A stretch of 64,000 bases of DNA from contig CANKWR010000003.1 of the NCBI GenBank assembly GCA_947487525.1, forward strand, positions 1 through 64,000. Reading direction: 5' to 3'. The notes beneath the pieces are model-generated. The model was not told the DNA's origin, ran no database searches, and was given only the letters and a program-made list of their open reading frames with translations. This document shows, one piece after another, positions 1 to 64,000 of this stretch; within the stretch, counting starts at the first letter, position 1; each line of letters opens with the position of its first letter. Source of the stretch: Bacteroidota bacterium (GTDB taxonomy: Bacteria > Bacteroidota > Bacteroidia > Chitinophagales > Chitinophagaceae). A program made the translations under genes and the position numbers.

Positions 1-487
1 AGAGCTACAAAAAGTAACCTTCTATAGCAGGTCTAAAGCTAGACTTTGGACCAAAGGCGAAGAAAGTGGCCACTTTTTAAATTTTATAAGTATGTCTGTA
101 GATTGCGATCAGGATACTTTATTAATACAAGCTATTCCAGTAGGTCCCGTTTGTCATCATGGGACGGATACTTGTTGGGGTAATCAAAACGAGATAAGTA
201 ATACTGGTTTTTTGGATACGCTTGAAGCGGTAATCGCGCAAAGGAAAACGGCCCCGGCTGATACCTCCTATGTTGCGAGTTTGTTTGCCAAGGGGATTAA
301 TAAAATTGCCCAAAAAGTAGGGGAGGAATCGGTTGAGCTCGTGATTGAAGCCAAGGACAATAACGAAAAACTGTTTTTAGACGAGTCCGCAGACCTGCTA
401 TTCCATTATCTAATATTGCTTCAAGCTAAGGGGTATCTGTTAAAAGATGTGGTAAGCGTATTGGAAAAGAGGCATCAGCAAGCCTAA
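1..487 (+). CDS. hisIE: Histidine biosynthesis bifunctional HisIE, 5'-truncated by the window edge
   Basis: Two steps of histidine synthesis: phosphoribosyl-AMP cyclohydrolase (HisI) and phosphoribosyl-ATP pyrophosphohydrolase (HisE), in the cytoplasm. The frame is open from base 2 upstream of the ORF-track start and reads LQKVTFYSRSKARLWTKG, typical of HisI, followed by MSVDCDQDTLL and GPVCHHGTDTCW with the zinc-binding cysteines. The second half (IAQRKTAPADTSYVASLF, then KVGEESVELVIEAK and ESADLLFHYLILL) is a HisE helical MazG-like domain. The listed ATG at 92 is internal, so the true start lies outside the window. It is probably the last gene of a his operon entering from the left (inferred from the usual position of hisIE). 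The fusion of I and E is normal in Bacteroidota. Confidence 0.95.
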   Translation, partial: ELQKVTFYSRSKARLWTKGEESGHFLNFISMSVDCDQDTLLIQAIPVGPVCHHGTDTCWGNQNEISNTGFLDTLEAVIAQRKTAPADTSYVASLFAKGINKIAQKVGEESVELVIEAKDNNEKLFLDESADLLFHYLILLQAKGYLLKDVVSVLEKRHQQA

Positions 488-503
488 GCTGATTTTAACT
501 TAA

Positions 504-530
504 TTGAGTGGATTTAATTAATTATATTTG
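504..530 (+). promoter_or_regulatory. Candidate promoter of the TlpA-like gene
   Basis: TATATTTG at 523-530 is an exact match to the Bacteroidota -7 element TAnnTTTG, with TTG at 504-506 as a possible -33 element at slightly short spacing. It lies about 50 bases before the ATG at 581, after the stop of hisIE, so the thioredoxin gene is probably transcribed on its own. Confidence 0.5.
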
Positions 531-580
531 GCTTGAGTTACCACAACATTAACTTAAGCAAATACAAAAAATAGTGTTTT

Positions 581-1675
581 ATGAAAAAAAGTATTTTATT
601 TATTTTGGCTTTAATTTTAGTTGCTCAACTAAGTGCACAAGCCGGATTTAATGGCGGACAAGCAAATAATTTGCAAATCCAAGGAGATATTAAAAATGTA
701 CAAGACAATTCTATCGTTTATTTAATTGATGCCGTTGGTAACAAAGTAGTAGACTCTGCTAAAATAGTAAATGGAAAATTTTCTTTAACTAAAAAATTAG
801 ATTTTACCAGTTTCTATGCGTTAGTTTTTGTTTCAAGCAATAAAAGTGTAGGATTATTTGTAGGCAATGATGAAGTTGAATTGAAAGGAGATATAAATAA
901 TGCGGAAGCTATTGATATTAAAGGTGCTTTATCTCAAGAATTATATTCCCGTTTTGTAAAGACCTTATTGCCTAAAATTCAAAAAGTACAAGCAAACAAG
1001 TCTGCTTACGAGTCTGCCAAGGATGTAAAAATAAAAGATTCAATTTTAAATTTAGTTAAGCTTGGTGAATCTGACTTTGAGAATACAGCGGTTGAATTGA
1101 TCAAAGCAAATAAACAATCTCCTGTTGCAGCTTATTTTTTACTCCAATTAAAAGATTTTCCATATATCTCTACCCATTTCAATGAGCTATATTCAATGAT
1201 TGATGATAGTGCAAAAAAAGGGCCAATTGCAGAAGCCGTAGTTAAATTACAACTTGGCAAAGTGGGTTCTACATTGCCAGACTTCAGCCAAGCGGATGCT
1301 TCTGGTAAGATGGTAAGCTTAAGTTCATTCAGGGGAAAATATGTGTTGGTTGATTTTTGGGCTAGTTGGTGTGGACCCTGTCGTGCTGAAAATCCAAATG
1401 TAGTTAAGGCATACAATACTTTTAAAGGGAAAGGGTTTACCGTATTGGGAGTTTCCTTGGATGACAACAAAAACAAGTGGCTTGATGCTGTTAAAAAAGA
1501 TGGATTAACTTGGACACAGGTCAGCGATTTAAAAGGTTGGTATAACGTTGTTGCAGTGCAATTTGGTATTCAAAGTATTCCTGCCAGTTTTTTAATTGAT
1601 CCGAATGGTGTTATTATTGGTAAAGATTTAAGAGGGGCGGATTTAGAAGCAGCACTTGCAGCAAAACTAAAATAG
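581..1675 (+). CDS. TlpA-family thiol-disulfide oxidoreductase with N-terminal DUF4369-like domain
   Basis: Predicted envelope thioredoxin-like protein of 364 residues. An N-terminal signal peptide (MKKSILFILALILVAQLSAQ) is followed by a beta-rich region at about 30-110 (IQGDIKNVQDNSIVYLID) that resembles DUF4369, a helical linker, and a C-terminal AhpC/TSA-Redoxin fold from about 225. The redox motif is WCGPC at about 263-267, within DFWASWCGPCRAENP, and a cis-Pro loop is visible at QSIPASFLIDP. Members of this family reduce or isomerise disulfides in periplasmic proteins and are often multi-copy in Bacteroidota. The gene stands alone with its own promoter and a strong terminator behind it. 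The substrate cannot be told from sequence. Confidence 0.9.
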   Translation: MKKSILFILALILVAQLSAQAGFNGGQANNLQIQGDIKNVQDNSIVYLIDAVGNKVVDSAKIVNGKFSLTKKLDFTSFYALVFVSSNKSVGLFVGNDEVELKGDINNAEAIDIKGALSQELYSRFVKTLLPKIQKVQANKSAYESAKDVKIKDSILNLVKLGESDFENTAVELIKANKQSPVAAYFLLQLKDFPYISTHFNELYSMIDDSAKKGPIAEAVVKLQLGKVGSTLPDFSQADASGKMVSLSSFRGKYVLVDFWASWCGPCRAENPNVVKAYNTFKGKGFTVLGVSLDDNKNKWLDAVKKDGLTWTQVSDLKGWYNVVAVQFGIQSIPASFLIDPNGVIIGKDLRGADLEAALAAKLK

Positions 1676-1696
1676 AATTGATTCTTTCTGTTGATA

Positions 1697-1728
1697 AAAA
1701 AAGCCCTAAATTATTTCAGGGCTTTTTT
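1697..1728. terminator. Bidirectional intrinsic terminator
   Basis: AAAAAAGCCCT and AGGGCTTTTTT flank a 10-base loop, giving a GC stem with A and T tracts on both sides that works in both directions. It lies between convergent genes. The last codons and stop of the minus-strand ArsC-like gene (stop at 1711-1713) are inside the hairpin, so its mRNA terminates at its own stop codon. Confidence 0.85.
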
Positions 1729-2061
1729 GTAGTCGGCCTCGTCAAAACCGAGGACAACTATTTTTCCATTTTCTTCAATTAAGGGTCGACGTATAATAGA
1801 GGTTTTTTCGATCATTAAAGCAATTGCTGCTTTTTGTGTGGTGATGGATTCCTGCATTTCTTTGGGTAATTGTCTCCAAGTGGCCCCTTTCTTATTCATT
1901 AAAGCCTCCCATCCAATTTGTTTGCTCCAATTGGTAAGCTGTGTAGCGGTTACGCCGAGCTTTTTATAATCATGAAATTCATATGCCACTTTATTGTCTT
2001 TTAACCAGTCCAATGCCTTTTTTACGGTATTACAATTTGGGATTGCGTATACTATTTTCAT
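1711..2061 (-). CDS. ArsC/Spx/YffB-family protein (arsenate reductase-like)
   Basis: Small thioredoxin-fold protein of 116 residues, the usual length for the ArsC/Spx superfamily. MKIVYAIPNCNTVKKALDWL places a single redox cysteine (Cys10) in a CNTVKKA motif, as in YffB-like 'arsenate reductase family' proteins, rather than the CxxC of Spx. RRPLIEENGKIVVLGFDE near the C terminus is the family's characteristic RxPL region. No arsenic-resistance genes (arsB, arsR) are nearby, so arsenate reduction is only a family label; a glutathione- or thiol-linked reductase is equally possible. It ends inside a bidirectional terminator. Confidence 0.85.
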   Translation of the reverse strand: MKIVYAIPNCNTVKKALDWLKDNKVAYEFHDYKKLGVTATQLTNWSKQIGWEALMNKKGATWRQLPKEMQESITTQKAAIALMIEKTSIIRRPLIEENGKIVVLGFDEADYKKALK

Positions 2062-2113
2062 TGATAGATTTTTTTGAATGATGGAGCAAGCGTAAATGGA
2101 ATCCTTAGTTAGC

Positions 2114-2617
2114 TTACTTTATATATTTCTTTCCAAGCCAACTTTCTTCAATGGGCTGCATCCATTTCTGTTCCATTTCTGCTTTATTGGCTACTAAATT
2201 ATTAAAATACAATGTGTCTTTTTGCAACAATCCATTTTCTAGTGCATAAGCGACTTGTGCCATTGGGATGGTCTGCACTTTATCTTTCACCCAAAAGGCC
2301 AATAATTCTCTATTAAACATTTGAACCCCTGTGATTTTTTCAATCTCCTTAATCACATGCACTGAACTATCTGTGCTACAACCACCAACAGTTGTATATG
2401 ATTCGTCCGCCATTAAAATGATGAACTGGCCATACAAAGCAGTTCCAAAACCTTTCACAGGTTCACCGTGACTTTTCCAAATAGCAGTAAAATTTTCAAG
2501 TAATTCTTCAATTTGAAAAATTTCACCCATCGTAAAAGTTCGGTTTGCTTGATAAATCCACAGTTTAGATTGAGGATGAAAATTAGAAGGCAATATGTTT
2601 TCTAATGCTACTGTCAT
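2114..2617 (-). CDS. Conserved Bacteroidota protein of unknown function (often mislabelled ABC transporter ATPase)
   Basis: A 167-residue soluble protein if started at ATG 2617 (MTVALENILPSNFHPQS); the ORF track extends eight codons further to a TTG at 2641, which I consider less likely. It contains SKLWIYQANRTFT, GGCSTDSSVHVIKEIEK and a C-terminal FNNLVANKAEMEQKW...ESW, a pattern I recognise from a Bacteroidota family that databases often call 'ABC transporter ATPase'. No Walker A, Walker B or ABC signature is present, so that name is unsupported. It lies downstream of the two Fe-S protein genes on the same strand and probably belongs to their operon. A role linked to that redox module is inference from position only. 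Confidence 0.75.
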   Translation of the reverse strand: MTVALENILPSNFHPQSKLWIYQANRTFTMGEIFQIEELLENFTAIWKSHGEPVKGFGTALYGQFIILMADESYTTVGGCSTDSSVHVIKEIEKITGVQMFNRELLAFWVKDKVQTIPMAQVAYALENGLLQKDTLYFNNLVANKAEMEQKWMQPIEESWLGKKYIK

Positions 2618-2695
2618 TCTATTTATTTTTTTATTATTCAATTCATCATTTTTTTAATGATTGATATCCACAAGCCCATTATCAAAAGTGGTTGA

Positions 2696-3475
2696 CTATT
2701 GTATCGCCATGGCTACAATTTCAGCAATATCCAATACACTTGTATTCACTTCCTCATCTCTATTTTTGATCCCATCGGTCATCATCGTGTTGCAAAAAGG
2801 ACAAGCACTGGCGACGAATTCGGCCTTTGTTTCGATGGCTTCATCGGCACGTTCCATATTAATTCGTTTTTCTCCTTTTTCTTCCTCCTTAAACATTTGC
2901 GCACCACCCGCACCACAACAAAGTCCTTTAGATTTGCATCTTTTCATTTCACGCAATTCCATATCCAAGCTTTCCAATACTTTACGCGGGGCCTCGTATA
3001 TATCATTGGCCCTCCCTAAATAACAACTATCATGATAAGTGATGGACTTGCCTTTCCATTCATTGCTATCCGTGAATTTAATTTTTCCTTGCTCAATAAG
3101 TTCTTGTAAAAAAGTAGTGTGGTGTATAACATCATAAACACCGCCTAGTTCCGGGTATTCATTTTTCAATGTATTAAAACAATGCGGACAAGTGGTTACA
3201 ATTTTTTTGATCTCGTATCCATTTAATACTTGTATGTTTTGGTAAGCCATCATTTGAAACATAAACTCATTGCCGGCCCTTCGAGCAGGATCGCCAGTAC
3301 AAGCTTCTTCTTTTCCTAAAACAGCATACTGGATACCTGCTTTATCTAGGATTGTCGCAAAAGCTTTTGTGATTTTTTGTGCTCTTTGGTCAAAACTACC
3401 TGCACAACCCACCCAAAATAAAACTTCAGGTTTTTCACCCCTTGCCCGAAAATCGGCCATCGTATTTACTTTCAT
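2696..3475 (-). CDS. (Fe-S)-binding protein with two CCG domains (HdrB/GlpC/LldE-like)
   Basis: 259-residue soluble subunit of a membrane redox complex. It carries two cysteine-rich CCG domains: the first around FWVGCAGSFD...TTCPHCFNTLKNEYPEL, the second around YHDSCYLGR...KSKGLCCGAGGAQMF...ASACPFCNTMM. These motifs bind a non-cubane or [4Fe-4S] cluster in HdrB, GlpC and LldE. The gene follows the membrane Fe-S protein (3515-4789) by about 40 bases on the same strand, so the two products likely form one complex, with electrons passing between this subunit and the ferredoxin-like clusters of its partner. No flavin domain is present, so the dehydrogenase that feeds it must be encoded elsewhere. 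Confidence 0.88.
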   Translation of the reverse strand: MKVNTMADFRARGEKPEVLFWVGCAGSFDQRAQKITKAFATILDKAGIQYAVLGKEEACTGDPARRAGNEFMFQMMAYQNIQVLNGYEIKKIVTTCPHCFNTLKNEYPELGGVYDVIHHTTFLQELIEQGKIKFTDSNEWKGKSITYHDSCYLGRANDIYEAPRKVLESLDMELREMKRCKSKGLCCGAGGAQMFKEEEKGEKRINMERADEAIETKAEFVASACPFCNTMMTDGIKNRDEEVNTSVLDIAEIVAMAIQ

Positions 3476-3514
3476 ACCAATTTATTTTATTGCTTCCATT
3501 TATAATTTATACAA

Positions 3515-4789
3515 TTAAGCTTCTTTAGTCCATGCGTCTCTATCATCAGGAGAAAACTTCCATGGGGCGAAGTTATTTTCAATATTACTAAACATACCAT
3601 TCCATTCAACCGGCGCATTACTCTCTTCCATGACCAAAGACCTTCTCAATTCAATAATAATGTCCAATGGCGATATGCTCACTGGGCATTCTTCCACACA
3701 GGCATTACAGGTAGTGCAGGCTCTTAATTCTTCTACACTAATGTAGTCATGTAGTAAGGATTTTCCGTCTTCTACAAATTTTTTATTGCTATCTAAATTT
3801 TTTCCAACTTCCTCTAATCGATCCCTGGTTGCCATCATTATTTTACGGGGGCTTAATAGTTTTCCTGTATTGTTTGCGGGACAAGCAGCACTACATCTAC
3901 CACACTCAGTACAACTATAGGCGTCCATTAAATTTTTCCAGCTTAAATCCATCACATCTCTTGCGCCAAATTTGTCAGGTGCAGTGGAAGTGGTTGGTGC
4001 CAATTCGGGTTGCATCGCATATAAAACCTCATTTTGTATAGACACCATATTGTGCATTTGTCCTTTTGGCGTTAAAGGCGCATAATAAGCATTTGGAAAG
4101 GCAAGTACAATATGTAAATGTTTTGAATAAGGTAGGTAATTCATAAAGGCATAAATGCCAAGTATATGAAGCCACCAAGCTGTATGTTCAATCGCTGAAA
4201 GGGTACTTGAGTCCAAGCCGCTAAAAATTGGTTTAAGCAAATTTGAAATTAAATAGTCTGCTTCTTCATCGGTTGTGTTCATTGTTAAAAACAAGCCCAT
4301 TAATACCACTTCGATAATTAAAATAGCATTTGCATCGGACTTTGGCCAACCATCTAAATCCTTACTTCTTAAACGTTTTATATTGACTATATTTCTTCTA
4401 GTAAAAAAAATAACACACGCAATCAAAACCAATAAAGCTAAAATCTCAAAACTGTTAATTAGGAAATCGTAATAATCGCCTAAATAAGGTTTAAATATGC
4501 GATGGGTACCCGCAATACCATCTATAATAATTTCTAATAATTCAATATTGATGATGACAAAACCTACATAAACAAACAAATGCAAAATAGCCACCAAAGG
4601 ATTGTGGAACATTTTTTTTTGGCCCAAAGCAAGGATCAACACATTGCTCCATCTTTTAGCGGGTGCGTCCTTTATTTCAAGTGATTTACCCAAAAAGATA
4701 TTCCTCCTAATATTCATGAGCTTTTTCCCAAAAAAGAATAAAGCGATGCCAGTGATAAGGCTAAAAGCAAGTTGTGCAATCAATGCCAT
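3515..4789 (-). CDS. Membrane-bound 4Fe-4S oxidoreductase with NarI-like transmembrane part
   Basis: 424-residue integral membrane electron carrier. The N-terminal two-thirds holds about six hydrophobic segments, with histidines placed as in NarI/DsrM/HdrE-type haem b proteins (AILHLFVYVGF; AIEHTAWWLHILGIYAF; SKHLHIVLAFPN). The C-terminal part carries two ferredoxin motifs, CTECGRCSAACPA and CTTCNACVEECPV, each with four cysteines. Together with the CCG protein downstream this has the parts of an ETF:menaquinone oxidoreductase or HdrDE-like module split over two genes; that assignment is inference. The ATG at 4789 has a good -7 element 33 bases upstream. Haem binding and quinone specificity cannot be shown from sequence. 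Confidence 0.85.
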   Translation of the reverse strand: MALIAQLAFSLITGIALFFFGKKLMNIRRNIFLGKSLEIKDAPAKRWSNVLILALGQKKMFHNPLVAILHLFVYVGFVIINIELLEIIIDGIAGTHRIFKPYLGDYYDFLINSFEILALLVLIACVIFFTRRNIVNIKRLRSKDLDGWPKSDANAILIIEVVLMGLFLTMNTTDEEADYLISNLLKPIFSGLDSSTLSAIEHTAWWLHILGIYAFMNYLPYSKHLHIVLAFPNAYYAPLTPKGQMHNMVSIQNEVLYAMQPELAPTTSTAPDKFGARDVMDLSWKNLMDAYSCTECGRCSAACPANNTGKLLSPRKIMMATRDRLEEVGKNLDSNKKFVEDGKSLLHDYISVEELRACTTCNACVEECPVSISPLDIIIELRRSLVMEESNAPVEWNGMFSNIENNFAPWKFSPDDRDAWTKEA

Positions 4790-4822
4790 ATTGGTAATTT
4801 ATAGATTCGAAATTGATTCCAA

Positions 4823-4830
4823 CAAATTTA
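4823..4830 (-). promoter_or_regulatory. -7 promoter element of the membrane Fe-S operon
   Basis: Read on the minus strand, TAAATTTG matches TAnnTTTG and lies 33 bases upstream of the ATG at 4789. No convincing -33 TTTG was found at normal spacing. Confidence 0.45.
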
Positions 4831-4964
4831 GCCCATTTCGGGGTTGATTGTATGTTATTTAACTATAAATAATACATATCAAAACTATTGCCTTTTTTAG
4901 GGTATAATTTAAGGGGAATTATTTAATTTGCCCTTATTCTTAAATAGTCTTTAAAAGTGTTGAA

Positions 4965-6692
4965 ATGAGTCAAACAATAGCGGAAAAGGTAAGCGGTTGG
5001 CTGAATGGGAATTACGATGATGCTACAAAGCAAATGATACGTGATTTGCAAGTAAATCAACCTGCTGAATTAGAGGAATCTTTCTATAAAAATTTAGAGT
5101 TTGGAACAGGAGGATTAAGAGGTATTATGGGGGTAGGCACCAATCGTATTAATAAATATACCATTGGTATGGCTACGCAGGGTTTTGCAAATTATTTATT
5201 AAAAGCCTATCCGAATGAGAAAGTAAGTGTAGCTATTGGTCATGATAGCAGAAATAATGCTAGATTTTTTGCGGAAACCACCGCAGCAGTTTTTGCTGCC
5301 AATGGGTTGACTGTTTATTTATTTGAAACATTAAGACCAACCCCTGAATTGAGTTTTGCGATAAGGCATTTGGGCTGTAAAGGGGGTGTTGTATGTACCG
5401 CCTCGCATAATCCAAAAGAATATAATGGGTATAAAGCCTACTGGAATGATGGGGGACAGTTGGTGCCTCCTCATGACAAGAATGTCATTAAGGAAGTGGA
5501 AGCGATTCAGTCGGTGGACGAGGTGAAATGGACCGGCGGAGAGTCCAATATTCAATTAATGGGTGCTGCGATGGATGAAGCCTATATCAAAATGGTAAAG
5601 TCCTTAAGTGTATATCCTGAAATTATTGCTACACAAAAAGATTTAAAAATTGTATACACGCCCATACATGGAACCGGGGTGACCTTGGTGCCAAAAGTGT
5701 TGGCTGAATTTGGTTTTACAAATGTGCATGTGGTGGAAGAGCAGTCCACGCCAGATGGCAATTTCCCAACGGTCGCTTATCCCAATCCTGAGGAGAGTGA
5801 GACCATGAGTATTGGTTTGTCAAAAGCAAAGGCATTGAATGCCGATATTTTATTGGGTACGGATCCCGATGCCGATCGTGTAGGGGTGGGCGTTAAAAAT
5901 CATAAAGGAGAATGGGTTTTAATGAATGGCAACCAAACTGCAGTCCTGGCTTTTGCCTATATGATGGAAGCGCGAAGGGCAAAAGGTATTGCTCAACCCA
6001 ACGATATGGTCATCACCACCATTGTGACCACTGAAATGATCAATGAAGTGGCAAAACAAAACCAGGTCGCTTGCTATAATGTATTGACAGGATTTAAGTG
6101 GATTGCAGAGTTAATTAAAGAAAAAGAAGGCCAAGAAAACTATGTGATTGGTGGGGAAGAAAGTTTTGGTTTAATGATCGGGGATCAAATTAGAGACAAG
6201 GATGCGGTAAGTGCGGTGGCCTTATTGTGCGAAATGGCTGCTTACGAAAAAAGCAAAGGCAGGTCCTTATTTGATAAAATGATAGAATTGTATGTACAAT
6301 ATGGATTTTATTATGAACATTTAATAAGCATTACTAAAAAGGGAATGAATGGGCAGCAAGAAATTGCCAATATGATGGAGCAATATAGACAAACACCTCC
6401 AGCGACGATTAATGGGGTGAAAGTGGTTACTTTATTAGATTACGAATTACAAATGGGGAAGAATTTGTTAACTGGCGCCTCTTGGAAAATTAATTTACCA
6501 AAAAGCAATGTGTTGCAATTTATCACCGAGGAGGGTAGTAAAATTTCTGCCAGACCTAGTGGAACTGAGCCAAAAATTAAGTTTTATTTTAGCGTGAATA
6601 CGACTTTAAACAACGCAACTGAATTTGACGTCAAATATGCGGAATTGCAAAATAAAATCAATGGCATTATCGGAGATATGCAACTAAACTAA
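4965..6692 (+). CDS. Phospho-sugar mutase (phosphoglucomutase/phosphomannomutase, PGM2-like)
   Basis: Interconverts hexose 1- and 6-phosphates in the cytoplasm. All four signatures of the alpha-D-phosphohexomutase superfamily are present in a 575-residue chain: the phosphoserine loop TASHNPKEYNGYK (about 145-157), the Mg-binding DPDADRVGVG (about 303), the sugar loop GGEESFGLMIGD (about 402), and the phosphate-binding RPSGTEPKIKFYF (about 534). Length and the KEYNGYK variant fit the PGM2/phosphopentomutase-like branch common in Bacteroidota, so glucose-1-phosphate is the likeliest substrate, but mannose or pentose phosphates cannot be excluded. pcm follows after 8 bases, so the two are probably cotranscribed. 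A second mutase of the superfamily, glmM, lies at 19361. Confidence 0.93.
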   Translation: MSQTIAEKVSGWLNGNYDDATKQMIRDLQVNQPAELEESFYKNLEFGTGGLRGIMGVGTNRINKYTIGMATQGFANYLLKAYPNEKVSVAIGHDSRNNARFFAETTAAVFAANGLTVYLFETLRPTPELSFAIRHLGCKGGVVCTASHNPKEYNGYKAYWNDGGQLVPPHDKNVIKEVEAIQSVDEVKWTGGESNIQLMGAAMDEAYIKMVKSLSVYPEIIATQKDLKIVYTPIHGTGVTLVPKVLAEFGFTNVHVVEEQSTPDGNFPTVAYPNPEESETMSIGLSKAKALNADILLGTDPDADRVGVGVKNHKGEWVLMNGNQTAVLAFAYMMEARRAKGIAQPNDMVITTIVTTEMINEVAKQNQVACYNVLTGFKWIAELIKEKEGQENYVIGGEESFGLMIGDQIRDKDAVSAVALLCEMAAYEKSKGRSLFDKMIELYVQYGFYYEHLISITKKGMNGQQEIANMMEQYRQTPPATINGVKVVTLLDYELQMGKNLLTGASWKINLPKSNVLQFITEEGSKISARPSGTEPKIKFYFSVNTTLNNATEFDVKYAELQNKINGIIGDMQLN

Positions 6693-6700
6693 TCATTTCA

Positions 6701-7369
6701 ATGAGAAAAACAGAAGATGCCTATTTTCTTAAAGGCTTGCGAAAGCAATTGGTAAAGCAACTAAAAGAAAAAGGAATTAGTGACATCAAAGTATTAGAAG
6801 CTATCGACACAATTCCAAGACACTATTTTTTGGATCCCGCATTTAATAAAATTGCCTACGAGGATCGGGCATTCCCAATTGATGCGAATCAAACAATTTC
6901 ACAACCCTATACTGTAGCCTTTCAAACAGAATTATTAAAAATAAAAAAAGGGGATAAGGTATTGGAAATTGGCACAGGCAGTATGTATCAAACGGCGATC
7001 CTGGCATCACTTGGCGCAAAAGTATTTACGATTGAAAGACAAAAAGCACTTTTTGATCAAACCTATCAGTTTGAACAAGTATTTGGCGATCAATTTCCCG
7101 ATGTTCAATTTTTTTATGGAGATGGCTTTGAAGGCTTGCCCAATTTAGCCCCTTTTGATAAAATTATCATCACTGCAGCAGCACCGAATGTACCCGTGCC
7201 TCTTTGGGATCAGTTAAAAGTGAGAGGGATCATGGTCATCCCAGTGGATGAATCGGAAACGGTACAACGCATGTTGCGCTTGACTAAGAAAAAAGACGGG
7301 ATGGCAAAGCGAGAATCCTTTGATGAATTTTCCTTTGTGCCTATGTTACAAGGAAAAAGCCAAGGGTAA
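6701..7369 (+). CDS. pcm: Protein-L-isoaspartate O-methyltransferase
   Basis: Repairs isoaspartyl residues in damaged proteins using S-adenosylmethionine. The 222-residue chain has the PCMT layout: an N-terminal helical region with IPRHYFLDPAF and AFPIDANQTISQPYTVAFQTELL, then the Rossmann SAM site GDKVLEIGTGSMYQTAILASLG, and the PFDKIIITAAAPNVPVPLWDQLK strand. The SAM motif reads EIGTGSMYQTA where the classical family has EIGTGSGYQAA; Met for Gly is tolerated in many Bacteroidota copies. The start lies 8 bases after the phosphosugar mutase stop, so translation is probably coupled. Confidence 0.93.
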   Translation: MRKTEDAYFLKGLRKQLVKQLKEKGISDIKVLEAIDTIPRHYFLDPAFNKIAYEDRAFPIDANQTISQPYTVAFQTELLKIKKGDKVLEIGTGSMYQTAILASLGAKVFTIERQKALFDQTYQFEQVFGDQFPDVQFFYGDGFEGLPNLAPFDKIIITAAAPNVPVPLWDQLKVRGIMVIPVDESETVQRMLRLTKKKDGMAKRESFDEFSFVPMLQGKSQG

Positions 7370-7397
7370 TCCTTTTTAACAGGATCGCCTTGGCTTT
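7356..7397. terminator. Hairpin between convergent pcm and outer-membrane gene
   Basis: AAAGCCAAGG at 7356-7365 pairs with CCTTGGCTTT at 7388-7397, and an inner ATCCT/AGGAT stem lengthens the hairpin. It overlaps the last codons of pcm. Only three T residues follow on the plus strand, so its strength as a terminator is uncertain. Confidence 0.5.
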
Positions 7398-7426
7398 GAA
7401 AATATCGCTTTAAGTAGGAACTAAAA

Positions 7427-10027
7427 TTATTGAGGAATTTGATCCATTCCGCCACCCTCTTCTCCTTTGGAACTTTTTCTTCTTAATAAGTTAACATCGA
7501 ATTTTCCGAATCGGTAGGAGAAATTCAATCTAAAAAATTGCTGGTCTCTTGTTCTTGAAACGTTCTGTGTGAAAAATAAACTTTCTGAATAGGTTTGTAT
7601 TACTCTTGTTTTGAATAAATCACTTACACTGAAAGTCAAAGAAGCTGTTTTTCCACCTTGTAAAGTCCAATCCTTTCTGATTGAAAAATCAAATTCATAG
7701 TTAGGTAGGTTATATCCTTGTGCTGTTGATTGTGGTCCACCAAATCCACCTCCGCCAAATCCGCCACCACCGCCACGACCACCACCACCACCACCACCAG
7801 AGTTACCTCCTGGAGGAAGCACTGTTTTCGCTTGGTATTGTCCACTAAACTGGATGGACAATCCTTTGGTTACTTTAAAATTGTTATTCATTTTACTGAA
7901 CCAACTTGTTAAGTTATTATTGACATCTTGGCCAGGAATGGTTGCATTGATTTCGGATTTAAATAAATTAAAGCTGACATTCAAATCCCACCATTTTGTG
8001 ATGGCTGTTTTATTGCTCAATTCTAAACCAAAAACTTTGGAAGTATTCGCGTTAATAAATGAGCTATAAAAAGCACTATCATTGGTTACAGGATTAATAT
8101 CCTTGTAAATAAAATTGGTAATCAAATCGGTACTGTATTTATAGTAAGCGGTAACTAATAAATTAGAACCCTTTTTGTATACATTATTATAAGCAATCTC
8201 AAAAGAGTGGGTGAATTGAGGTTTCAATTTTGGATTGCCCACTGAAATGTTTAATGGGTCACTATAATCTGCAAATGGCTGTAATTGGAATGGATTAGGA
8301 GCGTTGATACGTTTTGAGTAGTTAAATTGAAAATCGTTCTTGTCATTTAATTTATAACTCAAAAATGCACTAGGAAATAATGAAATTGGTAATTTGATTC
8401 TTGATTCTAAAGAATCCTGTCCTTGCTTGTTCAATACATTTACGGTATAGTCTCTGTTTTCAACTCTAAATCCGATCTGGTAACTTAGGTTATTCTTTTT
8501 TCCACCAAGATTGGTATAAGCAGCAAGAATTTGCTCTTTATATTTTAATTGGTTACTAATGCTATTTACAAGTATCTCGTTCCTGTATTGATCGCGTAGG
8601 TTAAATTCATTACGGTTATTCATTCTAATACCCGCTTCAAACTTGGCATTATTTTTGAATAATTTTTCATAATCAATATTAGAAGTATAGTTTTTATTAT
8701 ACCCTGAACCTGTTGTACGTTGATTAATGATGGAGGAATTAATGAAGGAGTTATTAGTATTATTACTTTCATTATAGTTAAAGTCTGCACTTAATTCGTG
8801 TCCTGTTTCAGCAAATAAGTGCTTAAAACTCACTTGACCACCTTTATTTAAAAAGGTAAATTTAGAATTATTGTCTAACCCAATGGAAGGCGAAGTGATG
8901 CCAGATAAAATAGAATCAATCTTTTGACTAGAAGTGTTTTCAAATTCACCTTTTACAATGTTACCATAAATTGACAATGTATTTCTATTGTCAACTAAGT
9001 AATCAAATCCACCTCTGTAAAAGGAAAATAAACTATTGCCAATGCTATTTGTATAGGTGTTCACACTTGTTGGCACCGGGGTAAGTAATAAGTCTCTTAA
9101 ATTTTCGGAATTACTTAATGATTTATTATTTCTAATATTGCCACTTAAGGAAAAGTTGAATTTACTGTCTCTTACATTTAAGTCACCTCCGCCATTAAAT
9201 TTACCTCTCATGTCAACGCCTGTTCTTAGGCCCCCGTTGTATCCATTTTTCTTATTTTTTTTCAAAACGATGTTTAAAATACCCGCATTACCACCAGAAG
9301 CGTCATACTTTGCTGAAGGGTTCGTGATAATTTCAACTCTGTCAATAATATCAGCAGGAATTTGATCCATCGTTAATGTGGTAGGACGATTGTCAATCAA
9401 TAAAGTAGGGGTAGCATTTCGTAAAGTAACATTGCCATCAATATCCACGTTTAAGTTGGGTATATTTTTCATTACTTCGACAGCTGTTTGACCAGTGCTC
9501 GCCAAGTTTTTATCTACGTTGAATATTTTTCGATCAATACCCATTTCAAACTGTGGCTTCGCAGAACTGCTTACTGTAACAGATTGAAGCTCATTGGCGT
9601 TTTCTTCCATTTTTATATTTCCTAGGTCCTTGTCAACCAATGCCATCATTTCTTGCATACTTTGGCCTCCGCCCATTTTCAAATTAAAACTCAATTGTTT
9701 TTCCAAGCGCTTATATCCAACACCAGTTACAATGAGTTTAAAGTTGCCCATTACAGGAATATTTTCAAAGCTAAAATCACCATTGGCAGCACTTAGCATC
9801 GTGCCCAATGTGGTTTCAGTTGTTTTTTTTGTAGTAGGATCAAACTTGCTTCCTTTCAATTGAAGGGTTATGCCTTCAATGCCCTTATTGTTTTGGTCTA
9901 CAATTTTGCCATAAAAATGCCCCATATTCATAGTGGCACCTGCGCCAGCGGTTTTAGCACCCGGATATTGGGCTATGCTATTCAATTGCGTTGTAATAAG
10001 TACAAGTAAAGTAAATATATATTTCAT
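7427..10027 (-). CDS. Outer-membrane beta-barrel protein with carboxypeptidase-regulatory-like domain (TonB-receptor-like)
   Basis: 866-residue outer-membrane protein of the OMP_b-brl_3 / TonB-dependent-receptor-like type. In order: signal peptide (MKYIFTLLVLITTQLNSIAQ), a CarboxypepD_reg-like Ig domain (FYGKIVDQNNKGIEGITLQLKG), a plug-like region (GQTAVEVMKNIPNLNVDIDGNVTLRNATPTLLIDNRP, then IPADIIDRVEIITNPSAKYDASG), and a long barrel made of alternating aromatic strands. A glycine-rich stretch sits in a predicted loop near the C-terminal end. There is no adjacent SusD partner, so it is not a standard glycan-uptake pair; such orphan barrels have no assigned cargo. The start ATG at 10027 is well placed before the signal peptide. 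Confidence 0.88.
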   Translation of the reverse strand: MKYIFTLLVLITTQLNSIAQYPGAKTAGAGATMNMGHFYGKIVDQNNKGIEGITLQLKGSKFDPTTKKTTETTLGTMLSAANGDFSFENIPVMGNFKLIVTGVGYKRLEKQLSFNLKMGGGQSMQEMMALVDKDLGNIKMEENANELQSVTVSSSAKPQFEMGIDRKIFNVDKNLASTGQTAVEVMKNIPNLNVDIDGNVTLRNATPTLLIDNRPTTLTMDQIPADIIDRVEIITNPSAKYDASGGNAGILNIVLKKNKKNGYNGGLRTGVDMRGKFNGGGDLNVRDSKFNFSLSGNIRNNKSLSNSENLRDLLLTPVPTSVNTYTNSIGNSLFSFYRGGFDYLVDNRNTLSIYGNIVKGEFENTSSQKIDSILSGITSPSIGLDNNSKFTFLNKGGQVSFKHLFAETGHELSADFNYNESNNTNNSFINSSIINQRTTGSGYNKNYTSNIDYEKLFKNNAKFEAGIRMNNRNEFNLRDQYRNEILVNSISNQLKYKEQILAAYTNLGGKKNNLSYQIGFRVENRDYTVNVLNKQGQDSLESRIKLPISLFPSAFLSYKLNDKNDFQFNYSKRINAPNPFQLQPFADYSDPLNISVGNPKLKPQFTHSFEIAYNNVYKKGSNLLVTAYYKYSTDLITNFIYKDINPVTNDSAFYSSFINANTSKVFGLELSNKTAITKWWDLNVSFNLFKSEINATIPGQDVNNNLTSWFSKMNNNFKVTKGLSIQFSGQYQAKTVLPPGGNSGGGGGGGRGGGGGFGGGGFGGPQSTAQGYNLPNYEFDFSIRKDWTLQGGKTASLTFSVSDLFKTRVIQTYSESLFFTQNVSRTRDQQFFRLNFSYRFGKFDVNLLRRKSSKGEEGGGMDQIPQ
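7738..7806 (-). repeat. Glycine-rich low-complexity tract in the barrel protein
   Basis: Minus-strand coding sequence built from GGT/GGC/GGA codons, encoding GGGGGGGRGGGGGFGGGG and nearby residues. It lies between two barrel strands (QYQAKTVLPPGG before, YNLPNYEFDFSIRK after), so it should be an exposed or periplasmic loop. Simple repeats like this can change length by slippage. Confidence 0.85.
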
Positions 10028-10122
10028 ATTAGTTATAATGCTGATTTCAGAATATTGTTTATTATGGGTGCAAATATCTACCTATTTATCAATAGCCGGT
10101 GCCTGCTTTATATAAACGGCAA

Positions 10123-10620
10123 TTATAAGTGGTAAGTAAGGAAATAGAGGAGGAAGCCCCATAGCAATCCAATGAAAAATGATATTATTCTAAATTTTCG
10201 GGTACTTTTCAGTAATCTGGCCGCTAAAATGGGGTTCCATTTGCTTTCTAAGTTATTTAAAAACCCGTGGAAGGCCGACTTTGACAATGAAGTGACCAAA
10301 GCAGGGAAAATCATGCCTAATTCTTCGATAAAAACAGCCTTTAATTGTACGATTGTTTTTTCACCAATAAACATAGAGACCATGGGTAATTTTTCACCCA
10401 TTTTATGGGTAAAGAAATGATCTAATTGTTGGTCAATTATTGGCAACACGGCTTCAAATTGAGAAGTGGCAGTCTCTTGGTTTACAAAGGTTTCGATTTG
10501 AATAGACTCCATTTCTTTGCGCAAATATTTGCCATTCCCGCTAAAAATGAGTTGAACGAATAGCCAGGCAATAAACCAGGCTAGCAGCGCAGTCATAATG
10601 GGAATAATGAGGATATGCAT
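10123..10620 (-). CDS. Membrane protein of the DUF445 type (unknown function)
   Basis: 165 residues if started at ATG 10620 (MHILIIPIMTALLAWFIAWLF); the ORF track begins at a TTG (10653) that falls inside the tRNA terminator and is unlikely. One membrane segment lies at the N terminus and a second at the very C terminus (FRIISFFIGLLWGFLLYFLTY), with an amphipathic helical middle (QFEAVLPIIDQQLDHFFTHKM). This hairpin-like layout and the internal helices resemble DUF445/UPF0754 proteins, but the resemblance is weak. No partner gene is adjacent; tRNA-His lies immediately upstream on the same strand. Function unknown. Confidence 0.7.
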   Translation of the reverse strand: MHILIIPIMTALLAWFIAWLFVQLIFSGNGKYLRKEMESIQIETFVNQETATSQFEAVLPIIDQQLDHFFTHKMGEKLPMVSMFIGEKTIVQLKAVFIEELGMIFPALVTSLSKSAFHGFLNNLESKWNPILAARLLKSTRKFRIISFFIGLLWGFLLYFLTYHL

Positions 10621-10637
10621 TGGCGAAATTTTTATAA

Positions 10638-10667
10638 AAAAAACCCATCCCAATTGGGATAGGTTTT
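10638..10667 (-). terminator. Terminator of tRNA-His
   Basis: On the minus strand, AACCTATCCC-AATT-GGGATGGGTT with one wobble pair is followed by a run of eight T. It starts a few bases past the tRNA 3' end and overlaps the TTG start proposed by the ORF track for the next gene. Confidence 0.8.
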
Positions 10668-10671
10668 AGGG

Positions 10672-10746
10672 GGAGAACGATGGGTCTCGAACCCACGGCC
10701 TACAGTGCCACAAACTGTCGCTCTAACCTACTGAGCTACGCCCTCC
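10672..10746 (-). tRNA. tRNA-His (GTG)
   Basis: A complete cloverleaf is readable on the minus strand. The acceptor stem GAGGGCG pairs with CGTTCTC (two G-U pairs), and the extra 5' G (G-1) opposite discriminator C73 is diagnostic for tRNA-His. The anticodon stem ACAGT/ACTGT carries the loop TTGTGGC, so the anticodon is GTG, decoding CAC/CAT. The T arm is GTGGG-TTCGAGA-CCCAT. The 3' CCA is not encoded (CCC follows), so it must be added post-transcriptionally. A terminator follows directly. Confidence 0.97.
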
Positions 10747-10869
10747 ATTTAGGGTCGCAAAAATACACTAAATCGGTAATCAATAAAAGTTGTTTAGCAT
10801 CTTTTTATAAAATTATGGTAAAATAAAGCAGATTCCTTCAATTTGACTGCTTGAATAGCCTTTTTGCGC

Positions 10870-10877
10870 TATTTTTG
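10870..10877 (+). promoter_or_regulatory. Candidate -7 element of the Prc-like protease gene
   Basis: TATTTTTG matches TAnnTTTG, with TTTG at 10842-10845 as a somewhat distant -33 candidate. It lies inside the N-terminal extension of the ORF-track frame (TTG at 10851), which argues that translation begins downstream, at 10887 or 10899. Confidence 0.45.
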
Positions 10878-10886
10878 AAATACTTC

Positions 10887-13091
10887 ATGCACAGTATTAT
10901 GACATATGTAAAACAAAATAAGTGGAAATTTTTCGCCACAATCGTAGTAATTGGTAGTTTATTTTTTGCTTTTAAGTCCAACATTAAGGAGACGCCTTCC
11001 TTAAGACATCGAAAATTATTATCTACTATTGGGAATTTATTAGAAAGTGAGCACTATAATCCGCGTGCAATTGATGACCAGTTTTCGCAGGATGTGTTTA
11101 CGGCCTACCTTAAAGTGCTTGATCCTGAAAAAAATATTTTTTTACAAGAAGATATCGATGCTTTAAAAGTATTCAGCAAATCGATTGATGATGAAATTCA
11201 TGGTAGTAAAATTGAATTTGAGCCAGCGGCTACTTTAGTGTTTGATGAAAGATATAAGGAAGCAAAATCTATCGTGGATTCCATTACGAAGCAACCATTT
11301 TCTTTTAACACGGACGACTCAGTTTATTTAGATGCGGACAGTGTGAATTATCCAAAAAGCAATAATGAACGGTATGATAGATGGCATAAGATCATTAAGT
11401 TCAGAACACTTGAAAAATATGTTTCTTTAATTGAAGATAGAGACAATCAAACTAAGCTTAAAGCAGCTGGTGAACAAAGAAACAATGCAGACTCAGTTGT
11501 CAACAAGCCTGATCCTAAATTTGTTTTTAAATCTGACGAAGAATTAGAAAAAGACGCACGCAATGCAGTAGTAAAATCTTATCGCAAAAGGTTTGAGCAA
11601 TTTGAAAAAACCTTCACAGAGGAAAAGAAGTTCGATTTATTTTTAAATTCGATTACTGGTTTAATGGATCCTCATACCGATTATTTTGCGCCAGTAGAAA
11701 AGCGCTCCTTTACTGAGCAAATGAGTGGAGTGATATATGGCATTGGGGCACAATTGGGAGCAGATGACAATGGTGTTAAAATTGCCAGTATTCAGCCAGG
11801 GGGTCCAGCATGGAAATCGGGTAAATTATTAGTGAATGACGTCATCATTAAAATTGCACAAGGAAGTCAAGAGCCTGTTGATATTGCAGGTTATGAGGTA
11901 ACCGATGCGGTTAAACTTGTAAGAGGAGATTTAGGAACAGAAGTGAGATTAACCGTAAAAAAACCAGACGGGTCCATTAAAATTGTTTCTTTGATTAGAG
12001 AAAAAATTATTTTAGACGAAGGGTATGCAAGAAGTGCGATTATCACCAAAGGAAATGACAAAATTGGATATATATTATTGCCCGACTTTTACGCGGATTT
12101 TGACAGAGAAGACGGTGCTAGATGTGCTAAAGATGTAGCAGTGGAAGTTGAAAAATTAAAAGCAGAGAAAGTTAAAAGTATCATTATTGATGTTAGGTAT
12201 AATGGAGGAGGTTCCTTGTATGAAGTAGTACAAATGGTAGGGTTATTTATTGATAAAGGACCCGTAGTTCAAATTAGAGACAAGGAAGGGCGAGTACAAG
12301 TGTTGGCAGATGAGACTCCTGGAAGTATTTATAATGGACCGTTGGTAGTGATGGTGAATGAATTTAGTGCTTCTGCAAGTGAAATTTTCGCAGGTGCAAT
12401 CCAGGATTATAAAAGAGGGCTGATTGTAGGAAGTACCTCTACTTATGGTAAAGGTACGGTTCAAAGAAACATTGCCTTTGGACGTCCACTGGACTCATTG
12501 GGCATTCAAACTGAATACGGTGCAGTGAAGTTAACTTTCCAAAAGTTTTATAGAATTACGGGCAGTTCGACCCAAAAAAATGGAGTTGCTTCTGATATCG
12601 TATTGCCGGATGAATATGAGTTATTAAAATATCGAGAAAAAGACAATCCATCTGCATTAGCTTGGGATCAAATTGAAAAGTCAAAATATACGCCTTGGAT
12701 GGGCAGTTATAATATTGACAATGTTAAAAGGTCCATTATGGCTAAGCAGCAAAAAATGGTAGACTCCAATGTTGTTAAATTCAAAAATAACTTGAAAGTT
12801 ATTGCCACTCAAATGTACCGTCCAGTCTATTTAAAAATGGACAAATACATACAGTACAAGAAGCAAATGCAGGCCATCAACAAGGAAAATGAAACGGTGC
12901 TGAAAATAAAAGAAAACATGCAAGTCAATGCGCTCAAAGCAGATTACAATAAGTTTTATAATAATCCAGATAAAACAAAACAAGATAGGTATCAGGCTTG
13001 GTTAAAAATGGTAGCCAAAGACAATCAAATTGAGGAGTCTTGCAATATGTTAGGCTATTTCCAATCGCCAAATATTGCTGTAAAAAAATAA
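10887..13091 (+). CDS. Carboxy-terminal processing protease, Prc/Tsp type (peptidase S41)
   Basis: Periplasmic tail-specific protease. The ATG at 10887 (MHSIMTYVKQNKWKFF) or 10899 is preferred over the track's TTG at 10851 because a promoter-like element lies between. The N-terminal membrane segment (FFATIVVIGSLFFAF) is followed by a Tsp-type N-terminal domain (YNPRAIDDQFSQDVFTAYLKVLDPEKNIF), a PDZ domain (about 265-345; GIGAQLGADDNGVKIASIQPGGPAWKSG), the S41 catalytic core with the Ser-Lys dyad in NEFSASASEIFAGAIQDY and YGKGTVQRN, and a C-terminal DUF3340-like helical region. About 735 residues fits the Prc family rather than the shorter CtpA. The UpxY-like gene begins 3 bases after the stop. 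A second S41 protease is at 52171. Confidence 0.93.
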   Translation: MHSIMTYVKQNKWKFFATIVVIGSLFFAFKSNIKETPSLRHRKLLSTIGNLLESEHYNPRAIDDQFSQDVFTAYLKVLDPEKNIFLQEDIDALKVFSKSIDDEIHGSKIEFEPAATLVFDERYKEAKSIVDSITKQPFSFNTDDSVYLDADSVNYPKSNNERYDRWHKIIKFRTLEKYVSLIEDRDNQTKLKAAGEQRNNADSVVNKPDPKFVFKSDEELEKDARNAVVKSYRKRFEQFEKTFTEEKKFDLFLNSITGLMDPHTDYFAPVEKRSFTEQMSGVIYGIGAQLGADDNGVKIASIQPGGPAWKSGKLLVNDVIIKIAQGSQEPVDIAGYEVTDAVKLVRGDLGTEVRLTVKKPDGSIKIVSLIREKIILDEGYARSAIITKGNDKIGYILLPDFYADFDREDGARCAKDVAVEVEKLKAEKVKSIIIDVRYNGGGSLYEVVQMVGLFIDKGPVVQIRDKEGRVQVLADETPGSIYNGPLVVMVNEFSASASEIFAGAIQDYKRGLIVGSTSTYGKGTVQRNIAFGRPLDSLGIQTEYGAVKLTFQKFYRITGSSTQKNGVASDIVLPDEYELLKYREKDNPSALAWDQIEKSKYTPWMGSYNIDNVKRSIMAKQQKMVDSNVVKFKNNLKVIATQMYRPVYLKMDKYIQYKKQMQAINKENETVLKIKENMQVNALKADYNKFYNNPDKTKQDRYQAWLKMVAKDNQIEESCNMLGYFQSPNIAVKK

Positions 13092-13094
13092 ATA

Positions 13095-13616
13095 ATGGAG
13101 TTCAGAAAAAAGAGCCCCACTGATAAGCAGTGGCATGTTATTTATACAAAGTCAAAGTGGGAAAAAAAGGTGGACGAATTGCTCATGCAAAAAGGCTATG
13201 AGAGTTGGTGCCCAGTGCAGAAACAAGAGCGTCGATGGTCGGATAGAAAAAAAATTATTGACGTGCCTTTGTTTAGATCTTATGTTTTTATAAAAGCATC
13301 TAAAGAAGACTACACCGCAATTTTGTCGACGGCGGGAGTGGTGAATTTTTTATATTTTGAAAAAAAGCCAGCCATTATTCGAGATGCCGAAATTGAGGTC
13401 ATTAAAAAATATTTGGGATTGGCAGTGGAGTCAATACAAGTAATTGATATGACTAATTTGCCTTTACAAACCAAGGTTGAAATTAATCAAGGGCTATTTA
13501 TGGGACGTAGGGGGGAAGTGATAAAGTCGGGCAAGAACAATGCGTTTGTTCGCCTTGAAAGCCTCAATATGATGATGATTGTGGAATTTAAGATCAATGA
13601 AATTTCACCTATTTAA
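13095..13616 (+). CDS. UpxY-family transcription antiterminator (NusG paralogue)
   Basis: 173-residue specialised NusG. The NGN domain (KQWHVIYTKSKWEKKVDELL, ESWCPVQKQERRWSDRKK, VPLFRSYVFIKAS) and the C-terminal KOW domain (INQGLFMGRRGEVIKSGKNNAFVRLE) are both recognisable. In Bacteroides, UpxY proteins are the first genes of capsular polysaccharide operons and let RNA polymerase pass terminators in the leader. Here it follows the Prc-like protease by 3 bases and is followed by a convergent gene, so no polysaccharide operon is attached. It may act at a distance on another locus, or have a general role. Housekeeping nusG would be expected with secE/rplK, which are not here. Confidence 0.88.
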   Translation: MEFRKKSPTDKQWHVIYTKSKWEKKVDELLMQKGYESWCPVQKQERRWSDRKKIIDVPLFRSYVFIKASKEDYTAILSTAGVVNFLYFEKKPAIIRDAEIEVIKKYLGLAVESIQVIDMTNLPLQTKVEINQGLFMGRRGEVIKSGKNNAFVRLESLNMMMIVEFKINEISPI

Positions 13617-13627
13617 TTCCTGCTTTT

Positions 13628-14920
13628 TTACACTATTTTCCAGTCCACTATTTGATTGCTCCATTCCGCTCTATACGGGGTTATAATGCGGATATAGTTG
13701 TCTGTGTAGCCTTCCAGCATTGCTTGATCACTAGGATCTTTTTGTTTTATGGATTCAAATAAAACGGGTCTTGTAGCCCCTTCATGCTGCGCATTGAAAT
13801 ACTGCTGCTTTTGATAGGATAGGTTGCGTAGTATTTTATTACGTTCATTGCGCACCGAAATGGGAACTACTGGCTTTATATCCAATGCTTTGGTCATGGC
13901 TCTTTCTGAATACGTAAATACATGTAAGTAGGAAATGTCCAGCGAATGAATAAAGTCAAAGCTTTCTTTGAAATAGGCTTCTGTTTCACCAGGCGATCCA
14001 ACAATTACATCCACACCAATACATGCATGCGGCATGATGGACTTGATGGAATGAATTCTTTCTGCATATAAATCACTATTGTATCTTCTTTGCATTAATT
14101 TAAGCACAGCATCTGATCCACTTTGCAAAGGAATGTGAAAATGCGGCATGAAGCTTTTGCTTTTAGCTACCCATTCAATTATTTCATTGGTCAGTAAATT
14201 GGGTTCAATCGAAGAAATACGATATCTAGGTATTGTTGTTTCTTGATCCAGTGCTTTTACGAGATCAAAGAAATTTTCAGTTTGCTTTTTACTACCCGCT
14301 CCACCTTTTCCAAAATCTCCTAAATTAATACCAGTCAAAACAATTTCTTTCACCCCGTTGTCTGCCAATTCCTGTGCTTGCTTAATTACATTGGCAATAC
14401 TGTCGCTTCTACTTTTCCCCCTGGCCATGGGGATGGTGCAAAAAGAACAACTGTAATCGCAACCATCCTGTACTTTCAAAAAAGTACGGGTACGATCATT
14501 CACCGAAAATGAACTATTGAATCCAGAGACGGTTTCAATATCACAGCTGCATATTTTTGTTTCCTGTCCTTTGGCTAATGTAGATAAATGTTGCACTAAG
14601 TTAAATTTCTCGGCAGCACCTAAAACCAAATCAACCCCTGGGATATTGGCAATTTCCTGTGGCTTCAATTGCGCATAACAGCCCGTAATGACCACAAAGC
14701 TCTCTGGCGCATGACGTTGAATTCTTCTAACCAATTGCCTACATTCTTTGTCGGCATTTTCCGTCACTGAACAAGTATTAATTACATAGATATCCGCTTT
14801 GTCGGTAAAAGCTTTTTTTTCAAATCCTTCCTGCTCCAATTGTCTTGAAAGTGTGGAGGTTTCTGAAAAATTAAGCTTACAGCCTAAAGTATGAAATGCG
14901 ACGGAACGTTGGTTACTCAT
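13628..14920 (-). CDS. mtaB: tRNA t6A37 methylthiotransferase
   Basis: Radical-SAM enzyme that methylthiolates N6-threonylcarbamoyladenosine at position 37 of ANN-decoding tRNAs (ms2t6A). The N-terminal UPF0004 domain supplies three cluster cysteines (TLGCKLN, INTCSVTENADKECR, TGCYAQLKP). The radical-SAM motif is CDYSCSFCTIP (CxxxCxxC) near residue 154, and a C-terminal TRAM-like region follows. The 430-residue length is typical of MtaB/YqeV, and the short CKLN start separates it from MiaB, which begins TYGCQMN. The ATG at 14920 lies only 5 bases after a perfect -7 element, so the message may be leaderless. Convergent with the UpxY-like gene. Confidence 0.93.
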   Translation of the reverse strand: MSNQRSVAFHTLGCKLNFSETSTLSRQLEQEGFEKKAFTDKADIYVINTCSVTENADKECRQLVRRIQRHAPESFVVITGCYAQLKPQEIANIPGVDLVLGAAEKFNLVQHLSTLAKGQETKICSCDIETVSGFNSSFSVNDRTRTFLKVQDGCDYSCSFCTIPMARGKSRSDSIANVIKQAQELADNGVKEIVLTGINLGDFGKGGAGSKKQTENFFDLVKALDQETTIPRYRISSIEPNLLTNEIIEWVAKSKSFMPHFHIPLQSGSDAVLKLMQRRYNSDLYAERIHSIKSIMPHACIGVDVIVGSPGETEAYFKESFDFIHSLDISYLHVFTYSERAMTKALDIKPVVPISVRNERNKILRNLSYQKQQYFNAQHEGATRPVLFESIKQKDPSDQAMLEGYTDNYIRIITPYRAEWSNQIVDWKIV

Positions 14921-14925
14921 TGGCG

Positions 14926-14933
14926 CAAAGATA
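14926..14933 (-). promoter_or_regulatory. -7 promoter element of mtaB, almost touching the start codon
   Basis: Minus-strand TATCTTTG (TAnnTTTG) is separated from the mtaB ATG by five bases, which would put the transcript start at or next to the A of ATG. Confidence 0.55.
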
Positions 14934-15010
14934 AAAAACCTAAAGGGAACCTTAAAATCTTAAAATTTTGATAATCCGGGGCTTAATTTCCCATTTTCAG
15001 TAGATTAAGT

Positions 15011-15018
15011 TAAGTTTG
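15011..15018 (+). promoter_or_regulatory. -7 promoter element of the DUF2723 gene
   Basis: TAAGTTTG matches TAnnTTTG exactly and lies 20 bases before the ATG at 15039, giving a very short 5' leader. No -33 TTTG was found at normal spacing. Confidence 0.5.
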
Positions 15019-15038
15019 CAACTACTAAAACTGTCAAA

Positions 15039-18000
15039 ATGGACTTTAAAAAAGTGAATAATTGGACGGGTTGGATGGTGACCCTTATTGCATGTACTGT
15101 ATATATTATGACCGCCGAGGCTGCAAGTAGCTTTTGGGATTGTGGTGAGTTTATTAGCAGTGCGTATAAGTTACAAATTCCGCATCCGCCGGGAGCGCCT
15201 ATGTTTGTATTATTAGGCCGTTTTTTCATTATTTTATTTGGAGACAATCCATTAACTGCTGCAAAAGCAGTGAATATGATGAGTGCATTGGCCAGTGGCT
15301 TCACCATTTTATTTTTGTTTTGGACCATCACGCACTTTGCAAAAAGACTTGTTCAAAAAGGGCAAGAAGCTTTAAGTGATACACAAATTATTTCTATCAT
15401 GGGGGCAGGAGCGGTAGGTGCTTTGGCATATACCTTTTCTGACTCATTTTGGTATAGTGCTGTGGAAGGGGAAGTGTATGCGTTAAGTTCCTTTTTTACT
15501 GCATTGGTATTTTGGGCTATTTTAAAATGGGATCAAAAAGCCGACCAGCCGGGTGCAGATAAGTGGATCATTTTCATCTTTTATATGATGGGTATTTCCA
15601 TTGGTGTTCACTTGTTAAACTTATTGACAATCCCTGCCATTGTAATGGTTATTTATTTCCGAAAATACAAGGCAAGTTTTTGGGGTGCTTTTTTTGCCTT
15701 TCTAATTGGCGTAGTAATTACAGGATTTATCCAAGTGTTTTTAATTCAATACACAATTAAATGGGCAGGTGCTTTTGATGTTGCTTTTGTAAATAATTAC
15801 AAATTGCCGTTTTTTAGCGGGTTCATTGCTTTTTTTGTTTTAGTCGCCATTATTTTAGGATGCTGTATTCAATTGGCAAATAAAAAAGGATGGCATTATC
15901 TTAAATTAGGTGGTTGGGCAACTGTATTTTTCTTGTTAGGTTATACAAGTTATATCACTACCGTGATTAGATCTAATGCAGATCCTTCTGTGGATATGTA
16001 TAATGTAGACAATCCAGTTACATTAGTTGGATATTTGAGTAGAGAGCAATATGGTGATTGGCCTATTTTATACGGACCAGATTATGTAGATAGAGTAGAA
16101 AGCGTAGAAGGGAGTGATCAATATGTAAAATCGGCTAATGGGTATGATTTAGCGGGCAAGAATTATAAAAGAGATTGGCGCTCGGCACCATCAGCGCATT
16201 TTTTCCCAAGAATGTGGGATGCTGAAAATGATCGTGGACAGTTGGATAGTTATAAGGCATTTGCGGGTGTTGGAGAAGGAGATGTACCTACCACTAGAGA
16301 TAACTTAAAGTATTTTGCTAAGTATCAGTTTGGGTTTATGTATATGCGTTATTTCTTGTGGAATTTTGCTGGAAAGCAAAACGATTTACAAGGATTTGGT
16401 AATGTGCGCGACGGAAACTTTATGACCGGTATTTCCTTTGTTGACAATTTCTTTTTTGGCAATCAATCGTCCATGCCTAAGTCAATTAGTACCGACAATA
16501 AAGCCAATAATAAATTATACATGTTGCCATTGCTTTTGGGAATTATGGGATTCATTTTCCAAATTCAAAAAGCAAGAAAGGATTTTGCAGTAACTGGCTT
16601 ATTGTTCTTTTTTACAGGTATTGCCATTGTTATTTATTTAAATCAGGTAAGCTTGCAGCCACGTGAACGTGATTATGCGTATGTAGGTTCTTTTTATGCA
16701 TTCGCAATATGGATCGGCTTGGGGGTGTTACAAGTGATTGCTTGGCTCAACGGAATCCTGACCCAAAAAACGGCGGCTATAGCGGCTACTGGGCTTTGTT
16801 TATTATTGGTCCCTGCGCTAATGGCACAACAAGAATGGGACGACCATGACAGAAGTCAAAAAACCTTACCTCGTGACTTAGCACGCAACTATTTAGAAAG
16901 TTGTCCTCCTAATGCAATTTTATTTTCATTTGGTGACAATGACACTTATCCATTATGGTATGCACAAGAGGTGGAGGGTATTCGTCCTGACGTTCGTGTA
17001 GTGGTGAATAGCTTATTGGGTTCAGACTGGTATATGAAGGAATTGCGTTACAAAGTGAATCAAAGCGAAAAATTTGATCTTATTTTTACTGAGAATCAAG
17101 TTGCTGGGAATAAATTAAATTATGCAGTATTCACTGAAGTACCTGGAATCCAAAAAGATGCTTTCCATGATATGGATTCAGTATTAAGAAATATTGTAGG
17201 CGATACGACAGGTAAATATCGTGTAAGCTATGATGGAGGTCAAGAGCAACTTAATATTTTCCCAACACGCAAATTCAAAATGCAAGTAAATAAGGCAAAT
17301 GCCATAGCTGCTGGAATTGCAAAAGCTTCGGATAGTATTGTCAATGAATTGTTCATTGAGATGAATCCTAATAAACAATATTTGGTTAAGAACGAGTTGG
17401 CGATGTATGCTATTATTGCCACTTCTCAGTTTAAGCGCCCTATCTGTTTTACTTCAAAGCAAGAACTGAAAGAACTAGGCTTGGAAAAATATGTACGTCA
17501 AACAGGGTTATCTTATCAATTGGTTCCAATGGTGGGGGAGAATGCAGTGAATACTGAAGTGGCTTACAACAATATCATGACCAAGTTTACTTTTGGAAAT
17601 GCAAAGAATTCAAAAGTGTATTTTGACGAAGAAAACAGACGCCACTTAAATTCTATGCGCTATGCGATTGCAGAAATTGCACAAGCTTTAATTGCGGAAA
17701 ACAAAAAAGACAAGGCGAAGCAAATACTAAGGAAAATAGACAGTGAAACAAGTGAAGTAAACTTTCCTTATGGCATGACTTCTAATAGAGGCAATCAGCA
17801 TGACTATTTCTCCTATGTATTTTTACAAACCTGCTATGCAGCGGGGGATATGGAGTTGGCTAAAAAAGTTTCTAATTCATTGATAAAAGATTTAAGTCAA
17901 CAAATCAATTACTACAAATCACTTGGTGATTTGTCAGAAGATCAATTTGTCAAAAATTTGGAAATTGCTTATCAAGGAAATGAAAGTTTATTGTCCTATA

Positions 18001-18101
18001 AGCAAACTGCATTTATCAATGATGCTTTAACAGCCTATCAGTTAAAGAACACGGTTGAGAAAATGGCGCAGGATGCAGCTAAATTAAATGGCAGCAAATA
18101 A
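15039..18101 (+). CDS. DUF2723 membrane glycosyltransferase (protein O-mannosyltransferase-like)
   Basis: 1020-residue polytopic membrane protein. The N-terminal half has about a dozen hydrophobic segments in the GT-C pattern, with the conserved early acidic motif AASSFWDCGEFISSAYKLQIPHPPGAPMF in the first external loop, where the catalytic acid of GT-C enzymes sits. The C-terminal half is soluble and includes SFGDNDTYPLWYAQEVEGIRPDV and helical TPR-like repeats. DUF2723 includes eukaryotic TMEM260, an O-mannosyltransferase. In Bacteroidota the family is linked to general protein O-glycosylation, but donor and acceptor here are unknown. The gene is monocistronic, with a very strong terminator after it. 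Confidence 0.88.
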   Translation: MDFKKVNNWTGWMVTLIACTVYIMTAEAASSFWDCGEFISSAYKLQIPHPPGAPMFVLLGRFFIILFGDNPLTAAKAVNMMSALASGFTILFLFWTITHFAKRLVQKGQEALSDTQIISIMGAGAVGALAYTFSDSFWYSAVEGEVYALSSFFTALVFWAILKWDQKADQPGADKWIIFIFYMMGISIGVHLLNLLTIPAIVMVIYFRKYKASFWGAFFAFLIGVVITGFIQVFLIQYTIKWAGAFDVAFVNNYKLPFFSGFIAFFVLVAIILGCCIQLANKKGWHYLKLGGWATVFFLLGYTSYITTVIRSNADPSVDMYNVDNPVTLVGYLSREQYGDWPILYGPDYVDRVESVEGSDQYVKSANGYDLAGKNYKRDWRSAPSAHFFPRMWDAENDRGQLDSYKAFAGVGEGDVPTTRDNLKYFAKYQFGFMYMRYFLWNFAGKQNDLQGFGNVRDGNFMTGISFVDNFFFGNQSSMPKSISTDNKANNKLYMLPLLLGIMGFIFQIQKARKDFAVTGLLFFFTGIAIVIYLNQVSLQPRERDYAYVGSFYAFAIWIGLGVLQVIAWLNGILTQKTAAIAATGLCLLLVPALMAQQEWDDHDRSQKTLPRDLARNYLESCPPNAILFSFGDNDTYPLWYAQEVEGIRPDVRVVVNSLLGSDWYMKELRYKVNQSEKFDLIFTENQVAGNKLNYAVFTEVPGIQKDAFHDMDSVLRNIVGDTTGKYRVSYDGGQEQLNIFPTRKFKMQVNKANAIAAGIAKASDSIVNELFIEMNPNKQYLVKNELAMYAIIATSQFKRPICFTSKQELKELGLEKYVRQTGLSYQLVPMVGENAVNTEVAYNNIMTKFTFGNAKNSKVYFDEENRRHLNSMRYAIAEIAQALIAENKKDKAKQILRKIDSETSEVNFPYGMTSNRGNQHDYFSYVFLQTCYAAGDMELAKKVSNSLIKDLSQQINYYKSLGDLSEDQFVKNLEIAYQGNESLLSYKQTAFINDALTAYQLKNTVEKMAQDAAKLNGSK

Positions 18102-18143
18102 CAAGATGGTTATTTTATCGAAAGATAATTTTGGTATCGCATA

Positions 18144-18184
18144 TACCATAGAAAAGGCCCGCAATGCGGGCCTTTTCTATGGTA
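18144..18184. terminator. Strong bidirectional terminator with 19-bp perfect stem
   Basis: TACCATAGAAAAGGCCCGC, loop AAT, then its exact reverse complement. The GC core with flanking AAAA/TTTT serves both the DUF2723 gene (plus) and the cysteine desulfurase operon (minus). Confidence 0.88.
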
Positions 18185-18221
18185 GTACAGTTTATTAGGT
18201 AGTTGAATCCTAGCAAACTTG

Positions 18222-19349
18222 CTACAGCAATTCCTTGAGCGTTTCAATGACGGTGTCAATTTCAGCCTTAGTATTGTATTTTGAAAATGAAAAACGAATG
18301 GTTGCAATATCATTGCCTTTGTTAAGGGCATTAATTACATGTGAGCCTTGTTGGGCTCCGCTGGAACAGGCACTTCCACCACTGGCACATATATGGTGAA
18401 TGTCAAGGTTAAATAGCATCATTTCTGATTTTTCATTTTTAGGAAAATTAACGCTTAATAAAGTGTACAAACTTTCACCAAAAGTGTCGCCATTAAAACT
18501 TACCCCGGGGATATATGCAATGAGTTGATCATACATATATTTTTTCAAGTCGTTGATATATGCACTGTCCTTTTCATGATTTTCTGTTGCCAAGGATAGT
18601 GCTTTTGCAAATCCAACAATGCCGTATACATTTTCAGTGCCTGCACGCATGTTTCTTTCTTGCGCTCCTCCATGTAGGAAAGGACTTATCTTGATATTTT
18701 CATTGATGTACAAGATACCTACTCCTTTAGGGCCATGAAACTTATGTCCTGCGCCTGTAATAAAATCAACCGGGGTGTCACTTAATTTAAAAGGGAAATG
18801 TCCAACGGTTTGAACCGTATCACTATGAAAATAGGCTTTGTATTTTTTGCAAATAGCGCCAACGGCATGCAAGTCAATCATATTGCCAATTTCATTGTTT
18901 GCATGCATGATGCTCACAATGGTTTTTTCGGAATGCGTTTCAAGCAATGCTTGTAAATGCGCTAAGTCAATATGGCCATTGGGCAACACATTCACCCAGC
19001 TTAAACGAACGCCAGTTGTTTTGGCTAAATGTTCCACGGTATGTAAAGTAGCATGATGCTCAATGGGAACACTAATAATATGTTTACATCCTAAATCAAA
19101 AATGCAGGCATGTAATATGGTATTGCTACTTTCTGTGCCACCACTGGTGAAAAATAGTTCACTAGGTTTGGCCCCTAAATGAGCAGCTACTGATTTCCTG
19201 GCTTGCTCTACTGCCATTCTGCATTCTCTCCCATAGCTATAAATAGAAGAAGGGTTGCCAAATTTTTCGGTCAAATAGGGCATCATTGCTTCTAATACCT
19301 GAGGATCCAATGAAGTAGTTGCAGCATTGTCAAAATAAATTCTCTCCAT
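18222..19349 (-). CDS. Cysteine desulfurase (NifS/IscS family)
   Basis: PLP enzyme that takes sulfur from cysteine for Fe-S clusters and thiolated tRNA. Signatures in the 375-residue chain: YFDNAATTSLDP at the N terminus, FTSGGTESSN (cofactor phosphate), SIMHANNEIGN, HSDTVQTVGH, the Schiff-base lysine in GAGHKFHGPKGVG (about 203), and the mobile catalytic cysteine in SGGSACSSGAQQGSHV (about 327). The loop length and FLHGGAQERNMRAGTEN fit the IscS/NifS (class I) group rather than SufS. No iscU or other cluster-assembly genes are adjacent. It starts 11 bases after glmM on the same strand, so the two are probably cotranscribed. Confidence 0.93.
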   Translation of the reverse strand: MERIYFDNAATTSLDPQVLEAMMPYLTEKFGNPSSIYSYGRECRMAVEQARKSVAAHLGAKPSELFFTSGGTESSNTILHACIFDLGCKHIISVPIEHHATLHTVEHLAKTTGVRLSWVNVLPNGHIDLAHLQALLETHSEKTIVSIMHANNEIGNMIDLHAVGAICKKYKAYFHSDTVQTVGHFPFKLSDTPVDFITGAGHKFHGPKGVGILYINENIKISPFLHGGAQERNMRAGTENVYGIVGFAKALSLATENHEKDSAYINDLKKYMYDQLIAYIPGVSFNGDTFGESLYTLLSVNFPKNEKSEMMLFNLDIHHICASGGSACSSGAQQGSHVINALNKGNDIATIRFSFSKYNTKAEIDTVIETLKELL

Positions 19350-19360
19350 ATTTTGCTAAA

Positions 19361-20743
19361 TTACTTAATTGTGCCAATAATAGCAATGATCTCGTCTGCA
19401 AGTTCATCTGCTGTTGCTTGATTCGGGGCTTCTGTATAAATACGTATAATGGGTTCGGTATTGCTGGACCTTAAATGCACCCATTTATTGTCAAAGTCAA
19501 TTTTTAAATCATCTATTGTATTAATAGGGTATTGGCCAAATTGATGTTCTAGGGTGGCAAATATTTTGTCAAGGGAAATATTTCCATCCAAGTCCATTTT
19601 TTTCTTGCTCATAAAATAGGCTGGATAACTAGCTCTTAATGCGGAGCAGGATAATTTTGTTTTTGCCAAATGCGTTAAAAACAAAGCAATACCCATAAGT
19701 GCATCTCTTCCATAATGTAAATCTGGAACAATGATTCCTCCATTTCCTTCGCCTCCAATCACTGCTTGCTGTTCCTTCATCATATTCACCACATTGACTT
19801 CACCTACTGCACTTGCAAAATAGGAACATCCTTGTTTTTCAGTAACATCTCTTAAAGCTCTTGTGGAGGATAAATTACTTACTGTTGCGCCTTTTTTATT
19901 TTGTAAAATATAATCAGCAACTGCCACTAAAGTGTACTCTTCTCCAAATAATTCACCATCCTCACTTACAAAACATAAACGATCCACATCCGGGTCAACC
20001 GCAATACCTAAATGGGCTTTTTCTTGCACTACGGTATTGCATAGATCGGTTAAATGTTCCTTTAAGGGTTCGGGATTGTGGGCAAAATTGCCTGTCATCT
20101 CTGCGTTTAATACTTTTATTTTTTCAACACCAATGGCTTCCAATAATGCAGGCACTGCGAAAGCGCCTGAACTATTAATGGCGTCCACCACCACGGAAAA
20201 ATTAGCCGCTTTAATGGCCTGAATGTCCACCAATGGATAATGCACAATTGCATGAATATGTTTGGCTAAGCTGTCCTCATTGTGGAGAATTTTGCCCATA
20301 TTATCCACCGATGCGTAATTGAAATCTTCCTTGGCTGCCAATGCTAAAATTGTTTTTCCCTCTTCGCCACTCACAAATTCTCCTTTTTCGTTTAACAATT
20401 TCAAGGCATTCCATTCTTTTGGATTGTGACTGGCGGTTAAAATAATGCCGCCATCTGCTTTTTCAAAAACCACCGCCATTTCTACCGTAGGGGTCGTACT
20501 TAAACCTACATGAATTACATCAATCCCTAATGCCAATAAACTTTGCTCTACCAATGCTTCCACCATGGCACCACTCATTCGGCCGTCTCTGCCTACCACT
20601 ACTTTTTTAGGGCCTGCCGACTTATTTTTCAGCCAGCTTCCATAAGCCGATGCGAATTTGACAATGTCAATTGGGGTTAGGTTATCATTGGGTTTACCTC
20701 CAATGGTACCTCTAAATCCAGAGATGCTTTTTATAAGAGACAT
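19361..20743 (-). CDS. glmM: Phosphoglucosamine mutase
   Basis: Converts glucosamine-6-phosphate to glucosamine-1-phosphate for UDP-GlcNAc, peptidoglycan and lipid A. The 460 residues carry the superfamily motifs: phosphoserine loop LTASHNPKEWNALKLL (about 100), DPDVDRLCFV (about 240), GGEGNGGIIVPD (about 322), and RSSNTEPIIRIYTEAP near the C terminus. The EGNGG sugar loop and NTEP (instead of SGTEP) favour GlmM over phosphoglucomutase. A clear -7 element precedes it, and it leads a two-gene operon with the cysteine desulfurase. Confidence 0.9.
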   Translation of the reverse strand: MSLIKSISGFRGTIGGKPNDNLTPIDIVKFASAYGSWLKNKSAGPKKVVVGRDGRMSGAMVEALVEQSLLALGIDVIHVGLSTTPTVEMAVVFEKADGGIILTASHNPKEWNALKLLNEKGEFVSGEEGKTILALAAKEDFNYASVDNMGKILHNEDSLAKHIHAIVHYPLVDIQAIKAANFSVVVDAINSSGAFAVPALLEAIGVEKIKVLNAEMTGNFAHNPEPLKEHLTDLCNTVVQEKAHLGIAVDPDVDRLCFVSEDGELFGEEYTLVAVADYILQNKKGATVSNLSSTRALRDVTEKQGCSYFASAVGEVNVVNMMKEQQAVIGGEGNGGIIVPDLHYGRDALMGIALFLTHLAKTKLSCSALRASYPAYFMSKKKMDLDGNISLDKIFATLEHQFGQYPINTIDDLKIDFDNKWVHLRSSNTEPIIRIYTEAPNQATADELADEIIAIIGTIK

Positions 20744-20775
20744 GGTTATTGTTTTTTCTTTTTTAAAAGGATTTA

Positions 20776-20783
20776 CAAATTTA
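20776..20783 (-). promoter_or_regulatory. -7 promoter element of glmM
   Basis: Minus-strand TAAATTTG matches TAnnTTTG, 32 bases before the glmM ATG. The divergent PAP2 gene has a weaker TATCTTTA ending five bases before its own ATG. Confidence 0.5.
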
Positions 20784-20818
20784 CTTTAAATTTTTACACT
20801 TCTTGGTATCTTTATCCC

Positions 20819-21415
20819 ATGATGCAAGACTTTTGGACTGCTTTATTGACAAAGGACAAGACCCTTTTTTCAACCATCAATGGGGAATGGACCTGCAATT
20901 TGTTTGACCAGGTAATGCCTTGGATGAGAGATTCAAAAAACTGGGTTCCCTTGTACATTGTTATTTTGATTTTTCTTTTTTACAAATGGGGCGTCAGTAC
21001 CTGGCGTTGGATGGTTTTAGTGGTGGTGAATATTACCTTAACCGATCAAATTAGCAGTAGTTTTTTTAAGCCCTTTTTTCACCGACCAAGACCTTGTGCA
21101 GATCCTGCAATAATGACCAACGCGCGTTTATTGTTGGACCATTGTTCGGGTGGCTTTAGTTTTACTTCCTCGCACGCAGCAAATCATTTTGGCATTGCTT
21201 TATTTATAGTAATGACCCTTGCGCCGGTATTTAAAAATTACAGATTTGCATTTTTACTTTGGGCAGCAGTTATTTCCTACGCACAAATATATGTGGGGGT
21301 TCATTATCCATTGGATGTATTGTGTGGCGCATTCATTGGATTAACCATTGGCTATTTTAATGGAAAATTATACCATCAATGGCAAGCAAGTATTGACGCT
21401 AAAAGGCTTGCTTAG
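20819..21415 (+). CDS. PAP2-family membrane phosphatase
   Basis: 198-residue integral membrane lipid phosphatase, possibly acting on undecaprenyl pyrophosphate or phosphatidate at the periplasmic face. The first PAP2 motif is KPFFHRPRPC (KX6RP) and the second is SFTSSHAANHFG (PSGH-like, with the catalytic His). The third is AQIYVGVHYPLDVLCGA, where the usual SRX5HX3D has AQ in place of SR, so the normal phosphate-binding arginine is missing while His and Asp remain. Five or six membrane segments surround them. I have seen the AQIYVGVHYP form in other Bacteroidota PAP2 proteins, so it need not mean inactivity. Monocistronic. Confidence 0.88.
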   Translation: MMQDFWTALLTKDKTLFSTINGEWTCNLFDQVMPWMRDSKNWVPLYIVILIFLFYKWGVSTWRWMVLVVVNITLTDQISSSFFKPFFHRPRPCADPAIMTNARLLLDHCSGGFSFTSSHAANHFGIALFIVMTLAPVFKNYRFAFLLWAAVISYAQIYVGVHYPLDVLCGAFIGLTIGYFNGKLYHQWQASIDAKRLA

Positions 21416-21473
21416 AATCCATTTGCAATTTCGCACCAAGGGGTGGGGATAAGGCTTTTATGACGCTAAGAAC

Positions 21474-21962
21474 TTAAAATGTAAAGGAAGTTTTATTTTT
21501 CGGGCTAGCCAATTCAAAGCTTTTTCTTTGGCCATTTGTTTTGGCATGTATAATATTGATTTGCGAGGGGTCAATGCCGAATAATATTTCGCAATAAACA
21601 TCCAGTTGCTTTAGTTGTTTAATATTGTTAATTTCAAAATAGCTCCAAGTACTTTCTTTTTGAATTTCAAAACCAATAAAATCCATTTTACTTTTTATCC
21701 CATTCGGCGTAAGGGCCAATTTTTTTTGAAGGTATAATTGAATATATTGTTCGGCTTTTTGCTTTTGCTTCGGGTCGGCCAAATCAAGTTTAATATTGTA
21801 TTCTTTTTCTATTCTGGTTTCCAAGTCAGCTGTAAATGTGCGCACACTTATTTCAAGGCTGGCTTCTTTTTCATTGTGGTTGATATCAATCACAGACACG
21901 TAAAAAGGGTGTAGTAAGGTAATGAGTAAGGATGCAATTGGTTTTATTCCTATCCAAGCCAT
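21474..21962 (-). CDS. DUF6702-family protein
   Basis: 162 residues with an N-terminal hydrophobic segment (IGIKPIASLLITLL) directly followed by HPFYVSVIDINHNEKEASLEISVRTFTADLE, the hallmark of DUF6702. The rest is a beta-sandwich-like exported domain ending in KNKTSFTF. Function is unknown. It is transcribed divergently from hupE and the M1 peptidase, an arrangement I recall as recurring in Bacteroidota, so a shared envelope function is possible. The first codons could be a signal peptide or an anchor. Confidence 0.82.
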   Translation of the reverse strand: MAWIGIKPIASLLITLLHPFYVSVIDINHNEKEASLEISVRTFTADLETRIEKEYNIKLDLADPKQKQKAEQYIQLYLQKKLALTPNGIKSKMDFIGFEIQKESTWSYFEINNIKQLKQLDVYCEILFGIDPSQINIIHAKTNGQRKSFELASPKNKTSFTF

Positions 21963-21968
21963 ATTGTT

Positions 21969-21976
21969 TATATTTG
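21969..21976 (+). promoter_or_regulatory. -7 promoter element of hupE-M1 peptidase operon
   Basis: TATATTTG, an exact TAnnTTTG, 46 bases before the hupE ATG and immediately upstream of the divergent DUF6702 start. Confidence 0.5.
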
Positions 21977-22022
21977 TAAGTGTAAAGTTCCTAATTAATT
22001 ACGGAGTCTAAAAATTTCATTT

Positions 22023-22613
22023 ATGGACGAATTGGGTATATACCTTCATTTAGGGTTTAAGCATATCTTAGATTGGGCTGCATGGGATCATATCCTTTTT
22101 GTATTGGTTTTGACCCTGCGCTACCAATGGACGGACTGGAAAAAGCTATTGATTTTGGTCACCGCCTTTACCATTGGTCATTCAGTTACTTTGGCATTAA
22201 GCACCTTAAATTGGATTGACCTGCCATCGGATTGGATTGAAATACTAATTCCCGTAACCATCCTAATCACTGGAATTTCCAACTTTTGGGTGAAATCCTT
22301 CCATTTTAAGTCAAAATACCCCCTAATTTACTTTTTAGCCCTGTTTTTTGGGTTGATTCATGGGTTAGGTTTCAGCAACTATCTTAAAAGTCTGCTAGGC
22401 CAAGCGGAATCGATACTTGGACCGCTCTTCACATTTAATATAGGTTTAGAGCTTGGACAGCTGCTGATAGTAGGTGGAATTTTAATTATTTCATTTATAT
22501 TCGTATCCCTATTGAAAGTAAAAAGAGAGCGGTATTTACAGATCGGATCTGTACTTTCCATTGCTTTTGCTTTAAATATGGTTTTGGAAAGAATCTTACC
22601 GATTATTAAATAG
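22023..22613 (+). CDS. HupE/UreJ-family membrane protein
   Basis: 196-residue membrane protein with about six hydrophobic segments. LHLGFKHILDWAAWDHILFVLVLTL and the AFTIGHSVTLALSTL segment carry the conserved histidines and aspartate that HupE/UreJ proteins use for metal (nickel or cobalt) passage; FFGLIHGLGFSNYL is the second conserved block. There is no hydrogenase or urease in the window, so the metal and purpose are unknown; the Bacteroidota branch (HupE_UreJ_2) is usually found away from nickel enzymes. The M1 peptidase starts 13 bases downstream, so the genes form an operon. Confidence 0.87.
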   Translation: MDELGIYLHLGFKHILDWAAWDHILFVLVLTLRYQWTDWKKLLILVTAFTIGHSVTLALSTLNWIDLPSDWIEILIPVTILITGISNFWVKSFHFKSKYPLIYFLALFFGLIHGLGFSNYLKSLLGQAESILGPLFTFNIGLELGQLLIVGGILIISFIFVSLLKVKRERYLQIGSVLSIAFALNMVLERILPIIK

Positions 22614-22626
22614 AAAAAAATCACCA

Positions 22627-25002
22627 ATGAAGAAACTATTGTCTCTCAGTTTTCTTTTATTGAGCACTAGCTCAGTAATTGTTGCGCAAGACATTCGCAA
22701 CAACCCTACCTCAAACCATGGAAACAAGTTTGAACAATTGGGTACTATTTTGCCTACACCGAACGAATACCGAACGGCGAGTGGAGCACCTGGACCAAAG
22801 TATTGGCAACAACGTGCTGACTATGATATTAAGGCAACCCTTGATGAAAAGAACTTATTATTAACGGGTGCTGAAACGGTTACTTATTTCAATAACTCAC
22901 CTGATGTATTGACTTATTTGTGGTTACAATTGGATGAGAATGAACATAGTTCAACCAAGAATGCCGGTTATCCTGAGGGTAGTTCATTGGGTAGAGGAAT
23001 GAGCCCTGCAACCATTGATAAATTGGCAGAAGAAAAAACAGAGAATGGCTTAGGCGTGAATATCAAAAAAGTAACCGATGCCTTGGGCGCCAATTTAAAA
23101 TACACCGTGAATAAAACCATGATGCGTATTGAATTGCCGACTGCATTAAAGCCAGGTCAAAAATTTGCCTTCAAAATAAAATGGGATTATAAAATTACCG
23201 ACCGTATGACAATTGGTGGTCGTGGTGGTTATGAGTATTTCCCAGAAGACGGCAACTATTTATTTACCATGGCACAATGGTTCCCACGTTTATGTGTGTA
23301 CTCTGACTTTCAAGGATGGCAACACCATCAGTTCACAGGAAGAGGAGAGTTTGCCTTAGCTTTTGGAAATTACAAAGTGGCAATCACCGTTCCTGCTGAC
23401 CACGTAGTTATGTCTACAGGAGAGTGTAAAAATTATCCAGCGGTATTGAGCCCTGCGCAGTTGGCAAGATGGAATAAAGCACAAACTTCTTATACTGAAC
23501 CTATTGAAGTAGTTACTTTAGAGGAAGCTAAAAATGCAGAAAAAAATCCGGTAAAAACAACTAAAACTTGGATATTCGATGCTAAAAATGTCCGTGACTT
23601 TGCTTTTGGTAGTAGCCGTAAATTTATATGGGATGCCTTAGCAACCGATGTAGAAGGAAAGAAAGTAATGAGCATGAGTGCTTATGGTAAAGAAGCTTAT
23701 GGCTTATACCGTAAGTTTTCTACAAAAGCAGTAGCGCATACTATAAAATCTTATTCTAAGTTTTCTATTCCTTATCCATACCCTGTAGCACAAAGTATTG
23801 AAGCAGCCAATGGGATGGAATATCCAATGATTTGCTTCAACTATGGCCGTACCGAAAAAGACGGTACTTATACAGAAGCAACTAAGAATGGCATGTTGGG
23901 TGTGGTGATTCACGAAGTGGGTCACAATTTCTTCCCCATGATTGTAAACTCTGATGAGCGTCAATGGTCTTGGATGGACGAGGGATTAAATTCTTACGTA
24001 CAATATTTAACACAAGAATTATACGATAATAAATTCCCATCAAGAGGGGGTCCAGCTTGGTCAATCGTAGATTACATGAAGTTACCAAAGGATCAATTAG
24101 AGCCAATCATGACCAACAGTGAAAACATTATTGGTTTTGGACCTAATGCCTACACAAAGCCAGCAACTGGATTAAATATTTTACGTGAAACCATTATGGG
24201 TCGTGAATTATTTGATTATTCATTTAAAGAATATGCAAGACGTTGGGCATTTAAACATCCAACACCAGCCGATTTGTTCAGAACAATTGAAGATGCAAGT
24301 GCGGAGGATTTAGACTGGTTCTGGAGAGGATGGTTTTACAGCATTGATCCTTGTGACATTGCTATTGATACAGTTAAACATGCAGTGTACGATGCAACTG
24401 CAGCTGCCCCAACGCCTAGAGGTGGTGGAATGCAAAGAAATTTGGACAAGCCTGCGGTGAATGCTTTTGAGGATATCTCCAAAATCAGAAATAGAGAGGA
24501 CAAGTCTATCGTGTTCTTAACAGATGTAGATACTACTTTACGTGATTTTTATTGGAGATATGACAGAGGTATTGAGCCTTACGATTCAGAAACAAAGCAA
24601 CCAATGCCAAGCTTTGGCACACCTACTGTTTTAGGAGATGACGAAAAAGCAAAATATGCGAATGCTAATTTGTATGAAATCACTTTCTTAAACAAAGGCG
24701 GATTGGTAATGCCAATTATTGTTGAATTTACTTTTGCAGATGGCACTAAGGAAACTAAGCGTATCCCTGCTCAAATTTGGAGAAAAAATGAAAATAAAGT
24801 AACCAAAGTATTTTACACCAATAAAAAAGCAGTGTCTATTAAGTTAGATCCAATGCGTGAAACTGCTGACATTGATGAGACCAATAATAGCTGGCCTAAT
24901 TTCACGGAGCCTAGTAAATTCACTTTGTTCAAAACGAAATCAGTTGGTCGTGGTCAATCTTTTGGATTGTCCCCAATGCAAGCTGCAGCAAACAAGAAGT
25001 AA
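22627..25002 (+). CDS. Secreted M1-family metallopeptidase
   Basis: 791-residue zinc aminopeptidase-like enzyme with a signal peptide (MKKLLSLSFLLLSTSSVIVAQ). The gluzincin signature is complete: HEVGHNFFP followed, with exactly 18 residues between, by the third zinc ligand in WMDEGLNSYVQYL (HEXXH-X18-E). An N-terminal beta-sandwich domain (DYDIKATLDEKNLLLTGAETVTYFNNSPD) precedes the catalytic domain, as in M1 enzymes. The usual GXMEN exopeptidase motif appears as ANGMEYPMICFNYG, typical of this Bacteroidota subgroup. It is the last gene of the hupE operon and is followed by a strong terminator. Likely located in the periplasm or outside the cell. Confidence 0.92.
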   Translation: MKKLLSLSFLLLSTSSVIVAQDIRNNPTSNHGNKFEQLGTILPTPNEYRTASGAPGPKYWQQRADYDIKATLDEKNLLLTGAETVTYFNNSPDVLTYLWLQLDENEHSSTKNAGYPEGSSLGRGMSPATIDKLAEEKTENGLGVNIKKVTDALGANLKYTVNKTMMRIELPTALKPGQKFAFKIKWDYKITDRMTIGGRGGYEYFPEDGNYLFTMAQWFPRLCVYSDFQGWQHHQFTGRGEFALAFGNYKVAITVPADHVVMSTGECKNYPAVLSPAQLARWNKAQTSYTEPIEVVTLEEAKNAEKNPVKTTKTWIFDAKNVRDFAFGSSRKFIWDALATDVEGKKVMSMSAYGKEAYGLYRKFSTKAVAHTIKSYSKFSIPYPYPVAQSIEAANGMEYPMICFNYGRTEKDGTYTEATKNGMLGVVIHEVGHNFFPMIVNSDERQWSWMDEGLNSYVQYLTQELYDNKFPSRGGPAWSIVDYMKLPKDQLEPIMTNSENIIGFGPNAYTKPATGLNILRETIMGRELFDYSFKEYARRWAFKHPTPADLFRTIEDASAEDLDWFWRGWFYSIDPCDIAIDTVKHAVYDATAAAPTPRGGGMQRNLDKPAVNAFEDISKIRNREDKSIVFLTDVDTTLRDFYWRYDRGIEPYDSETKQPMPSFGTPTVLGDDEKAKYANANLYEITFLNKGGLVMPIIVEFTFADGTKETKRIPAQIWRKNENKVTKVFYTNKKAVSIKLDPMRETADIDETNNSWPNFTEPSKFTLFKTKSVGRGQSFGLSPMQAAANKK

Positions 25003-25022
25003 TAGTAAGTACTGGATATAAT

Positions 25023-25054
25023 AAAAAAGCCCCTGAATTTTCAGGGGCTTTTTT
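25023..25054. terminator. Bidirectional terminator
   Basis: AAAAAAGCCCCTGAA and its exact reverse complement with two unpaired central bases. It ends the M1 peptidase transcript and, on the other strand, the pseudouridine synthase transcript. Confidence 0.88.
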
Positions 25055-25094
25055 ATTGCGCTTATGTATGCATGCTAAATTCTTTTCACATCCG

Positions 25095-26183
25095 TTATTT
25101 CTTTTTCTTCTCCTCAGCTACTTTTGCATCTTCTTCCAATTTATGTGCAGCCGATTTATAGTTTTTCCATTTCGTAATGGCCGCTTGAATATCGCTTGGT
25201 AATTCACTTTCAAAACGCATTAGCTTTTCGGTGGTTGGATGCACAAAACCAAGGGTGGCTGCATGTAAGGCACATCTTGGACAGGCTTCAAAACAATTGT
25301 CTACGAATTGTTTGTACTTCGTATAGATAGTGCCTTTTAAAATGCGATCGCCTCCATATTCATTGTCATTAAATAAAGTGTGTCCAATATGTTTCATGTG
25401 CACACGTATTTGATGCGTACGTCCCGTTTCTAAGATACAAGATACCAGGGTCGTGTAATTGTATCTTTCAATTACTTTATAATGGGTAATGGCATGTTTG
25501 CCTACTTCACCCTCAGGATAAGCGTCAAACATTTTTCTAAATGTTTTGTGTCGTGCAATATGCGCATTTACTGTGCCTTCGTCTTGTTCCATATCTCCCC
25601 AAACGAGTGCTACATATTTTCTTTCTACCGTATGGTTGAAAAATTGTTTCGCTAAATGACTTGCCGCTTCGGCTGTTTTTGCCAATACAATTAATCCAGT
25701 TGTGTTTTTATCAATTCGATGTACCAATCCAAAACGCGGTAAAACCTCTTCATTTAAATTGGGATTTTGAGAAAGTAAATGATGCGCAACCCCATTTAAC
25801 AAAGTGCCGGTATAATTTCCAATACCAGGATGCACTACCATATTAGCGGGTTTATTAATAACCATTACCGCCTCATCCTCATACACGATATCCAAATTCA
25901 TTTGCTCTGGCTTCAATTCCGTATATTCTGGATTCACATAACTCATATAAGTAACCTCGTCTCCTGGGCGCGTTCGATAATTGCTTTTTACTACTTTTCC
26001 ATTCACGGTTAAAAAGCCGCCTTCGATGCCGTTTTGTAATTTACTTCGCGTCATGCCTTCAATACGCATTTGTACCCATTTGTCAATACGCATCGGCTCC
26101 TGCCCTTTATCTACCATAAAAGTCAGTTTCTCGTAAACTTCCTCGTTATTTTCATCTTGTATTAAATCCTGTTCAGTTGACAT
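25095..26183 (-). CDS. rluD: RluA-family 23S rRNA pseudouridine synthase (RluD-like)
   Basis: Converts uridines in 23S rRNA helix 69 to pseudouridine. The N-terminal S4 RNA-binding domain (MRIDKWVQMRIEGMTRSKLQNGIEGGFLTVNGK) is followed by the catalytic domain with the active-site aspartate in VHRIDKNTTGLIVLAKT (about 158) and the RluA motif ETGRTHQIRVHMKHIGHTLFND. The 362-residue chain has a lysine/glutamate-rich tail (EEDAKVAEEKKKK) that most family members lack and that is probably disordered. RluD is the best match by domain layout, but RluC cannot be excluded. The ATG is only four bases after a TACTTTTG -7 element. Confidence 0.88.
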   Translation of the reverse strand: MSTEQDLIQDENNEEVYEKLTFMVDKGQEPMRIDKWVQMRIEGMTRSKLQNGIEGGFLTVNGKVVKSNYRTRPGDEVTYMSYVNPEYTELKPEQMNLDIVYEDEAVMVINKPANMVVHPGIGNYTGTLLNGVAHHLLSQNPNLNEEVLPRFGLVHRIDKNTTGLIVLAKTAEAASHLAKQFFNHTVERKYVALVWGDMEQDEGTVNAHIARHKTFRKMFDAYPEGEVGKHAITHYKVIERYNYTTLVSCILETGRTHQIRVHMKHIGHTLFNDNEYGGDRILKGTIYTKYKQFVDNCFEACPRCALHAATLGFVHPTTEKLMRFESELPSDIQAAITKWKNYKSAAHKLEEDAKVAEEKKKK

Positions 26184-26187
26184 GTTG

Positions 26188-26195
26188 CAAAAGTA
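26188..26195 (-). promoter_or_regulatory. -7 promoter element of rluD, four bases from the start codon
   Basis: Minus-strand TACTTTTG (TAnnTTTG), followed by CAAC and the ATG at 26183. A transcript from this element would have essentially no leader. Confidence 0.55.
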
Positions 26196-26215
26196 GGATA
26201 TTGCAGCTTAGTTTG

Positions 26216-26223
26216 TAACTTTG
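26216..26223 (+). promoter_or_regulatory. -7 promoter element of lipB, four bases from the start codon
   Basis: TAACTTTG (TAnnTTTG), then TTCC and the lipB ATG at 26228. With the rluD element 20 bases away on the other strand, this 44-base gap holds two divergent, apparently leaderless promoters. Confidence 0.55.
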
Positions 26224-26227
26224 TTCC

Positions 26228-26935
26228 ATGCGTCAACAAGTATATTTTGAAGATTTAGGGGTTAAATCCTATCAACCTACATGGGATTACCAGGAGGCGC
26301 TATTGGCTGCGAATACGCAAATCAAATCCAAAGCAAGGGAAAAGGAGGAAGATGTGCGCCAAACAGCCACTGAACATCGATTGTTGTTTGTGGAGCATCC
26401 AGCCGTATTTACTTTGGGAAAAAATGGCAAAAGGGAGCATGTTTTGGTTTCGGAGGAACATTTAAATAAGCTGGGGATTGAGTTTTTTCATATCAATAGA
26501 GGAGGCGATATTACCTATCATGGACCTCAACAAATTGTGGGCTATCCCATTTTAGACTTGGACAAATTTAAAACCGATTTAGGCTGGTATTTAAGAAGTT
26601 TGGAGCAAGTCATTATTGACACGATTGCAGAATATGGGTTGGTTGGACAAAGAAGTGCTGGAGAAACGGGCGTTTGGTTACAACCCGATGATCCATTTAT
26701 GGCGCGTAAAATTTGTGCCATGGGCATTAAATGCAGTAGATGGGTTACCATGCATGGCTTTGCATTAAATGTAAATCCAGACCTCTCTCATTTTGAATAC
26801 ATTGTTCCCTGTGGAATACAAGGGAAAACGGTTACGTCCTTAGAAAAAGAATTAGGGTACAAAGTGAATTATGCGGAAGTGAAAGAGAAAATCAAAAAAC
26901 ATTTTCAGCGCATTTTTGAAGTCGATTTTATCTAA
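26228..26935 (+). CDS. lipB: Lipoyl(octanoyl) transferase
   Basis: Moves octanoyl groups from acyl carrier protein to the lipoyl domains of dehydrogenases and the glycine cleavage H protein. The 235-residue chain has HPAVFTLGKNGKREHVLV, the RGGDITYHGPQQIVGYPILDL block, the lysine in CAMGIKCSRWVTMHGFALNVN, and the thioester cysteine in VPCGIQGKTVTSLEKELG. Slightly longer than E. coli LipB because of an insertion near residues 35-50 (IKSKAREKEEDVRQTATEH). The ATG directly follows its -7 element. lipA is not in the window. Confidence 0.95.
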   Translation: MRQQVYFEDLGVKSYQPTWDYQEALLAANTQIKSKAREKEEDVRQTATEHRLLFVEHPAVFTLGKNGKREHVLVSEEHLNKLGIEFFHINRGGDITYHGPQQIVGYPILDLDKFKTDLGWYLRSLEQVIIDTIAEYGLVGQRSAGETGVWLQPDDPFMARKICAMGIKCSRWVTMHGFALNVNPDLSHFEYIVPCGIQGKTVTSLEKELGYKVNYAEVKEKIKKHFQRIFEVDFI

Positions 26936-26979
26936 GGATACAATCGGGTACGCAAATGATTTTTCAAAAATGAATCTTT

Positions 26980-27885
26980 TTAATCAAATGCGAGTACTCC
27001 TTTTTCAAGGGATCTATTTCCTTGTAAACCTCCGCTATGAATAATTAATACTTTACTATTCGGATTAAAATAATTAGCATGCATTAATTGTTCCACAGCG
27101 TAAAATACTTTTCCAGTGTAAACAATGTCAGTAGGGATGGAAGCATGCTCCCACAAGCGGTTCATAAATTCAATTTGCTCGGGCGTTGTTTTTGCATATC
27201 CCCCTTGATGAAATTGATGCAACAAAATAAAGTTTGCATTTTTATCGTCCAACAATTCAGTAATTTCTGTGTGGATCGTGCCTTCGTTTTTTAAAACAGG
27301 GATACCAATTATTTTCTGGTGCTTAGCTACTGCATTGATGATTCCTGCAATCATAGTACCTGTGCCCACTGCACAAATAATATAATCGTATTGATGTAAT
27401 TTGTTTTTTTGATTTATTTCCCAATCGGTAATCATAGTAGAAGCGCCATTAGCACCTAATGGTGAATAGGCGCCCTCGTTAATATAGTATGTTTTATGAT
27501 AGACATTTCCGATCATAGGCATAAGTGCATCTTTCTTTTCGTGAAAATGGGTTCTCCCTAAATAAATAATTTCCATACCATAGGCTTTGGCTTCTTGAAT
27601 AGTTGGCGTGACAGGTTCGCTTTCATTGCTTCTTACATAACCAATACTTTTAAAACCGTTGAGTTGTGCAGTATATGCAAGGGCAACGAGGTGATTAGAA
27701 TAAGGACCACCAAAACTTGCTATGGTAGTTGCCTGGCTTTTTATCGCTCCTTGTATATAATAGCGCAACTTATACCACTTATTGCCACTTACAATTGGAT
27801 GAATTTGGTCCAGCCTTAAAGTATCAAAGGAAACTTGATTATCGCTTAAATAGGGGATAGGCTCAATGCTTGGACTTGGGTTCAA
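26980..27885 (-). CDS. ACC deaminase / D-cysteine desulfhydrase family PLP enzyme
   Basis: 301-residue fold-type II PLP enzyme. The cofactor lysine is in SGNKWYKLRYYIQGAI and the next block SFGGPYSNHLVALAYTAQL is the phosphate/substrate loop of the ACC deaminase-D-cysteine desulfhydrase group. A glycine-rich cofactor loop reads CAVGTGTMIAGIINA. True ACC deaminases are about 340 residues with extra active-site residues, so a D-cysteine desulfhydrase-like or unknown amino-acid deaminase activity is more likely; specificity cannot be settled by reading. The gene stands alone on the minus strand between lipB and a divergent nucleotidyltransferase. Confidence 0.87.
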   Translation of the reverse strand: MNPSPSIEPIPYLSDNQVSFDTLRLDQIHPIVSGNKWYKLRYYIQGAIKSQATTIASFGGPYSNHLVALAYTAQLNGFKSIGYVRSNESEPVTPTIQEAKAYGMEIIYLGRTHFHEKKDALMPMIGNVYHKTYYINEGAYSPLGANGASTMITDWEINQKNKLHQYDYIICAVGTGTMIAGIINAVAKHQKIIGIPVLKNEGTIHTEITELLDDKNANFILLHQFHQGGYAKTTPEQIEFMNRLWEHASIPTDIVYTGKVFYAVEQLMHANYFNPNSKVLIIHSGGLQGNRSLEKGVLAFD

Positions 27886-27911
27886 TCTGTTTATTTTTAA
27901 TGAAAATCAGC

Positions 27912-27919
27912 TATTTTTG
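27912..27919 (+). promoter_or_regulatory. -7 promoter element of the nucleotidyltransferase gene
   Basis: TATTTTTG (TAnnTTTG), 29 bases before the ATG at 27949, in the gap between divergent genes. Confidence 0.5.
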
Positions 27920-27948
27920 TAACCAGTATTTTACAATAAGTAAAAGTA

Positions 27949-28851
27949 ATGAGTGCACCTACATTAGTGATTTTAGCAGCGGGCATGGCAAGTAGATATG
28001 GTAGTCAAAAGCAAACGGAAGGGTTTGGTCCCAATGGGGAAACCATTATGGACTATTCAATTTATGATGCGATAAGAGCTGGATTTGGCAAAGTGGTTTT
28101 CATTATTAGAGAAGACTTTAGCGAAGCTTTTAAGGCAAGTTTTGAGCCAAAACTAAAAGGCAAAGTAGCCACCAAATATGTTTTTCAAGCCTTGGATAAG
28201 TTTACGGAGGGGAAACAAATCAACCCCGATCGAATAAAGCCTTGGGGGACTGCCCATGCTGTATTGTGCACAAAAGGTATCGTGAATGAACCCTTTGCCG
28301 TAATTAATGCGGACGATTACTATGGAGCTGAGGCATTTGTGCAGGCGTATCAATTTTTAACGAAGGAATGCAATGACCAAACCTATTGTATTTTAGGGTA
28401 TGAGCTATCAAATACCTTAAGTGAAAATGGAACCGTGAGTAGAGGTGTGTGTAGTGTAGATGAAAACAATACTTTGACAAAAATTGTTGAGCGCACAAAA
28501 ATTTATAGAAAAGAAGGGGGTATCGTATTTGAAGAAGAGGGTATTGAAAGCCCATTGAAGGAAGACACTAGAGTGAGTATGAATTTCATGTGCTTTGCGC
28601 CTAATTTTATTGATTTTTGTGAGCAAGAGTTTGATCTTTTTTTAGAAAAACAAGGGCAAGCATTAAAATCAGAATTTTACATTCCTTATGTTGCCGGTCA
28701 ATTTTCTAATTTAGGATTAGGGGTTGTTAAAGTAATTGCTACCAATGCAAAATGGTTTGGGGTTACGTATAAAGAGGACGCTCCAATGGTAAAGGCCAAT
28801 ATTAATGCACTTGTTGCTGGCCATATTTATCCTGCCAACTTATGGAGTTAA
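27949..28851 (+). CDS. Sugar-phosphate nucleotidyltransferase-like protein
   Basis: 300-residue cytoplasmic protein with the NTP-transferase start LVILAAGMASRYGSQKQTEGFGPNGETIMDYSIYDA, the LAAGxxSR...KQ nucleotide-binding loop of GlmU/RmlA-type enzymes. VINADDYYGAEAF supplies the metal-binding aspartate. No C-terminal left-handed helix acyltransferase domain follows. Family members make NDP-sugars from sugar 1-phosphates, but the particular sugar is unknown, and no sugar pathway genes are adjacent. Monocistronic, with promoter and terminator both visible. Confidence 0.87.
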   Translation: MSAPTLVILAAGMASRYGSQKQTEGFGPNGETIMDYSIYDAIRAGFGKVVFIIREDFSEAFKASFEPKLKGKVATKYVFQALDKFTEGKQINPDRIKPWGTAHAVLCTKGIVNEPFAVINADDYYGAEAFVQAYQFLTKECNDQTYCILGYELSNTLSENGTVSRGVCSVDENNTLTKIVERTKIYRKEGGIVFEEEGIESPLKEDTRVSMNFMCFAPNFIDFCEQEFDLFLEKQGQALKSEFYIPYVAGQFSNLGLGVVKVIATNAKWFGVTYKEDAPMVKANINALVAGHIYPANLWS

Positions 28852-28888
28852 CGCGATTGAGTTTACAATAAACATAAAAAATAAACAT

Positions 28889-28924
28889 AAAAAAAAGAGT
28901 CAACGATTGTTGACTCTTTTTTTT
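28889..28924. terminator. Bidirectional terminator
   Basis: Eight A, GAGTCAAC, loop GATT, GTTGACTC, eight T. Serves the nucleotidyltransferase (plus) and the sigma/protease operon (minus). Confidence 0.88.
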
Positions 28925-28939
28925 ATGTGGGGGTTCTTA

Positions 28940-30043
28940 TTAATTAAAAGAACGAATATTGTAAATATAATTTTTCAAATTGCTTATCTGCTTCTTTCTG
29001 TCACCAGATCCAGTTGATTTCTTTGTAAATTTTATGGAATTCTCTTTGGAAGCAGCTTCAATGACATCAAATATTTTTGATGATTTAATTGCGAAAGCAA
29101 CACCCTCTGCTTGTTTTTGACGTGTATTGATAATGCCAATAAGTTCCGCATTGTCATTGAAAACAGGCGCTCCAGAATAGCCAGGATTAGCACTAATTTG
29201 AATTTGGAATGCATTGCTATCTCCTTCAAAACCAGATTGCGCACTTAGGTATCCTTTACCATATACAATATCATTGTCGCTTCTTGGATAGCCTAGTGTG
29301 TATATTTCTTCTCCTAATTCAGTTTTCTTATTTCTAATTGAATATGGAATTGATTTTGGTTGTATAAAATCGGAGTCTTCTATTTTTAACAATGCCAAGT
29401 CACTTGCTTTATCGGTATAAATGATGGTAGCATTCAATTCCTGACCAGTACTACTTATTACGATAGCGTCATCCCCTTTTAAAACGTGTGCATTGGTGAT
29501 GATATAGCCTTTTATATCAATTAAAAATCCGGATCCTCCACTAATTAATTTCGCATTTTCTGGAAGCTTGGTTTTCACTTCATTTAATAAGTGTCCTTGT
29601 ACTTTTTGATTATTCTTGATAATCTCAATTGCTTTACTAAGCTGTAATACTTGAGAGCCATTTAAACTTGGTGAAAAATACATCATCATCACCGTGGTCA
29701 TCCCAGCGATAAATCCACCAACCGAAGCAGCAATGGCGGTTACTTTTTTGTATTTGCTCCAAAGCTGAATAACCTTGTATTTTGTAGAAGATTCGTTGAT
29801 TGGTGCCCAGGTTCCAGCTTCAAATAAAGTATTGAAAGTGATTTCAGATAATTTGGAGAAGTTTTTACGCTTTGCAAAGTTTTCCATTTCATGTAAAAAC
29901 ATGCTATGCTCAACCACCATTTGGTCGATATCTGGGGTACTCTTACGAATGGACTCAAATTGAGCAGCCTCTGTAGCGGACATTTTGCCTGCTAAGTACT
30001 TTTCAATCGCTTCTAATAATTGTATATCGTCCATTGTTGTCAT
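28940..30043 (-). CDS. Anti-sigma-like region fused to a membrane-anchored trypsin-like serine protease
   Basis: 367 residues with an unusual order. Residues 1-100 form a helical, predicted cytoplasmic region (MDDIQLLEAIEKYLAGKMSA..., typical of the N terminus of Bacteroidota anti-sigma and sensor proteins). Residues about 101-124 form one membrane segment (VTAIAASVGGFIAGMTTVMM). A short linker follows, then a DegP/HtrA-type S1 protease domain at about 165-330. The catalytic triad is intact: His186 (IITNAHVLKG), Asp215 (DKASDLALLKI), Ser290 (NPGYSGAPVF). No PDZ domain follows, only a basic tail. It ends the operon headed by the sigma factor, starting 9 bases after it. The inferred arrangement is sigma sequestration inside and proteolysis in the periplasm in one chain; direct regulation of the sigma factor is not proven. 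Confidence 0.85.
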   Translation of the reverse strand: MTTMDDIQLLEAIEKYLAGKMSATEAAQFESIRKSTPDIDQMVVEHSMFLHEMENFAKRKNFSKLSEITFNTLFEAGTWAPINESSTKYKVIQLWSKYKKVTAIAASVGGFIAGMTTVMMMYFSPSLNGSQVLQLSKAIEIIKNNQKVQGHLLNEVKTKLPENAKLISGGSGFLIDIKGYIITNAHVLKGDDAIVISSTGQELNATIIYTDKASDLALLKIEDSDFIQPKSIPYSIRNKKTELGEEIYTLGYPRSDNDIVYGKGYLSAQSGFEGDSNAFQIQISANPGYSGAPVFNDNAELIGIINTRQKQAEGVAFAIKSSKIFDVIEAASKENSIKFTKKSTGSGDRKKQISNLKNYIYNIRSFN

Positions 30044-30052
30044 TCTATTATT

Positions 30053-30643
30053 TTAATCTCCAATGTTGTATTGTGCAAAAAACAGCTTTTTCAACCGCAA
30101 CAAACATTTATATTTTTGGTTTTTGGCATTGTCTGAATTGGTGTATCCAAATTCTGCCGCTAAAGCTTGCATGTCCTTTTTATTCAAATAATACCCCTCT
30201 AACAAACTTTTGCAGGGTTCCCCAAGGCTGTTAAGTGCCCTGTCCATAATTGCAAAAGCAGCATCTTTTTTTGCAAAGTCGTCCATATCTATCTCCACCG
30301 ATACGGATTCTTCCTCGGTACTTAAGGGAGCGCTGTACTTCCCCATTTGTTGTAACCTTTTGAGCCAGAGGTGTTTACAAATAGAAAATAGGTAGGTTTT
30401 TATTTGACAGGTAAGTGAAAATGAGTCGGTTTGTACTTTTTCATACAAAGTAATCATCGCTTCCTGAAAAACATCCCTTGCATCATCCAAAGAGCCGTTA
30501 TTGTTGGTAACGAAATGCTGAATCATACCAAAATGGCTCTTATATAGCGCTTCTACCGCTCTAGAGTCATTGTTTGCGAGCCCTTTTAAAAGGGCTTGTT
30601 CGTTGTATTCGGCTTTCAATAGATTAATACTTTGTGAGGTCAA
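30053..30643 (-). CDS. RNA polymerase sigma-70 family factor (ECF type)
   Basis: About 190 residues with sigma region 2 (ALYKSHFGMIQHFVTNNNGSLDDARDVFQEAMITLYEKV, then IKTYLFSICKHLWLKRLQ) and region 4 (LGEPCKSLLEGYYLNKKDMQALAAEFGYTNSDNAKNQKYKCLLRLKKL), with no region 1 or 3. The ORF-track start is a TTG that lies within a perfect -7 element (TACTTTTG), so translation may instead start at the TTG at 30619 or a nearby non-ATG codon; no in-frame ATG exists before region 2. The protease fusion follows immediately and is the probable cognate regulator. The promoter overlapping the start hints at autoregulation, but this is inference. Confidence 0.88.
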   Translation of the reverse strand: MTSQSINLLKAEYNEQALLKGLANNDSRAVEALYKSHFGMIQHFVTNNNGSLDDARDVFQEAMITLYEKVQTDSFSLTCQIKTYLFSICKHLWLKRLQQMGKYSAPLSTEEESVSVEIDMDDFAKKDAAFAIMDRALNSLGEPCKSLLEGYYLNKKDMQALAAEFGYTNSDNAKNQKYKCLLRLKKLFFAQYNIGD

Positions 30644-30648
30644 AAGTA
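30641..30648 (-). promoter_or_regulatory. -7-like element overlapping the annotated sigma-factor start
   Basis: Minus-strand TACTTTTG (TAnnTTTG). Its last three bases are the TTG that the ORF track uses as start codon, so either the promoter or that start is wrong. Confidence 0.4.
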
Positions 30649-30755
30649 ACCCAAATTGCTTATTTAATTTATTTTTTGCTTTTTTGAGGTACTGGGGGTT
30701 ACCTTTTAGCAGTTTCTGTATTAAAAGTATAAATTAATAATTAAAACCTTTCCAA

Positions 30756-30938
30756 ATGAAAAAAGTATTCGCAATTTTCGCTATCGCTGCATTAACTGCT
30801 TGTGGTGGTGCTTCAACTGAAGCAAAAACTGACACTGCTGCTACACCGGTAGACACTGCTTCTACATCTGTAGACACTGCTGCTAAAGCTTTAGATACTG
30901 CTGCTAAAGCGGTTGATACTGCTGCTAAGAAGAAGTAA
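30756..30938 (+). CDS. Small alanine/lysine-rich lipoprotein with DTA(A)K repeats
   Basis: 60-residue lipoprotein: a signal peptide ending in the lipobox LTAC (cysteine near residue 16), then a low-complexity mature part of repeats such as TPVDTASTSVDTAAKALDTAAKAVDTAAKKK. No fold is expected; the Ala/Lys/Asp pattern could form a helix. Similar tiny repeat lipoproteins occur in Bacteroidota with no assigned role. At DNA level the unit GATACTGCTGCTAA recurs. It stands alone, divergent from the sigma factor, and is followed by terminators, so it is probably an abundant short mRNA. Possible target of the adjacent sigma factor (inference). Confidence 0.75.
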   Translation: MKKVFAIFAIAALTACGGASTEAKTDTAATPVDTASTSVDTAAKALDTAAKAVDTAAKKK

Positions 30939-31037
30939 TTAAACTTATTGGACTATTGGTCCTGAGTGGGGAAACCCATTCTAAAAGCTTGCCAACCAGT
31001 AGTTATCGAACAATTTTCATATGGCAAGCAATCGTTA

Positions 31038-31069
31038 AGCCGCCCTGTTTCAACAGGGGGGCTTTTTTT
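31038..31069 (+). terminator. Intrinsic terminator after the small lipoprotein
   Basis: AGCCGCCCTGTT, loop TC, AACAGGGGGGCT (one mismatch), then seven T. It lies 100 bases past the lipoprotein stop. Confidence 0.85.
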
Positions 31070-31116
31070 ATTTTGGGCCTTTTAAAGAATTTAAAGGCAA
31101 TGAAGATCTACACATC

Positions 31117-31159
31117 AGATGCATGCGCATCTTTTTAAATTCAAAGTCCCTGGGGGACT
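31117..31159 (+). other. Two further hairpins in the lipoprotein-pheA intergenic region
   Basis: AGATGC-ATGC-GCATCT followed by five T (31117-31136), then CAAAGTCCC-TGG-GGGACTTTG (from 31142) followed by TTTTCC. With the terminator at 31038 there are three hairpins in about 125 bases. The 375-base stretch 30939-31312 otherwise holds no convincing gene. These may be back-up terminators or the ends of a small RNA. Confidence 0.5.
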
Positions 31160-31269
31160 TTGTTTTCCTTATGCTAGGTCTTTCTTCTTCAAATTTAAAT
31201 GAGCATAATAAAAACCTCTTTGCATCATATATACGAATAATTGTTAGTAAAATGTAAAAAACTTTGCTG

Positions 31270-31299
31270 TTTTAGCCTAAAATAGGGGTTTTTAGCCTA
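31270..31299 (+). repeat. Direct repeat upstream of the aromatic leader peptide
   Basis: TTTTAGCCTA occurs at 31270-31279 and again at 31290-31299, with starts exactly 20 bases apart. The second copy overlaps the -7 element. Possible operator, or chance in AT-rich DNA. Confidence 0.5.
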
Positions 31300-31305
31300 T
31301 ATTTG
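31298..31305 (+). promoter_or_regulatory. -7 promoter element of the pheA attenuator transcript
   Basis: TATATTTG, an exact TAnnTTTG, seven bases before the leader-peptide ATG at 31313. A transcript starting here would begin at or just before that ATG. Confidence 0.6.
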
Positions 31306-31312
31306 TGCTACG

Positions 31313-31396
31313 ATGAAAGCAAATAGCAACTGGTTTTACTTTTTCTTTTATTTCTACTTTAATCAAAGTAGCCGGGTAGTATTTGTAACAGCATAA
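31313..31396 (+). CDS. Phe/Tyr-rich attenuator leader peptide upstream of pheA
   Basis: A 27-codon ORF, too short for the ORF track: MKANSNWFYFFFYFYFNQ, then SSRVVFVTA and TAA. Residues 7-16 are ten aromatic residues in a row (one Trp, six Phe, three Tyr), with a seventh Phe at 24. This is the hallmark of leader peptides that sense charged tRNA. The downstream genes make phenylalanine and tyrosine, matching the codons. Stalling in the Phe/Tyr run would place the ribosome over CTACTTT, one arm of the upstream hairpin. Function of the peptide itself is not expected; translating it is the sensor. Seen in sequence; regulation inferred from the pheL/trpL paradigm. Confidence 0.88.
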   Translation: MKANSNWFYFFFYFYFNQSSRVVFVTA

Positions 31397-31424
31397 ACGA
31401 AATAACTAAATATACCATCCCGGC
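31354..31424 (+). promoter_or_regulatory. Attenuator: protector and antiterminator pairings
   Basis: Protector hairpin CTACTTT (31354-31360) / AAAGTAG (31365-31371) with loop AATC, the left arm being the last Phe/Tyr codons of the leader. The alternative antiterminator pairs GCCGGG (31371-31376) with CCCGGC (31419-31424), extended across a small internal loop by GTAT (31379-31382) with ATAC (31412-31415). GCCGGG is identical to the right arm of the terminator (31432-31437), so the two compete for CCCGGC. Confidence 0.8.
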
Positions 31425-31446
31425 CTAAACAGCCGGGATTTTTTTT
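31417..31446 (+). terminator. Attenuator terminator before pheA
   Basis: ATCCCGGC, loop CTAAACA, GCCGGGAT, merging into a run of eight T, three bases before the pheA ATG. It would stop transcription before pheA unless the antiterminator forms. Confidence 0.9.
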
Positions 31447-31449
31447 GAC

Positions 31450-32289
31450 ATGATGAACAAAAAAGTGACGATACAAGGATATGAGGGTAGTTTCCACCAA
31501 GTGGCAGCAAGGCAGTTTTTTGGCAAAACGGTCAAAGTGATTACTTGTGATACGTTTAGGGAAGTGGTGAAAATAGGGGCAGATCCTACACAATCGGATG
31601 GGGCAGTGATGGCGATAGAAAACTCTATTGCCGGAAGTATTTTGCCTAATTACAATTTATTGCAAAAAAGCAATTTAAAAGTGATAGGGGAAGTGTACTT
31701 ATCAATTAGTCAAAACTTAATGGCGAATCCTGGCGTAAAACTTTCGGACATCAAGGAAGTGCATAGCCACCCAATGGCAATTTTACAATGTTTGGATTAT
31801 TTGGAAGAACATCATTTCAAATTAGTAGAGTCAGAAGATACCGCATTAAGTGCAAAATTGGTACATCAACATAAAATCAAACATACTGCAGCTATTGCTA
31901 GTAAGTTGGCAGCACAGTTGTATAATTTGGAAATTATTGCTCCTGATATTCATACGTTGAAAAATAATATCACCCGCTTTTTAATATTAGTGCCAGCGAA
32001 AGCAAACGTAAATGTGGAAGACGCAAATAAAGCATCTATCTACTTTCAAACAGATCACTCTAAAGGGATTCTTTCCAAGGTATTGGCAACCATTGCAAAG
32101 GGTGGAGTGAACTTAAGCAAACTTCAAAGTATGCCTATTCCAGGGAGTACTTTTAAGTATGGATTTTATTTGGATTTAGAATTTGAAAATAATAAACAAA
32201 TTAAAAAAGTATTGGAGGCTGTCAATGACATGACCAATAGTTTCAAAGTTTTTGGATTGTATAAAAAAGGTAAAGTGGTAAAAGGCTAA
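31450..32289 (+). CDS. pheA: Prephenate dehydratase
   Basis: Converts prephenate to phenylpyruvate. The 279-residue chain has the PDT domain (VTIQGYEGSFHQVAARQFFG, the GAVMAIENSIAGSILPNYNLL block, and the NNITRFLIL catalytic Thr-Arg-Phe motif) and a C-terminal ACT domain for phenylalanine feedback (KGILSKVLATIAKGGVNLSKLQSMPIPG). The ACT ESRP motif of E. coli PheA is replaced by QSMPIPG. No fused chorismate mutase is present; that activity sits on the DAHP synthase downstream. Two ATGs are adjacent (31450, 31453). Expression is predicted to be attenuated by the upstream leader, and the aminotransferase follows after 2 bases. Confidence 0.95.
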   Translation: MMNKKVTIQGYEGSFHQVAARQFFGKTVKVITCDTFREVVKIGADPTQSDGAVMAIENSIAGSILPNYNLLQKSNLKVIGEVYLSISQNLMANPGVKLSDIKEVHSHPMAILQCLDYLEEHHFKLVESEDTALSAKLVHQHKIKHTAAIASKLAAQLYNLEIIAPDIHTLKNNITRFLILVPAKANVNVEDANKASIYFQTDHSKGILSKVLATIAKGGVNLSKLQSMPIPGSTFKYGFYLDLEFENNKQIKKVLEAVNDMTNSFKVFGLYKKGKVVKG

Positions 32290-32291
32290 TT

Positions 32292-33455
32292 ATGAACCTA
32301 ACATTATCAAATAGATTAGATGGGATTGGTGAATATTATTTCGCTACCAAATTGCGTGAAATTGATGAACTCAATAAAGCAGGAAAGCAAATAATTAATT
32401 TGGGCATTGGAAGTCCCGATTTGCCTCCGCATCCATCTGTGCTAGCTACTTTAAATGAAGAAGCTGCAAAAGAAAATGTACACGGTTATCAATCCTATAA
32501 GGGCTCTCCAGTTTTGAGAGAAGCTATTGCCGAGTGGTATAAAAAGTATTATCATGTTGATAATATTAATCCAGCAACAGAAGTGCTTCCATTACTCGGG
32601 AGCAAGGAAGGGATCATGCATATTTGTATGACCTATTTAAATGAAGGTGATCAGGTGTTAATTCCAAACCCGGGTTATCCTACCTACACAAGCGCAGTTA
32701 AATTAGCAGGGGGCACTCCGCTATACTATGAGTTGACTGCCGAAAACAATTGGGCGCCTGACTTTGAAAATCTAGAAAAATCAGATTTATCAAAAGTGAA
32801 ATTGATGTGGGTGAACTATCCACACATGCCTACAGGTCAAATGCCAACTAAAGCACTCTTTGAAAAATTAGTAGCATTTGGTAAGCAGCATCAAATATTA
32901 ATTTGTCACGACAATCCTTATGCATTCATCTTGAATGATCAACCTGAAAGTTTATTAGCAGTAGAAGGAGCAAAGGAAGTGGTGATTGAATTAAACTCTT
33001 TAAGCAAAAGCCAAAACATGGCAGGTTGGAGAGTAGGTATGTTGATTGCTGCCGAAGAAAGAGTCAACGAAGTATTAAGATTTAAATCCAATATGGATAG
33101 TGGGATGTTTTTACCTGTGCAATTAGCAGCGGCAAAAGCATTAAGCTTAACTAAATCTTGGTATGATTCAGTAAATCAAGTTTATACCGAACGTCGTGAA
33201 AAAGTGTATGAATTATTAGACACATTAGGTTGTGCTTATTCAACACAACAAGTAGGGATGTTTGTTTGGGCTAAAATTCCAGCCACATATAAAGATGGAT
33301 ATGCATTAAGCGATAAGGTATTGTATGATGCGAATGTCTTTATTACACCAGGTGGTATTTTTGGTTCTGCAGGTAATAATTACATCCGTGTGAGCTTATG
33401 CAGTTCAATGGAGAAATTTAATGAAGCAATTAAAAGAGTGAAAGCATGCGTTTAG
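32292..33455 (+). CDS. Class I/II PLP aminotransferase, probably aromatic
   Basis: 387-residue fold-type I aminotransferase. The Schiff-base lysine lies in SLSKSQNMAGWRVGML (about 237), with PNPGYPTYTSAVKLAGG and the arginine in NYIRVSLCS as further cofactor/substrate blocks; HDNPYAFILND has the conserved Asp and Tyr. By position between pheA and tyrA it most likely transaminates phenylpyruvate and 4-hydroxyphenylpyruvate (or prephenate), completing Phe and Tyr synthesis. The sequence alone resembles LL-diaminopimelate-type and aspartate-type aminotransferases, so substrate is an inference from context. Its 3' end overlaps tyrA by 10 bases. Confidence 0.9.
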   Translation: MNLTLSNRLDGIGEYYFATKLREIDELNKAGKQIINLGIGSPDLPPHPSVLATLNEEAAKENVHGYQSYKGSPVLREAIAEWYKKYYHVDNINPATEVLPLLGSKEGIMHICMTYLNEGDQVLIPNPGYPTYTSAVKLAGGTPLYYELTAENNWAPDFENLEKSDLSKVKLMWVNYPHMPTGQMPTKALFEKLVAFGKQHQILICHDNPYAFILNDQPESLLAVEGAKEVVIELNSLSKSQNMAGWRVGMLIAAEERVNEVLRFKSNMDSGMFLPVQLAAAKALSLTKSWYDSVNQVYTERREKVYELLDTLGCAYSTQQVGMFVWAKIPATYKDGYALSDKVLYDANVFITPGGIFGSAGNNYIRVSLCSSMEKFNEAIKRVKACV

Positions 33456-34285
33456 CAGTCATTGGTATTGGTTTAATGGGAGGTTCATTGGCATTGTCAT
33501 TGAAAAAAAAAGGATTTATATCCCATGTAATTGGCGTGGACAATAATCCCGACCACCAAGCCGAGGCATTGCGATTGGGTATTGTAGATGAAATTAGGAC
33601 GCTTACAGAAGCCGTAAAATTATCTGACATCATTGCCATTGCAACGCCAGTAAATATTGCTGAAAAACTATTGCCTTCGGTTTTAGATTTAGTTGACCAA
33701 CAAATCGTTTTTGATTTAGGATCCACCAAAGAAGCAGTTGCGCAGATAGCCAGTGCGCATGCTAAAAAAGGAAGATTTGTTCCTACACATCCAATGTGGG
33801 GAACTGAGTTTAGTGGTCCTAGTGCTGCACAAAGCGATGCTTTTGAAAACAAAGCAACGGTAATATGCAATATGGAACAAGTGGATGCAGATGCGCTATC
33901 AACAGTAGTGCGATTGTATGAAACCTTGGGAATGCATATTGTTTCCATGAATGCTACTAAGCATGACATTCATGTGGCTTATGTGAGTCATATCTCACAT
34001 ATCACTTCTTTTGCATTGGCGAATACCGTGTTGGAGAAGGAAAGAGAATCGGATAATATATTTGAGTTGGCGAGTGGTGGTTTTGACAGTACGGTGCGTT
34101 TGGCAAAGTCCAATGCAGCAACCTGGGTGCCCATCTTTATGCAAAACAAAGAAAATGTATTAGACGTTTTAAATGAGCATATCACGCAGCTTAAAAAATT
34201 CAAGTCTTGTTTGGAAAAAGAAAACTTTGAATATTTAGCTGAATTGATTGAAAATGCAAATGGGATCACAAGAATCTTAAAATAA
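33446..34285 (+). CDS. tyrA: Prephenate dehydrogenase
   Basis: Oxidatively decarboxylates prephenate to 4-hydroxyphenylpyruvate with NAD(P). The 279 residues start MRLAVIGIGLMGGSLALSLKK with the GxGxxGG Rossmann loop and an Asp at the end of beta-2 (VIGVDNN), which favours NAD. FDLGSTKEAVAQIASAH and the histidine-containing FVPTHPMWGTEFSG plus HDIHVAYVSHISHITSFALA are the substrate and catalytic blocks of the family. No ACT domain is fused. The start overlaps the end of the aminotransferase by 10 bases, so translation is coupled. Confidence 0.94.
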   Translation: MRLAVIGIGLMGGSLALSLKKKGFISHVIGVDNNPDHQAEALRLGIVDEIRTLTEAVKLSDIIAIATPVNIAEKLLPSVLDLVDQQIVFDLGSTKEAVAQIASAHAKKGRFVPTHPMWGTEFSGPSAAQSDAFENKATVICNMEQVDADALSTVVRLYETLGMHIVSMNATKHDIHVAYVSHISHITSFALANTVLEKERESDNIFELASGGFDSTVRLAKSNAATWVPIFMQNKENVLDVLNEHITQLKKFKSCLEKENFEYLAELIENANGITRILK

Positions 34286-34319
34286 GAGATTCTTATTAAA
34301 GAAAAGTAAAAACAACAAA

Positions 34320-36152
34320 ATGAAGAAAACAGAAGAGATGGATACAAAAAATGATTTAATAGAAGCCGTAAAGACAAAAAAGACTTTTGCGGAATTAGGG
34401 GTGAACGAACAATTGGTAAAATCAGTTACCGAATTAGGCTATACCCATGCAACTGAAATTCAAGAGCGTTCTATTCCGGTATTAATTAGCGGAACAAAGG
34501 ATTTTATTGGACTAGCGCAAACAGGTACTGGTAAAACAGCCGCTTTTGGTTTGCCATTAATTCAATTAATTAAAACAGCCGATAAGCATCCTCAAGCATT
34601 AGTGGTTTGTCCAACACGTGAATTGTGTATGCAAATTGTAAACGAAATTAACTTGTTTAAAAAACATGTTGCTGGCGTACAAGTATTAGCAGTATACGGT
34701 GGCACCTCTATTGGAATGCAAATTAGAGATTTGAAAAGAGGCGTACAAATTATTGTAGCTACACCAGGTCGTTTAATTGACTTAATTGAGCGTAAGGCAA
34801 TTAACCTCGAGCAAATTGAATATGTAGTATTGGATGAGGCAGATGAAATGTTGAACATGGGATTCCAAGAAGACATTGAATTTATCTTAAAGAATACGCC
34901 TAATCGTGAAAGTATTTGGTTATTTAGTGCAACGATGCCAACTGAAATTAGAAAAGTAAGCAAGCGTTACATGAAAGAGCCAGTGGAAGTAACCATTGGG
35001 AAAGTAAATGCAACCAATAAAAGTATTGATCACCAATATTATGTTACCTCGGCGCAATATCGTTATGAAACTTTAAAGAGAATCATTGACTTTAACCCAG
35101 GTATTTATGGTATTATTTTTACACGTACCAAAGCCGATGCACAAGATGTTTCAGCCCGTTTAACACGTGAGGGTTATGATATTGATGCCATCCATGGTGA
35201 CTTGACACAACAACAACGTGATAGAGTCATGGGACAATTTAGAGATAAGACTTTACAATTGTTAATTGCAACGGACGTTGCTGCAAGAGGTATTGACGTA
35301 AAAGGAATTACACACGTCATTAACTACGAATTACCAGACGACGTGGAAGTGTATACGCACCGAAGTGGTCGTACTGGTCGTGCAGGTAGCCAAGGTATTT
35401 GTATTTCTATTGTCCATGCAAGAGAATCTTACCGTTTACGCCAAATTGAGAATATCAATAAAAGTACTTTCCATAAATTAGATATCCCAAGTGGTAAGGA
35501 TGTTTGTAGAAAACAATTCTTCCATGTAATGGATAAATTAATGTCAACTGACGTAAGCCACGGTGATTATGAAACTTATGTACCTATGCTTGCAGAGAAA
35601 TTTGCAGACATGACGAAAGAGGAAATTTTAAAGCGCGTAGCTGCTTTGGAGTTTAACCGTTTCTTGGCGTATTATGAAAATGCAGCGGACTTAAATATCC
35701 GTGCTGCTGAAAAAGGCCGTCGTGATGTAGGTGGTATGCAAGATCGCAACAGAGAAAGAGGACGCAACGAATATTCAGATCGCAGAAGCGGTGGAGATAG
35801 ATCTAATGAAAGATCCAATGATCGTGGTGACCGTGGCGATAGAGGGGATGGTCGTGGCCGCACAGCGAATCGTGCTAGCGCTGGAGCTACCCGTTTATTT
35901 GTAAACCTGGGCACGAAAGATGGTTTTTATAAAGCTAGTTTCTTACAATTTGTTTTAGACATGAGCGACTTGAAAAAAGAAGTGTTGGGTAAAATTGATA
36001 TGAGAGACATGAATAGCTGGATTGAAATTGAATCAGGATCTGCTAAAAAAATGATTAATGCCTTAGATGGCAAAAGTTATAAAGGACGTCGTATTCGTAT
36101 GAACGATGCAGACAGCGGTGGTCCGAGAGGGTTTAATAATAACGAAGGATAA
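34320..36152 (+). CDS. DEAD-box RNA helicase with RGG-like linker and DbpA-type RNA-binding domain
   Basis: 610-residue ATP-dependent RNA helicase. Helicase motifs in order: Q motif (ATEIQERSIPVL), I AQTGTGKT (66-73), Ia PTRELCMQI, II VLDEADEML, III SATMP, V ATDVAARGID, VI HRSGRTGRAG. After the core comes a charged linker rich in Arg, Gly and Asp (about 485-535, e.g. SNDRGDRGDRGDGRGRTANR) and a DbpA-like RNA-binding domain at the C terminus (TRLFVNLGTKDGFYKASFLQFVLD). This is the DeaD/CsdA layout, usually serving ribosome assembly and cold growth. It lies 34 bases after tyrA on the same strand, so it may share the attenuated transcript; a terminator follows it. Confidence 0.93.
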   Translation: MKKTEEMDTKNDLIEAVKTKKTFAELGVNEQLVKSVTELGYTHATEIQERSIPVLISGTKDFIGLAQTGTGKTAAFGLPLIQLIKTADKHPQALVVCPTRELCMQIVNEINLFKKHVAGVQVLAVYGGTSIGMQIRDLKRGVQIIVATPGRLIDLIERKAINLEQIEYVVLDEADEMLNMGFQEDIEFILKNTPNRESIWLFSATMPTEIRKVSKRYMKEPVEVTIGKVNATNKSIDHQYYVTSAQYRYETLKRIIDFNPGIYGIIFTRTKADAQDVSARLTREGYDIDAIHGDLTQQQRDRVMGQFRDKTLQLLIATDVAARGIDVKGITHVINYELPDDVEVYTHRSGRTGRAGSQGICISIVHARESYRLRQIENINKSTFHKLDIPSGKDVCRKQFFHVMDKLMSTDVSHGDYETYVPMLAEKFADMTKEEILKRVAALEFNRFLAYYENAADLNIRAAEKGRRDVGGMQDRNRERGRNEYSDRRSGGDRSNERSNDRGDRGDRGDGRGRTANRASAGATRLFVNLGTKDGFYKASFLQFVLDMSDLKKEVLGKIDMRDMNSWIEIESGSAKKMINALDGKSYKGRRIRMNDADSGGPRGFNNNEG

Positions 36153-36164
36153 TTTAAATTGATT

Positions 36165-36202
36165 AACGAGTCCTTGATATAATGAATTGAGGACTCGTTT
36201 TT
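36165..36202 (+). terminator. Terminator between the helicase and DAHP synthase genes
   Basis: AACGAGTCCT (36165-36174) pairs with AGGACTCGTT (36190-36199), then a T run to 36202. It divides the aromatic block into two transcription units. Confidence 0.82.
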
Positions 36203-36263
36203 ACATTTTTTGGAAACGAAAAGAGTGCAAGCTATTAAATACTAAATACTAAAATTAGTTAAA

Positions 36264-37349
36264 ATGGGAACCTTAACTGAACAACAACAAAAAGTAAGCG
36301 CATTATTAAAAAAAGCGCCATTTATTATATCTGGTCCTTGTAGTGCAGAAACCGAAGAACAAGTAATGGCAACTGCTAGAGGCTTAGCGGCTACTGGTAA
36401 AGTAGACATTATGCGTGCAGGTATTTGGAAGCCAAGAACCCGTCCTGGAAGTTTTGAAGGGATCGGTACCAAAGGGTTGCCTTGGTTGCAACAAGCAAAA
36501 AAGGAAACTGGTATCCCTGTTGCGGTGGAAGTGGCTACAGGTAAACAAGTGGAAGATGCCTTGCATTTTGATGTGGATGTTTTATGGGTAGGTGCCCGTA
36601 CCACTGTAAACCCTTTTAGTGTGCAAGAAATTGCAGATGCTTTAAAGGGGGTAAAAGTCCCAGTGTTAATTAAGAATCCATTAAACCCCGACTTAGAATT
36701 ATGGGTAGGTGGAATGGAGCGTATTGCAAAAGCGGGTATTGAAGATTTAGGATTAATCCACAGAGGATTTAGTTCTTATGGCAATACGGAGTTCCGCAAT
36801 GCACCTATGTGGCATTTAGCCATTGAAATGAAACGTCGTTTTCCGAATGTTCCCATGATTAATGATCCTTCCCATATTTGTGGAAGAAGAGATATTTTAC
36901 AATCTGTGGCACAACAAGCCATTGACCTTGATTTTGATGGTTTAATTATTGAGTCACATGTTGATCCAGATAATGCCTGGAGTGATGCGAAGCAACAAAT
37001 CACACCAGAAGTTTTAAAGTCGATGTTGGATAGTATGCATTGGAGAAAAGAAACAGTTCAAAATGCAGATTTCCAAAGTGCATTGGAAGCAATGCGTCAG
37101 CAAATTAATCAATTAGACGACGAATTGTTGCAAGTATTGTCTACGCGTATGAAAGTGGCACAAAAAATTGGGGAGTATAAAAAGAACAATGATATTACCA
37201 TTTTACAAACCAATCGTTGGAATGAAATTTTAGATAGAGCGGTTTCAAAAGGAAATAAATTAGGCTTAAGCGATGATTTCGTTACTAAATATATGGACGC
37301 AGTGCATATGGAAAGTATCAATCAACAAAATAAAGTAATGAATAGCTAG
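36264..37349 (+). CDS. Bifunctional DAHP synthase / chorismate mutase
   Basis: First step of the shikimate pathway and the branch step to prephenate in one 361-residue protein. The N-terminal 260 residues are a KDPG-type (type I-beta) DAHP synthase: FIISGPCSAETEEQV, the KPRTRPGSFEGIG loop, LWVGARTTVNPFSVQEIAD and MINDPSHICGRRD. The C-terminal 90 residues are an AroQ chorismate mutase (LEAMRQQINQLDDELLQVLSTRMKVAQKIGEYKK). AroG/KdsA-like domain followed by AroQ is common in Bacteroidota and lets chorismate-derived ligands feed back on the synthase. Leads the second unit with aroB, aroA and aroC. Confidence 0.94.
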   Translation: MGTLTEQQQKVSALLKKAPFIISGPCSAETEEQVMATARGLAATGKVDIMRAGIWKPRTRPGSFEGIGTKGLPWLQQAKKETGIPVAVEVATGKQVEDALHFDVDVLWVGARTTVNPFSVQEIADALKGVKVPVLIKNPLNPDLELWVGGMERIAKAGIEDLGLIHRGFSSYGNTEFRNAPMWHLAIEMKRRFPNVPMINDPSHICGRRDILQSVAQQAIDLDFDGLIIESHVDPDNAWSDAKQQITPEVLKSMLDSMHWRKETVQNADFQSALEAMRQQINQLDDELLQVLSTRMKVAQKIGEYKKNNDITILQTNRWNEILDRAVSKGNKLGLSDDFVTKYMDAVHMESINQQNKVMNS

Positions 37350-37426
37350 TGGATGCGGGCGCTACATCATTGAGTAAAATCAAAAAGTAGATTCAGTCAA
37401 ATTAGCGTTGAAAAATAAAGAGAATA

Positions 37427-38449
37427 ATGAAAAATTGGAAGGTTAAATTTTCAAGTGCGACAGTAACATTTGTATTAGATGGAAAATTCGCCGCTATTGA
37501 TAAAATGGTGGACAAATCACAGGCCATTTATATTACAGATGAAAATGTATATGCTTTACATCAAAAGCAATTCAAGGGTAAAAAAACCATTGTAATTCCT
37601 GCAGGGGAGGAGCATAAGCATCAAGCTACTGTGGACTTTATTATTGAAGCCTTACTCAATTTTGGTGCTAATAGACAAGCAGTATTAATTGGTGTAGGTG
37701 GTGGCGTAGTGACCGATATGGTGGGCTATGTTGCAGGAGTATACATGCGCGGGGTAGCAGTGGGTTTTGTGCCTACCACTATTTTAGCGATGGTAGATGC
37801 TGCGATTGGCGGTAAAAATGGCATTGATGTTGGATGGTATAAAAATATGGTAGGACTTATTCGTCAACCACAGTTTTTAGTATACGATTTAGATTTTCTA
37901 CAAAGTTTGCCAAAGCACCAATGGGAAAATGGTTTTGCTGAAATCATCAAGCATGCTGCCATTAAGGATGCGTCCATGATGAAGGAATTAGCTTTACATG
38001 ACATTGCCTATTATCAAAAAAATAAAAAAGCCTTGGCTGCATTGATTGAAAAAAATGTACAGCTTAAAGTAAAAGTGGTACAAAAAGATGAATTTGAAAA
38101 AGGAGATCGTAAGCTGCTTAATTTTGGACACACCCTAGGACATGCTATTGAAAATGAACATGCTTTATTACATGGTCATGCCATTAGTATTGGAATGGTG
38201 TATGCTGCTAAAATTTCGCAAGTATTACAGGGTTTTAACAGTGTTGGTTTATTGGTAGATACATTAAATAAATATGGCTTACCAACAGCCATGCATTTTG
38301 ATATTGATGCTGCTATGGAATTAATGCAACAAGATAAAAAAAATGCAAAAGCAGGTATGCAATATGTTTTGTTGAATAAAATAGGGAAAGCGGTATATGA
38401 AACGGTTCCTATGAAAACATTGTACAAATTAATAAAATTGTATTCCTAA
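37427..38449 (+). CDS. aroB: 3-dehydroquinate synthase
   Basis: Cyclises DAHP to 3-dehydroquinate with NAD and a metal. The 340 residues show the NAD-binding GVGGGVVTDMVGYVAGVYMRGV, the PTTILAMVDAAIGGKNGIDV block and the zinc ligands in ENGFAEIIKHAAIKD and NFGHTLGHAIE plus LLHGHAISIGM. Length is typical. The stop is one base before the aroA ATG, so they are translationally linked. It follows the DAHP synthase by 77 bases without an obvious terminator. Confidence 0.95.
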   Translation: MKNWKVKFSSATVTFVLDGKFAAIDKMVDKSQAIYITDENVYALHQKQFKGKKTIVIPAGEEHKHQATVDFIIEALLNFGANRQAVLIGVGGGVVTDMVGYVAGVYMRGVAVGFVPTTILAMVDAAIGGKNGIDVGWYKNMVGLIRQPQFLVYDLDFLQSLPKHQWENGFAEIIKHAAIKDASMMKELALHDIAYYQKNKKALAALIEKNVQLKVKVVQKDEFEKGDRKLLNFGHTLGHAIENEHALLHGHAISIGMVYAAKISQVLQGFNSVGLLVDTLNKYGLPTAMHFDIDAAMELMQQDKKNAKAGMQYVLLNKIGKAVYETVPMKTLYKLIKLYS

Positions 38450-38450
38450 G

Positions 38451-39758
38451 ATGATTGCAACAGTCTATCCTGGAAAGTTAACTGGAGCTCAAGTAGCCCC
38501 TGCAAGTAAAAGTAGCATGCAAAGAGCATGTGCAGCTGCTTTACTACATGTGGGTCAAACTACCATTTTGAATCCAGGACATTCCAATGATGATTTAGCA
38601 GCACTAGATGTGATACAGAAATTAGGTGCAGAGGTTGAAATTAATAATGCCTTAAATGAAAGGGGGTCAATCATTGTTGAATCCATTAAAGTAAATTCTA
38701 AAGGAGTGCATCCTATTGGACCTGAAATGAATTGTGGTGAAAGTGGTTTAGGAATTAGAATGTTTACGCCCATTGCTGCTTTAAGTAGTCAACCCATAAC
38801 CATCAATGGGAAGGGTAGTTTACTAAAACGCCCCATGCATTTTTTTGACGAAATTTTTCCTGCTTTAGGGGTTAAAATACAATCTCAAAATGGATTTTTA
38901 CCTATTCAGATACAAGGACCTTTACAAGCACCCAATAGTATAACAGTAGATGGGTCATTAAGTTCTCAATTTTTAACAGGGTTGTTGATGGCTTATGCTG
39001 CAAGTGATGCAAAGGAAGCAGTGATTAATGTAATGAATTTGAAAAGTAAACCCTATATCGATTTAACATTGTCAGTGTTAAACTCTTTTGGTTGGAAAGT
39101 GACCCATACCAATTACGAACAATTTTCTTTTTTACCACATGAGCCATTAAATGAAATTATTGAATATACTGTTGAAGGAGACTGGAGCGGTGCTGCTTTT
39201 TTATTGGTAGCCGGTGCCATTGCAGGACCGATCAAAGTAAAAGGATTACAAATGAATTCTACACAAGCGGATAAGGCGATAATGCATGCATTGCAAAGTG
39301 CGAATGTATCCATAGCCTTAGAAGCCGATGGTATTGAAATCGGATCAAATGATGGAACTGTATTGAGGGCTTTTGAATTTGATGCAACGGATTGTCCCGA
39401 TTTATTTCCGCCACTCGTTGCCTTTGCTTCGGTTTGTGTTGGGGTTTCTGAACTTAAAGGAGTGACTAGGTTAGCCCATAAAGAAAGTGATAGGGGATTA
39501 ACTTTGCAAACCGAGTTTGCAAAGTTGGGTATTCAAATTGATTTAGAAGGAGATATCATGAAAGTACATGGTGGCGGAGCAATTCAAAGTGCGGAAGTTT
39601 TTTCACAACATGACCATAGAATTGCCATGGCTTGTGGGGTGGCTGCTTTAAAGGCAAATGGGCCAGTCGTAATCACAGAAGCAGAGGCAATTCATAAATC
39701 TTACACTGATTTTTTCGAACATTTAAGACAATTGGGGGTAAAAGTGGATATTGTATAA
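38451..39758 (+). CDS. aroA: 3-phosphoshikimate 1-carboxyvinyltransferase (EPSP synthase)
   Basis: Adds enolpyruvate to shikimate-3-phosphate. In the 435-residue chain: APASKSSMQRACAAALL (the family's SKS motif near residue 20), NCGESGLGIRMFTPIAAL (corresponding to the NAGTAxR loop, altered to CGESGLGIR), SLSSQFLTGLLMA, the HKESDRG phosphate block and DHRIAMACGVAAL. The loop GESGLGIR and absence of the LGNAGTA glycine are typical of the more divergent, class-II-like EPSP synthases of Bacteroidota. The gene directly follows aroB. Confidence 0.93.
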   Translation: MIATVYPGKLTGAQVAPASKSSMQRACAAALLHVGQTTILNPGHSNDDLAALDVIQKLGAEVEINNALNERGSIIVESIKVNSKGVHPIGPEMNCGESGLGIRMFTPIAALSSQPITINGKGSLLKRPMHFFDEIFPALGVKIQSQNGFLPIQIQGPLQAPNSITVDGSLSSQFLTGLLMAYAASDAKEAVINVMNLKSKPYIDLTLSVLNSFGWKVTHTNYEQFSFLPHEPLNEIIEYTVEGDWSGAAFLLVAGAIAGPIKVKGLQMNSTQADKAIMHALQSANVSIALEADGIEIGSNDGTVLRAFEFDATDCPDLFPPLVAFASVCVGVSELKGVTRLAHKESDRGLTLQTEFAKLGIQIDLEGDIMKVHGGGAIQSAEVFSQHDHRIAMACGVAALKANGPVVITEAEAIHKSYTDFFEHLRQLGVKVDIV

Positions 39759-39824
39759 AGGAAAAATTCAACTGGGTTTAAACTAGTTGGTATAAAATTC
39801 TTAACTTGTAATATTAAGATTAAC

Positions 39825-40820
39825 ATGAATAGTTTTGGAAATTTATTTAAAGTTCAAATTTTAGGCGAGTCACATGGTGCCTGTGTGGGTATTGTGATTG
39901 ATGGCTGTCCTGCAGGATTGAACTTAGTTCAAGCCGATTTTATAACGGATATGGAACGTCGTAAGGGCGGTAAGCAAAAGGGGACCACACCAAGACAGGA
40001 AGATGATATGCCCATTTTTAAATCGGGTTTATTCAATGATACAACTACAGGGGCGCCCATCACCATGTTATTTGAGAATAATAATACGCGAAGTGGGGAT
40101 TATGAAAAACAAAGAGCGGTCCCAAGACCAGGGCATTCAGATTTTACAGCACACCATAAATTTGGGGGCTTTGAGGATTACAGAGGGGGCGGACATTTTA
40201 GTGGGCGTTTAACGGCAGCTTTAGTAGGTGCAGGTGTGATTGCAAAAAAGATATTAAAGGATATTCAGGTTGATGCCCACATTGTAAGTATTGGTGGAGA
40301 AACGGATGTAGAAAAAGGAATACAAAAAGCAATAGATCAAAAAGACAGTGTCGGTGGTATTGTGGAATGTGTAGTAAAAGGGTTGCCAATTGGGCTTGGA
40401 GAACATTTCTTTGACTCAATAGAATCCCTAATCAGTCATGCGGTATTTGCCATTCCTGCCATTAGAGGAATTGAATTCGGAACAGGTTTTGCCGCCGCTG
40501 CGATGTTTGGGGTTGAGCACAATGATCCAATTGTAGATGCTTCAGGTAAAACAAAAACAAACCATGCAGGTGGTGTGGTAGGTGGCTATACCAATGGCAA
40601 TGACTTGGTTTTTAGGATTGCGGTAAAACCCACTTCTTCAACGCCAAAGGATCAAACAACCTGGAATTGGGAAACCAATGAACAGGAACTGTTTTCAGTA
40701 AAAGGAAGACACGATTTATGCATTGCATTAAGGGTACCCGTTGTTTTAGAAGCGGTGACTGCAATAGTGCTTGCTGATTTAATGATATTAGCACAAAAAA
40801 TACCAAGGGTTCTACGATAG
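39825..40820 (+). CDS. aroC: Chorismate synthase
   Basis: Makes chorismate from EPSP using reduced FMN. The 331 residues carry GESHGACVGIVIDGCPAG at the N terminus, RRKGGKQKGTTPRQEDD, the central RPGHSDFTAHHKFGGFEDYRGGGHFSGR block and the C-terminal RHDLCIALRVPVVLEA. This is somewhat shorter than the roughly 350-360 residues of E. coli AroC but all blocks are present. It ends the chorismate unit, 66 bases after aroA. aroD, aroE and aroK are not in the window and must lie elsewhere. Confidence 0.95.
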   Translation: MNSFGNLFKVQILGESHGACVGIVIDGCPAGLNLVQADFITDMERRKGGKQKGTTPRQEDDMPIFKSGLFNDTTTGAPITMLFENNNTRSGDYEKQRAVPRPGHSDFTAHHKFGGFEDYRGGGHFSGRLTAALVGAGVIAKKILKDIQVDAHIVSIGGETDVEKGIQKAIDQKDSVGGIVECVVKGLPIGLGEHFFDSIESLISHAVFAIPAIRGIEFGTGFAAAAMFGVEHNDPIVDASGKTKTNHAGGVVGGYTNGNDLVFRIAVKPTSSTPKDQTTWNWETNEQELFSVKGRHDLCIALRVPVVLEAVTAIVLADLMILAQKIPRVLR

Positions 40821-40869
40821 AATTCTAAGAAATAATTCTTAAACGAAATAATTTAAAAAAAAGAAAAAA

Positions 40870-41175
40870 ATGGAAAGCGAATACATATATCACGTTACTA
40901 CTCAAACAGAGTGGGAGCAAGCAAAAATAGCAGGCGATTATACGCCCGTTGGATTCGATAAGGAGGGCTTTATTCATTGCTCAAATGAAGGTCAAGTTCC
41001 TGGCGTATTGGACCGTTTTTACAAAGGTAAAACCGGATTGGTGAAGTTGAAAATTGAAAAAGCAAAATTGGCAAGGCCATTATTATTCGAATTGGCAGCC
41101 GATTTAGATGAGTTATTTCCCCATATTTATGGTGCTTTAAATATAGATAGTGTTGTTGAAGTGTCTGTTATTTAA
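40870..41175 (+). CDS. DUF952 domain protein
   Basis: 101-residue cytoplasmic protein with the DUF952 layout: YIYHVTTQTEWEQAKIAGDYTP at the start, GFIHCSNEGQVPGVLDRFYKG in the middle and FPHIYGALNIDSVVEV near the end. DUF952 proteins have an ADP-ribosyltransferase-like fold, but their reaction is unknown. It follows aroC by 49 bases on the same strand and may be read from the same transcript, without implying a role in aromatic synthesis. Confidence 0.88.
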   Translation: MESEYIYHVTTQTEWEQAKIAGDYTPVGFDKEGFIHCSNEGQVPGVLDRFYKGKTGLVKLKIEKAKLARPLLFELAADLDELFPHIYGALNIDSVVEVSVI

Positions 41176-41267
41176 GCGTCATAAGCAGTTGGAAGGGTTG
41201 AATAAGCCTTTGAATTGTTAATATTTTTAATATTTTATTCTTAATTTTACCACAAATATCAAGTATT

Positions 41268-42554
41268 ATGAAAAAGTTATTATTTTTTTCAATGTTATTG
41301 ACCATCACGATGCAAGGGATGGCACAAGATTCAGCATTGATAAAGCAACCATCCATTGCCTTAAGATTGGGTTTGATGGATTTTAAAAAAACAGTTTATA
41401 CTGAAGGAACTACAAAATCAGCATTAGAATTTGGTATCCAATACATAGATGGTTGGACAAAGAAAATTGATTTTGTTTCTAATTTGAGCTTCTCTGCAAT
41501 GAAATATCCGTATTATCATTCTTTGCAAGTGCCCACTTCAAGTATTCATGAGCCATATGCTTCTATTGATTTTAATATCAATTACAAGTTATTGACCGAC
41601 GATCATACGATCGTACCTTATTTAACTGCTGGTATTGGTTTGGCAACAGACCATTTAAGCACTTTTACTTCCTATGCACCCTTTGGAGGCGGACTTCAAA
41701 TTAAAGCAGCACAAAATTCTTTTGTATACGTTCAAGCAACTTACCGTGCTGAGACTTCTTATTTAACTAAAACACACAATAATTATAGTGTTAGTTATGC
41801 ATTCCCATTAAAATTAAAGAATAAAAAAGCAGTTTTGCCTCCACCACCAGCACCTGTTGATACAGACAATGACGGGGTGGTAGATGCAAGTGATAAATGT
41901 CCAACACAAGCAGGAACTGCTAAATATGAAGGCTGTCCTGTACCAGATACGGACAAGGATGGTATTGATGATGATCATGACAAATGTCCAACACAAGCAG
42001 GAACTGCGAAGTATGATGGATGTCCAATTCCAGATACAGATAAGGATGGTGTGAATGATGAAGAGGATAAGTGTCCAACAGTGGCTGGATTAACACGTTA
42101 TAATGGATGTCCAATTCCAGATACGGATAAGGATGGCGTAAATGATGAAGAAGATAAGTGTCCAACTGAGCCTGGTATTGTAGCGAATCATGGTTGCATA
42201 GATATTCAACCATTGTTAAATGAAATTGCAAGCAATTTTAAATTCAAAACAGGTAAGTCAATCATCGCTAGCAAAAAATTAAATAAATTAGATGCTGCTA
42301 TTGCTGAATTGAACAAATACAAAAACATTAGTGTTAACATTATCGGTAATACGGATAACGTTGGTGCTAAGAAGTTAAATAAAAAATTATCTGAACGCAG
42401 AGCTGCAATAGTACATGCTTATTTAGTGAAAAAAGGAATTGAAGCAAACAGATTGGTTAAACAAGGTGACGCTGATAACAACCCTGTTTCAACAAACAAA
42501 ACTGCAAAGGGCAGGGCTGAAAATAGAAGAACAGACATGAAAGCGAAGTACTAA
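41268..42554 (+). CDS. OmpA-family outer-membrane protein with TSP3 repeats
   Basis: 428-residue envelope protein. A signal peptide (MKKLLFFSMLLTITMQGMAQ) leads into an N-terminal eight-strand-like barrel region (about 25-185), a proline hinge (PPPPAPVD), four calcium-binding thrombospondin type 3 repeats of 29 residues (about 198-310, DTDxDGxxDxxDKCP), and a C-terminal OmpA peptidoglycan-binding domain (about 320-428; NIIGNTDNVGAKKLNKKLSERRAAIVHAYL...AENRRTD). The common order in Bacteroidota is barrel, TSP3, OmpA, tethering outer membrane to peptidoglycan. It is followed by a perfect palindromic terminator. Confidence 0.92.
   Translation: MKKLLFFSMLLTITMQGMAQDSALIKQPSIALRLGLMDFKKTVYTEGTTKSALEFGIQYIDGWTKKIDFVSNLSFSAMKYPYYHSLQVPTSSIHEPYASIDFNINYKLLTDDHTIVPYLTAGIGLATDHLSTFTSYAPFGGGLQIKAAQNSFVYVQATYRAETSYLTKTHNNYSVSYAFPLKLKNKKAVLPPPPAPVDTDNDGVVDASDKCPTQAGTAKYEGCPVPDTDKDGIDDDHDKCPTQAGTAKYDGCPIPDTDKDGVNDEEDKCPTVAGLTRYNGCPIPDTDKDGVNDEEDKCPTEPGIVANHGCIDIQPLLNEIASNFKFKTGKSIIASKKLNKLDAAIAELNKYKNISVNIIGNTDNVGAKKLNKKLSERRAAIVHAYLVKKGIEANRLVKQGDADNNPVSTNKTAKGRAENRRTDMKAKY
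41859..42197 (+). repeat. Four 87-bp tandem repeats encoding TSP3 units
   Basis: Each unit encodes about 29 residues beginning DTDxDG and ending xxGCPxP. Units 3 and 4 share the identical start GVNDEEDKCPT, and units 1 and 2 share DKCPTQAGTAKY, which suggests recent duplication or gene conversion in pairs. Confidence 0.88.
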
Positions 42555-42570
42555 TATAAATTCGCTTACA

Positions 42571-42610
42571 ACAATAAAAAAGGCCTCTTTAAAGAGGCCT
42601 TTTTTATTGT
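42571..42610. terminator. 40-bp perfect palindrome acting as bidirectional terminator
   Basis: ACAATAAAAAAGGCCTCTTT followed directly by its exact reverse complement. The GGCCTCTTT core with T/A tracts terminates the OmpA gene and the convergent murB transcript. Confidence 0.88.
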
Positions 42611-42681
42611 TCATTGGGATAAGTTACTAGGATGTATTAAATGGAATGTGGTAATAAGGTTGTGGTTAATCGAGTGCGTGG

Positions 42682-43695
42682 TTAATAGATATTTACTTCC
42701 CTTTCTAATGCTACCTTAAATTTATTTGCCACTGAATGGATGATTTCTTCTGAGAAGTCAAATACTTCTTTGCCTGAGCGGATCCCATAACTTACAATCA
42801 CTAATGCTTGCTTTTCGTAGCATCCAACATTGCCTTTTTTTATTCCTTTCCAACCACAGGATTCAAGGAGCCATCCAGCTGCTATTTTATAGGAATCATC
42901 CGAAATGGGGTAAGCAATAATAGTAGGAAATTGTTCTTGAAGATGTTCATACTGGCTTTTTGATACAGCGGGGTTTTTAAAAAAGCTGCCTGCATTGCCA
43001 AGTATTTTAGGGTCGGGTAATTTTTGAGTTCTAATTTGCACAATGGCATTCGATACACTTTCTAAATTAGGGTGCTTAATTCCTTTTTCGTGCAACATAT
43101 CTCTTATAGCGCCGTAATCAGTTTTTAGTTGGGGTTGTTTTTGTAAAACAAATTGCACTTGAGTGATGATATATCGGTGGGTATATTCTTTGAATAGGCT
43201 GGTCCTATAACCAAATTTACATGCTTGCTTGGATAGCTGCACCCATTCCTTGGAAACGGTATCAAAAGCAGTTATTTGCTGAATGCATTCATGCACTTCA
43301 ACACCATAGGCGCCAATATTTTGGATGGGACTTGCCCCTACGGTACCTGGAATCAAACTTAAGTTTTCTAAGCCTCCCCATCCTTTATGCACGCAATAAC
43401 TTACAAAATGATGCCAATTTTCACCAGCACCCACTTCTAACACCACTTCGGTTGCGGATTCGTTTATTTTTTTGATACCGTTTATTTCCATTTTGGCGAC
43501 CAATCCTGGGTAGTTTTGGGTAAACAACACATTGGACCCGCTCCCTAATATCAATAAGGGTAAATTTTGTTCATGACACCATTCAATTGCATCCGTTACG
43601 TCCTCCTTATTTTTGATGACCGTAAAATATTTTGCTTGTTCTTCACTGGCAAAAAAATGAAAAGGCTGTAGGGAAATATTAGTATCTGTGTGCAT
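42682..43695 (-). CDS. murB: UDP-N-acetylmuramate dehydrogenase
   Basis: Reduces UDP-GlcNAc-enolpyruvate to UDP-MurNAc, with FAD and NADPH. The 337 residues have the FAD-binding PLLILGSGSNVLF, the SLIPGTVGASPIQNIGAYGVEV block and GNAGSFFKNPAVS with the catalytic serine, followed by the ESCGWKG and late-domain residues of type I (E. coli-like) MurB. It follows priA by 36 bases on the same strand and is the last gene of that pair. Confidence 0.95.
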   Translation of the reverse strand: MHTDTNISLQPFHFFASEEQAKYFTVIKNKEDVTDAIEWCHEQNLPLLILGSGSNVLFTQNYPGLVAKMEINGIKKINESATEVVLEVGAGENWHHFVSYCVHKGWGGLENLSLIPGTVGASPIQNIGAYGVEVHECIQQITAFDTVSKEWVQLSKQACKFGYRTSLFKEYTHRYIITQVQFVLQKQPQLKTDYGAIRDMLHEKGIKHPNLESVSNAIVQIRTQKLPDPKILGNAGSFFKNPAVSKSQYEHLQEQFPTIIAYPISDDSYKIAAGWLLESCGWKGIKKGNVGCYEKQALVIVSYGIRSGKEVFDFSEEIIHSVANKFKVALEREVNIY

Positions 43696-43731
43696 GCTTT
43701 TGTATCGTAATTAAGGATAATGGATATTGTA

Positions 43732-46167
43732 TTAATTAGGGTCTACATCAATTATAATTTGAACCGTTTTATACCTTGGATGTGCTTGTATTAATTGTAC
43801 ATAATTATACAATTGTTTTTTTGCAATTTGTAATTGTACTGCTTGTGTAGCAATTTTTACACAAAGCTCCCAAATATATTTATTGCGCACCCTATTCACA
43901 AGGGGTTGTGCTGGCCCTAGAACGGTTCTTTGTATTTCGGGCGTGAGTGAGTGAAGATAATGATTGGCTGCTTCTTCAGCGATGGTATTGTCCTTATGTT
44001 TAAACAATATGCTCATTAATCTACTAAAAGGAGGGTAAGCAAATTGTTTTCGATTTTGAATTTCAAATTTATAAAATCCAAGGTAATCATGTTGTTGTAC
44101 CAATTGAACTATGGGGTGTTGCACTTGACTTACTTGAATAAGCACTTTACCATTGCTGTTTTTGCGTCCTGCTCTGCCACTTACTTGTTCCATCATTTGA
44201 AATGCACGTTCATTTACACGATACTGGTTAAAATTCAATAAACTATCTGCATCTACGATACCCACTAAATCAACATTTTCAAAATCCAACCCTTTAACCA
44301 CCATTTGGGTTCCCACCAATACATCTATTTGACCTTGTTCAAATTGTTGAATTAACTGGTCATGTTCATTTTTTCCTTTTACATTGTCAAAGTCCATTCG
44401 CGCAACCATGACACCAGGCAATGCTTGGTTTAATTTTTCCTCAATTTGCTCTGTGCCAAAGCTTTTTTGTTTAAAATGATTTTTACCACAAGCCTGACAT
44501 GCGGTTAAAATTGGGTAAGATGATCCGCAGTAATGACAGGAGAGTATATTTTTTTGTTTATGGTAGGTAAGTGTGACGTCACAGTGGGTACAATGGGGAA
44601 TCCATCCGCAGGTTTCACAAATCATATAGGCGGCATAGCCACGTCTATTTTGAAAAAGGATCACCTGTTTTTGTTGCTCGATTGTTTTTTTAATTTCAGC
44701 CAACAATAGGGGCGTTAAAATGGCGGTCCCAGAAGGCTGCTTTTTAGTATCAATAATTTGAATGCTAGGCAATACTCCTTTGCTGAATCGTTCAGTTAAA
44801 TGGGTATATCCGTATTTTTTATTTTCTGCATTGTAGAATGATTCAACGGAAGGGGTTGCTGACCCTAAAATTACTTTTGCGTTTATTTGATTTGCATAAT
44901 AAATGGCGGTATCCCTTGCTTGGTATCTTGGAGCAGGGTCCTGTTGTTTATAAGATCCATCATGTTCTTCATCAACAATAATAAGTGATAAATATTTGTA
45001 GGGAAGAAATAATGCAGAACGCGCGCCAAGTACAATTTTGATTTCCCCTGTTTTAACTTTATTCCATATTTCAACTCTTTCATTGGGGTTGAATTTGGAA
45101 TGGTAAATAGCAATTTTGTTTCCGAAATATTGTTTTAAACGACGAATCATTTGGGCTGTCAAGGCAATTTCAGGCAGCATATACAATGCTTGTTGCCCCT
45201 GTTCAATTAATTCATTAATGAGTGCAACATAAATTTGTGTTTTTCCGCTACCGGTAATTCCGTGTAATAAATGTACAGAATGGGTTTTTAATTGTGCTTT
45301 TACATCCTCCAATGCAATTTGTTGTTGGGCAGATAATTGATGCAACTGATCATTGCCAGTAAGTCCGTCATTTTTTAAACGGTCTATTTTTCGCTTTTCT
45401 GCTACTAAAACGCCTTTGTCAATGAGCGCTTTTAGTTGTGCATGGGAGGCCCCTGATTTTTCTAATATTGATTTTTGACTCACCTCCCCTTCGGTTTTTT
45501 CAAAATGCAAAAACGACAATAAAAGTGACAATTGCTTAGGAGCTCTAGTCCATTCATTAAGTAGTTGTTCTATTTTTTCTTCAGATCGATAGGCTTCGGC
45601 AAATTGAATAAAGGTTTCTTCTTTTACTTTGTATTTGTCAGTCATGTTTTCCTGAATGAAACAAACCCCTTTTTGTATGAGCTTATTGACAATGGGATAA
45701 ACCGATTTTCTGTCTAATAATTTCTGCACTTCTGTATGGCTCAGTTCTTTTTTTATTTGAAGTGCTTCGCAAAGTATATACTCCAAGTCATTTAATTGAT
45801 GGGAATCCATTTCATAATAGGCATTGTAAATGAATACGGACTCACTTGATATTTTTAAATGACTTGGTACTGCTGCTTGCATTACTTCCCCTTCGGTACA
45901 CATATAATACTGCGCCATCCACTCCCAAAGTGCTAATTGTGCTGGATAAACGATGGGTGCTTCGTCTAATATGGAAAGGATGGGCTTAGGGTTAAATGCG
46001 GATGGTTTATCGGTCAATAATTTCTTTACAATACCTGCGTACCTTTTATTGCTTCCTAACATGACTTCAACACGCATCCCAATCATTACCTGATCCAGCA
46101 TGCTTGATGGTATTTCCCAGGTATAATTTTTAGGCAGGGCTAAGGGTATAATGATTTCGGCGTACAT
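43732..46167 (-). CDS. priA: Primosomal protein N' (replication restart helicase)
   Basis: Restarts stalled replication forks. The 811-residue chain has an N-terminal DNA-binding domain (about 1-100), Walker A GITGSGKTQIY (about 303-309), the DEEH box IVDEEHDGSYKQQ, the zinc module with eight cysteines (CETCGWIPHCTHCDVTLTY...CHYCGSSYPILTACQACG) inside helicase lobe 2, and the C-terminal VSGRAGRKNSNGKVLIQ block. Somewhat longer than E. coli PriA (732) mainly through the region around 120-260. A -7 element (TATTTTTG) lies 11 bases before the ATG. Confidence 0.95.
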   Translation of the reverse strand: MYAEIIIPLALPKNYTWEIPSSMLDQVMIGMRVEVMLGSNKRYAGIVKKLLTDKPSAFNPKPILSILDEAPIVYPAQLALWEWMAQYYMCTEGEVMQAAVPSHLKISSESVFIYNAYYEMDSHQLNDLEYILCEALQIKKELSHTEVQKLLDRKSVYPIVNKLIQKGVCFIQENMTDKYKVKEETFIQFAEAYRSEEKIEQLLNEWTRAPKQLSLLLSFLHFEKTEGEVSQKSILEKSGASHAQLKALIDKGVLVAEKRKIDRLKNDGLTGNDQLHQLSAQQQIALEDVKAQLKTHSVHLLHGITGSGKTQIYVALINELIEQGQQALYMLPEIALTAQMIRRLKQYFGNKIAIYHSKFNPNERVEIWNKVKTGEIKIVLGARSALFLPYKYLSLIIVDEEHDGSYKQQDPAPRYQARDTAIYYANQINAKVILGSATPSVESFYNAENKKYGYTHLTERFSKGVLPSIQIIDTKKQPSGTAILTPLLLAEIKKTIEQQKQVILFQNRRGYAAYMICETCGWIPHCTHCDVTLTYHKQKNILSCHYCGSSYPILTACQACGKNHFKQKSFGTEQIEEKLNQALPGVMVARMDFDNVKGKNEHDQLIQQFEQGQIDVLVGTQMVVKGLDFENVDLVGIVDADSLLNFNQYRVNERAFQMMEQVSGRAGRKNSNGKVLIQVSQVQHPIVQLVQQHDYLGFYKFEIQNRKQFAYPPFSRLMSILFKHKDNTIAEEAANHYLHSLTPEIQRTVLGPAQPLVNRVRNKYIWELCVKIATQAVQLQIAKKQLYNYVQLIQAHPRYKTVQIIIDVDPN

Positions 46168-46178
46168 AGGAGCGTTTG

Positions 46179-46186
46179 CAAAAATA
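46179..46186 (-). promoter_or_regulatory. -7 promoter element of priA
   Basis: Minus-strand TATTTTTG (TAnnTTTG), 11 bases before the ATG, giving a very short leader. Confidence 0.5.
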
Positions 46187-46215
46187 AGCTATGCAATTGA
46201 GACTATTTTGATAAG

Positions 46216-46977
46216 TTATGCCGAAGGGTATGTTCTGTATCTCCTTAATCCTTCATCCATCATTTGATACACTTCATTTTTCAATTTTTCAATATCTTCT
46301 AGGCTATATTTTGATACATCAATAGCAGGTAAATACACCACTCTATTGGGACCGGGGGTTAGGCTAAAAACACTTTCATAATGCATTCGGTCAACTGCAT
46401 CAATCATTAATATGGGCTGAATAGGCACTTGCATTTCAATGGCTAATTTAAAGGCGCCATTATAAAATGATTTAAGGGGTTGTTCACTGGTCATGCTAAA
46501 TGTGCCTTCGGGAAAAATGAAAATTGAGCTGCGTTTATGCAATGCTGCTTTTAAATTTCTTAAACTTTTCGCTCTTTTTTCTGGGCTACTTCTGTCAACC
46601 AATATTACGGCTGCACGGTATACCCAACCAAAAATGGGAATTTTAGAAGATTCAAATTTCCCCAATGGTCGAATAGGTTGGTGTTTTAATTGGACAATGG
46701 GTGGGATGTCCATATAGGAATTATGGTTGGCTACAAAAATATGCGGCGTTTTGAAATCATGCGTTGATTCAAATATCTCCTTATGCCAAACACCTATAAA
46801 TAGATACCAAGTTTTTGCCCAATACCTGCATACTTTGTATATCCTTTTACTCAATTTAGCTTTGCCAAAAGGGAGTAAGAGTAGGAGCGCGATCGCTGAC
46901 AATATGGTTAGGATGGCAAATACGATGAGTGCGTAGATACAATAAATAGTTTGCAGAATTTTATAAATGGCTTTCAT
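46216..46977 (-). CDS. plsC: 1-acyl-sn-glycerol-3-phosphate acyltransferase
   Basis: Second acylation step in phosphatidic acid synthesis, at the inner membrane. The 253 residues have two N-terminal hydrophobic segments (IYCIYALIVFAILTILSAIALLLLL), the catalytic VANHNSYMDIPPI (HX4D), the glycerophosphate-binding FPEGTFSMTSEQPLKSFYNGAFKLA and a late VPIQPILMIDAV. Length is typical of PlsC. It is downstream of ispE on the same strand but separated by about 90 bases. Confidence 0.92.
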   Translation of the reverse strand: MKAIYKILQTIYCIYALIVFAILTILSAIALLLLLPFGKAKLSKRIYKVCRYWAKTWYLFIGVWHKEIFESTHDFKTPHIFVANHNSYMDIPPIVQLKHQPIRPLGKFESSKIPIFGWVYRAAVILVDRSSPEKRAKSLRNLKAALHKRSSIFIFPEGTFSMTSEQPLKSFYNGAFKLAIEMQVPIQPILMIDAVDRMHYESVFSLTPGPNRVVYLPAIDVSKYSLEDIEKLKNEVYQMMDEGLRRYRTYPSA

Positions 46978-47067
46978 CTAGGCACTAATATAATAAAAAA
47001 GGCCCGATTGCCATAAAACAAGCCATCATTGCCGGGTTCACTCCATTTGGGGTTGCGATGAAAATGA

Positions 47068-47889
47068 TTAAATAACGTCTATCCGTATCGTAGGATCAAA
47101 GGACAAATCAACTGCGCTGTTTCCTTTTCGAAAGATCCCAAATAAGGAACTTCCTGATCCGCTCATGCTAGCATAAATAGCACTTTGCTGGTATAATTGA
47201 GCTTTTATTTCCGCCAAGGATGGATGCGCGATAAAAATAGGGGCTTCAAAATCATTGATCAATTCTTCCTTCCAAGTTTCAATAGGTTGAGCCACTATTG
47301 TTGCAACAGATTTTTGTTTTGCACCTGGGGTTAATTGCCCAAATGCCCATGGAGTAGAAATGTGTATTCCTGGATGAACCAATACAATGGTATAATCGGA
47401 TAAATTGCAAGGAGTAGGGGTTAAAATTTCACCTCTTCCTGTTGCATGACAGGCATTGTCATGGATAAAAAAGGGACAATCGCTTCCTAGTTGTGCAGCA
47501 TATGCAACTAATTGCGCTACAGACAATCCAATATTGAATTGTTGATTTAATAATTTTAAAACAGCTGAACCATCGCTAGAACCCCCACCTAAACCAGCAC
47601 CCATGGGGATATGCTTATGCAAGTGCATTTTTACAGCAGGAATGGAAGGAAAATCCTTTTTCAATAAATGATAGGCTTTAATGCAAAGGTTGTTGGATTC
47701 GTCCCCAGGAATGGCAAGCCCGGTATGTGAAAATTGAATATCAGTTGCAGTATGATGGCTGTGTACAATTTCAACCATGTCTTGCAAGGCAACTGGGTAA
47801 AATACGGTTTCTATTTCATGGTAACCATCGGCTCTTTTAGCAACAATGGATAAGCCTAAATTAATTTTACAATGGGGAAATGCAATCAT
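47068..47889 (-). CDS. ispE: 4-diphosphocytidyl-2-C-methyl-D-erythritol kinase
   Basis: GHMP kinase of the non-mevalonate isoprenoid pathway. FPHCKINLGLSIVAKRADGYHEIETVFYP has the substrate lysine and the GYH(E/D) motif; PMGAGLGGGSSDGSAVLKLLNQ is the ATP-binding GLGGGSSD loop; MSGSGSSLFGIF is the third GHMP motif. The 273-residue length is normal. It starts 11 bases after the BFN nuclease gene, so the two are cotranscribed. Confidence 0.94.
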   Translation of the reverse strand: MIAFPHCKINLGLSIVAKRADGYHEIETVFYPVALQDMVEIVHSHHTATDIQFSHTGLAIPGDESNNLCIKAYHLLKKDFPSIPAVKMHLHKHIPMGAGLGGGSSDGSAVLKLLNQQFNIGLSVAQLVAYAAQLGSDCPFFIHDNACHATGRGEILTPTPCNLSDYTIVLVHPGIHISTPWAFGQLTPGAKQKSVATIVAQPIETWKEELINDFEAPIFIAHPSLAEIKAQLYQQSAIYASMSGSGSSLFGIFRKGNSAVDLSFDPTIRIDVI

Positions 47890-47900
47890 AGTTGAATGAG

Positions 47901-48500
47901 TTAGGATTTCTTTTGCTCATTTCTTTTTGCAATTTCATCTCTGATATCAATAGCGCGCATATAGTCCTCTTGTTCCAAAACTTCATTTAACAATTCATTC
48001 AATTCATTGATAGATAAGATTGACAAGTCACTTGCGTTGTTGCTGAGCGGTGTATCACTAAATGAAGTGGGGTTAGTGTCGGTTTCGTTCGTGTCAATTT
48101 CATTGCCTGCCTTGTCTAATACACTTGCATTAACATAAATGGGACATCCAAAGCGAACGGCTAGGGCAAGCGCATCACTGGTTCGACTATCAATTTCGAT
48201 GGTGTCATTGGCAGTGTAACAAACTAGTTTTGAATAAAAAATACCTTCTTGTAAATCTGAGATATATACTTCCTGCAATTGAATATCAAATGCACTCATA
48301 AAGTTTTTCATTAAGTCGTGCGTGAGTGGGCGAGCGGGTTGCATGTTTTCCAAGGCAACTGCTATTGCTTGCGCCTCAAACCCTCCAATCACGATTGGTA
48401 GTCGGCGTGTTCCACCAATTTCACCTAATATAACTGCATAGGAGTTAGATTGGGTAATGCTATGGGAAAGGGCAACAATTTCTAATTCTATCTTTTGCAT
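47901..48500 (-). CDS. Bifunctional nuclease (BFN) family protein with C-terminal UVR motif
   Basis: 199 residues. The N-terminal 135 form a BFN/DUF151 domain (SYAVILGEIGGTRRLPIVIGGFEAQAIAVALE, and the IEIDSRTSDALALAVRFGCPIYV block). An acidic, Asn/Thr-rich linker (NEIDTNETDTNPTSFSDTP) leads to a UvrB/UvrC-type motif (ELNELLNEVLEQEDYMRAIDIRDEIAKR). This pairing is frequent in Bacteroidota. Plant BFN1 has RNase and DNase activity, but bacterial roles are poorly defined. Operon with ispE; a TAAATTTG -7 element lies upstream. Confidence 0.88.
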   Translation of the reverse strand: MQKIELEIVALSHSITQSNSYAVILGEIGGTRRLPIVIGGFEAQAIAVALENMQPARPLTHDLMKNFMSAFDIQLQEVYISDLQEGIFYSKLVCYTANDTIEIDSRTSDALALAVRFGCPIYVNASVLDKAGNEIDTNETDTNPTSFSDTPLSNNASDLSILSINELNELLNEVLEQEDYMRAIDIRDEIAKRNEQKKS

Positions 48501-48516
48501 TGATATATTAATGACA

Positions 48517-48524
48517 CAAATTTA
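48517..48524 (-). promoter_or_regulatory. -7 promoter element of the BFN-ispE operon
   Basis: Minus-strand TAAATTTG (TAnnTTTG), 16 bases before the ATG at 48500. Confidence 0.5.
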
Positions 48525-48534
48525 AAGATAAAAT

Positions 48535-49497
48535 CTATGCGTTGCTCTTAGATTTTAAAATTGCGGCAGTTAAGGCCGGAACCACTTCAAATGCATCTCC
48601 CACTACTCCATAATCGGCAGCCTTAAAGAAAGGGGCTTCCCCATCCTTATTAATCACTACAATGGTTTTGCTTCGGTTGACCCCTGCTAAATGCTGGATA
48701 GCGCCTGAAATGCCAATGGCAATATATAAATTCGGTGCAATTTGAATCCCGGTTTGTCCCACATGTTCATGATGCGGCCTCCAATCAGCGTCAGATACTG
48801 GACGACTACATGCGGTAGAAGCACCCAATGCCTTGGCCAAATCCAATAAAACGCCCCAGTGCTCAGGACCTTTTAAACCACGGCCACCACTTACTACTAA
48901 ACTTGCTTCCGTTAAAGGAACTTCGCCTTGTATTTTATGGACGGATGTGATTTTTAAAGTACTAGATGGAACTGCAACTGCTAATTCATGCACGGTAGCA
49001 ATCGCATCAGATATTACTGTGCCAAAACTATTTTGATTAATAGAAATCACTTTAATGGGTGTACTAATTTCAATAGAGGCAAATGCTTTGCCTGAAAATA
49101 CAGTTTTAGTCACTACAAAACCTGCATCTGTTTTTGGTAAGGCGCAAGCACCTGTAACAATACCAGCGCCCAGTTTTACAGCAACGGCAGGGGCGATGGC
49201 TCTTCCATTTAAATTGTGTGCAAAAATCAAAACTGTTGCGCCAAGTGATTTTGCTGTTTCAGCAACAACGGTTGCATTCACTCTTGCATCAAAACTATTC
49301 AATACAATATTGTTCACATGATGCACTTTATTTGCTCCCCATTTTCCTAAATCAGCCAGGTTATTTTTCACCGTTCCTAACAACAAGGCTTCTGCCGTGG
49401 TGCCCAATTGTTTTGCTATTGTGGCCCCATAGGAAATAGCTTCAAAACTTGCTTTTTTTATTTCTTGTTCGTCTTGGTCAATATATATAAGTACCAT
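48535..49497 (-). CDS. etfA: Electron transfer flavoprotein, alpha subunit
   Basis: FAD-binding half of ETF, which takes electrons from acyl-CoA and other dehydrogenases. The 320 residues end with the FAD domain signature ACSRPVSDADWRPHHEHVGQTGIQIAPNLYIAIGISGAIQHLAG and KTIVVINKDGEAPFFKAADYGVVGDA. VVSGGRGLKGPEHW is the preceding conserved loop. It follows etfB by 37 bases on the same strand. The membrane Fe-S proteins at 2696-4789 are candidates for the downstream acceptor (inference). Confidence 0.94.
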   Translation of the reverse strand: MVLIYIDQDEQEIKKASFEAISYGATIAKQLGTTAEALLLGTVKNNLADLGKWGANKVHHVNNIVLNSFDARVNATVVAETAKSLGATVLIFAHNLNGRAIAPAVAVKLGAGIVTGACALPKTDAGFVVTKTVFSGKAFASIEISTPIKVISINQNSFGTVISDAIATVHELAVAVPSSTLKITSVHKIQGEVPLTEASLVVSGGRGLKGPEHWGVLLDLAKALGASTACSRPVSDADWRPHHEHVGQTGIQIAPNLYIAIGISGAIQHLAGVNRSKTIVVINKDGEAPFFKAADYGVVGDAFEVVPALTAAILKSKSNA

Positions 49498-49534
49498 AAA
49501 ATATAATTAAATGTTGAATGAAATTTTTGAAATA

Positions 49535-50278
49535 TTAAATCACTTTTGCTTCTTCTTTTAAAAGTCGAACCAACTCATCCATATTGTCAGGATCAATTAA
49601 TTTCACACCTGATTTAGCTGGTGGAAGTTCAAAGTTTTTAATATGGGTAGTTGCGTTGGTTACCGATGCTTCAACCACTTTTAACGGTTTGGTTCTTGCA
49701 GCCATAATCCCCCTCATATTCGGAATTCTTTGTTCTGCCATTCCTTTTTGACAACTGATAATGGCTGGAAAATTTAATTCACCTGTTTCTTCACCACCAT
49801 CAATTTCTCTCACTACTTGAAGTGTATTTCCGTTAAGGTCTAATTTTACTGCAGCAGAGATGAAATTTTGATCAAGTAGGGCACAAAGCATTGAACCGAT
49901 ACTCGCACTGTTATAGTCAATGGTTTCTTTTCCTGTTAATATTAAATCATACGATCCTTCTTTAGCAATGGCTGCAATTTCCTGCGCCACAATGAATGAA
50001 TCATTGCTATTATTATTCACGCGAATTGCTTCATCACCACCCAATGCAAGCGCTTTTCTAATGATGGGTTCCGTGTCTGCACCACCTACGGTAATTAAAT
50101 GAATCGTTACCGATGCATCTTTTTCTTTTAATTCAATTGCCTTTACTAATGAGTACCATTCATCATAAGGATTAATGATCCATTGCACTCCGTTTTCATC
50201 TAACTTTGTATTACCTTCGGTAAAAGCAATTTTAGTGGTAGTGTCAGGTGTTTTACTGATACAAACTAAGATCTTCAT
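49535..50278 (-). CDS. etfB: Electron transfer flavoprotein, beta subunit
   Basis: AMP-binding half of ETF. Start placed at ATG 50278 (MKILVCISKTPDTTTKIAF); the ORF track's TTG at 50287 adds only three residues. Signatures: DEWYSLVKAIELKEKD, the ALALGGDEAIRVNN loop, DLILTGKETIDYNSASIGSMLCALL and the final FPAIISCQKGMAEQRIPNMRGIM AMP/recognition region. About 247 residues, as expected. A TATATTTG -7 element lies 47 bases upstream. Confidence 0.94.
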   Translation of the reverse strand: MKILVCISKTPDTTTKIAFTEGNTKLDENGVQWIINPYDEWYSLVKAIELKEKDASVTIHLITVGGADTEPIIRKALALGGDEAIRVNNNSNDSFIVAQEIAAIAKEGSYDLILTGKETIDYNSASIGSMLCALLDQNFISAAVKLDLNGNTLQVVREIDGGEETGELNFPAIISCQKGMAEQRIPNMRGIMAARTKPLKVVEASVTNATTHIKNFELPPAKSGVKLIDPDNMDELVRLLKEEAKVI

Positions 50279-50325
50279 AATAGCCAATTTTGTTTTTTAA
50301 TAAATAGTTGTTTATGCAACTAATG

Positions 50326-50333
50326 CAAATATA
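50326..50333 (-). promoter_or_regulatory. -7 promoter element of etfBA
   Basis: Minus-strand TATATTTG (TAnnTTTG), 47 bases upstream of the etfB ATG, in the divergent gap with the TPR gene. Confidence 0.5.
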
Positions 50334-50372
50334 GGATAGTTTTTTGACCCAAAACATTGATTTTTAGATAGG

Positions 50373-50684
50373 ATGAATAGAATAGAAAAAATATTGGAAT
50401 TTTTAGCCCAACAGCCCCAGGATAACTTCTTAAGACATGCATTGGCATTGGAATACATTAAAATGGGGGAGGATCAGCAAGCCAAGGATTTATTCATTGA
50501 AATTTTAACACAATCTCCTGATTATATTGGTTCTTATTACCATTTAGCAAAAACCTTGGAAAAACTAGCATTGCGCGCAGAAGCGATTGAATGGTATGAA
50601 AAGGGGATGGCTGCCGCAAAATTGGCGAAGGACGATCATTCCTATAGGGAGTTGCAAGGGGCCTATGAGGATCTAGTGTATTAG
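50373..50684 (+). CDS. Small tetratricopeptide-repeat protein
   Basis: 103-residue soluble protein with about two and a half TPR units (FLRHALALEYIKMGEDQQAKDLFIEILTQSPDYIGSYYHLAKTLEKLALRAEAIEWYEKGMAAAK). The alternating small/large pattern at TPR positions 8, 20 and 27 is visible. No signal peptide. Such short TPR proteins mediate protein contacts; the partner is unknown. The stop codon overlaps the stop of the convergent gene by four bases. Confidence 0.8.
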   Translation: MNRIEKILEFLAQQPQDNFLRHALALEYIKMGEDQQAKDLFIEILTQSPDYIGSYYHLAKTLEKLALRAEAIEWYEKGMAAAKLAKDDHSYRELQGAYEDLVY

Positions 50685-51250
50685 TTAAAAGGCAATCGGT
50701 CGCCTAATTTTTTGTCAATCAATAAAAAGAAATCCTCCGGTTTGTAGGTTCTCCATTTTTCAAATTCCATCAATTCAATATACCGGTTCAATTTTTTTTG
50801 TAAAAAATCATGTTGCGCTGCTTGGTGCATGTTCACCATCACTGCCCATCCATTTTCGTCCGCTAATTCTTCATACAACTCTTCATAATAGTCTCTATCC
50901 CCATTGTGAAAATTAAATACATTTTCTCCTATGAGGATAAACTTATAAATGCCTTCATCCATTAGTTTTTCTAAAATTTCTCGCTTTAGGGTCATGATGT
51001 CATTTTCAATGGCATCATTCCACTCTCCAATCATTTCAATAATGGCAAAACCCATTTCATAGTCAGCGTAAATAATTTTCAGGTACAATGTTTTACTCCC
51101 TATTTCATCCCATTGAGGATGAATGTAGTAATTGTATACCGCTTGGGAGAATTCAAACTCGCTATAGGTTTGACCAAAAAAGGGCGATTTTGCGTCTTCT
51201 TCCGCCATATATAAATGACGCCAATGATAATAAGGTTCAATTTCGTGCAT
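50681..51250 (-). CDS. Conserved hypothetical protein
   Basis: 189 residues if started at ATG 51250 (MHEIEPYYHWRHLYMAEEDAKSPFFG); the ORF track's start two codons upstream is a TTG. I recognise no domain. It is acidic and aromatic-rich, with KTLYLKIIYADYEMGFAIIEMIGEWNDAIENDI and a histidine-containing middle (VFNFHNGDRDYYEELYEEL). It is likely cytoplasmic, with no membrane segment. It begins right after the stop of the upstream kinase-like gene on the same strand, so the two are probably cotranscribed. Confidence 0.7.
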   Translation of the reverse strand: MHEIEPYYHWRHLYMAEEDAKSPFFGQTYSEFEFSQAVYNYYIHPQWDEIGSKTLYLKIIYADYEMGFAIIEMIGEWNDAIENDIMTLKREILEKLMDEGIYKFILIGENVFNFHNGDRDYYEELYEELADENGWAVMVNMHQAAQHDFLQKKLNRYIELMEFEKWRTYKPEDFFLLIDKKLGDRLPFN

Positions 51251-51256
51251 GCCCAA

Positions 51257-52108
51257 TTACTTTTCTTGCTGATGGTAAACGAGTAAGCCCTCCATGGTGG
51301 ATTTAATTATTTTCCCGATTTCAAGTTCGTAAGCGGTTGCCAATTGTTTAATCACATCCCTGAATACAAAAGCCACGGAACCTGCAAAATGAATAGGGTG
51401 CAACCAGGATTCATTTAATTTATTTAAATGGGCAAAAAAGAAATCGTTGATGCCGTCTTCAATTATATTTTCAATCATGTAATGGCCACGGTGCTCAGAT
51501 AAAAATTGTGCGAAGGAAGCCATGTACCTATTGGGGAGCGGTTGCTTATAAATGGCATCTAAAATTTGGTCCTTACTTATTTGATATTTGCTTTCAAATG
51601 AATGCAATAATTCCTCATCAAAGGTTTGGTATAAATAATATTGCAATACTTTTTTCCCTAAATAGGCACCGCTTCCTTCATCTCCCAAAACATAGCCAAG
51701 GCCTGGACTACTTTTAATAATTTTCTTTCCATTATAATATCCTGTATTGGAGCCAGTACCTAAAATACAGGCAACGCCTTTATGGTGTTGACAAGTCGCA
51801 CGTGCAACGGCTACTAAATCGGTTTGAATATCTAATTTGGCTTTTGAAAAAACAGTTTTCAATGCTTTTTTTATGGATGCCACATTTAAGGGGTTACTTA
51901 ACCCTGTCCCATAAAAGTAGACTGCATCAATGATTTTGGGGTCAATCTTTTTCTGGAAACCCTTTTGAATTGTTTCAATTATCTGGGTCGTTGTCAAAAA
52001 ATAGGGGCTAATCCCAATAGTGGTAATTGTTTTTTTTTGCTTTCCTACAACAACAGTCCATTGGCATTTGGTAGCGCCACTATCGGCGATGATATAATTG
52101 TTTCGCAT
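51257..52108 (-). CDS. N-acetylglucosamine kinase-like protein (BadF/BadG/BcrA/BcrD ATPase family)
   Basis: 283-residue actin-fold sugar kinase. Phosphate 1 loop IIADSGATKCQWTVV at the N terminus, VACILGTGSNTGYYNGKKI as phosphate 2 and GLGYVLGDEGSGAYLGKKVL as the linking block, as in human NAGK and Bacteroidota BadF-like proteins. It lacks the ROK zinc motif. The likely role is recycling of amino sugars from cell-wall turnover; other acceptors are possible. The downstream hypothetical overlaps its reading limits, so they form an operon. Confidence 0.83.
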   Translation of the reverse strand: MRNNYIIADSGATKCQWTVVVGKQKKTITTIGISPYFLTTTQIIETIQKGFQKKIDPKIIDAVYFYGTGLSNPLNVASIKKALKTVFSKAKLDIQTDLVAVARATCQHHKGVACILGTGSNTGYYNGKKIIKSSPGLGYVLGDEGSGAYLGKKVLQYYLYQTFDEELLHSFESKYQISKDQILDAIYKQPLPNRYMASFAQFLSEHRGHYMIENIIEDGINDFFFAHLNKLNESWLHPIHFAGSVAFVFRDVIKQLATAYELEIGKIIKSTMEGLLVYHQQEK

Positions 52109-52170
52109 GGGTAAATTCTTGTGTGTGAAAATAACCTTTTTAGTGTAATTTTAGCCGATAGAATATAAAC

Positions 52171-53742
52171 ATGCAAGAAAATAACAAATCAAATTGGTTT
52201 ACGCCCTTCTCTTATGCGATTGTATTAATTATTGGGCTAGGCATTGGACTTTTTTTTAAGGGAAATTTTTCCCTACAAAGTTTAAAAATGAATGGGGCGA
52301 GTCCAATACAAGAAATATTGGATTTGGTGAAAACAAAGTATGTTGAACAAACAAATGAGGATAGTTTAAATATGCAATTGGCCAATTATTATTTAGCACA
52401 ATTAGATCCTCACTCAGTATATATAGCGCCTTCGGAGTTGACGGATGTAAATGAGCAATTAATGTCCAATTTTAAAGGCATAGGCATTGAGTTTCAGCAA
52501 TACCGGGATAGTATATTTGTTTCCTATGTGATGAAAGGAGGACCTGCTGAAAAAGCGGGATTAAAACTTGGGGACATTTTATTAAAGGCGGATGATTCAA
52601 TTCAAATATCAGGTAAAAAATGGGAGGCCGATCAAATTAGAGCAAAAATCAAGGGTCCGGATAATACTAAGGTAAAACTCCAAATTTTATCGGGTAAAAC
52701 TACCAGGGAGTTGGTGATTACGAGGGGCAATGTGGCTGTTTCATCTGTGGACGCTTCTTATCAAATACAACCAGGCGTGGGCTATATACGAATTAATAAA
52801 TTTGCAGACAGAACTTATGAAACATTTATGCAAGCTTTGGAGCCACTCATCAAGGACAGTGTTAAATCATTGGTGATTGACTTAAGGGGCAATAGCGGTG
52901 GTTTGCTTTCAGAAGCGGTTGCCATTGCGGACGAACTCATTCCTGGAAATAAATTATTGGTGTATACCGAGGGAGCGCATTCTCCCAAAACAGTATACAA
53001 TAGCAAAAGAGAAGGCTTGTTTGAACAAGGGGCTATCACCATTTGGATGGATGAGTCCTCGGCATCCGCTAGTGAGGTATTGGCAGGCGCTTTGCAGGAT
53101 TGGGATAGGGCTACTATTATTGGAAGAATGTCCTATGGTAAGGGCTTGGTGCAACAGCAATTCAGATTATCTAATGGGGGTGCGGTAAGAATTACGACCG
53201 CCAAGTATTTCACCCCTTTAGGCAGAAACATACAAAGACCTTATGAGCAGGGCAAAATAGCGTATGAGCATGATTTTATGAATCGAATTCAAGCCGATGC
53301 AATGGGCAAGCAAGATACCGCTGCTAAAGGAAAAGCATATAGAACGCCCAAGGGACATTTAGTGTATGGTGGGGGAGGTATTTATCCGGATAAGTGGATC
53401 AAACCCAATTCGATTATGTTGGATGCTGCCTATCGCAATATTTGGGAACAAAGTTTGCTGAATGATTTTGTTTTGCATTGGTATTTAGCCGAGCAACAAA
53501 ATATTAAAAAGTTCAAGAATACAAAGGAGTTATTAAATGGGTATCAAAAAGTGGACTTGTGGAGTCCCTTGGTCAAGTTTGCCAATCCAGCGCAAAAAAA
53601 CCAATTGAAGTTATTGGAAAAAAGCAAAGTGCAAATTCAGCATCAAATGCTTGCCTTAATTGCTAGAATGCAATGGTATAAGCAAGGATATTATGAAGTG
53701 CAGAATACTTTGGATCCTCAATTAACGGAAATGTTGCCTTAA
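52171..53742 (+). CDS. C-terminal processing peptidase, CtpA type (S41)
   Basis: 523-residue membrane-anchored periplasmic protease: one N-terminal hydrophobic segment (FSYAIVLIIGLGIGLFF), a short N-terminal domain, PDZ (about 85-170; GIGIEFQQYRDSIFVSYVMKGGPAEKAGLKLGD), and the S41 core with Ser-Lys dyad in DESSASASEVLAGALQDW and YGKGLVQQQF. The C-terminal part continues as a helical tail. Shorter than the Prc-type protease at 10887, so the window encodes both S41 classes. Upstream TAATTTTA is a near match to the -7 element. A terminator follows. Confidence 0.92.
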   Translation: MQENNKSNWFTPFSYAIVLIIGLGIGLFFKGNFSLQSLKMNGASPIQEILDLVKTKYVEQTNEDSLNMQLANYYLAQLDPHSVYIAPSELTDVNEQLMSNFKGIGIEFQQYRDSIFVSYVMKGGPAEKAGLKLGDILLKADDSIQISGKKWEADQIRAKIKGPDNTKVKLQILSGKTTRELVITRGNVAVSSVDASYQIQPGVGYIRINKFADRTYETFMQALEPLIKDSVKSLVIDLRGNSGGLLSEAVAIADELIPGNKLLVYTEGAHSPKTVYNSKREGLFEQGAITIWMDESSASASEVLAGALQDWDRATIIGRMSYGKGLVQQQFRLSNGGAVRITTAKYFTPLGRNIQRPYEQGKIAYEHDFMNRIQADAMGKQDTAAKGKAYRTPKGHLVYGGGGIYPDKWIKPNSIMLDAAYRNIWEQSLLNDFVLHWYLAEQQNIKKFKNTKELLNGYQKVDLWSPLVKFANPAQKNQLKLLEKSKVQIQHQMLALIARMQWYKQGYYEVQNTLDPQLTEMLP

Positions 53743-53766
53743 GCAAGGTAAAAACAGCGCGATATC

Positions 53767-53811
53767 TGAGGATAATCAGTTTTTATACTGATTATCCTCA
53801 TTTTGTTTTTG
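53767..53811 (+). terminator. Terminator after ctpA-like gene
   Basis: TGAGGATAATCAGT, loop TTTTAT, ACTGATTATCCTCA, then TTTTGTTTTT. 14-bp perfect stem. Confidence 0.82.
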
Positions 53812-53898
53812 CCCAAGAGCGCCGATTTTTGAATCCCTTATTCAAGTCTAGTGGTCGCAATTGGCAATGAGGAGGTTTGATGTCCTAACTAAACTATT

Positions 53899-54270
53899 AT
53901 GAATAAGGAAATAATATTACAGGAAATTGATTCGATGATTCGAACCTTGGATTTTATTCAAGAGCAACAATCCTATATTAAGCTTAAGTTAAGTAGTTTA
54001 TTAGATCATTTGGTTAAGTATAATTTGCTTGATTGGGCGGAGGAATTACAACAGGAAATTTTAAAAAGGGAAACAGCGGTACAACTTTTAAAAAGAGACC
54101 TGATTCAATATTCAAATCAAGTTAAAAATAATAAACCGGTTCAGGATATAATTGATGCAACTATGGCAACAAGCTATAGAAAATACAAACAACAAGTAGG
54201 GTATATTGAATCGAAATTTTTTGGTTGGAAAAAAATGGTCAATGAGCAGTTCGATGATGCGCTTAATTAA
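53899..54270 (+). CDS. Hypothetical helical protein
   Basis: 123 residues, no recognised domain. The composition (Leu, Lys, Glu, Gln) and heptad-like spacing in EEQLQQEILKRETAVQLLKRDLIQ-type stretches suggest a mostly alpha-helical, possibly coiled-coil, cytoplasmic protein; no signal peptide or membrane segment. Its 3' end overlaps the convergent REC-CRP gene by 8 bases. It could belong functionally to that two-component locus, but only position supports this. Confidence 0.65.
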   Translation: MNKEIILQEIDSMIRTLDFIQEQQSYIKLKLSSLLDHLVKYNLLDWAEELQQEILKRETAVQLLKRDLIQYSNQVKNNKPVQDIIDATMATSYRKYKQQVGYIESKFFGWKKMVNEQFDDALN

Positions 54271-55321
54271 ACAAGTTTAATAGTTTCGATGCATCTAGAA
54301 TGGTGATTTTACCCTCTTTAATTTCAATTAGTTTTTCTGCTTTAAAGTCGCTAAGTGTTCGAATTAAGCTTTCGGTTGCGGTACCTGCAATATTAGCTAA
54401 ATCATCTCTGGAAATAGACATTGAAAAATGCAACTCATCTTCCTTGGCATATTTCTTTTTTAATGTTAGCAATGCATCGGCCACTCTTTTTCTAAGGCTA
54501 TGGTAAGCAAGTGCAACCAATTGTTGTTCTTTCTCTGCAATATTATTGGCTAAAAGCTTAATTACTTTTAACGCTATTTCCTGGTTGGTTGTTAATAATA
54601 GTTCAAATTCTTTTCTTGGAATTACTCGAATCGAAGATTCTTCTAGGGTTTCAGCAAACTCTTCGTAATTTTTATTTTCAATAAGTGGGATATGTCCAAA
54701 AAAATCACCTGCCGACAACAAACTGGTGATTAGTTCTTTTCCACCATCGCTGGTTTTAAATATTTTTACTTTCCCGGCTTGTATATAATAAAGTTTATTG
54801 GGATGTTGTCCTTCCGAATAAATGGTTTGTTTTTTCTTGTATTCAATTACATCGTGATTTTCCAAGGTCTTGTGCATAGCATCTTTATTGCCAAGGTCCG
54901 AGATAATTTGATTCCAGGTTTCAATCGCTTTTCCACCGTGATTTTGTTGCATCTTCACTTTCTCAAATCTTATTCTAATTGCATTAAGTAGTTCTGATTC
55001 GGAAAAAGGTTTTGTGATATAATCATCCGCACCCATTTCCATCCCTTTTCTAAGATCAGTTCTTTCGCTTTTGGCACTTAAAAAAATAAAGGGGATATGT
55101 TGCAAACTAGGGTTTTTATTGAAAATTTGAAACACACCATAACCGTCCAGTACGGGCATCATAATGTCGCATATAATTAAATCAGGAGGATTGGCAATGG
55201 CTATTTCAACACCAATTTTCCCATTTTCAGCTGTGACAATTTCGTAGTTGGCTAAAGCTAATATTTCAGCTGTATTATCTCTTAATGCTTCATTGTCTTC
55301 AATTAGTAGTATTTTTTTCAT
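54263..55321 (-). CDS. Response regulator: receiver domain fused to a CRP/FNR-type cNMP-binding and HTH domain
   Basis: 352-residue DNA-binding regulator. Receiver domain (1-120) with acidic pocket IEDNE, phosphoacceptor Asp in DLIICDIMMP (about 53) and Lys in YITKPFSE (about 104). A linker leads to a cNMP-binding domain (about 160-275; YSEGQHPNKLYYIQAGKVKIF...LLSAGDFFGHIPLIEN) and a Crp-type winged helix (FSMSISRDDLANIAGTATESLIRTLSDF). Transcription factors with REC joined to CAP are known in Bacteroidota. It is the partner of the histidine kinase just upstream (gap 12 bases), which is disrupted here. Confidence 0.9.
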   Translation of the reverse strand: MKKILLIEDNEALRDNTAEILALANYEIVTAENGKIGVEIAIANPPDLIICDIMMPVLDGYGVFQIFNKNPSLQHIPFIFLSAKSERTDLRKGMEMGADDYITKPFSESELLNAIRIRFEKVKMQQNHGGKAIETWNQIISDLGNKDAMHKTLENHDVIEYKKKQTIYSEGQHPNKLYYIQAGKVKIFKTSDGGKELITSLLSAGDFFGHIPLIENKNYEEFAETLEESSIRVIPRKEFELLLTTNQEIALKVIKLLANNIAEKEQQLVALAYHSLRKRVADALLTLKKKYAKEDELHFSMSISRDDLANIAGTATESLIRTLSDFKAEKLIEIKEGKITILDASKLLNLFN

Positions 55322-55333
55322 AACATTCGTATT

Positions 55334-56552
55334 TTATTCGAAGCGTGTTTTTATTTTGCTAGGGTAGTTGATTGTAAATGTGCTTCCGTTTTCCAATTCA
55401 CTTGTATATTGAATCGTACCATTTAATAAGTCAATATATCTGCCAACGATATGTAATCCCAATCCGGTTCCCTGAATATTCGCAACATTGGTTGCTCTGA
55501 AAAATCGTTCAAATAAATGTACCTGATCAATGGTAGGGATGCCAATGCCTTTATCTGAAAATTTAAGTTGTGTATTGTCGTTTTTAATTTCACTTTCAAT
55601 GGTAATTGTTGAATTTTCAGGAGAAAATTTAATTGCATTGGATAAAAGGTTAATCACTACATGTTTAAGTAAATTACTATCAGAGTATGTAATGGGTGAT
55701 CCGACATGGGTATATTGTATATGTTGTCCAGGTTTTAACAATACATTCATTTCGTATATAATATTACTTATGAATTGGATTAGGTCAAATGAGTCAGGAT
55801 TCACTTCTACTTTTCCTTCTTCAATTCTACCGAGGGATAAAAATTCATTTAAGATATCGGTAAGGGATTTTACAGAAGATTTTATTCTGTCAATATGCTT
55901 ATCCCTTTTTGGTTGATCTTCGGTAGTACTGTATTTCGACAATAAGGAGATAGAGGAGAGGATAGTGCTTAAAGGAGTTCTAAATTCATGAGAAGCCATT
56001 GAAACAAATCGTGATTTAAGGTCATTTACTTCCTTCTCTTTTTTTTAGTAAAACAGTGAGTACTTCTTTGGAGGCCTCTAATTCATTAAGTAAATTTTTT
56101 AGTTCAGTGGTTCTATTTTCTACTTGTTCTTCTAAATTTGAGTTTAATTTTTTTATTTCCTCATTGGTAGTTGCTAAATCGGCCTGTTGCTTAAGAATTT
56201 TTTCTTCATTTTGTTTTCGCATTGTAATATCAGCAATATAGGCAATCACAAATTGTTCTTCATCTGTTTTGAAATGGCCGAGACTCACTTCGACAGGGAA
56301 TTCAGTACCGTCTTTTTTTAATGCAGACAATGTCATCCCCAATCCCATTCCTCTTGCTTTTGGATCATGTGCATATCCTTCACGGTAACCTACATGATGT
56401 TGGTGGTATCTTTGGGGGATTAATTTTTCGAGTACTTCACCTGTGACGGGTGCTGATGTATATCCAAATAAATTATTGGCAAAGTGATTGGATAACACAA
56501 TAATGCCATTTTTATCAACCAAAATAATGCCTAATGAAGCTGAATTAAACAA
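55334..56552 (-). pseudogene. PAS-domain histidine kinase split by a frameshift
   Basis: Two ORF-track entries (55334-55999 and 56022-56552) are halves of one gene. The first half encodes a PAS domain (SASLGIILVDKNGIIVLSNHFANNLFG...EFPVEVSLGHF) and a coiled coil that ends KEVLTVLLKKREGSK-stop. Removing one A from the A8 run at 56039-56046 restores LLKKEKEVNDLKSRFVSMASHEFRTP, the H-box region of the second half, which also has N box (VVINLLSNAIKFSPE), G1 (SDKGIGIP) and G2 (GTGLGLHIV). Upstream of the first-half ORF the same frame runs back through INTDIRFEALFNSASLG to a TAA at 56580-56582, with MQEPPI-stop before it. Either a mutation, an assembly error, or expression by slippage on the A tract. 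The response regulator after it is intact. Confidence 0.85.
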
Positions 56553-56600
56553 TGCCTCAAACCTGATATCCGTATTAATTTAAATAGGGGGTTCTTGCAT

Positions 56601-57046
56601 ATGAGTATTAAAAGTTTCAAAAATTAGGGCGCACCTTGAAGGTACCGAATATATAGTTAGGTATTGATTTTGAATAGGTTAAGCAAAAACCGTACAATCG
56701 GAATGAATTTTATCTTTTTAATGACTAGGCTAAAGGCCATTAATACACTAATTTCCCACGTAATCAAATATAAAATAATTATATATAATTCAAAAGAGCT
56801 TATTTCAATCAAAAATTTGTATTTTAGCATTGCAATATAGATATATAAATAATACTAATATATATTGTTATTCCACGTAATAAAAAAAATAATGCTTTCA
56901 AAATACGTTTTCTGTTTAGCTAAGTTTTATTAATTGCTCATTCAACGGGTAATTTTTTGGCTGCAGCAGTTTATACATTTTAAATCATTTAATAAAATAG
57001 TTGAGCCTTTTGGCATATTGGTTTATTAAGCAAGCAATCAATAACC
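56601..57046. other. Gene-free AT-rich interval
   Basis: About 450 bases with no ORF of note on either strand. It contains the repeated word CCACGTAAT at 56756-56764 and 56873-56881, a small GGC-TAAAG-GCC hairpin near 56729, and leads into an orphan plus-strand terminator. The M28 peptidase promoter is further right. May hold a small RNA gene; no known RNA family was recognised. Confidence 0.5.
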
Positions 57047-57047
57047 G

Positions 57048-57072
57048 GGCCCCATTTTTATGGGGCCTTTTT
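57048..57072 (+). terminator. Orphan plus-strand terminator
   Basis: GGCCCCAT, loop, ATGGGGCC, then five T. No plus-strand gene lies within about 2.7 kb upstream (the nearest ends at 54270), and the M28 gene's probable promoter is downstream, so it presumably ends an unannotated transcript. Confidence 0.75.
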
Positions 57073-57137
57073 ATGTAGATTTCAAAAACACCATAACATT
57101 TAGTTGTATATTTAGAACAATTAATTCTTTAATATTT

Positions 57138-58487
57138 ATGAAAAATATTTTATTAGCAATTTTGCTTTTTGGTTTGGTGGATACAACATTTGCGCAAGTG
57201 ATTGTGAAGCGAGATCCTGAAATTGAATCCATGTTAAAGGAAGTGAGTGCGGACTCTTTAAAAGTGAATATGTATAAATTGGTTTCTTTTGGAACAAGGA
57301 ATACATTAAGTACACAATTAAGTGCCACCAGAGGTATTGGCGCTGCAAGAAATTGGATCCTAAGCAAGTTCAAGGAATATGCTAAAAATTCGAACGGAAG
57401 ACTCTCTGCATTCATTGATACAGTAAGGTATATGCCTGATGGTAAAAGAGTAGATAGACCCATTAATTTAGGCAATGTTGTTGCTACTTTAAAAGGGACA
57501 GATACAAATGATAAACGCATTTTTATCATAAGTGGACACATGGATAATATGAGAACAAAAGTGATGGATAGTGTTGGAGATGCACCGGGTGCAAATGATG
57601 ATGGAAGTGGAACGGTTGCAGTGATGGAATGTGCAAGGGTAATGAGTAAACATCAATTTCCCGCAACAATCATTTTTGTAACAGTAGCAGGGGAAGAGCA
57701 AGGTTTGATAGGGGCCTACTTTATGGCCAAAAAAGCGAAAAAAGAAAATTGGGCAATTGAAGCTGTTTTAAACAACGACATTATGGGCAGTAACAACAGT
57801 AACGAAACCAATATTATTGACAATACCAAGTTGCGTGTGTTTAGTGAGGGACTATCTGTTTCGGATACCGGTAAAGCAGCTATGCAGTTAAGGCAATTAG
57901 GTCTTGAAAATGACGGACGTTCAAGACAATTGGCAAGGTATATTAAGGAAGTTGCAGAACGCTATATTGATAATATGCAAATTGTAATGATTTACCGCAA
58001 TGACCGTTTTTTGAGAGGAGGTGATCATACTCCATTTGTAGAAAATGGCTATGCGGCAGTAAGATTTACAGAAATGAACGAAAACTATACGCGTCAACAC
58101 CAGGATGTTAGAACTGAAAATGGAATTGCTTATGGAGATTTACCTGAGCATATCGACTTTGAATATTTGAGAAAAAATAGTGGAGTAAATTTGGCAAACC
58201 TTGCCAATTTAGCAAAAGCGCCTTCGATACCAGAACTCGTAAAAATTGATGCAAGTAAATTAAGTAATTCAACTTACTTGTCTTGGAAGTCGCCAAAAAC
58301 AGGACGTGCAAAAGGGTATTATATTTTAATTAGAGAAACAACCAGTCCGGTTTGGCAAAAGAAAATATATACTGAACAACTGGACATAAAATTGCCTTAT
58401 AGTAAAGACAATTACTTTTTTGGAGTGCAAAGTGTGAATGAATTTGGCAATGAAAGTTTACCTGTGATTCCATCCGTTGGTAGGTAA
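57138..58487 (+). CDS. Secreted M28-family metallopeptidase
   Basis: 449 residues from ATG 57138, which starts a clear signal peptide (MKNILLAILLFGLVDTTFAQ); the track start at 57060 lies inside the terminator hairpin and is wrong. The zinc-binding pattern of M28 is present: SGHMDNMR, GANDDGSGTVAVMECARVM, VAGEEQGLIGAYFMAKKA and the NDIMGSN region, with a late HTPF histidine (GGDHTPFVENGYAAVRF). The C-terminal 100 residues form a beta-rich domain (STYLSWKSPKTGRAKGYYILIRE) resembling an FN3 fold. Substrate unknown; likely exported aminopeptidase activity. Confidence 0.92.
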   Translation: MKNILLAILLFGLVDTTFAQVIVKRDPEIESMLKEVSADSLKVNMYKLVSFGTRNTLSTQLSATRGIGAARNWILSKFKEYAKNSNGRLSAFIDTVRYMPDGKRVDRPINLGNVVATLKGTDTNDKRIFIISGHMDNMRTKVMDSVGDAPGANDDGSGTVAVMECARVMSKHQFPATIIFVTVAGEEQGLIGAYFMAKKAKKENWAIEAVLNNDIMGSNNSNETNIIDNTKLRVFSEGLSVSDTGKAAMQLRQLGLENDGRSRQLARYIKEVAERYIDNMQIVMIYRNDRFLRGGDHTPFVENGYAAVRFTEMNENYTRQHQDVRTENGIAYGDLPEHIDFEYLRKNSGVNLANLANLAKAPSIPELVKIDASKLSNSTYLSWKSPKTGRAKGYYILIRETTSPVWQKKIYTEQLDIKLPYSKDNYFFGVQSVNEFGNESLPVIPSVGR

Positions 58488-58727
58488 GTGGGCTTTATAT
58501 AAATAGCATATTTAGATATCTATTATGTGCTCAAGAATATACCAAAACTAGGATGGTTGCTTCTGATTTGATTGAATTTTTAGGAAAAACAGGGGTCTTG
58601 GACTAGTTATCCATCGTGGTGAATGTAAAACATTGAAAATCAGGCTATTTTAAATAGTGTCACTTTTAGAAAGTTTTTCCATAGTTTGATTTGTTTATTT
58701 GTAGGAATTACTATCTTTAATATCAAT

Positions 58728-59153
58728 ATGAAAACAATTAAGCTTTTATTAGTAGCCCTTCCTTTTATACTTTCTTCTTGTAGCAAAGGAGGTGGAACCC
58801 CAGCACCAAATCCACCAACGCCTCCAACTCCAACCGAAGCAAATATTACTTTTACGGTTGATAAGGATCCTGGAGCAGGAAGTATTTTAGGGGTCGTGGG
58901 TACTTCACAACCAATTGTTGTTAAAGTGACATCTGCTCTTCCGGCAGCAGGGGTAACTATAAATGTTCAAGTGACCAAGGATGCAGATAATTCTTCGGTA
59001 TTTTCAAATTCAAATTCTAGTGTAACTGTGGATAATAACGTAAACATTGCTGGATTAACGCCAGGTGTATTATGCACAGCCACGATTGTGGTCACTTCCA
59101 AGTCAACGATTACCAATACAAAATCTGCTTCTTTTAAGTTAGCGGCTAAGTAA
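58728..59153 (+). CDS. Small lipoprotein with proline-rich linker
   Basis: 141 residues from ATG 58728 (MKTIKLLLVALPFILSSCSKGG); the ORF-track start 42 bases earlier is not preceded by better signals. The lipobox LSSC is followed by a proline/threonine linker (GGTPAPNPPTPPTPTEA) and one beta-rich Ig-like domain (ITFTVDKDPGAGSILGVVGTSQPIVVKVTS...). No catalytic motifs. Presumably attached to the outer membrane, role unknown. Its 3' end overlaps the convergent gene by 15 bases. Confidence 0.8.
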   Translation: MKTIKLLLVALPFILSSCSKGGGTPAPNPPTPPTPTEANITFTVDKDPGAGSILGVVGTSQPIVVKVTSALPAAGVTINVQVTKDADNSSVFSNSNSSVTVDNNVNIAGLTPGVLCTATIVVTSKSTITNTKSASFKLAAK

Positions 59154-59963
59154 TTTATTTTTTGAGCCTGTCTGAATGGTATAACCCAAATTCAAAATGA
59201 ATTCTAATGTTCCAAAGCTTTGGCTTGCTTTACCTTCATACACATCAAGGCCATAGTAATAAGCATAATCCAATTTGCCTGCAAATTCAAGGTACAATCC
59301 TTTTTTATAGGTACTTCTTAGGGCATATTCAACACCTGTATTCCAGCCGCCAAGTTGAAATTTGGCATCATTTTTATCTCCAAACAAGGAATTCTCAACA
59401 TGTGGAATAACAGGGCCAACTCCAATTTTTGCTAAACCATCGATCGCAAAGTATTTATTTGAAATTTTTGTAAATCTATTTCTCTTTACAATATTGAATA
59501 ATAAAAAGTTGGCGCCATTGTTTAAATAATAATAGTTTCTTGACTTGCCAGTACCCGTTTTTGAAAAAACAAAACTAGAGTCAATGGGGCGGCCACCATA
59601 AGTGCCCAGAATACGCACGGTTTGATTGTCTTTAAATAATGCTTTAGTATGATCAAAGTTGATTTCAAAAGCTAAATCCTCATCGAAAAAATAGCCAATA
59701 CGATAATTATATTGAGGGATACTTAACTCCATTGTCAATAACGCCTGATCCCATCCCGGATTGTCCACCAATTTTGTGTTTTTAAATACAAAGTTGTTTC
59801 CTAAGTTTTGCTGACTAATACTTACGTCAGAATTGGTATACCATGCTTTGTTGTACCCCCAAGAAAAGTAAAATTCTCCTTTTCTTTTATCGTTTTGAGC
59901 AAATACATTTAGGGTGATTGTTAGCAATATGAATACATAGCTAATTTTGGCGATTTTTTTCAA
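59139..59963 (-). CDS. Outer-membrane beta-barrel protein (unknown function)
   Basis: 274 residues with a signal peptide (ISYVFILLTITLNVFAQ) and then alternating hydrophobic/aromatic strands (GEFYFSWGYNKAWYTNSDVSI, YNYRIGYFFDEDLAFEINFDHTKALF, LGTLEFILNLGYTIQTG) of a small barrel, about 10-12 strands. No OmpA or TonB domain. Such barrels are common in Bacteroidota and mostly uncharacterised. Convergent, slightly overlapping with the lipoprotein gene, and divergent from the oxidoreductase. Confidence 0.75.
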   Translation of the reverse strand: MKKIAKISYVFILLTITLNVFAQNDKRKGEFYFSWGYNKAWYTNSDVSISQQNLGNNFVFKNTKLVDNPGWDQALLTMELSIPQYNYRIGYFFDEDLAFEINFDHTKALFKDNQTVRILGTYGGRPIDSSFVFSKTGTGKSRNYYYLNNGANFLLFNIVKRNRFTKISNKYFAIDGLAKIGVGPVIPHVENSLFGDKNDAKFQLGGWNTGVEYALRSTYKKGLYLEFAGKLDYAYYYGLDVYEGKASQSFGTLEFILNLGYTIQTGSKNKLLSR

Positions 59964-60040
59964 TTTTGTTCCTTTTGGTAAAGGTACTATAATTTTAAAC
60001 TTTGACTTCCTAAAATCTCAATTTATACGTCTATTTTAGG

Positions 60041-60048
60041 TAATTTTG
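60041..60048 (+). promoter_or_regulatory. -7 promoter element of the FAD/Fe-S oxidoreductase
   Basis: TAATTTTG (TAnnTTTG), 18 bases before the ATG at 60067. Confidence 0.5.
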
Positions 60049-60066
60049 CCACTCGAATAATTCATC

Positions 60067-62991
60067 ATGAAACAGCATCTAAAACAACTATCAAAAATAC
60101 TTGAAGGAGCGTTGTTTTACGATAAAATGATGCGCACATTGTATGCTACCGATGCATCTAGTTACAGAGAGCTTCCATTGGCGGTAGCGATACCCAAAAC
60201 AAAAAATGATATCGCGGTATTAATTGATTTTGCAGCAAAACACAATACCTCTTTAATTCCAAGAACAGCAGGTACTTCTTTGGCTGGGCAAGTAGTAGGT
60301 AGTGGTATTGTTGTAGATGTTTCAAAGCATTTTAATAAAATTGTAGATTTCAATAAGGAGGAGCAATGGGTGCGTGTGCAGCCAGGCGTTATTAGGGATG
60401 AGTTAAATTTATTTTTAAAGCAACATGGTTTATTTTTTGGACCTGAAACATCTACGGCAAACAGGGCTATGATTGGCGGGATGGTCGGCAATAATTCCTG
60501 TGGATCAAATTCCGTTGTGTATCGAAGCACAAGAGAGCATTTATTAGAAGTAACTGCTTTTTTAAGTGATGGGTCAGAAGTGGTATTTAAAAGTTTGTCA
60601 ACCGATGACTTTCATGCCAAATGTGCACTCCCCACATTAGAAGGAAATATTTATAAATCGGTTCGAAACATCCTTGGCAACTATGACAATCAACTAGAAA
60701 TTAGGAAAGAATTCCCCAAAAAGTCAGTTGAACGAAGAAATACCGGGTATGCAATTGATTTATTAATTGAAGCCGATCCATTTACCGCAGGTGGGGAACC
60801 TTTTAATTTTTGTAGTTTAATTGCAGGTTCTGAAGGGACCCTTGCTTTTATAACAGAAATTAAATTAAATCTGGTTCCTGCCCCTGCTAAGGAAACAGGA
60901 TTGCTTTGTGTACATTTTAATACGATTGATGAAAGTTTGCATGCGAATTTAATTGGTTTAAAGTACAAGCCAAGTGCAAGTGAATTAATTGATCATTATA
61001 TTTTAGAATGTACCAAGGAAAATACAGCACAAAGTAAGAATCGATTTTTTGTACAAGGGGATCCGGGTGCGATATTGGTTATTGAATTTGTAAGAGAAAC
61101 CAGGGAGGAGATTTTGGCATTGACCAATGCAGTGGAAGCGGATATGCGTGCTGCTGGCTTAGGCTATCATTTTCCTGTTTTATTTGGGGAGGATACTAAA
61201 AAAATATGGACCCTGCGAAAGGCGGGTTTAGGTTTGCTGAGTAATTTGCCTGGCGACGAAAAAGCAGTGCCTGTGATAGAGGATACGGCGGTGGATGTAA
61301 ATGATTTACCAAGTTATATTCGAGATTTTAATGAGATATTAAAAAAGCATGGTTTGTATTCAGTGCATTATGCCCATGCTGGTTCAGGAGAAATTCATTT
61401 AAGGCCCATCATTAATTTAAAGACGAAAGAAGGGAATCAGTTGTTTAGGACCATTGCCGAAGAAGTAGCAACACTGGTTAAAAAATACAATGGATCTTTG
61501 AGTGGAGAGCATGGAGATGGAAGATTAAGAGGAGAGTTTATCAAACAAATGGTAGGAGAGAAGAATTATGCTTTACTTAAGCAGGTTAAAACCATTTGGG
61601 ATCCCAATCATATATTCAATCCCAATAAAATTGTGGATACCCCTTCCATGAATAGTATGTTGCGTTATGAGCCAGGACAGTTTACACCTGAGTTCAAAAC
61701 CATTTTTCGTTTTCACAAACAAGATATTTTACAACACGCTGAACAATGTAATGGATCGGGGGATTGCCGTAAAACACATTTGTCAGGAGGGACCATGTGT
61801 CCTTCTTATATGGCAACAAGAAACGAACAAGATACCACTAGGGCGCGTGCCAATATTTTAAGGGAGTTTTTAACGCATTCTGATCAACAAAACAGGTTTG
61901 ATCATAAGGAAATTTATGACGTAATGAGTTTGTGTTTAAGCTGCAAGGCTTGCAAAAGTGAATGTCCTTCCAATGTGGATATGGCCAAATTAAAGGCTGA
62001 ATTTTTGCAACATTATTATGATGCCAATGGCGTGCCGTTTAGGGCCAAGTTAATCGCCAATTTTACGGCAACTGCAAAACTTGGTTCATTGATGCCTTCC
62101 GTTTATAATTTTATAATGCGTAACGCAATAACAGGAACATTCATCAAAATGATTTCAGGTTTTGCAGTGAAAAGATCCATGCCTGCTTTGTCCAAACAAA
62201 CCCTTCATGCCTGGTATCGTAAAAATTATACAGCGCCATTCAATCCAATAAAAAAATTGTATTTATTCTGTGACGAGTTTACCAATTACAACGATGCGGA
62301 AATTGGGATAAAAGGGGTACAATTATTAACGACCCTTGGGTATGAAGTAATTATTCCAAAGCATATTGAAAGTGGGAGAACTTGGCTGTCCAAAGGACTG
62401 GTAAGAAAAGCCAAAGAAATTGCCAATACCAATATACAGTTATTGGGTAAACTCATTTCTGAGGCGTCTCCGATCATAGGTTTTGAACCATCTGCGATAT
62501 TGACATTCCGGGATGAGTATCCCGATTTAGCAACCGATGAAAATATGGCGGCAGCCAATTTATTGGCTAAAAATAGTTTTTTCATTGATGAATTCATTGC
62601 CAAAGAAATGACTTTGGGCAATATCACCAAAGCGCAGTTTACACAAGAGTCCAAAACAATATTGCTCCATGGGCATTGCCAACAAAAAGCAGTAGGGTCT
62701 TTGGCGGACTCCGTAAGCATATTGTCCTTTCCTGCCAATTTCAAGGTAGAAACCATCGCTTCGGGTTGCTGTGGAATGGCAGGTTCCTTTGGCTACGAAA
62801 AAGAGCATTATGAGGTTTCTATGAATATTGGCGAGTTGGTTTTATTCCCTAAAGTGAGGGAGAATATGCACCAATCCATCATTGCGGCGCCCGGTACAAG
62901 TTGTCGACATCAAATCAAGGACGGCACAGGGGCAAAGGCAGTTCATCCCCTGGAAGTATTGTATAATGCCTTGGTTACAAATAAATTGTAA
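60067..62991 (+). CDS. FAD-binding and Fe-S-binding oxidoreductase (D-lactate/glycolate dehydrogenase-like)
   Basis: 974-residue fusion. The N-terminal half is a GlcD/FAD_binding_4 flavoprotein (IPRTAGTSLAGQVVGSGIVVDVSKHF, MVGNNSCGSNSVVYRSTREHLLEVTAFLSDGS, SLSGEHGDGRLRGEFIKQMVG). The middle carries the ferredoxin motif CLSCKACKSECPSNVDMAKLK and a second cysteine-rich block (CNGSGDCRKTHLSGGTMCPSYM). The C terminus has a CCG-type domain (LHGHCQQKAVGSL, ASGCCGMAGSFGYEKEHYEVSM). This one-chain layout resembles Dld-II/YdiJ-type enzymes that oxidise 2-hydroxyacids and pass electrons toward quinones. The substrate cannot be fixed from sequence. Monocistronic. Confidence 0.9.
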   Translation: MKQHLKQLSKILEGALFYDKMMRTLYATDASSYRELPLAVAIPKTKNDIAVLIDFAAKHNTSLIPRTAGTSLAGQVVGSGIVVDVSKHFNKIVDFNKEEQWVRVQPGVIRDELNLFLKQHGLFFGPETSTANRAMIGGMVGNNSCGSNSVVYRSTREHLLEVTAFLSDGSEVVFKSLSTDDFHAKCALPTLEGNIYKSVRNILGNYDNQLEIRKEFPKKSVERRNTGYAIDLLIEADPFTAGGEPFNFCSLIAGSEGTLAFITEIKLNLVPAPAKETGLLCVHFNTIDESLHANLIGLKYKPSASELIDHYILECTKENTAQSKNRFFVQGDPGAILVIEFVRETREEILALTNAVEADMRAAGLGYHFPVLFGEDTKKIWTLRKAGLGLLSNLPGDEKAVPVIEDTAVDVNDLPSYIRDFNEILKKHGLYSVHYAHAGSGEIHLRPIINLKTKEGNQLFRTIAEEVATLVKKYNGSLSGEHGDGRLRGEFIKQMVGEKNYALLKQVKTIWDPNHIFNPNKIVDTPSMNSMLRYEPGQFTPEFKTIFRFHKQDILQHAEQCNGSGDCRKTHLSGGTMCPSYMATRNEQDTTRARANILREFLTHSDQQNRFDHKEIYDVMSLCLSCKACKSECPSNVDMAKLKAEFLQHYYDANGVPFRAKLIANFTATAKLGSLMPSVYNFIMRNAITGTFIKMISGFAVKRSMPALSKQTLHAWYRKNYTAPFNPIKKLYLFCDEFTNYNDAEIGIKGVQLLTTLGYEVIIPKHIESGRTWLSKGLVRKAKEIANTNIQLLGKLISEASPIIGFEPSAILTFRDEYPDLATDENMAAANLLAKNSFFIDEFIAKEMTLGNITKAQFTQESKTILLHGHCQQKAVGSLADSVSILSFPANFKVETIASGCCGMAGSFGYEKEHYEVSMNIGELVLFPKVRENMHQSIIAAPGTSCRHQIKDGTGAKAVHPLEVLYNALVTNKL

Positions 62992-63164
62992 AGTTATATT
63001 TTTTATATTAAATATATTTATATCTATAAATAATTTATATATAATATCTTATGATTATTATTTTGCTCCTTTTCATTTTTTTGATTAGTATTTTTTTGCA
63101 TTAAGGATTTGTTAACAGTTTTTTACTATTTTAGATATCTAATTAACAATAAAAACTAACAAAA

Positions 63165-63452
63165 ATGGAACAAAAACAAACATTGCCAAATGCAACCGCT
63201 GTATTAGTATTGGGAATCTGCTCAATCGTATTCTGTTGTGTATTTATAGGTCTAATCCTAGGAATTATTGGACTTTCTATGGGTTCTAAAGCAAAGAAAC
63301 TATATGCAACAAATCCAGATATCTATGATGGTTACGGTTCTTTAAATGCTGGTTACATTATGTCAATTATTGGTACAATTTTAGGAGGATTATACATCCT
63401 TTATTATATTGTAATTGGAGGAACTGTATTGGCGGTTTTAGGTAATATGTAA
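63165..63452 (+). CDS. Small 'CCC motif' membrane protein (DUF4190-like)
   Basis: 95-residue inner-membrane protein with two hydrophobic segments (ATAVLVLGICSIVFCCVFIGLILGIIGLSMG; GYIMSIIGTILGGLYILYYIVIGG) separated by a polar loop (KAKKLYATNPDIYDGYGSLNA). The cysteine pair FCCVF in the first segment matches the group called 'CCC motif membrane protein' in Bacteroidota, although only two adjacent cysteines are present. Function unknown. The DUF2752 gene follows closely, as often seen for these two families. Confidence 0.82.
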   Translation: MEQKQTLPNATAVLVLGICSIVFCCVFIGLILGIIGLSMGSKAKKLYATNPDIYDGYGSLNAGYIMSIIGTILGGLYILYYIVIGGTVLAVLGNM

Positions 63453-63473
63453 TTTATTACTAATGTAATACAA

Positions 63474-63779
63474 GTGTTGATTCCTAATAACCTTTTGTCC
63501 ATTCAATTTAAAATGTTGCCTTGTGCATCAAAATCCTTGTTCAATATTGATTGCCCTATTTGTGGTTTTCAGCGATCATTGATTTTTTTTATAAATGGAG
63601 AATTTAAAAACAGTTTCTTTCAGTATCCACCTTTAATTCCAGTTTGTATACTGATAGGCTTATTTATGATACATCTATTTTCAAAGCAATTGGTAACTAG
63701 GAAATTAATAGATTATAGTTCGGTAATAGTGTTATTGATCATATCTGTAAGCTATGTAACCAAATTGATCATTGCCTAG
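63474..63779 (+). CDS. DUF2752 membrane protein
   Basis: About 100 residues with the family core PCASKSLFNIDCPICGFQRSLIFFINGEFKNSF and two C-terminal hydrophobic segments (LIPVCILIGLFMIHLFS, YSSVIVLLIISVSYVTKLIIA). The CPxCGxQRS motif is the hallmark. Start uncertain: GTG 63474, adjacent TTG 63477, or ATG 63513 (MLPCASKSLF), which sits closest to the core. Function unknown. The 21-base gap after the CCC gene implies cotranscription. Confidence 0.85.
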   Translation: MLIPNNLLSIQFKMLPCASKSLFNIDCPICGFQRSLIFFINGEFKNSFFQYPPLIPVCILIGLFMIHLFSKQLVTRKLIDYSSVIVLLIISVSYVTKLIIA

Positions 63780-63804
63780 AAAACAGCTTGAACATATAAA
63801 ATTG

Positions 63805-63835
63805 AAAGAGCCACCTTTTAGGTGGCTCTTTTTTT
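63805..63835. terminator. Terminator between DUF2752 and DUF4197 genes
   Basis: AAAGAGCCACC, loop TTTTA, GGTGGCTCTTT with a longer T run on the plus strand. Lies between convergent genes. Confidence 0.85.
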
Positions 63836-63845
63836 GGTATGATTT

Positions 63846-64000
63846 TTATTTCTTGTTAAATACGCGTTTCAGTAAATCGGTGGTTCTAGCAATCGGATTG
63901 GCGCGAATGTCTTTTTCTTGAGCTGCTATTTCACTGTAAATGCCTTTCATTGATTTTTCGGTAACATAAGCTACTAAGTCAGGGTTCACTTTTTTATTCA
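63846..64000 (-). CDS. DUF4197 protein, 5' end outside the window
   Basis: Only the last 50 or so codons are present: NKKVNPDLVAYVTEKSMKGI...AAQEKDIRANPIARTTDLLKRVFNKK-stop. The pattern VNPDL..YVTEK...G.Y..IA..EK.IR.NP.AR.TDLLK.VF is typical of DUF4197, a family of exported helical proteins with no known function. It was too short for the ORF track. The start and any signal peptide lie to the right of the window. Confidence 0.88.
   Translation of the reverse strand, partial: NKKVNPDLVAYVTEKSMKGIYSEIAAQEKDIRANPIARTTDLLKRVFNKK

Follow-up and report, generated by a model that had tools for sequence, protein, structure and literature searches.

Anti-sigma factors of the RseA type are cleaved stepwise, by a site-1 protease outside the membrane and then by RseP within it. 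The locus described here raises the question of whether an anti-sigma factor can carry a site-1 protease of its own. It lies at positions 28940-30643 of the window, the whole 64,000-nucleotide stretch of Bacteroidota DNA that was analyzed. We conclude that the locus very probably encodes an autoregulated pair of sigma and anti-sigma factor in which a protease has been fused to the latter. In outline it resembles a small sensor, complete in itself, of stress or of the state of the envelope.

Gene layout and the protease chain

Two open reading frames on the minus strand make up the locus. The first, read at 30053-30643, is an ECF sigma gene, and a gap of 9 bases separates it from the downstream gene of a 367-residue fusion chain (28940..30043; open reading frame, Pfam matches, and homologue alignment), as the initial annotation had described. 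An AT-rich hairpin with T runs on either side (28894..28919, no strand assigned) is a probable terminator common to the fusion gene and a convergent gene at 27949-28851.

The sigma protein consists of regions 2 and 4 only and exceeds the cut-off of the sigma70-ECF profile, as expected of an ECF sigma factor. It is matched by Pfam Sigma70_r2 (5.2e-6) and by NCBIfam sigma70-ECF (TIGR02937, 1.3e-16), the latter at 60.7 bits where the cut-off is 42.9 and with positions 2-163 of 165 covered. Pfam calls region 2 only, and a sigma factor lacking region 4 was considered; this was ruled out by the sigma70-ECF profile, which spans the entire protein. The true start is most likely the TTG of codon 9 at 30619, 24 bases inside 30643, because homologues carry GTG at the same position and because codons 1-6 of the longer reading frame fall within an invariant promoter-like motif (30625-30652). 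The proposed gene (30053..30619, minus strand) would encode 188 residues, a placement that draws on the profile match, start-codon and promoter conservation, and alignment. Similarly, the fusion chain may start at its fourth codon, an ATG at 30034, where homologues begin.

All segments of the fusion chain are read from the minus strand. Residues 1-80 (29804..30043) form a cytoplasmic anti-sigma-type domain, assigned by structure prediction and by profile and fold comparison, with predicted helices at 3-18, 23-35, and 37-75. Exactly one hydrophobic membrane segment follows, at about residues 101-123 (29675..29743), with positive charge on the cytoplasmic side. A periplasmic helical linker of residues 124-164 (29552..29674) contains a helix at 129-155 and a conserved NEV-x-x-K-x-P motif with NEV at residues 154-156, and leads into an HtrA/S1C protease domain at residues 165-335 (29039..29551). 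The chain ends in a conserved tail of residues 336-367 (28943..29038) that is shared with a secreted paralogue. The earlier description of a helical region, one membrane segment, and an HtrA-type protease in a single chain is thus borne out by Pfam, hydrophobicity, and prediction.

HtrA profiles cover only the protease part of the chain, and Pfam Trypsin_2 matches residues 170-304 at 4.1e-25. The nearest solved fold to this domain is DegS without its PDZ domain (E 1.2e-10). The domain has both the trypsin fold and the His-Asp-Ser triad that define the HtrA/Deg (S1C) proteases. The triad had been annotated as intact at H186, D215, and S290; the numbering is correct, and all three residues are invariant in 144/144 distinct homologues. 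We predict with high confidence that the S1C domain is active. The reported absence of a PDZ domain also holds, with no match in the chain to Pfam or NCBIfam PDZ profiles even at E<=1.

The N-terminal domain and its pairing with a sigma gene

The source genome groups with the genus Sediminibacterium, its named matches being S. goheungense, S. magnilacihabitans, and S. ginsengisoli. The fusion is present in most genomes of this group, among them the strains S. goheungense DSM 28323 and S. ginsengisoli DSM 22335, and in most of the family Chitinophagaceae. Within the class it also occurs in three other families (f23, f29, and f30), and a single genome from a different family of the order (L197) has it too. 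Protease and anti-sigma part form a single chain in all homologues examined. In other families of the phylum, protease matches are for the most part confined to the protease domain. Among 142 distinct loci of the fusion, the sigma gene was found directly 5′ in 141, which establishes sigma factor and fusion as a conserved pair. The fusion is missing from two members of the genus whose genomes are near-complete: G001 gave no match at all and G013 only a DegP-like protease, so that the fusion is not essential to the genus. Three family members at first thought to be without it (G232, G264, and G270) proved to encode a diverged fusion beside a sigma gene. No relative was found in the viral contigs searched.

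When residues 1-130 of the fusion were made into a profile and run across the order, shorter proteins were matched at low scores, and 14 weak-match regions were fetched and inspected. A sigma gene adjoins the match in all 14. Three of the proteins carry RskA_C, the anti-sigma-K domain, and the one of these three that was checked adjoins a SigK-like sigma gene. In seven the C-terminal part is TPR-like; four of these were scanned with Pfam, and three gave matches above the cut-off. The remainder comprise three further fusions and one protein of another kind. With the membrane helix excluded (first 84 residues), all 14 still scored higher than every one of several thousand shuffled sequences. As these proteins had been preselected by the 130-residue profile, this result checks consistency and does not count as independent evidence. 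The only PDB folds retrieved with the predicted N-terminal model at E<=10 were RslA and RsiW, both anti-sigma factors, at values that are not significant (E 3.8 and 9.9). A class I anti-sigma domain (ASDI) has a bundle of three helices and a fourth helix, and is encoded beside its sigma gene; the fusion shows three predicted helices and a remote profile match to RskA-type proteins, and its gene adjoins a sigma gene.

Taken together, the RskA and TPR profile matches, the RslA and RsiW folds, and the gene order make an anti-sigma role of the N-terminus highly likely, and in such a role it would bind the sigma factor. The initial reading of this region as anti-sigma-like gains from a profile that reaches both RskA anti-sigma factors and sigma-linked TPR proteins. 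Outside the protease no Pfam domain matches the chain above the cut-off, and no Pfam anti-sigma domain is called. This, together with the remoteness of the sequence match, would also suit an N-terminus that is a positive or neutral membrane tether instead of an anti-sigma domain, with the sigma pairing reflecting co-transcription only. Such a tether is hard to reconcile with a sigma gene beside every fetched match and with the RskA_C anti-sigma factors among them, and we regard it as highly improbable.

An anti-sigma role places the fusion beside SigK/RskA and other class I systems, which share its order of sigma gene then anti-sigma gene, although RskA bears the periplasmic RskA_C domain where the fusion bears its protease. 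The sigma-linked TPR proteins of Bacteroidota likewise pair the same N-terminal domain type and a membrane helix with a position 3′ of a related sigma gene, and have a TPR-like C-terminal part in place of the protease. Seven loci (L193-L196 and L198-L200) show this arrangement, in which TPR-like repeats follow the shared type of N-terminal domain beside a related sigma gene. In one survey, class I anti-sigma domains were linked to no more than about 6% of the ECF sigma factors of Bacteroidetes, against an average of 32% over all phyla (PMC7406223). Remote domains of the anti-sigma type, fused to a protease or to TPR repeats, would offer one account of where the missing Bacteroidetes regulators are.

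A promoter-like motif and its predicted targets

The promoter-like motif before the sigma gene (30625..30652, minus strand) reads GGGTTAC-N15-GTATTA. With a spacer of 15 or 16 bases it is found upstream of the sigma gene in 132/138 testable loci. Its two boxes are near-completely conserved per base, and most of the spacer and the flanks show low conservation. The window contains exactly two copies, and none occurred in 100 shuffles. The second copy (30696..30723, plus strand) precedes a divergent gene for a small lipoprotein of 60 residues, rich in Ala, Thr, Asp, and Lys (30756..30938, plus strand), which we predict to be a target. A divergent small lipoprotein gene with the motif upstream is present in 122 of 142 loci, compared with 0 for a reversed-motif control, and a recount found the gene divergent from the operon in other families too. 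The motif also accompanies a lipoprotein gene of this kind in two genomes where it lies apart: in G036 it is 54 kb from the operon, and in G144 such a gene is likewise away from the operon, with the motif still upstream in both.

An additional predicted target is unlinked to the sigma operon. In the genome of the window, a 95-residue AMPK1_CBM/CBM48-like protein (L176, G000:C7:54366-54650) is encoded downstream of a GGGTTAC motif, and at least 12 of 13 motif bases are retained in 21/26 orthologues (reversed control, maximum 10). Where the fusion is missing, a motif site of this kind is mostly missing as well. Because the motif is autoregulatory in position and co-occurs with the system, it is very likely read by this sigma factor. 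Control by the sigma system thus very probably extends to its own operon and a handful of small genes, and motif and targets together would give a direct readout of sigma activity.

Other occurrences of the motif were noted. In three genomes it lies upstream of secreted-looking proteins of about 141-181 residues (L154, L181, and L183), and in the window's own genome a near-copy precedes the gene of a 209-residue, probably exported protein (L177, G000:C24:4235).

Possible roles of the fused protease

The RseA/DegS/sigma-E system of E. coli offers a close parallel, with a membrane anti-sigma factor, a periplasmic protease of HtrA type, and an ECF sigma factor. There the site-1 protease and the anti-sigma factor are separate proteins, whereas here they are one chain. 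DegS activation relies on its PDZ domain and cannot apply as such to a chain that has none, so another activation would be needed. A candidate gene for the subsequent intramembrane step is available, as the genome encodes an RseP-type (S2P) protease (PF02163, 186.6 bits, G000:C77).

These elements suggest a model. In the resting state the N-terminal helical domain would keep the sigma factor bound to the membrane, until a signal in the periplasm, which might be unfolded protein or some other ligand, switches on the S1C domain. The activated domain would then cut the periplasmic linker, either in the same chain or in that of a neighboring copy. An RseP-type protease would next cut the membrane helix and release the sigma factor, and the free sigma factor would use GGGTTAC-N15/16-GTATTA to transcribe the operon that encodes it, along with the genes of the small lipoprotein and the AMPK/CBM48-like protein. 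We infer both the RseP step and the nature of the signal as parts of this model. Self-cleavage, which would fall within linker residues 124-164, with the conserved NEV at 154-156 as a speculative cut site, is favored because the protease lies outside the membrane in the same chain, because an RseP-type gene is present, and because HtrA self-cleavage has a precedent (PMC5359297). That precedent, HtrAw of Brevibacillus sp. WF146, is held in the membrane by an N-terminal anchor, which it removes itself, one molecule cutting another, once substrate is available (PMC5359297). HtrAw has a PDZ domain and no described anti-sigma role, in contrast to the fusion. On this basis the chance that self-cleavage triggers sigma release falls just short of even. 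For the full model, in which a fused site-1 protease of DegS type starts sigma release within the anti-sigma chain, the odds appear balanced. A more specific version, which we offer tentatively, is a one-protein site-1 switch: an anti-sigma factor with its own working HtrA that undergoes self-destruction without PDZ sensing. Such a switch would be shared by several families of one bacterial class, and both its promoter and its small regulon would be fixed.

The initial annotation had set this locus apart from RseA and DegS. The contrast between one chain and two proteins is fair, but the fusion does have a precedent in RsgI9 of Clostridium thermocellum, where an S1C peptidase-like domain is likewise part of an anti-sigma factor (PMC12203970). 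Like the fusion, RsgI9 is a one-pass anti-sigma factor whose S1C-like domain lies outside the membrane. The partner here is an ECF sigma factor and that of RsgI9 is SigI, and the N-terminal anti-sigma domain of RsgI9 belongs to another class. The fusion also differs in having a conserved promoter and targets, an invariant triad, and a protease placed directly after the membrane helix and linker, with no extra autocleavage domain. Polysaccharide (cellulose) binding is the reported function of the S1C-like domain of RsgI9, and cleavage occurs in a separate autocleavage domain (PMC12203970). By analogy, a protease-like domain on an anti-sigma factor need not be the cutter. The S1C domain of the fusion could then be mainly a ligand-binding sensor, as the C-terminal domain of RsgI9 suggests, with another protease doing the cutting, and a carbohydrate signal would suit the CBM48-like protein among the predicted targets. 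That protein, however, is without an obvious export signal and need not meet sugar outside the cell, and binding alone would not demand three catalytic residues that are invariant in 144 sequences. We consider this reading quite unlikely.

Returning to the fused site-1 protease, the chain provides a simple system in which to ask whether a PDZ-less HtrA can serve as its own site-1 protease. The idea of such a fusion is already known from RsgI9, and an ECF group with this partner may already have been described; a partial literature search, with the main ECF classification outside its coverage, found no description of the Bacteroidota fusion.

The protease could also be an output of the system. 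The anti-sigma part would then work without self-cleavage, through a conformational change or another site-1 protease, and the S1C domain would be a periplasmic quality-control enzyme, with its amount set by the sigma factor through feedback. The operon bears the same motif as the targets, and active sigma factor should therefore raise the amount of protease. The persistent joining of protease and anti-sigma part over at least four families is left unexplained by a role as effector, which seems somewhat unlikely overall. A secreted paralogue bears on the same point. This secreted-looking protein of 554 residues (G000:C80, locus L002, 1415-3079) shares the protease and the C-terminal tail with the fusion, and has a different N-terminus without an anti-sigma part, which indicates that the domain can be a stand-alone enzyme. 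Relatives carrying the protease without a neighboring sigma gene had been named as evidence against the proposed stress switch. Among the fusions this does not arise, but the secreted protease does occur elsewhere in the genome with no sigma gene within the 3.5 kb read around it. A protein similar to this paralogue is also encoded in another family.
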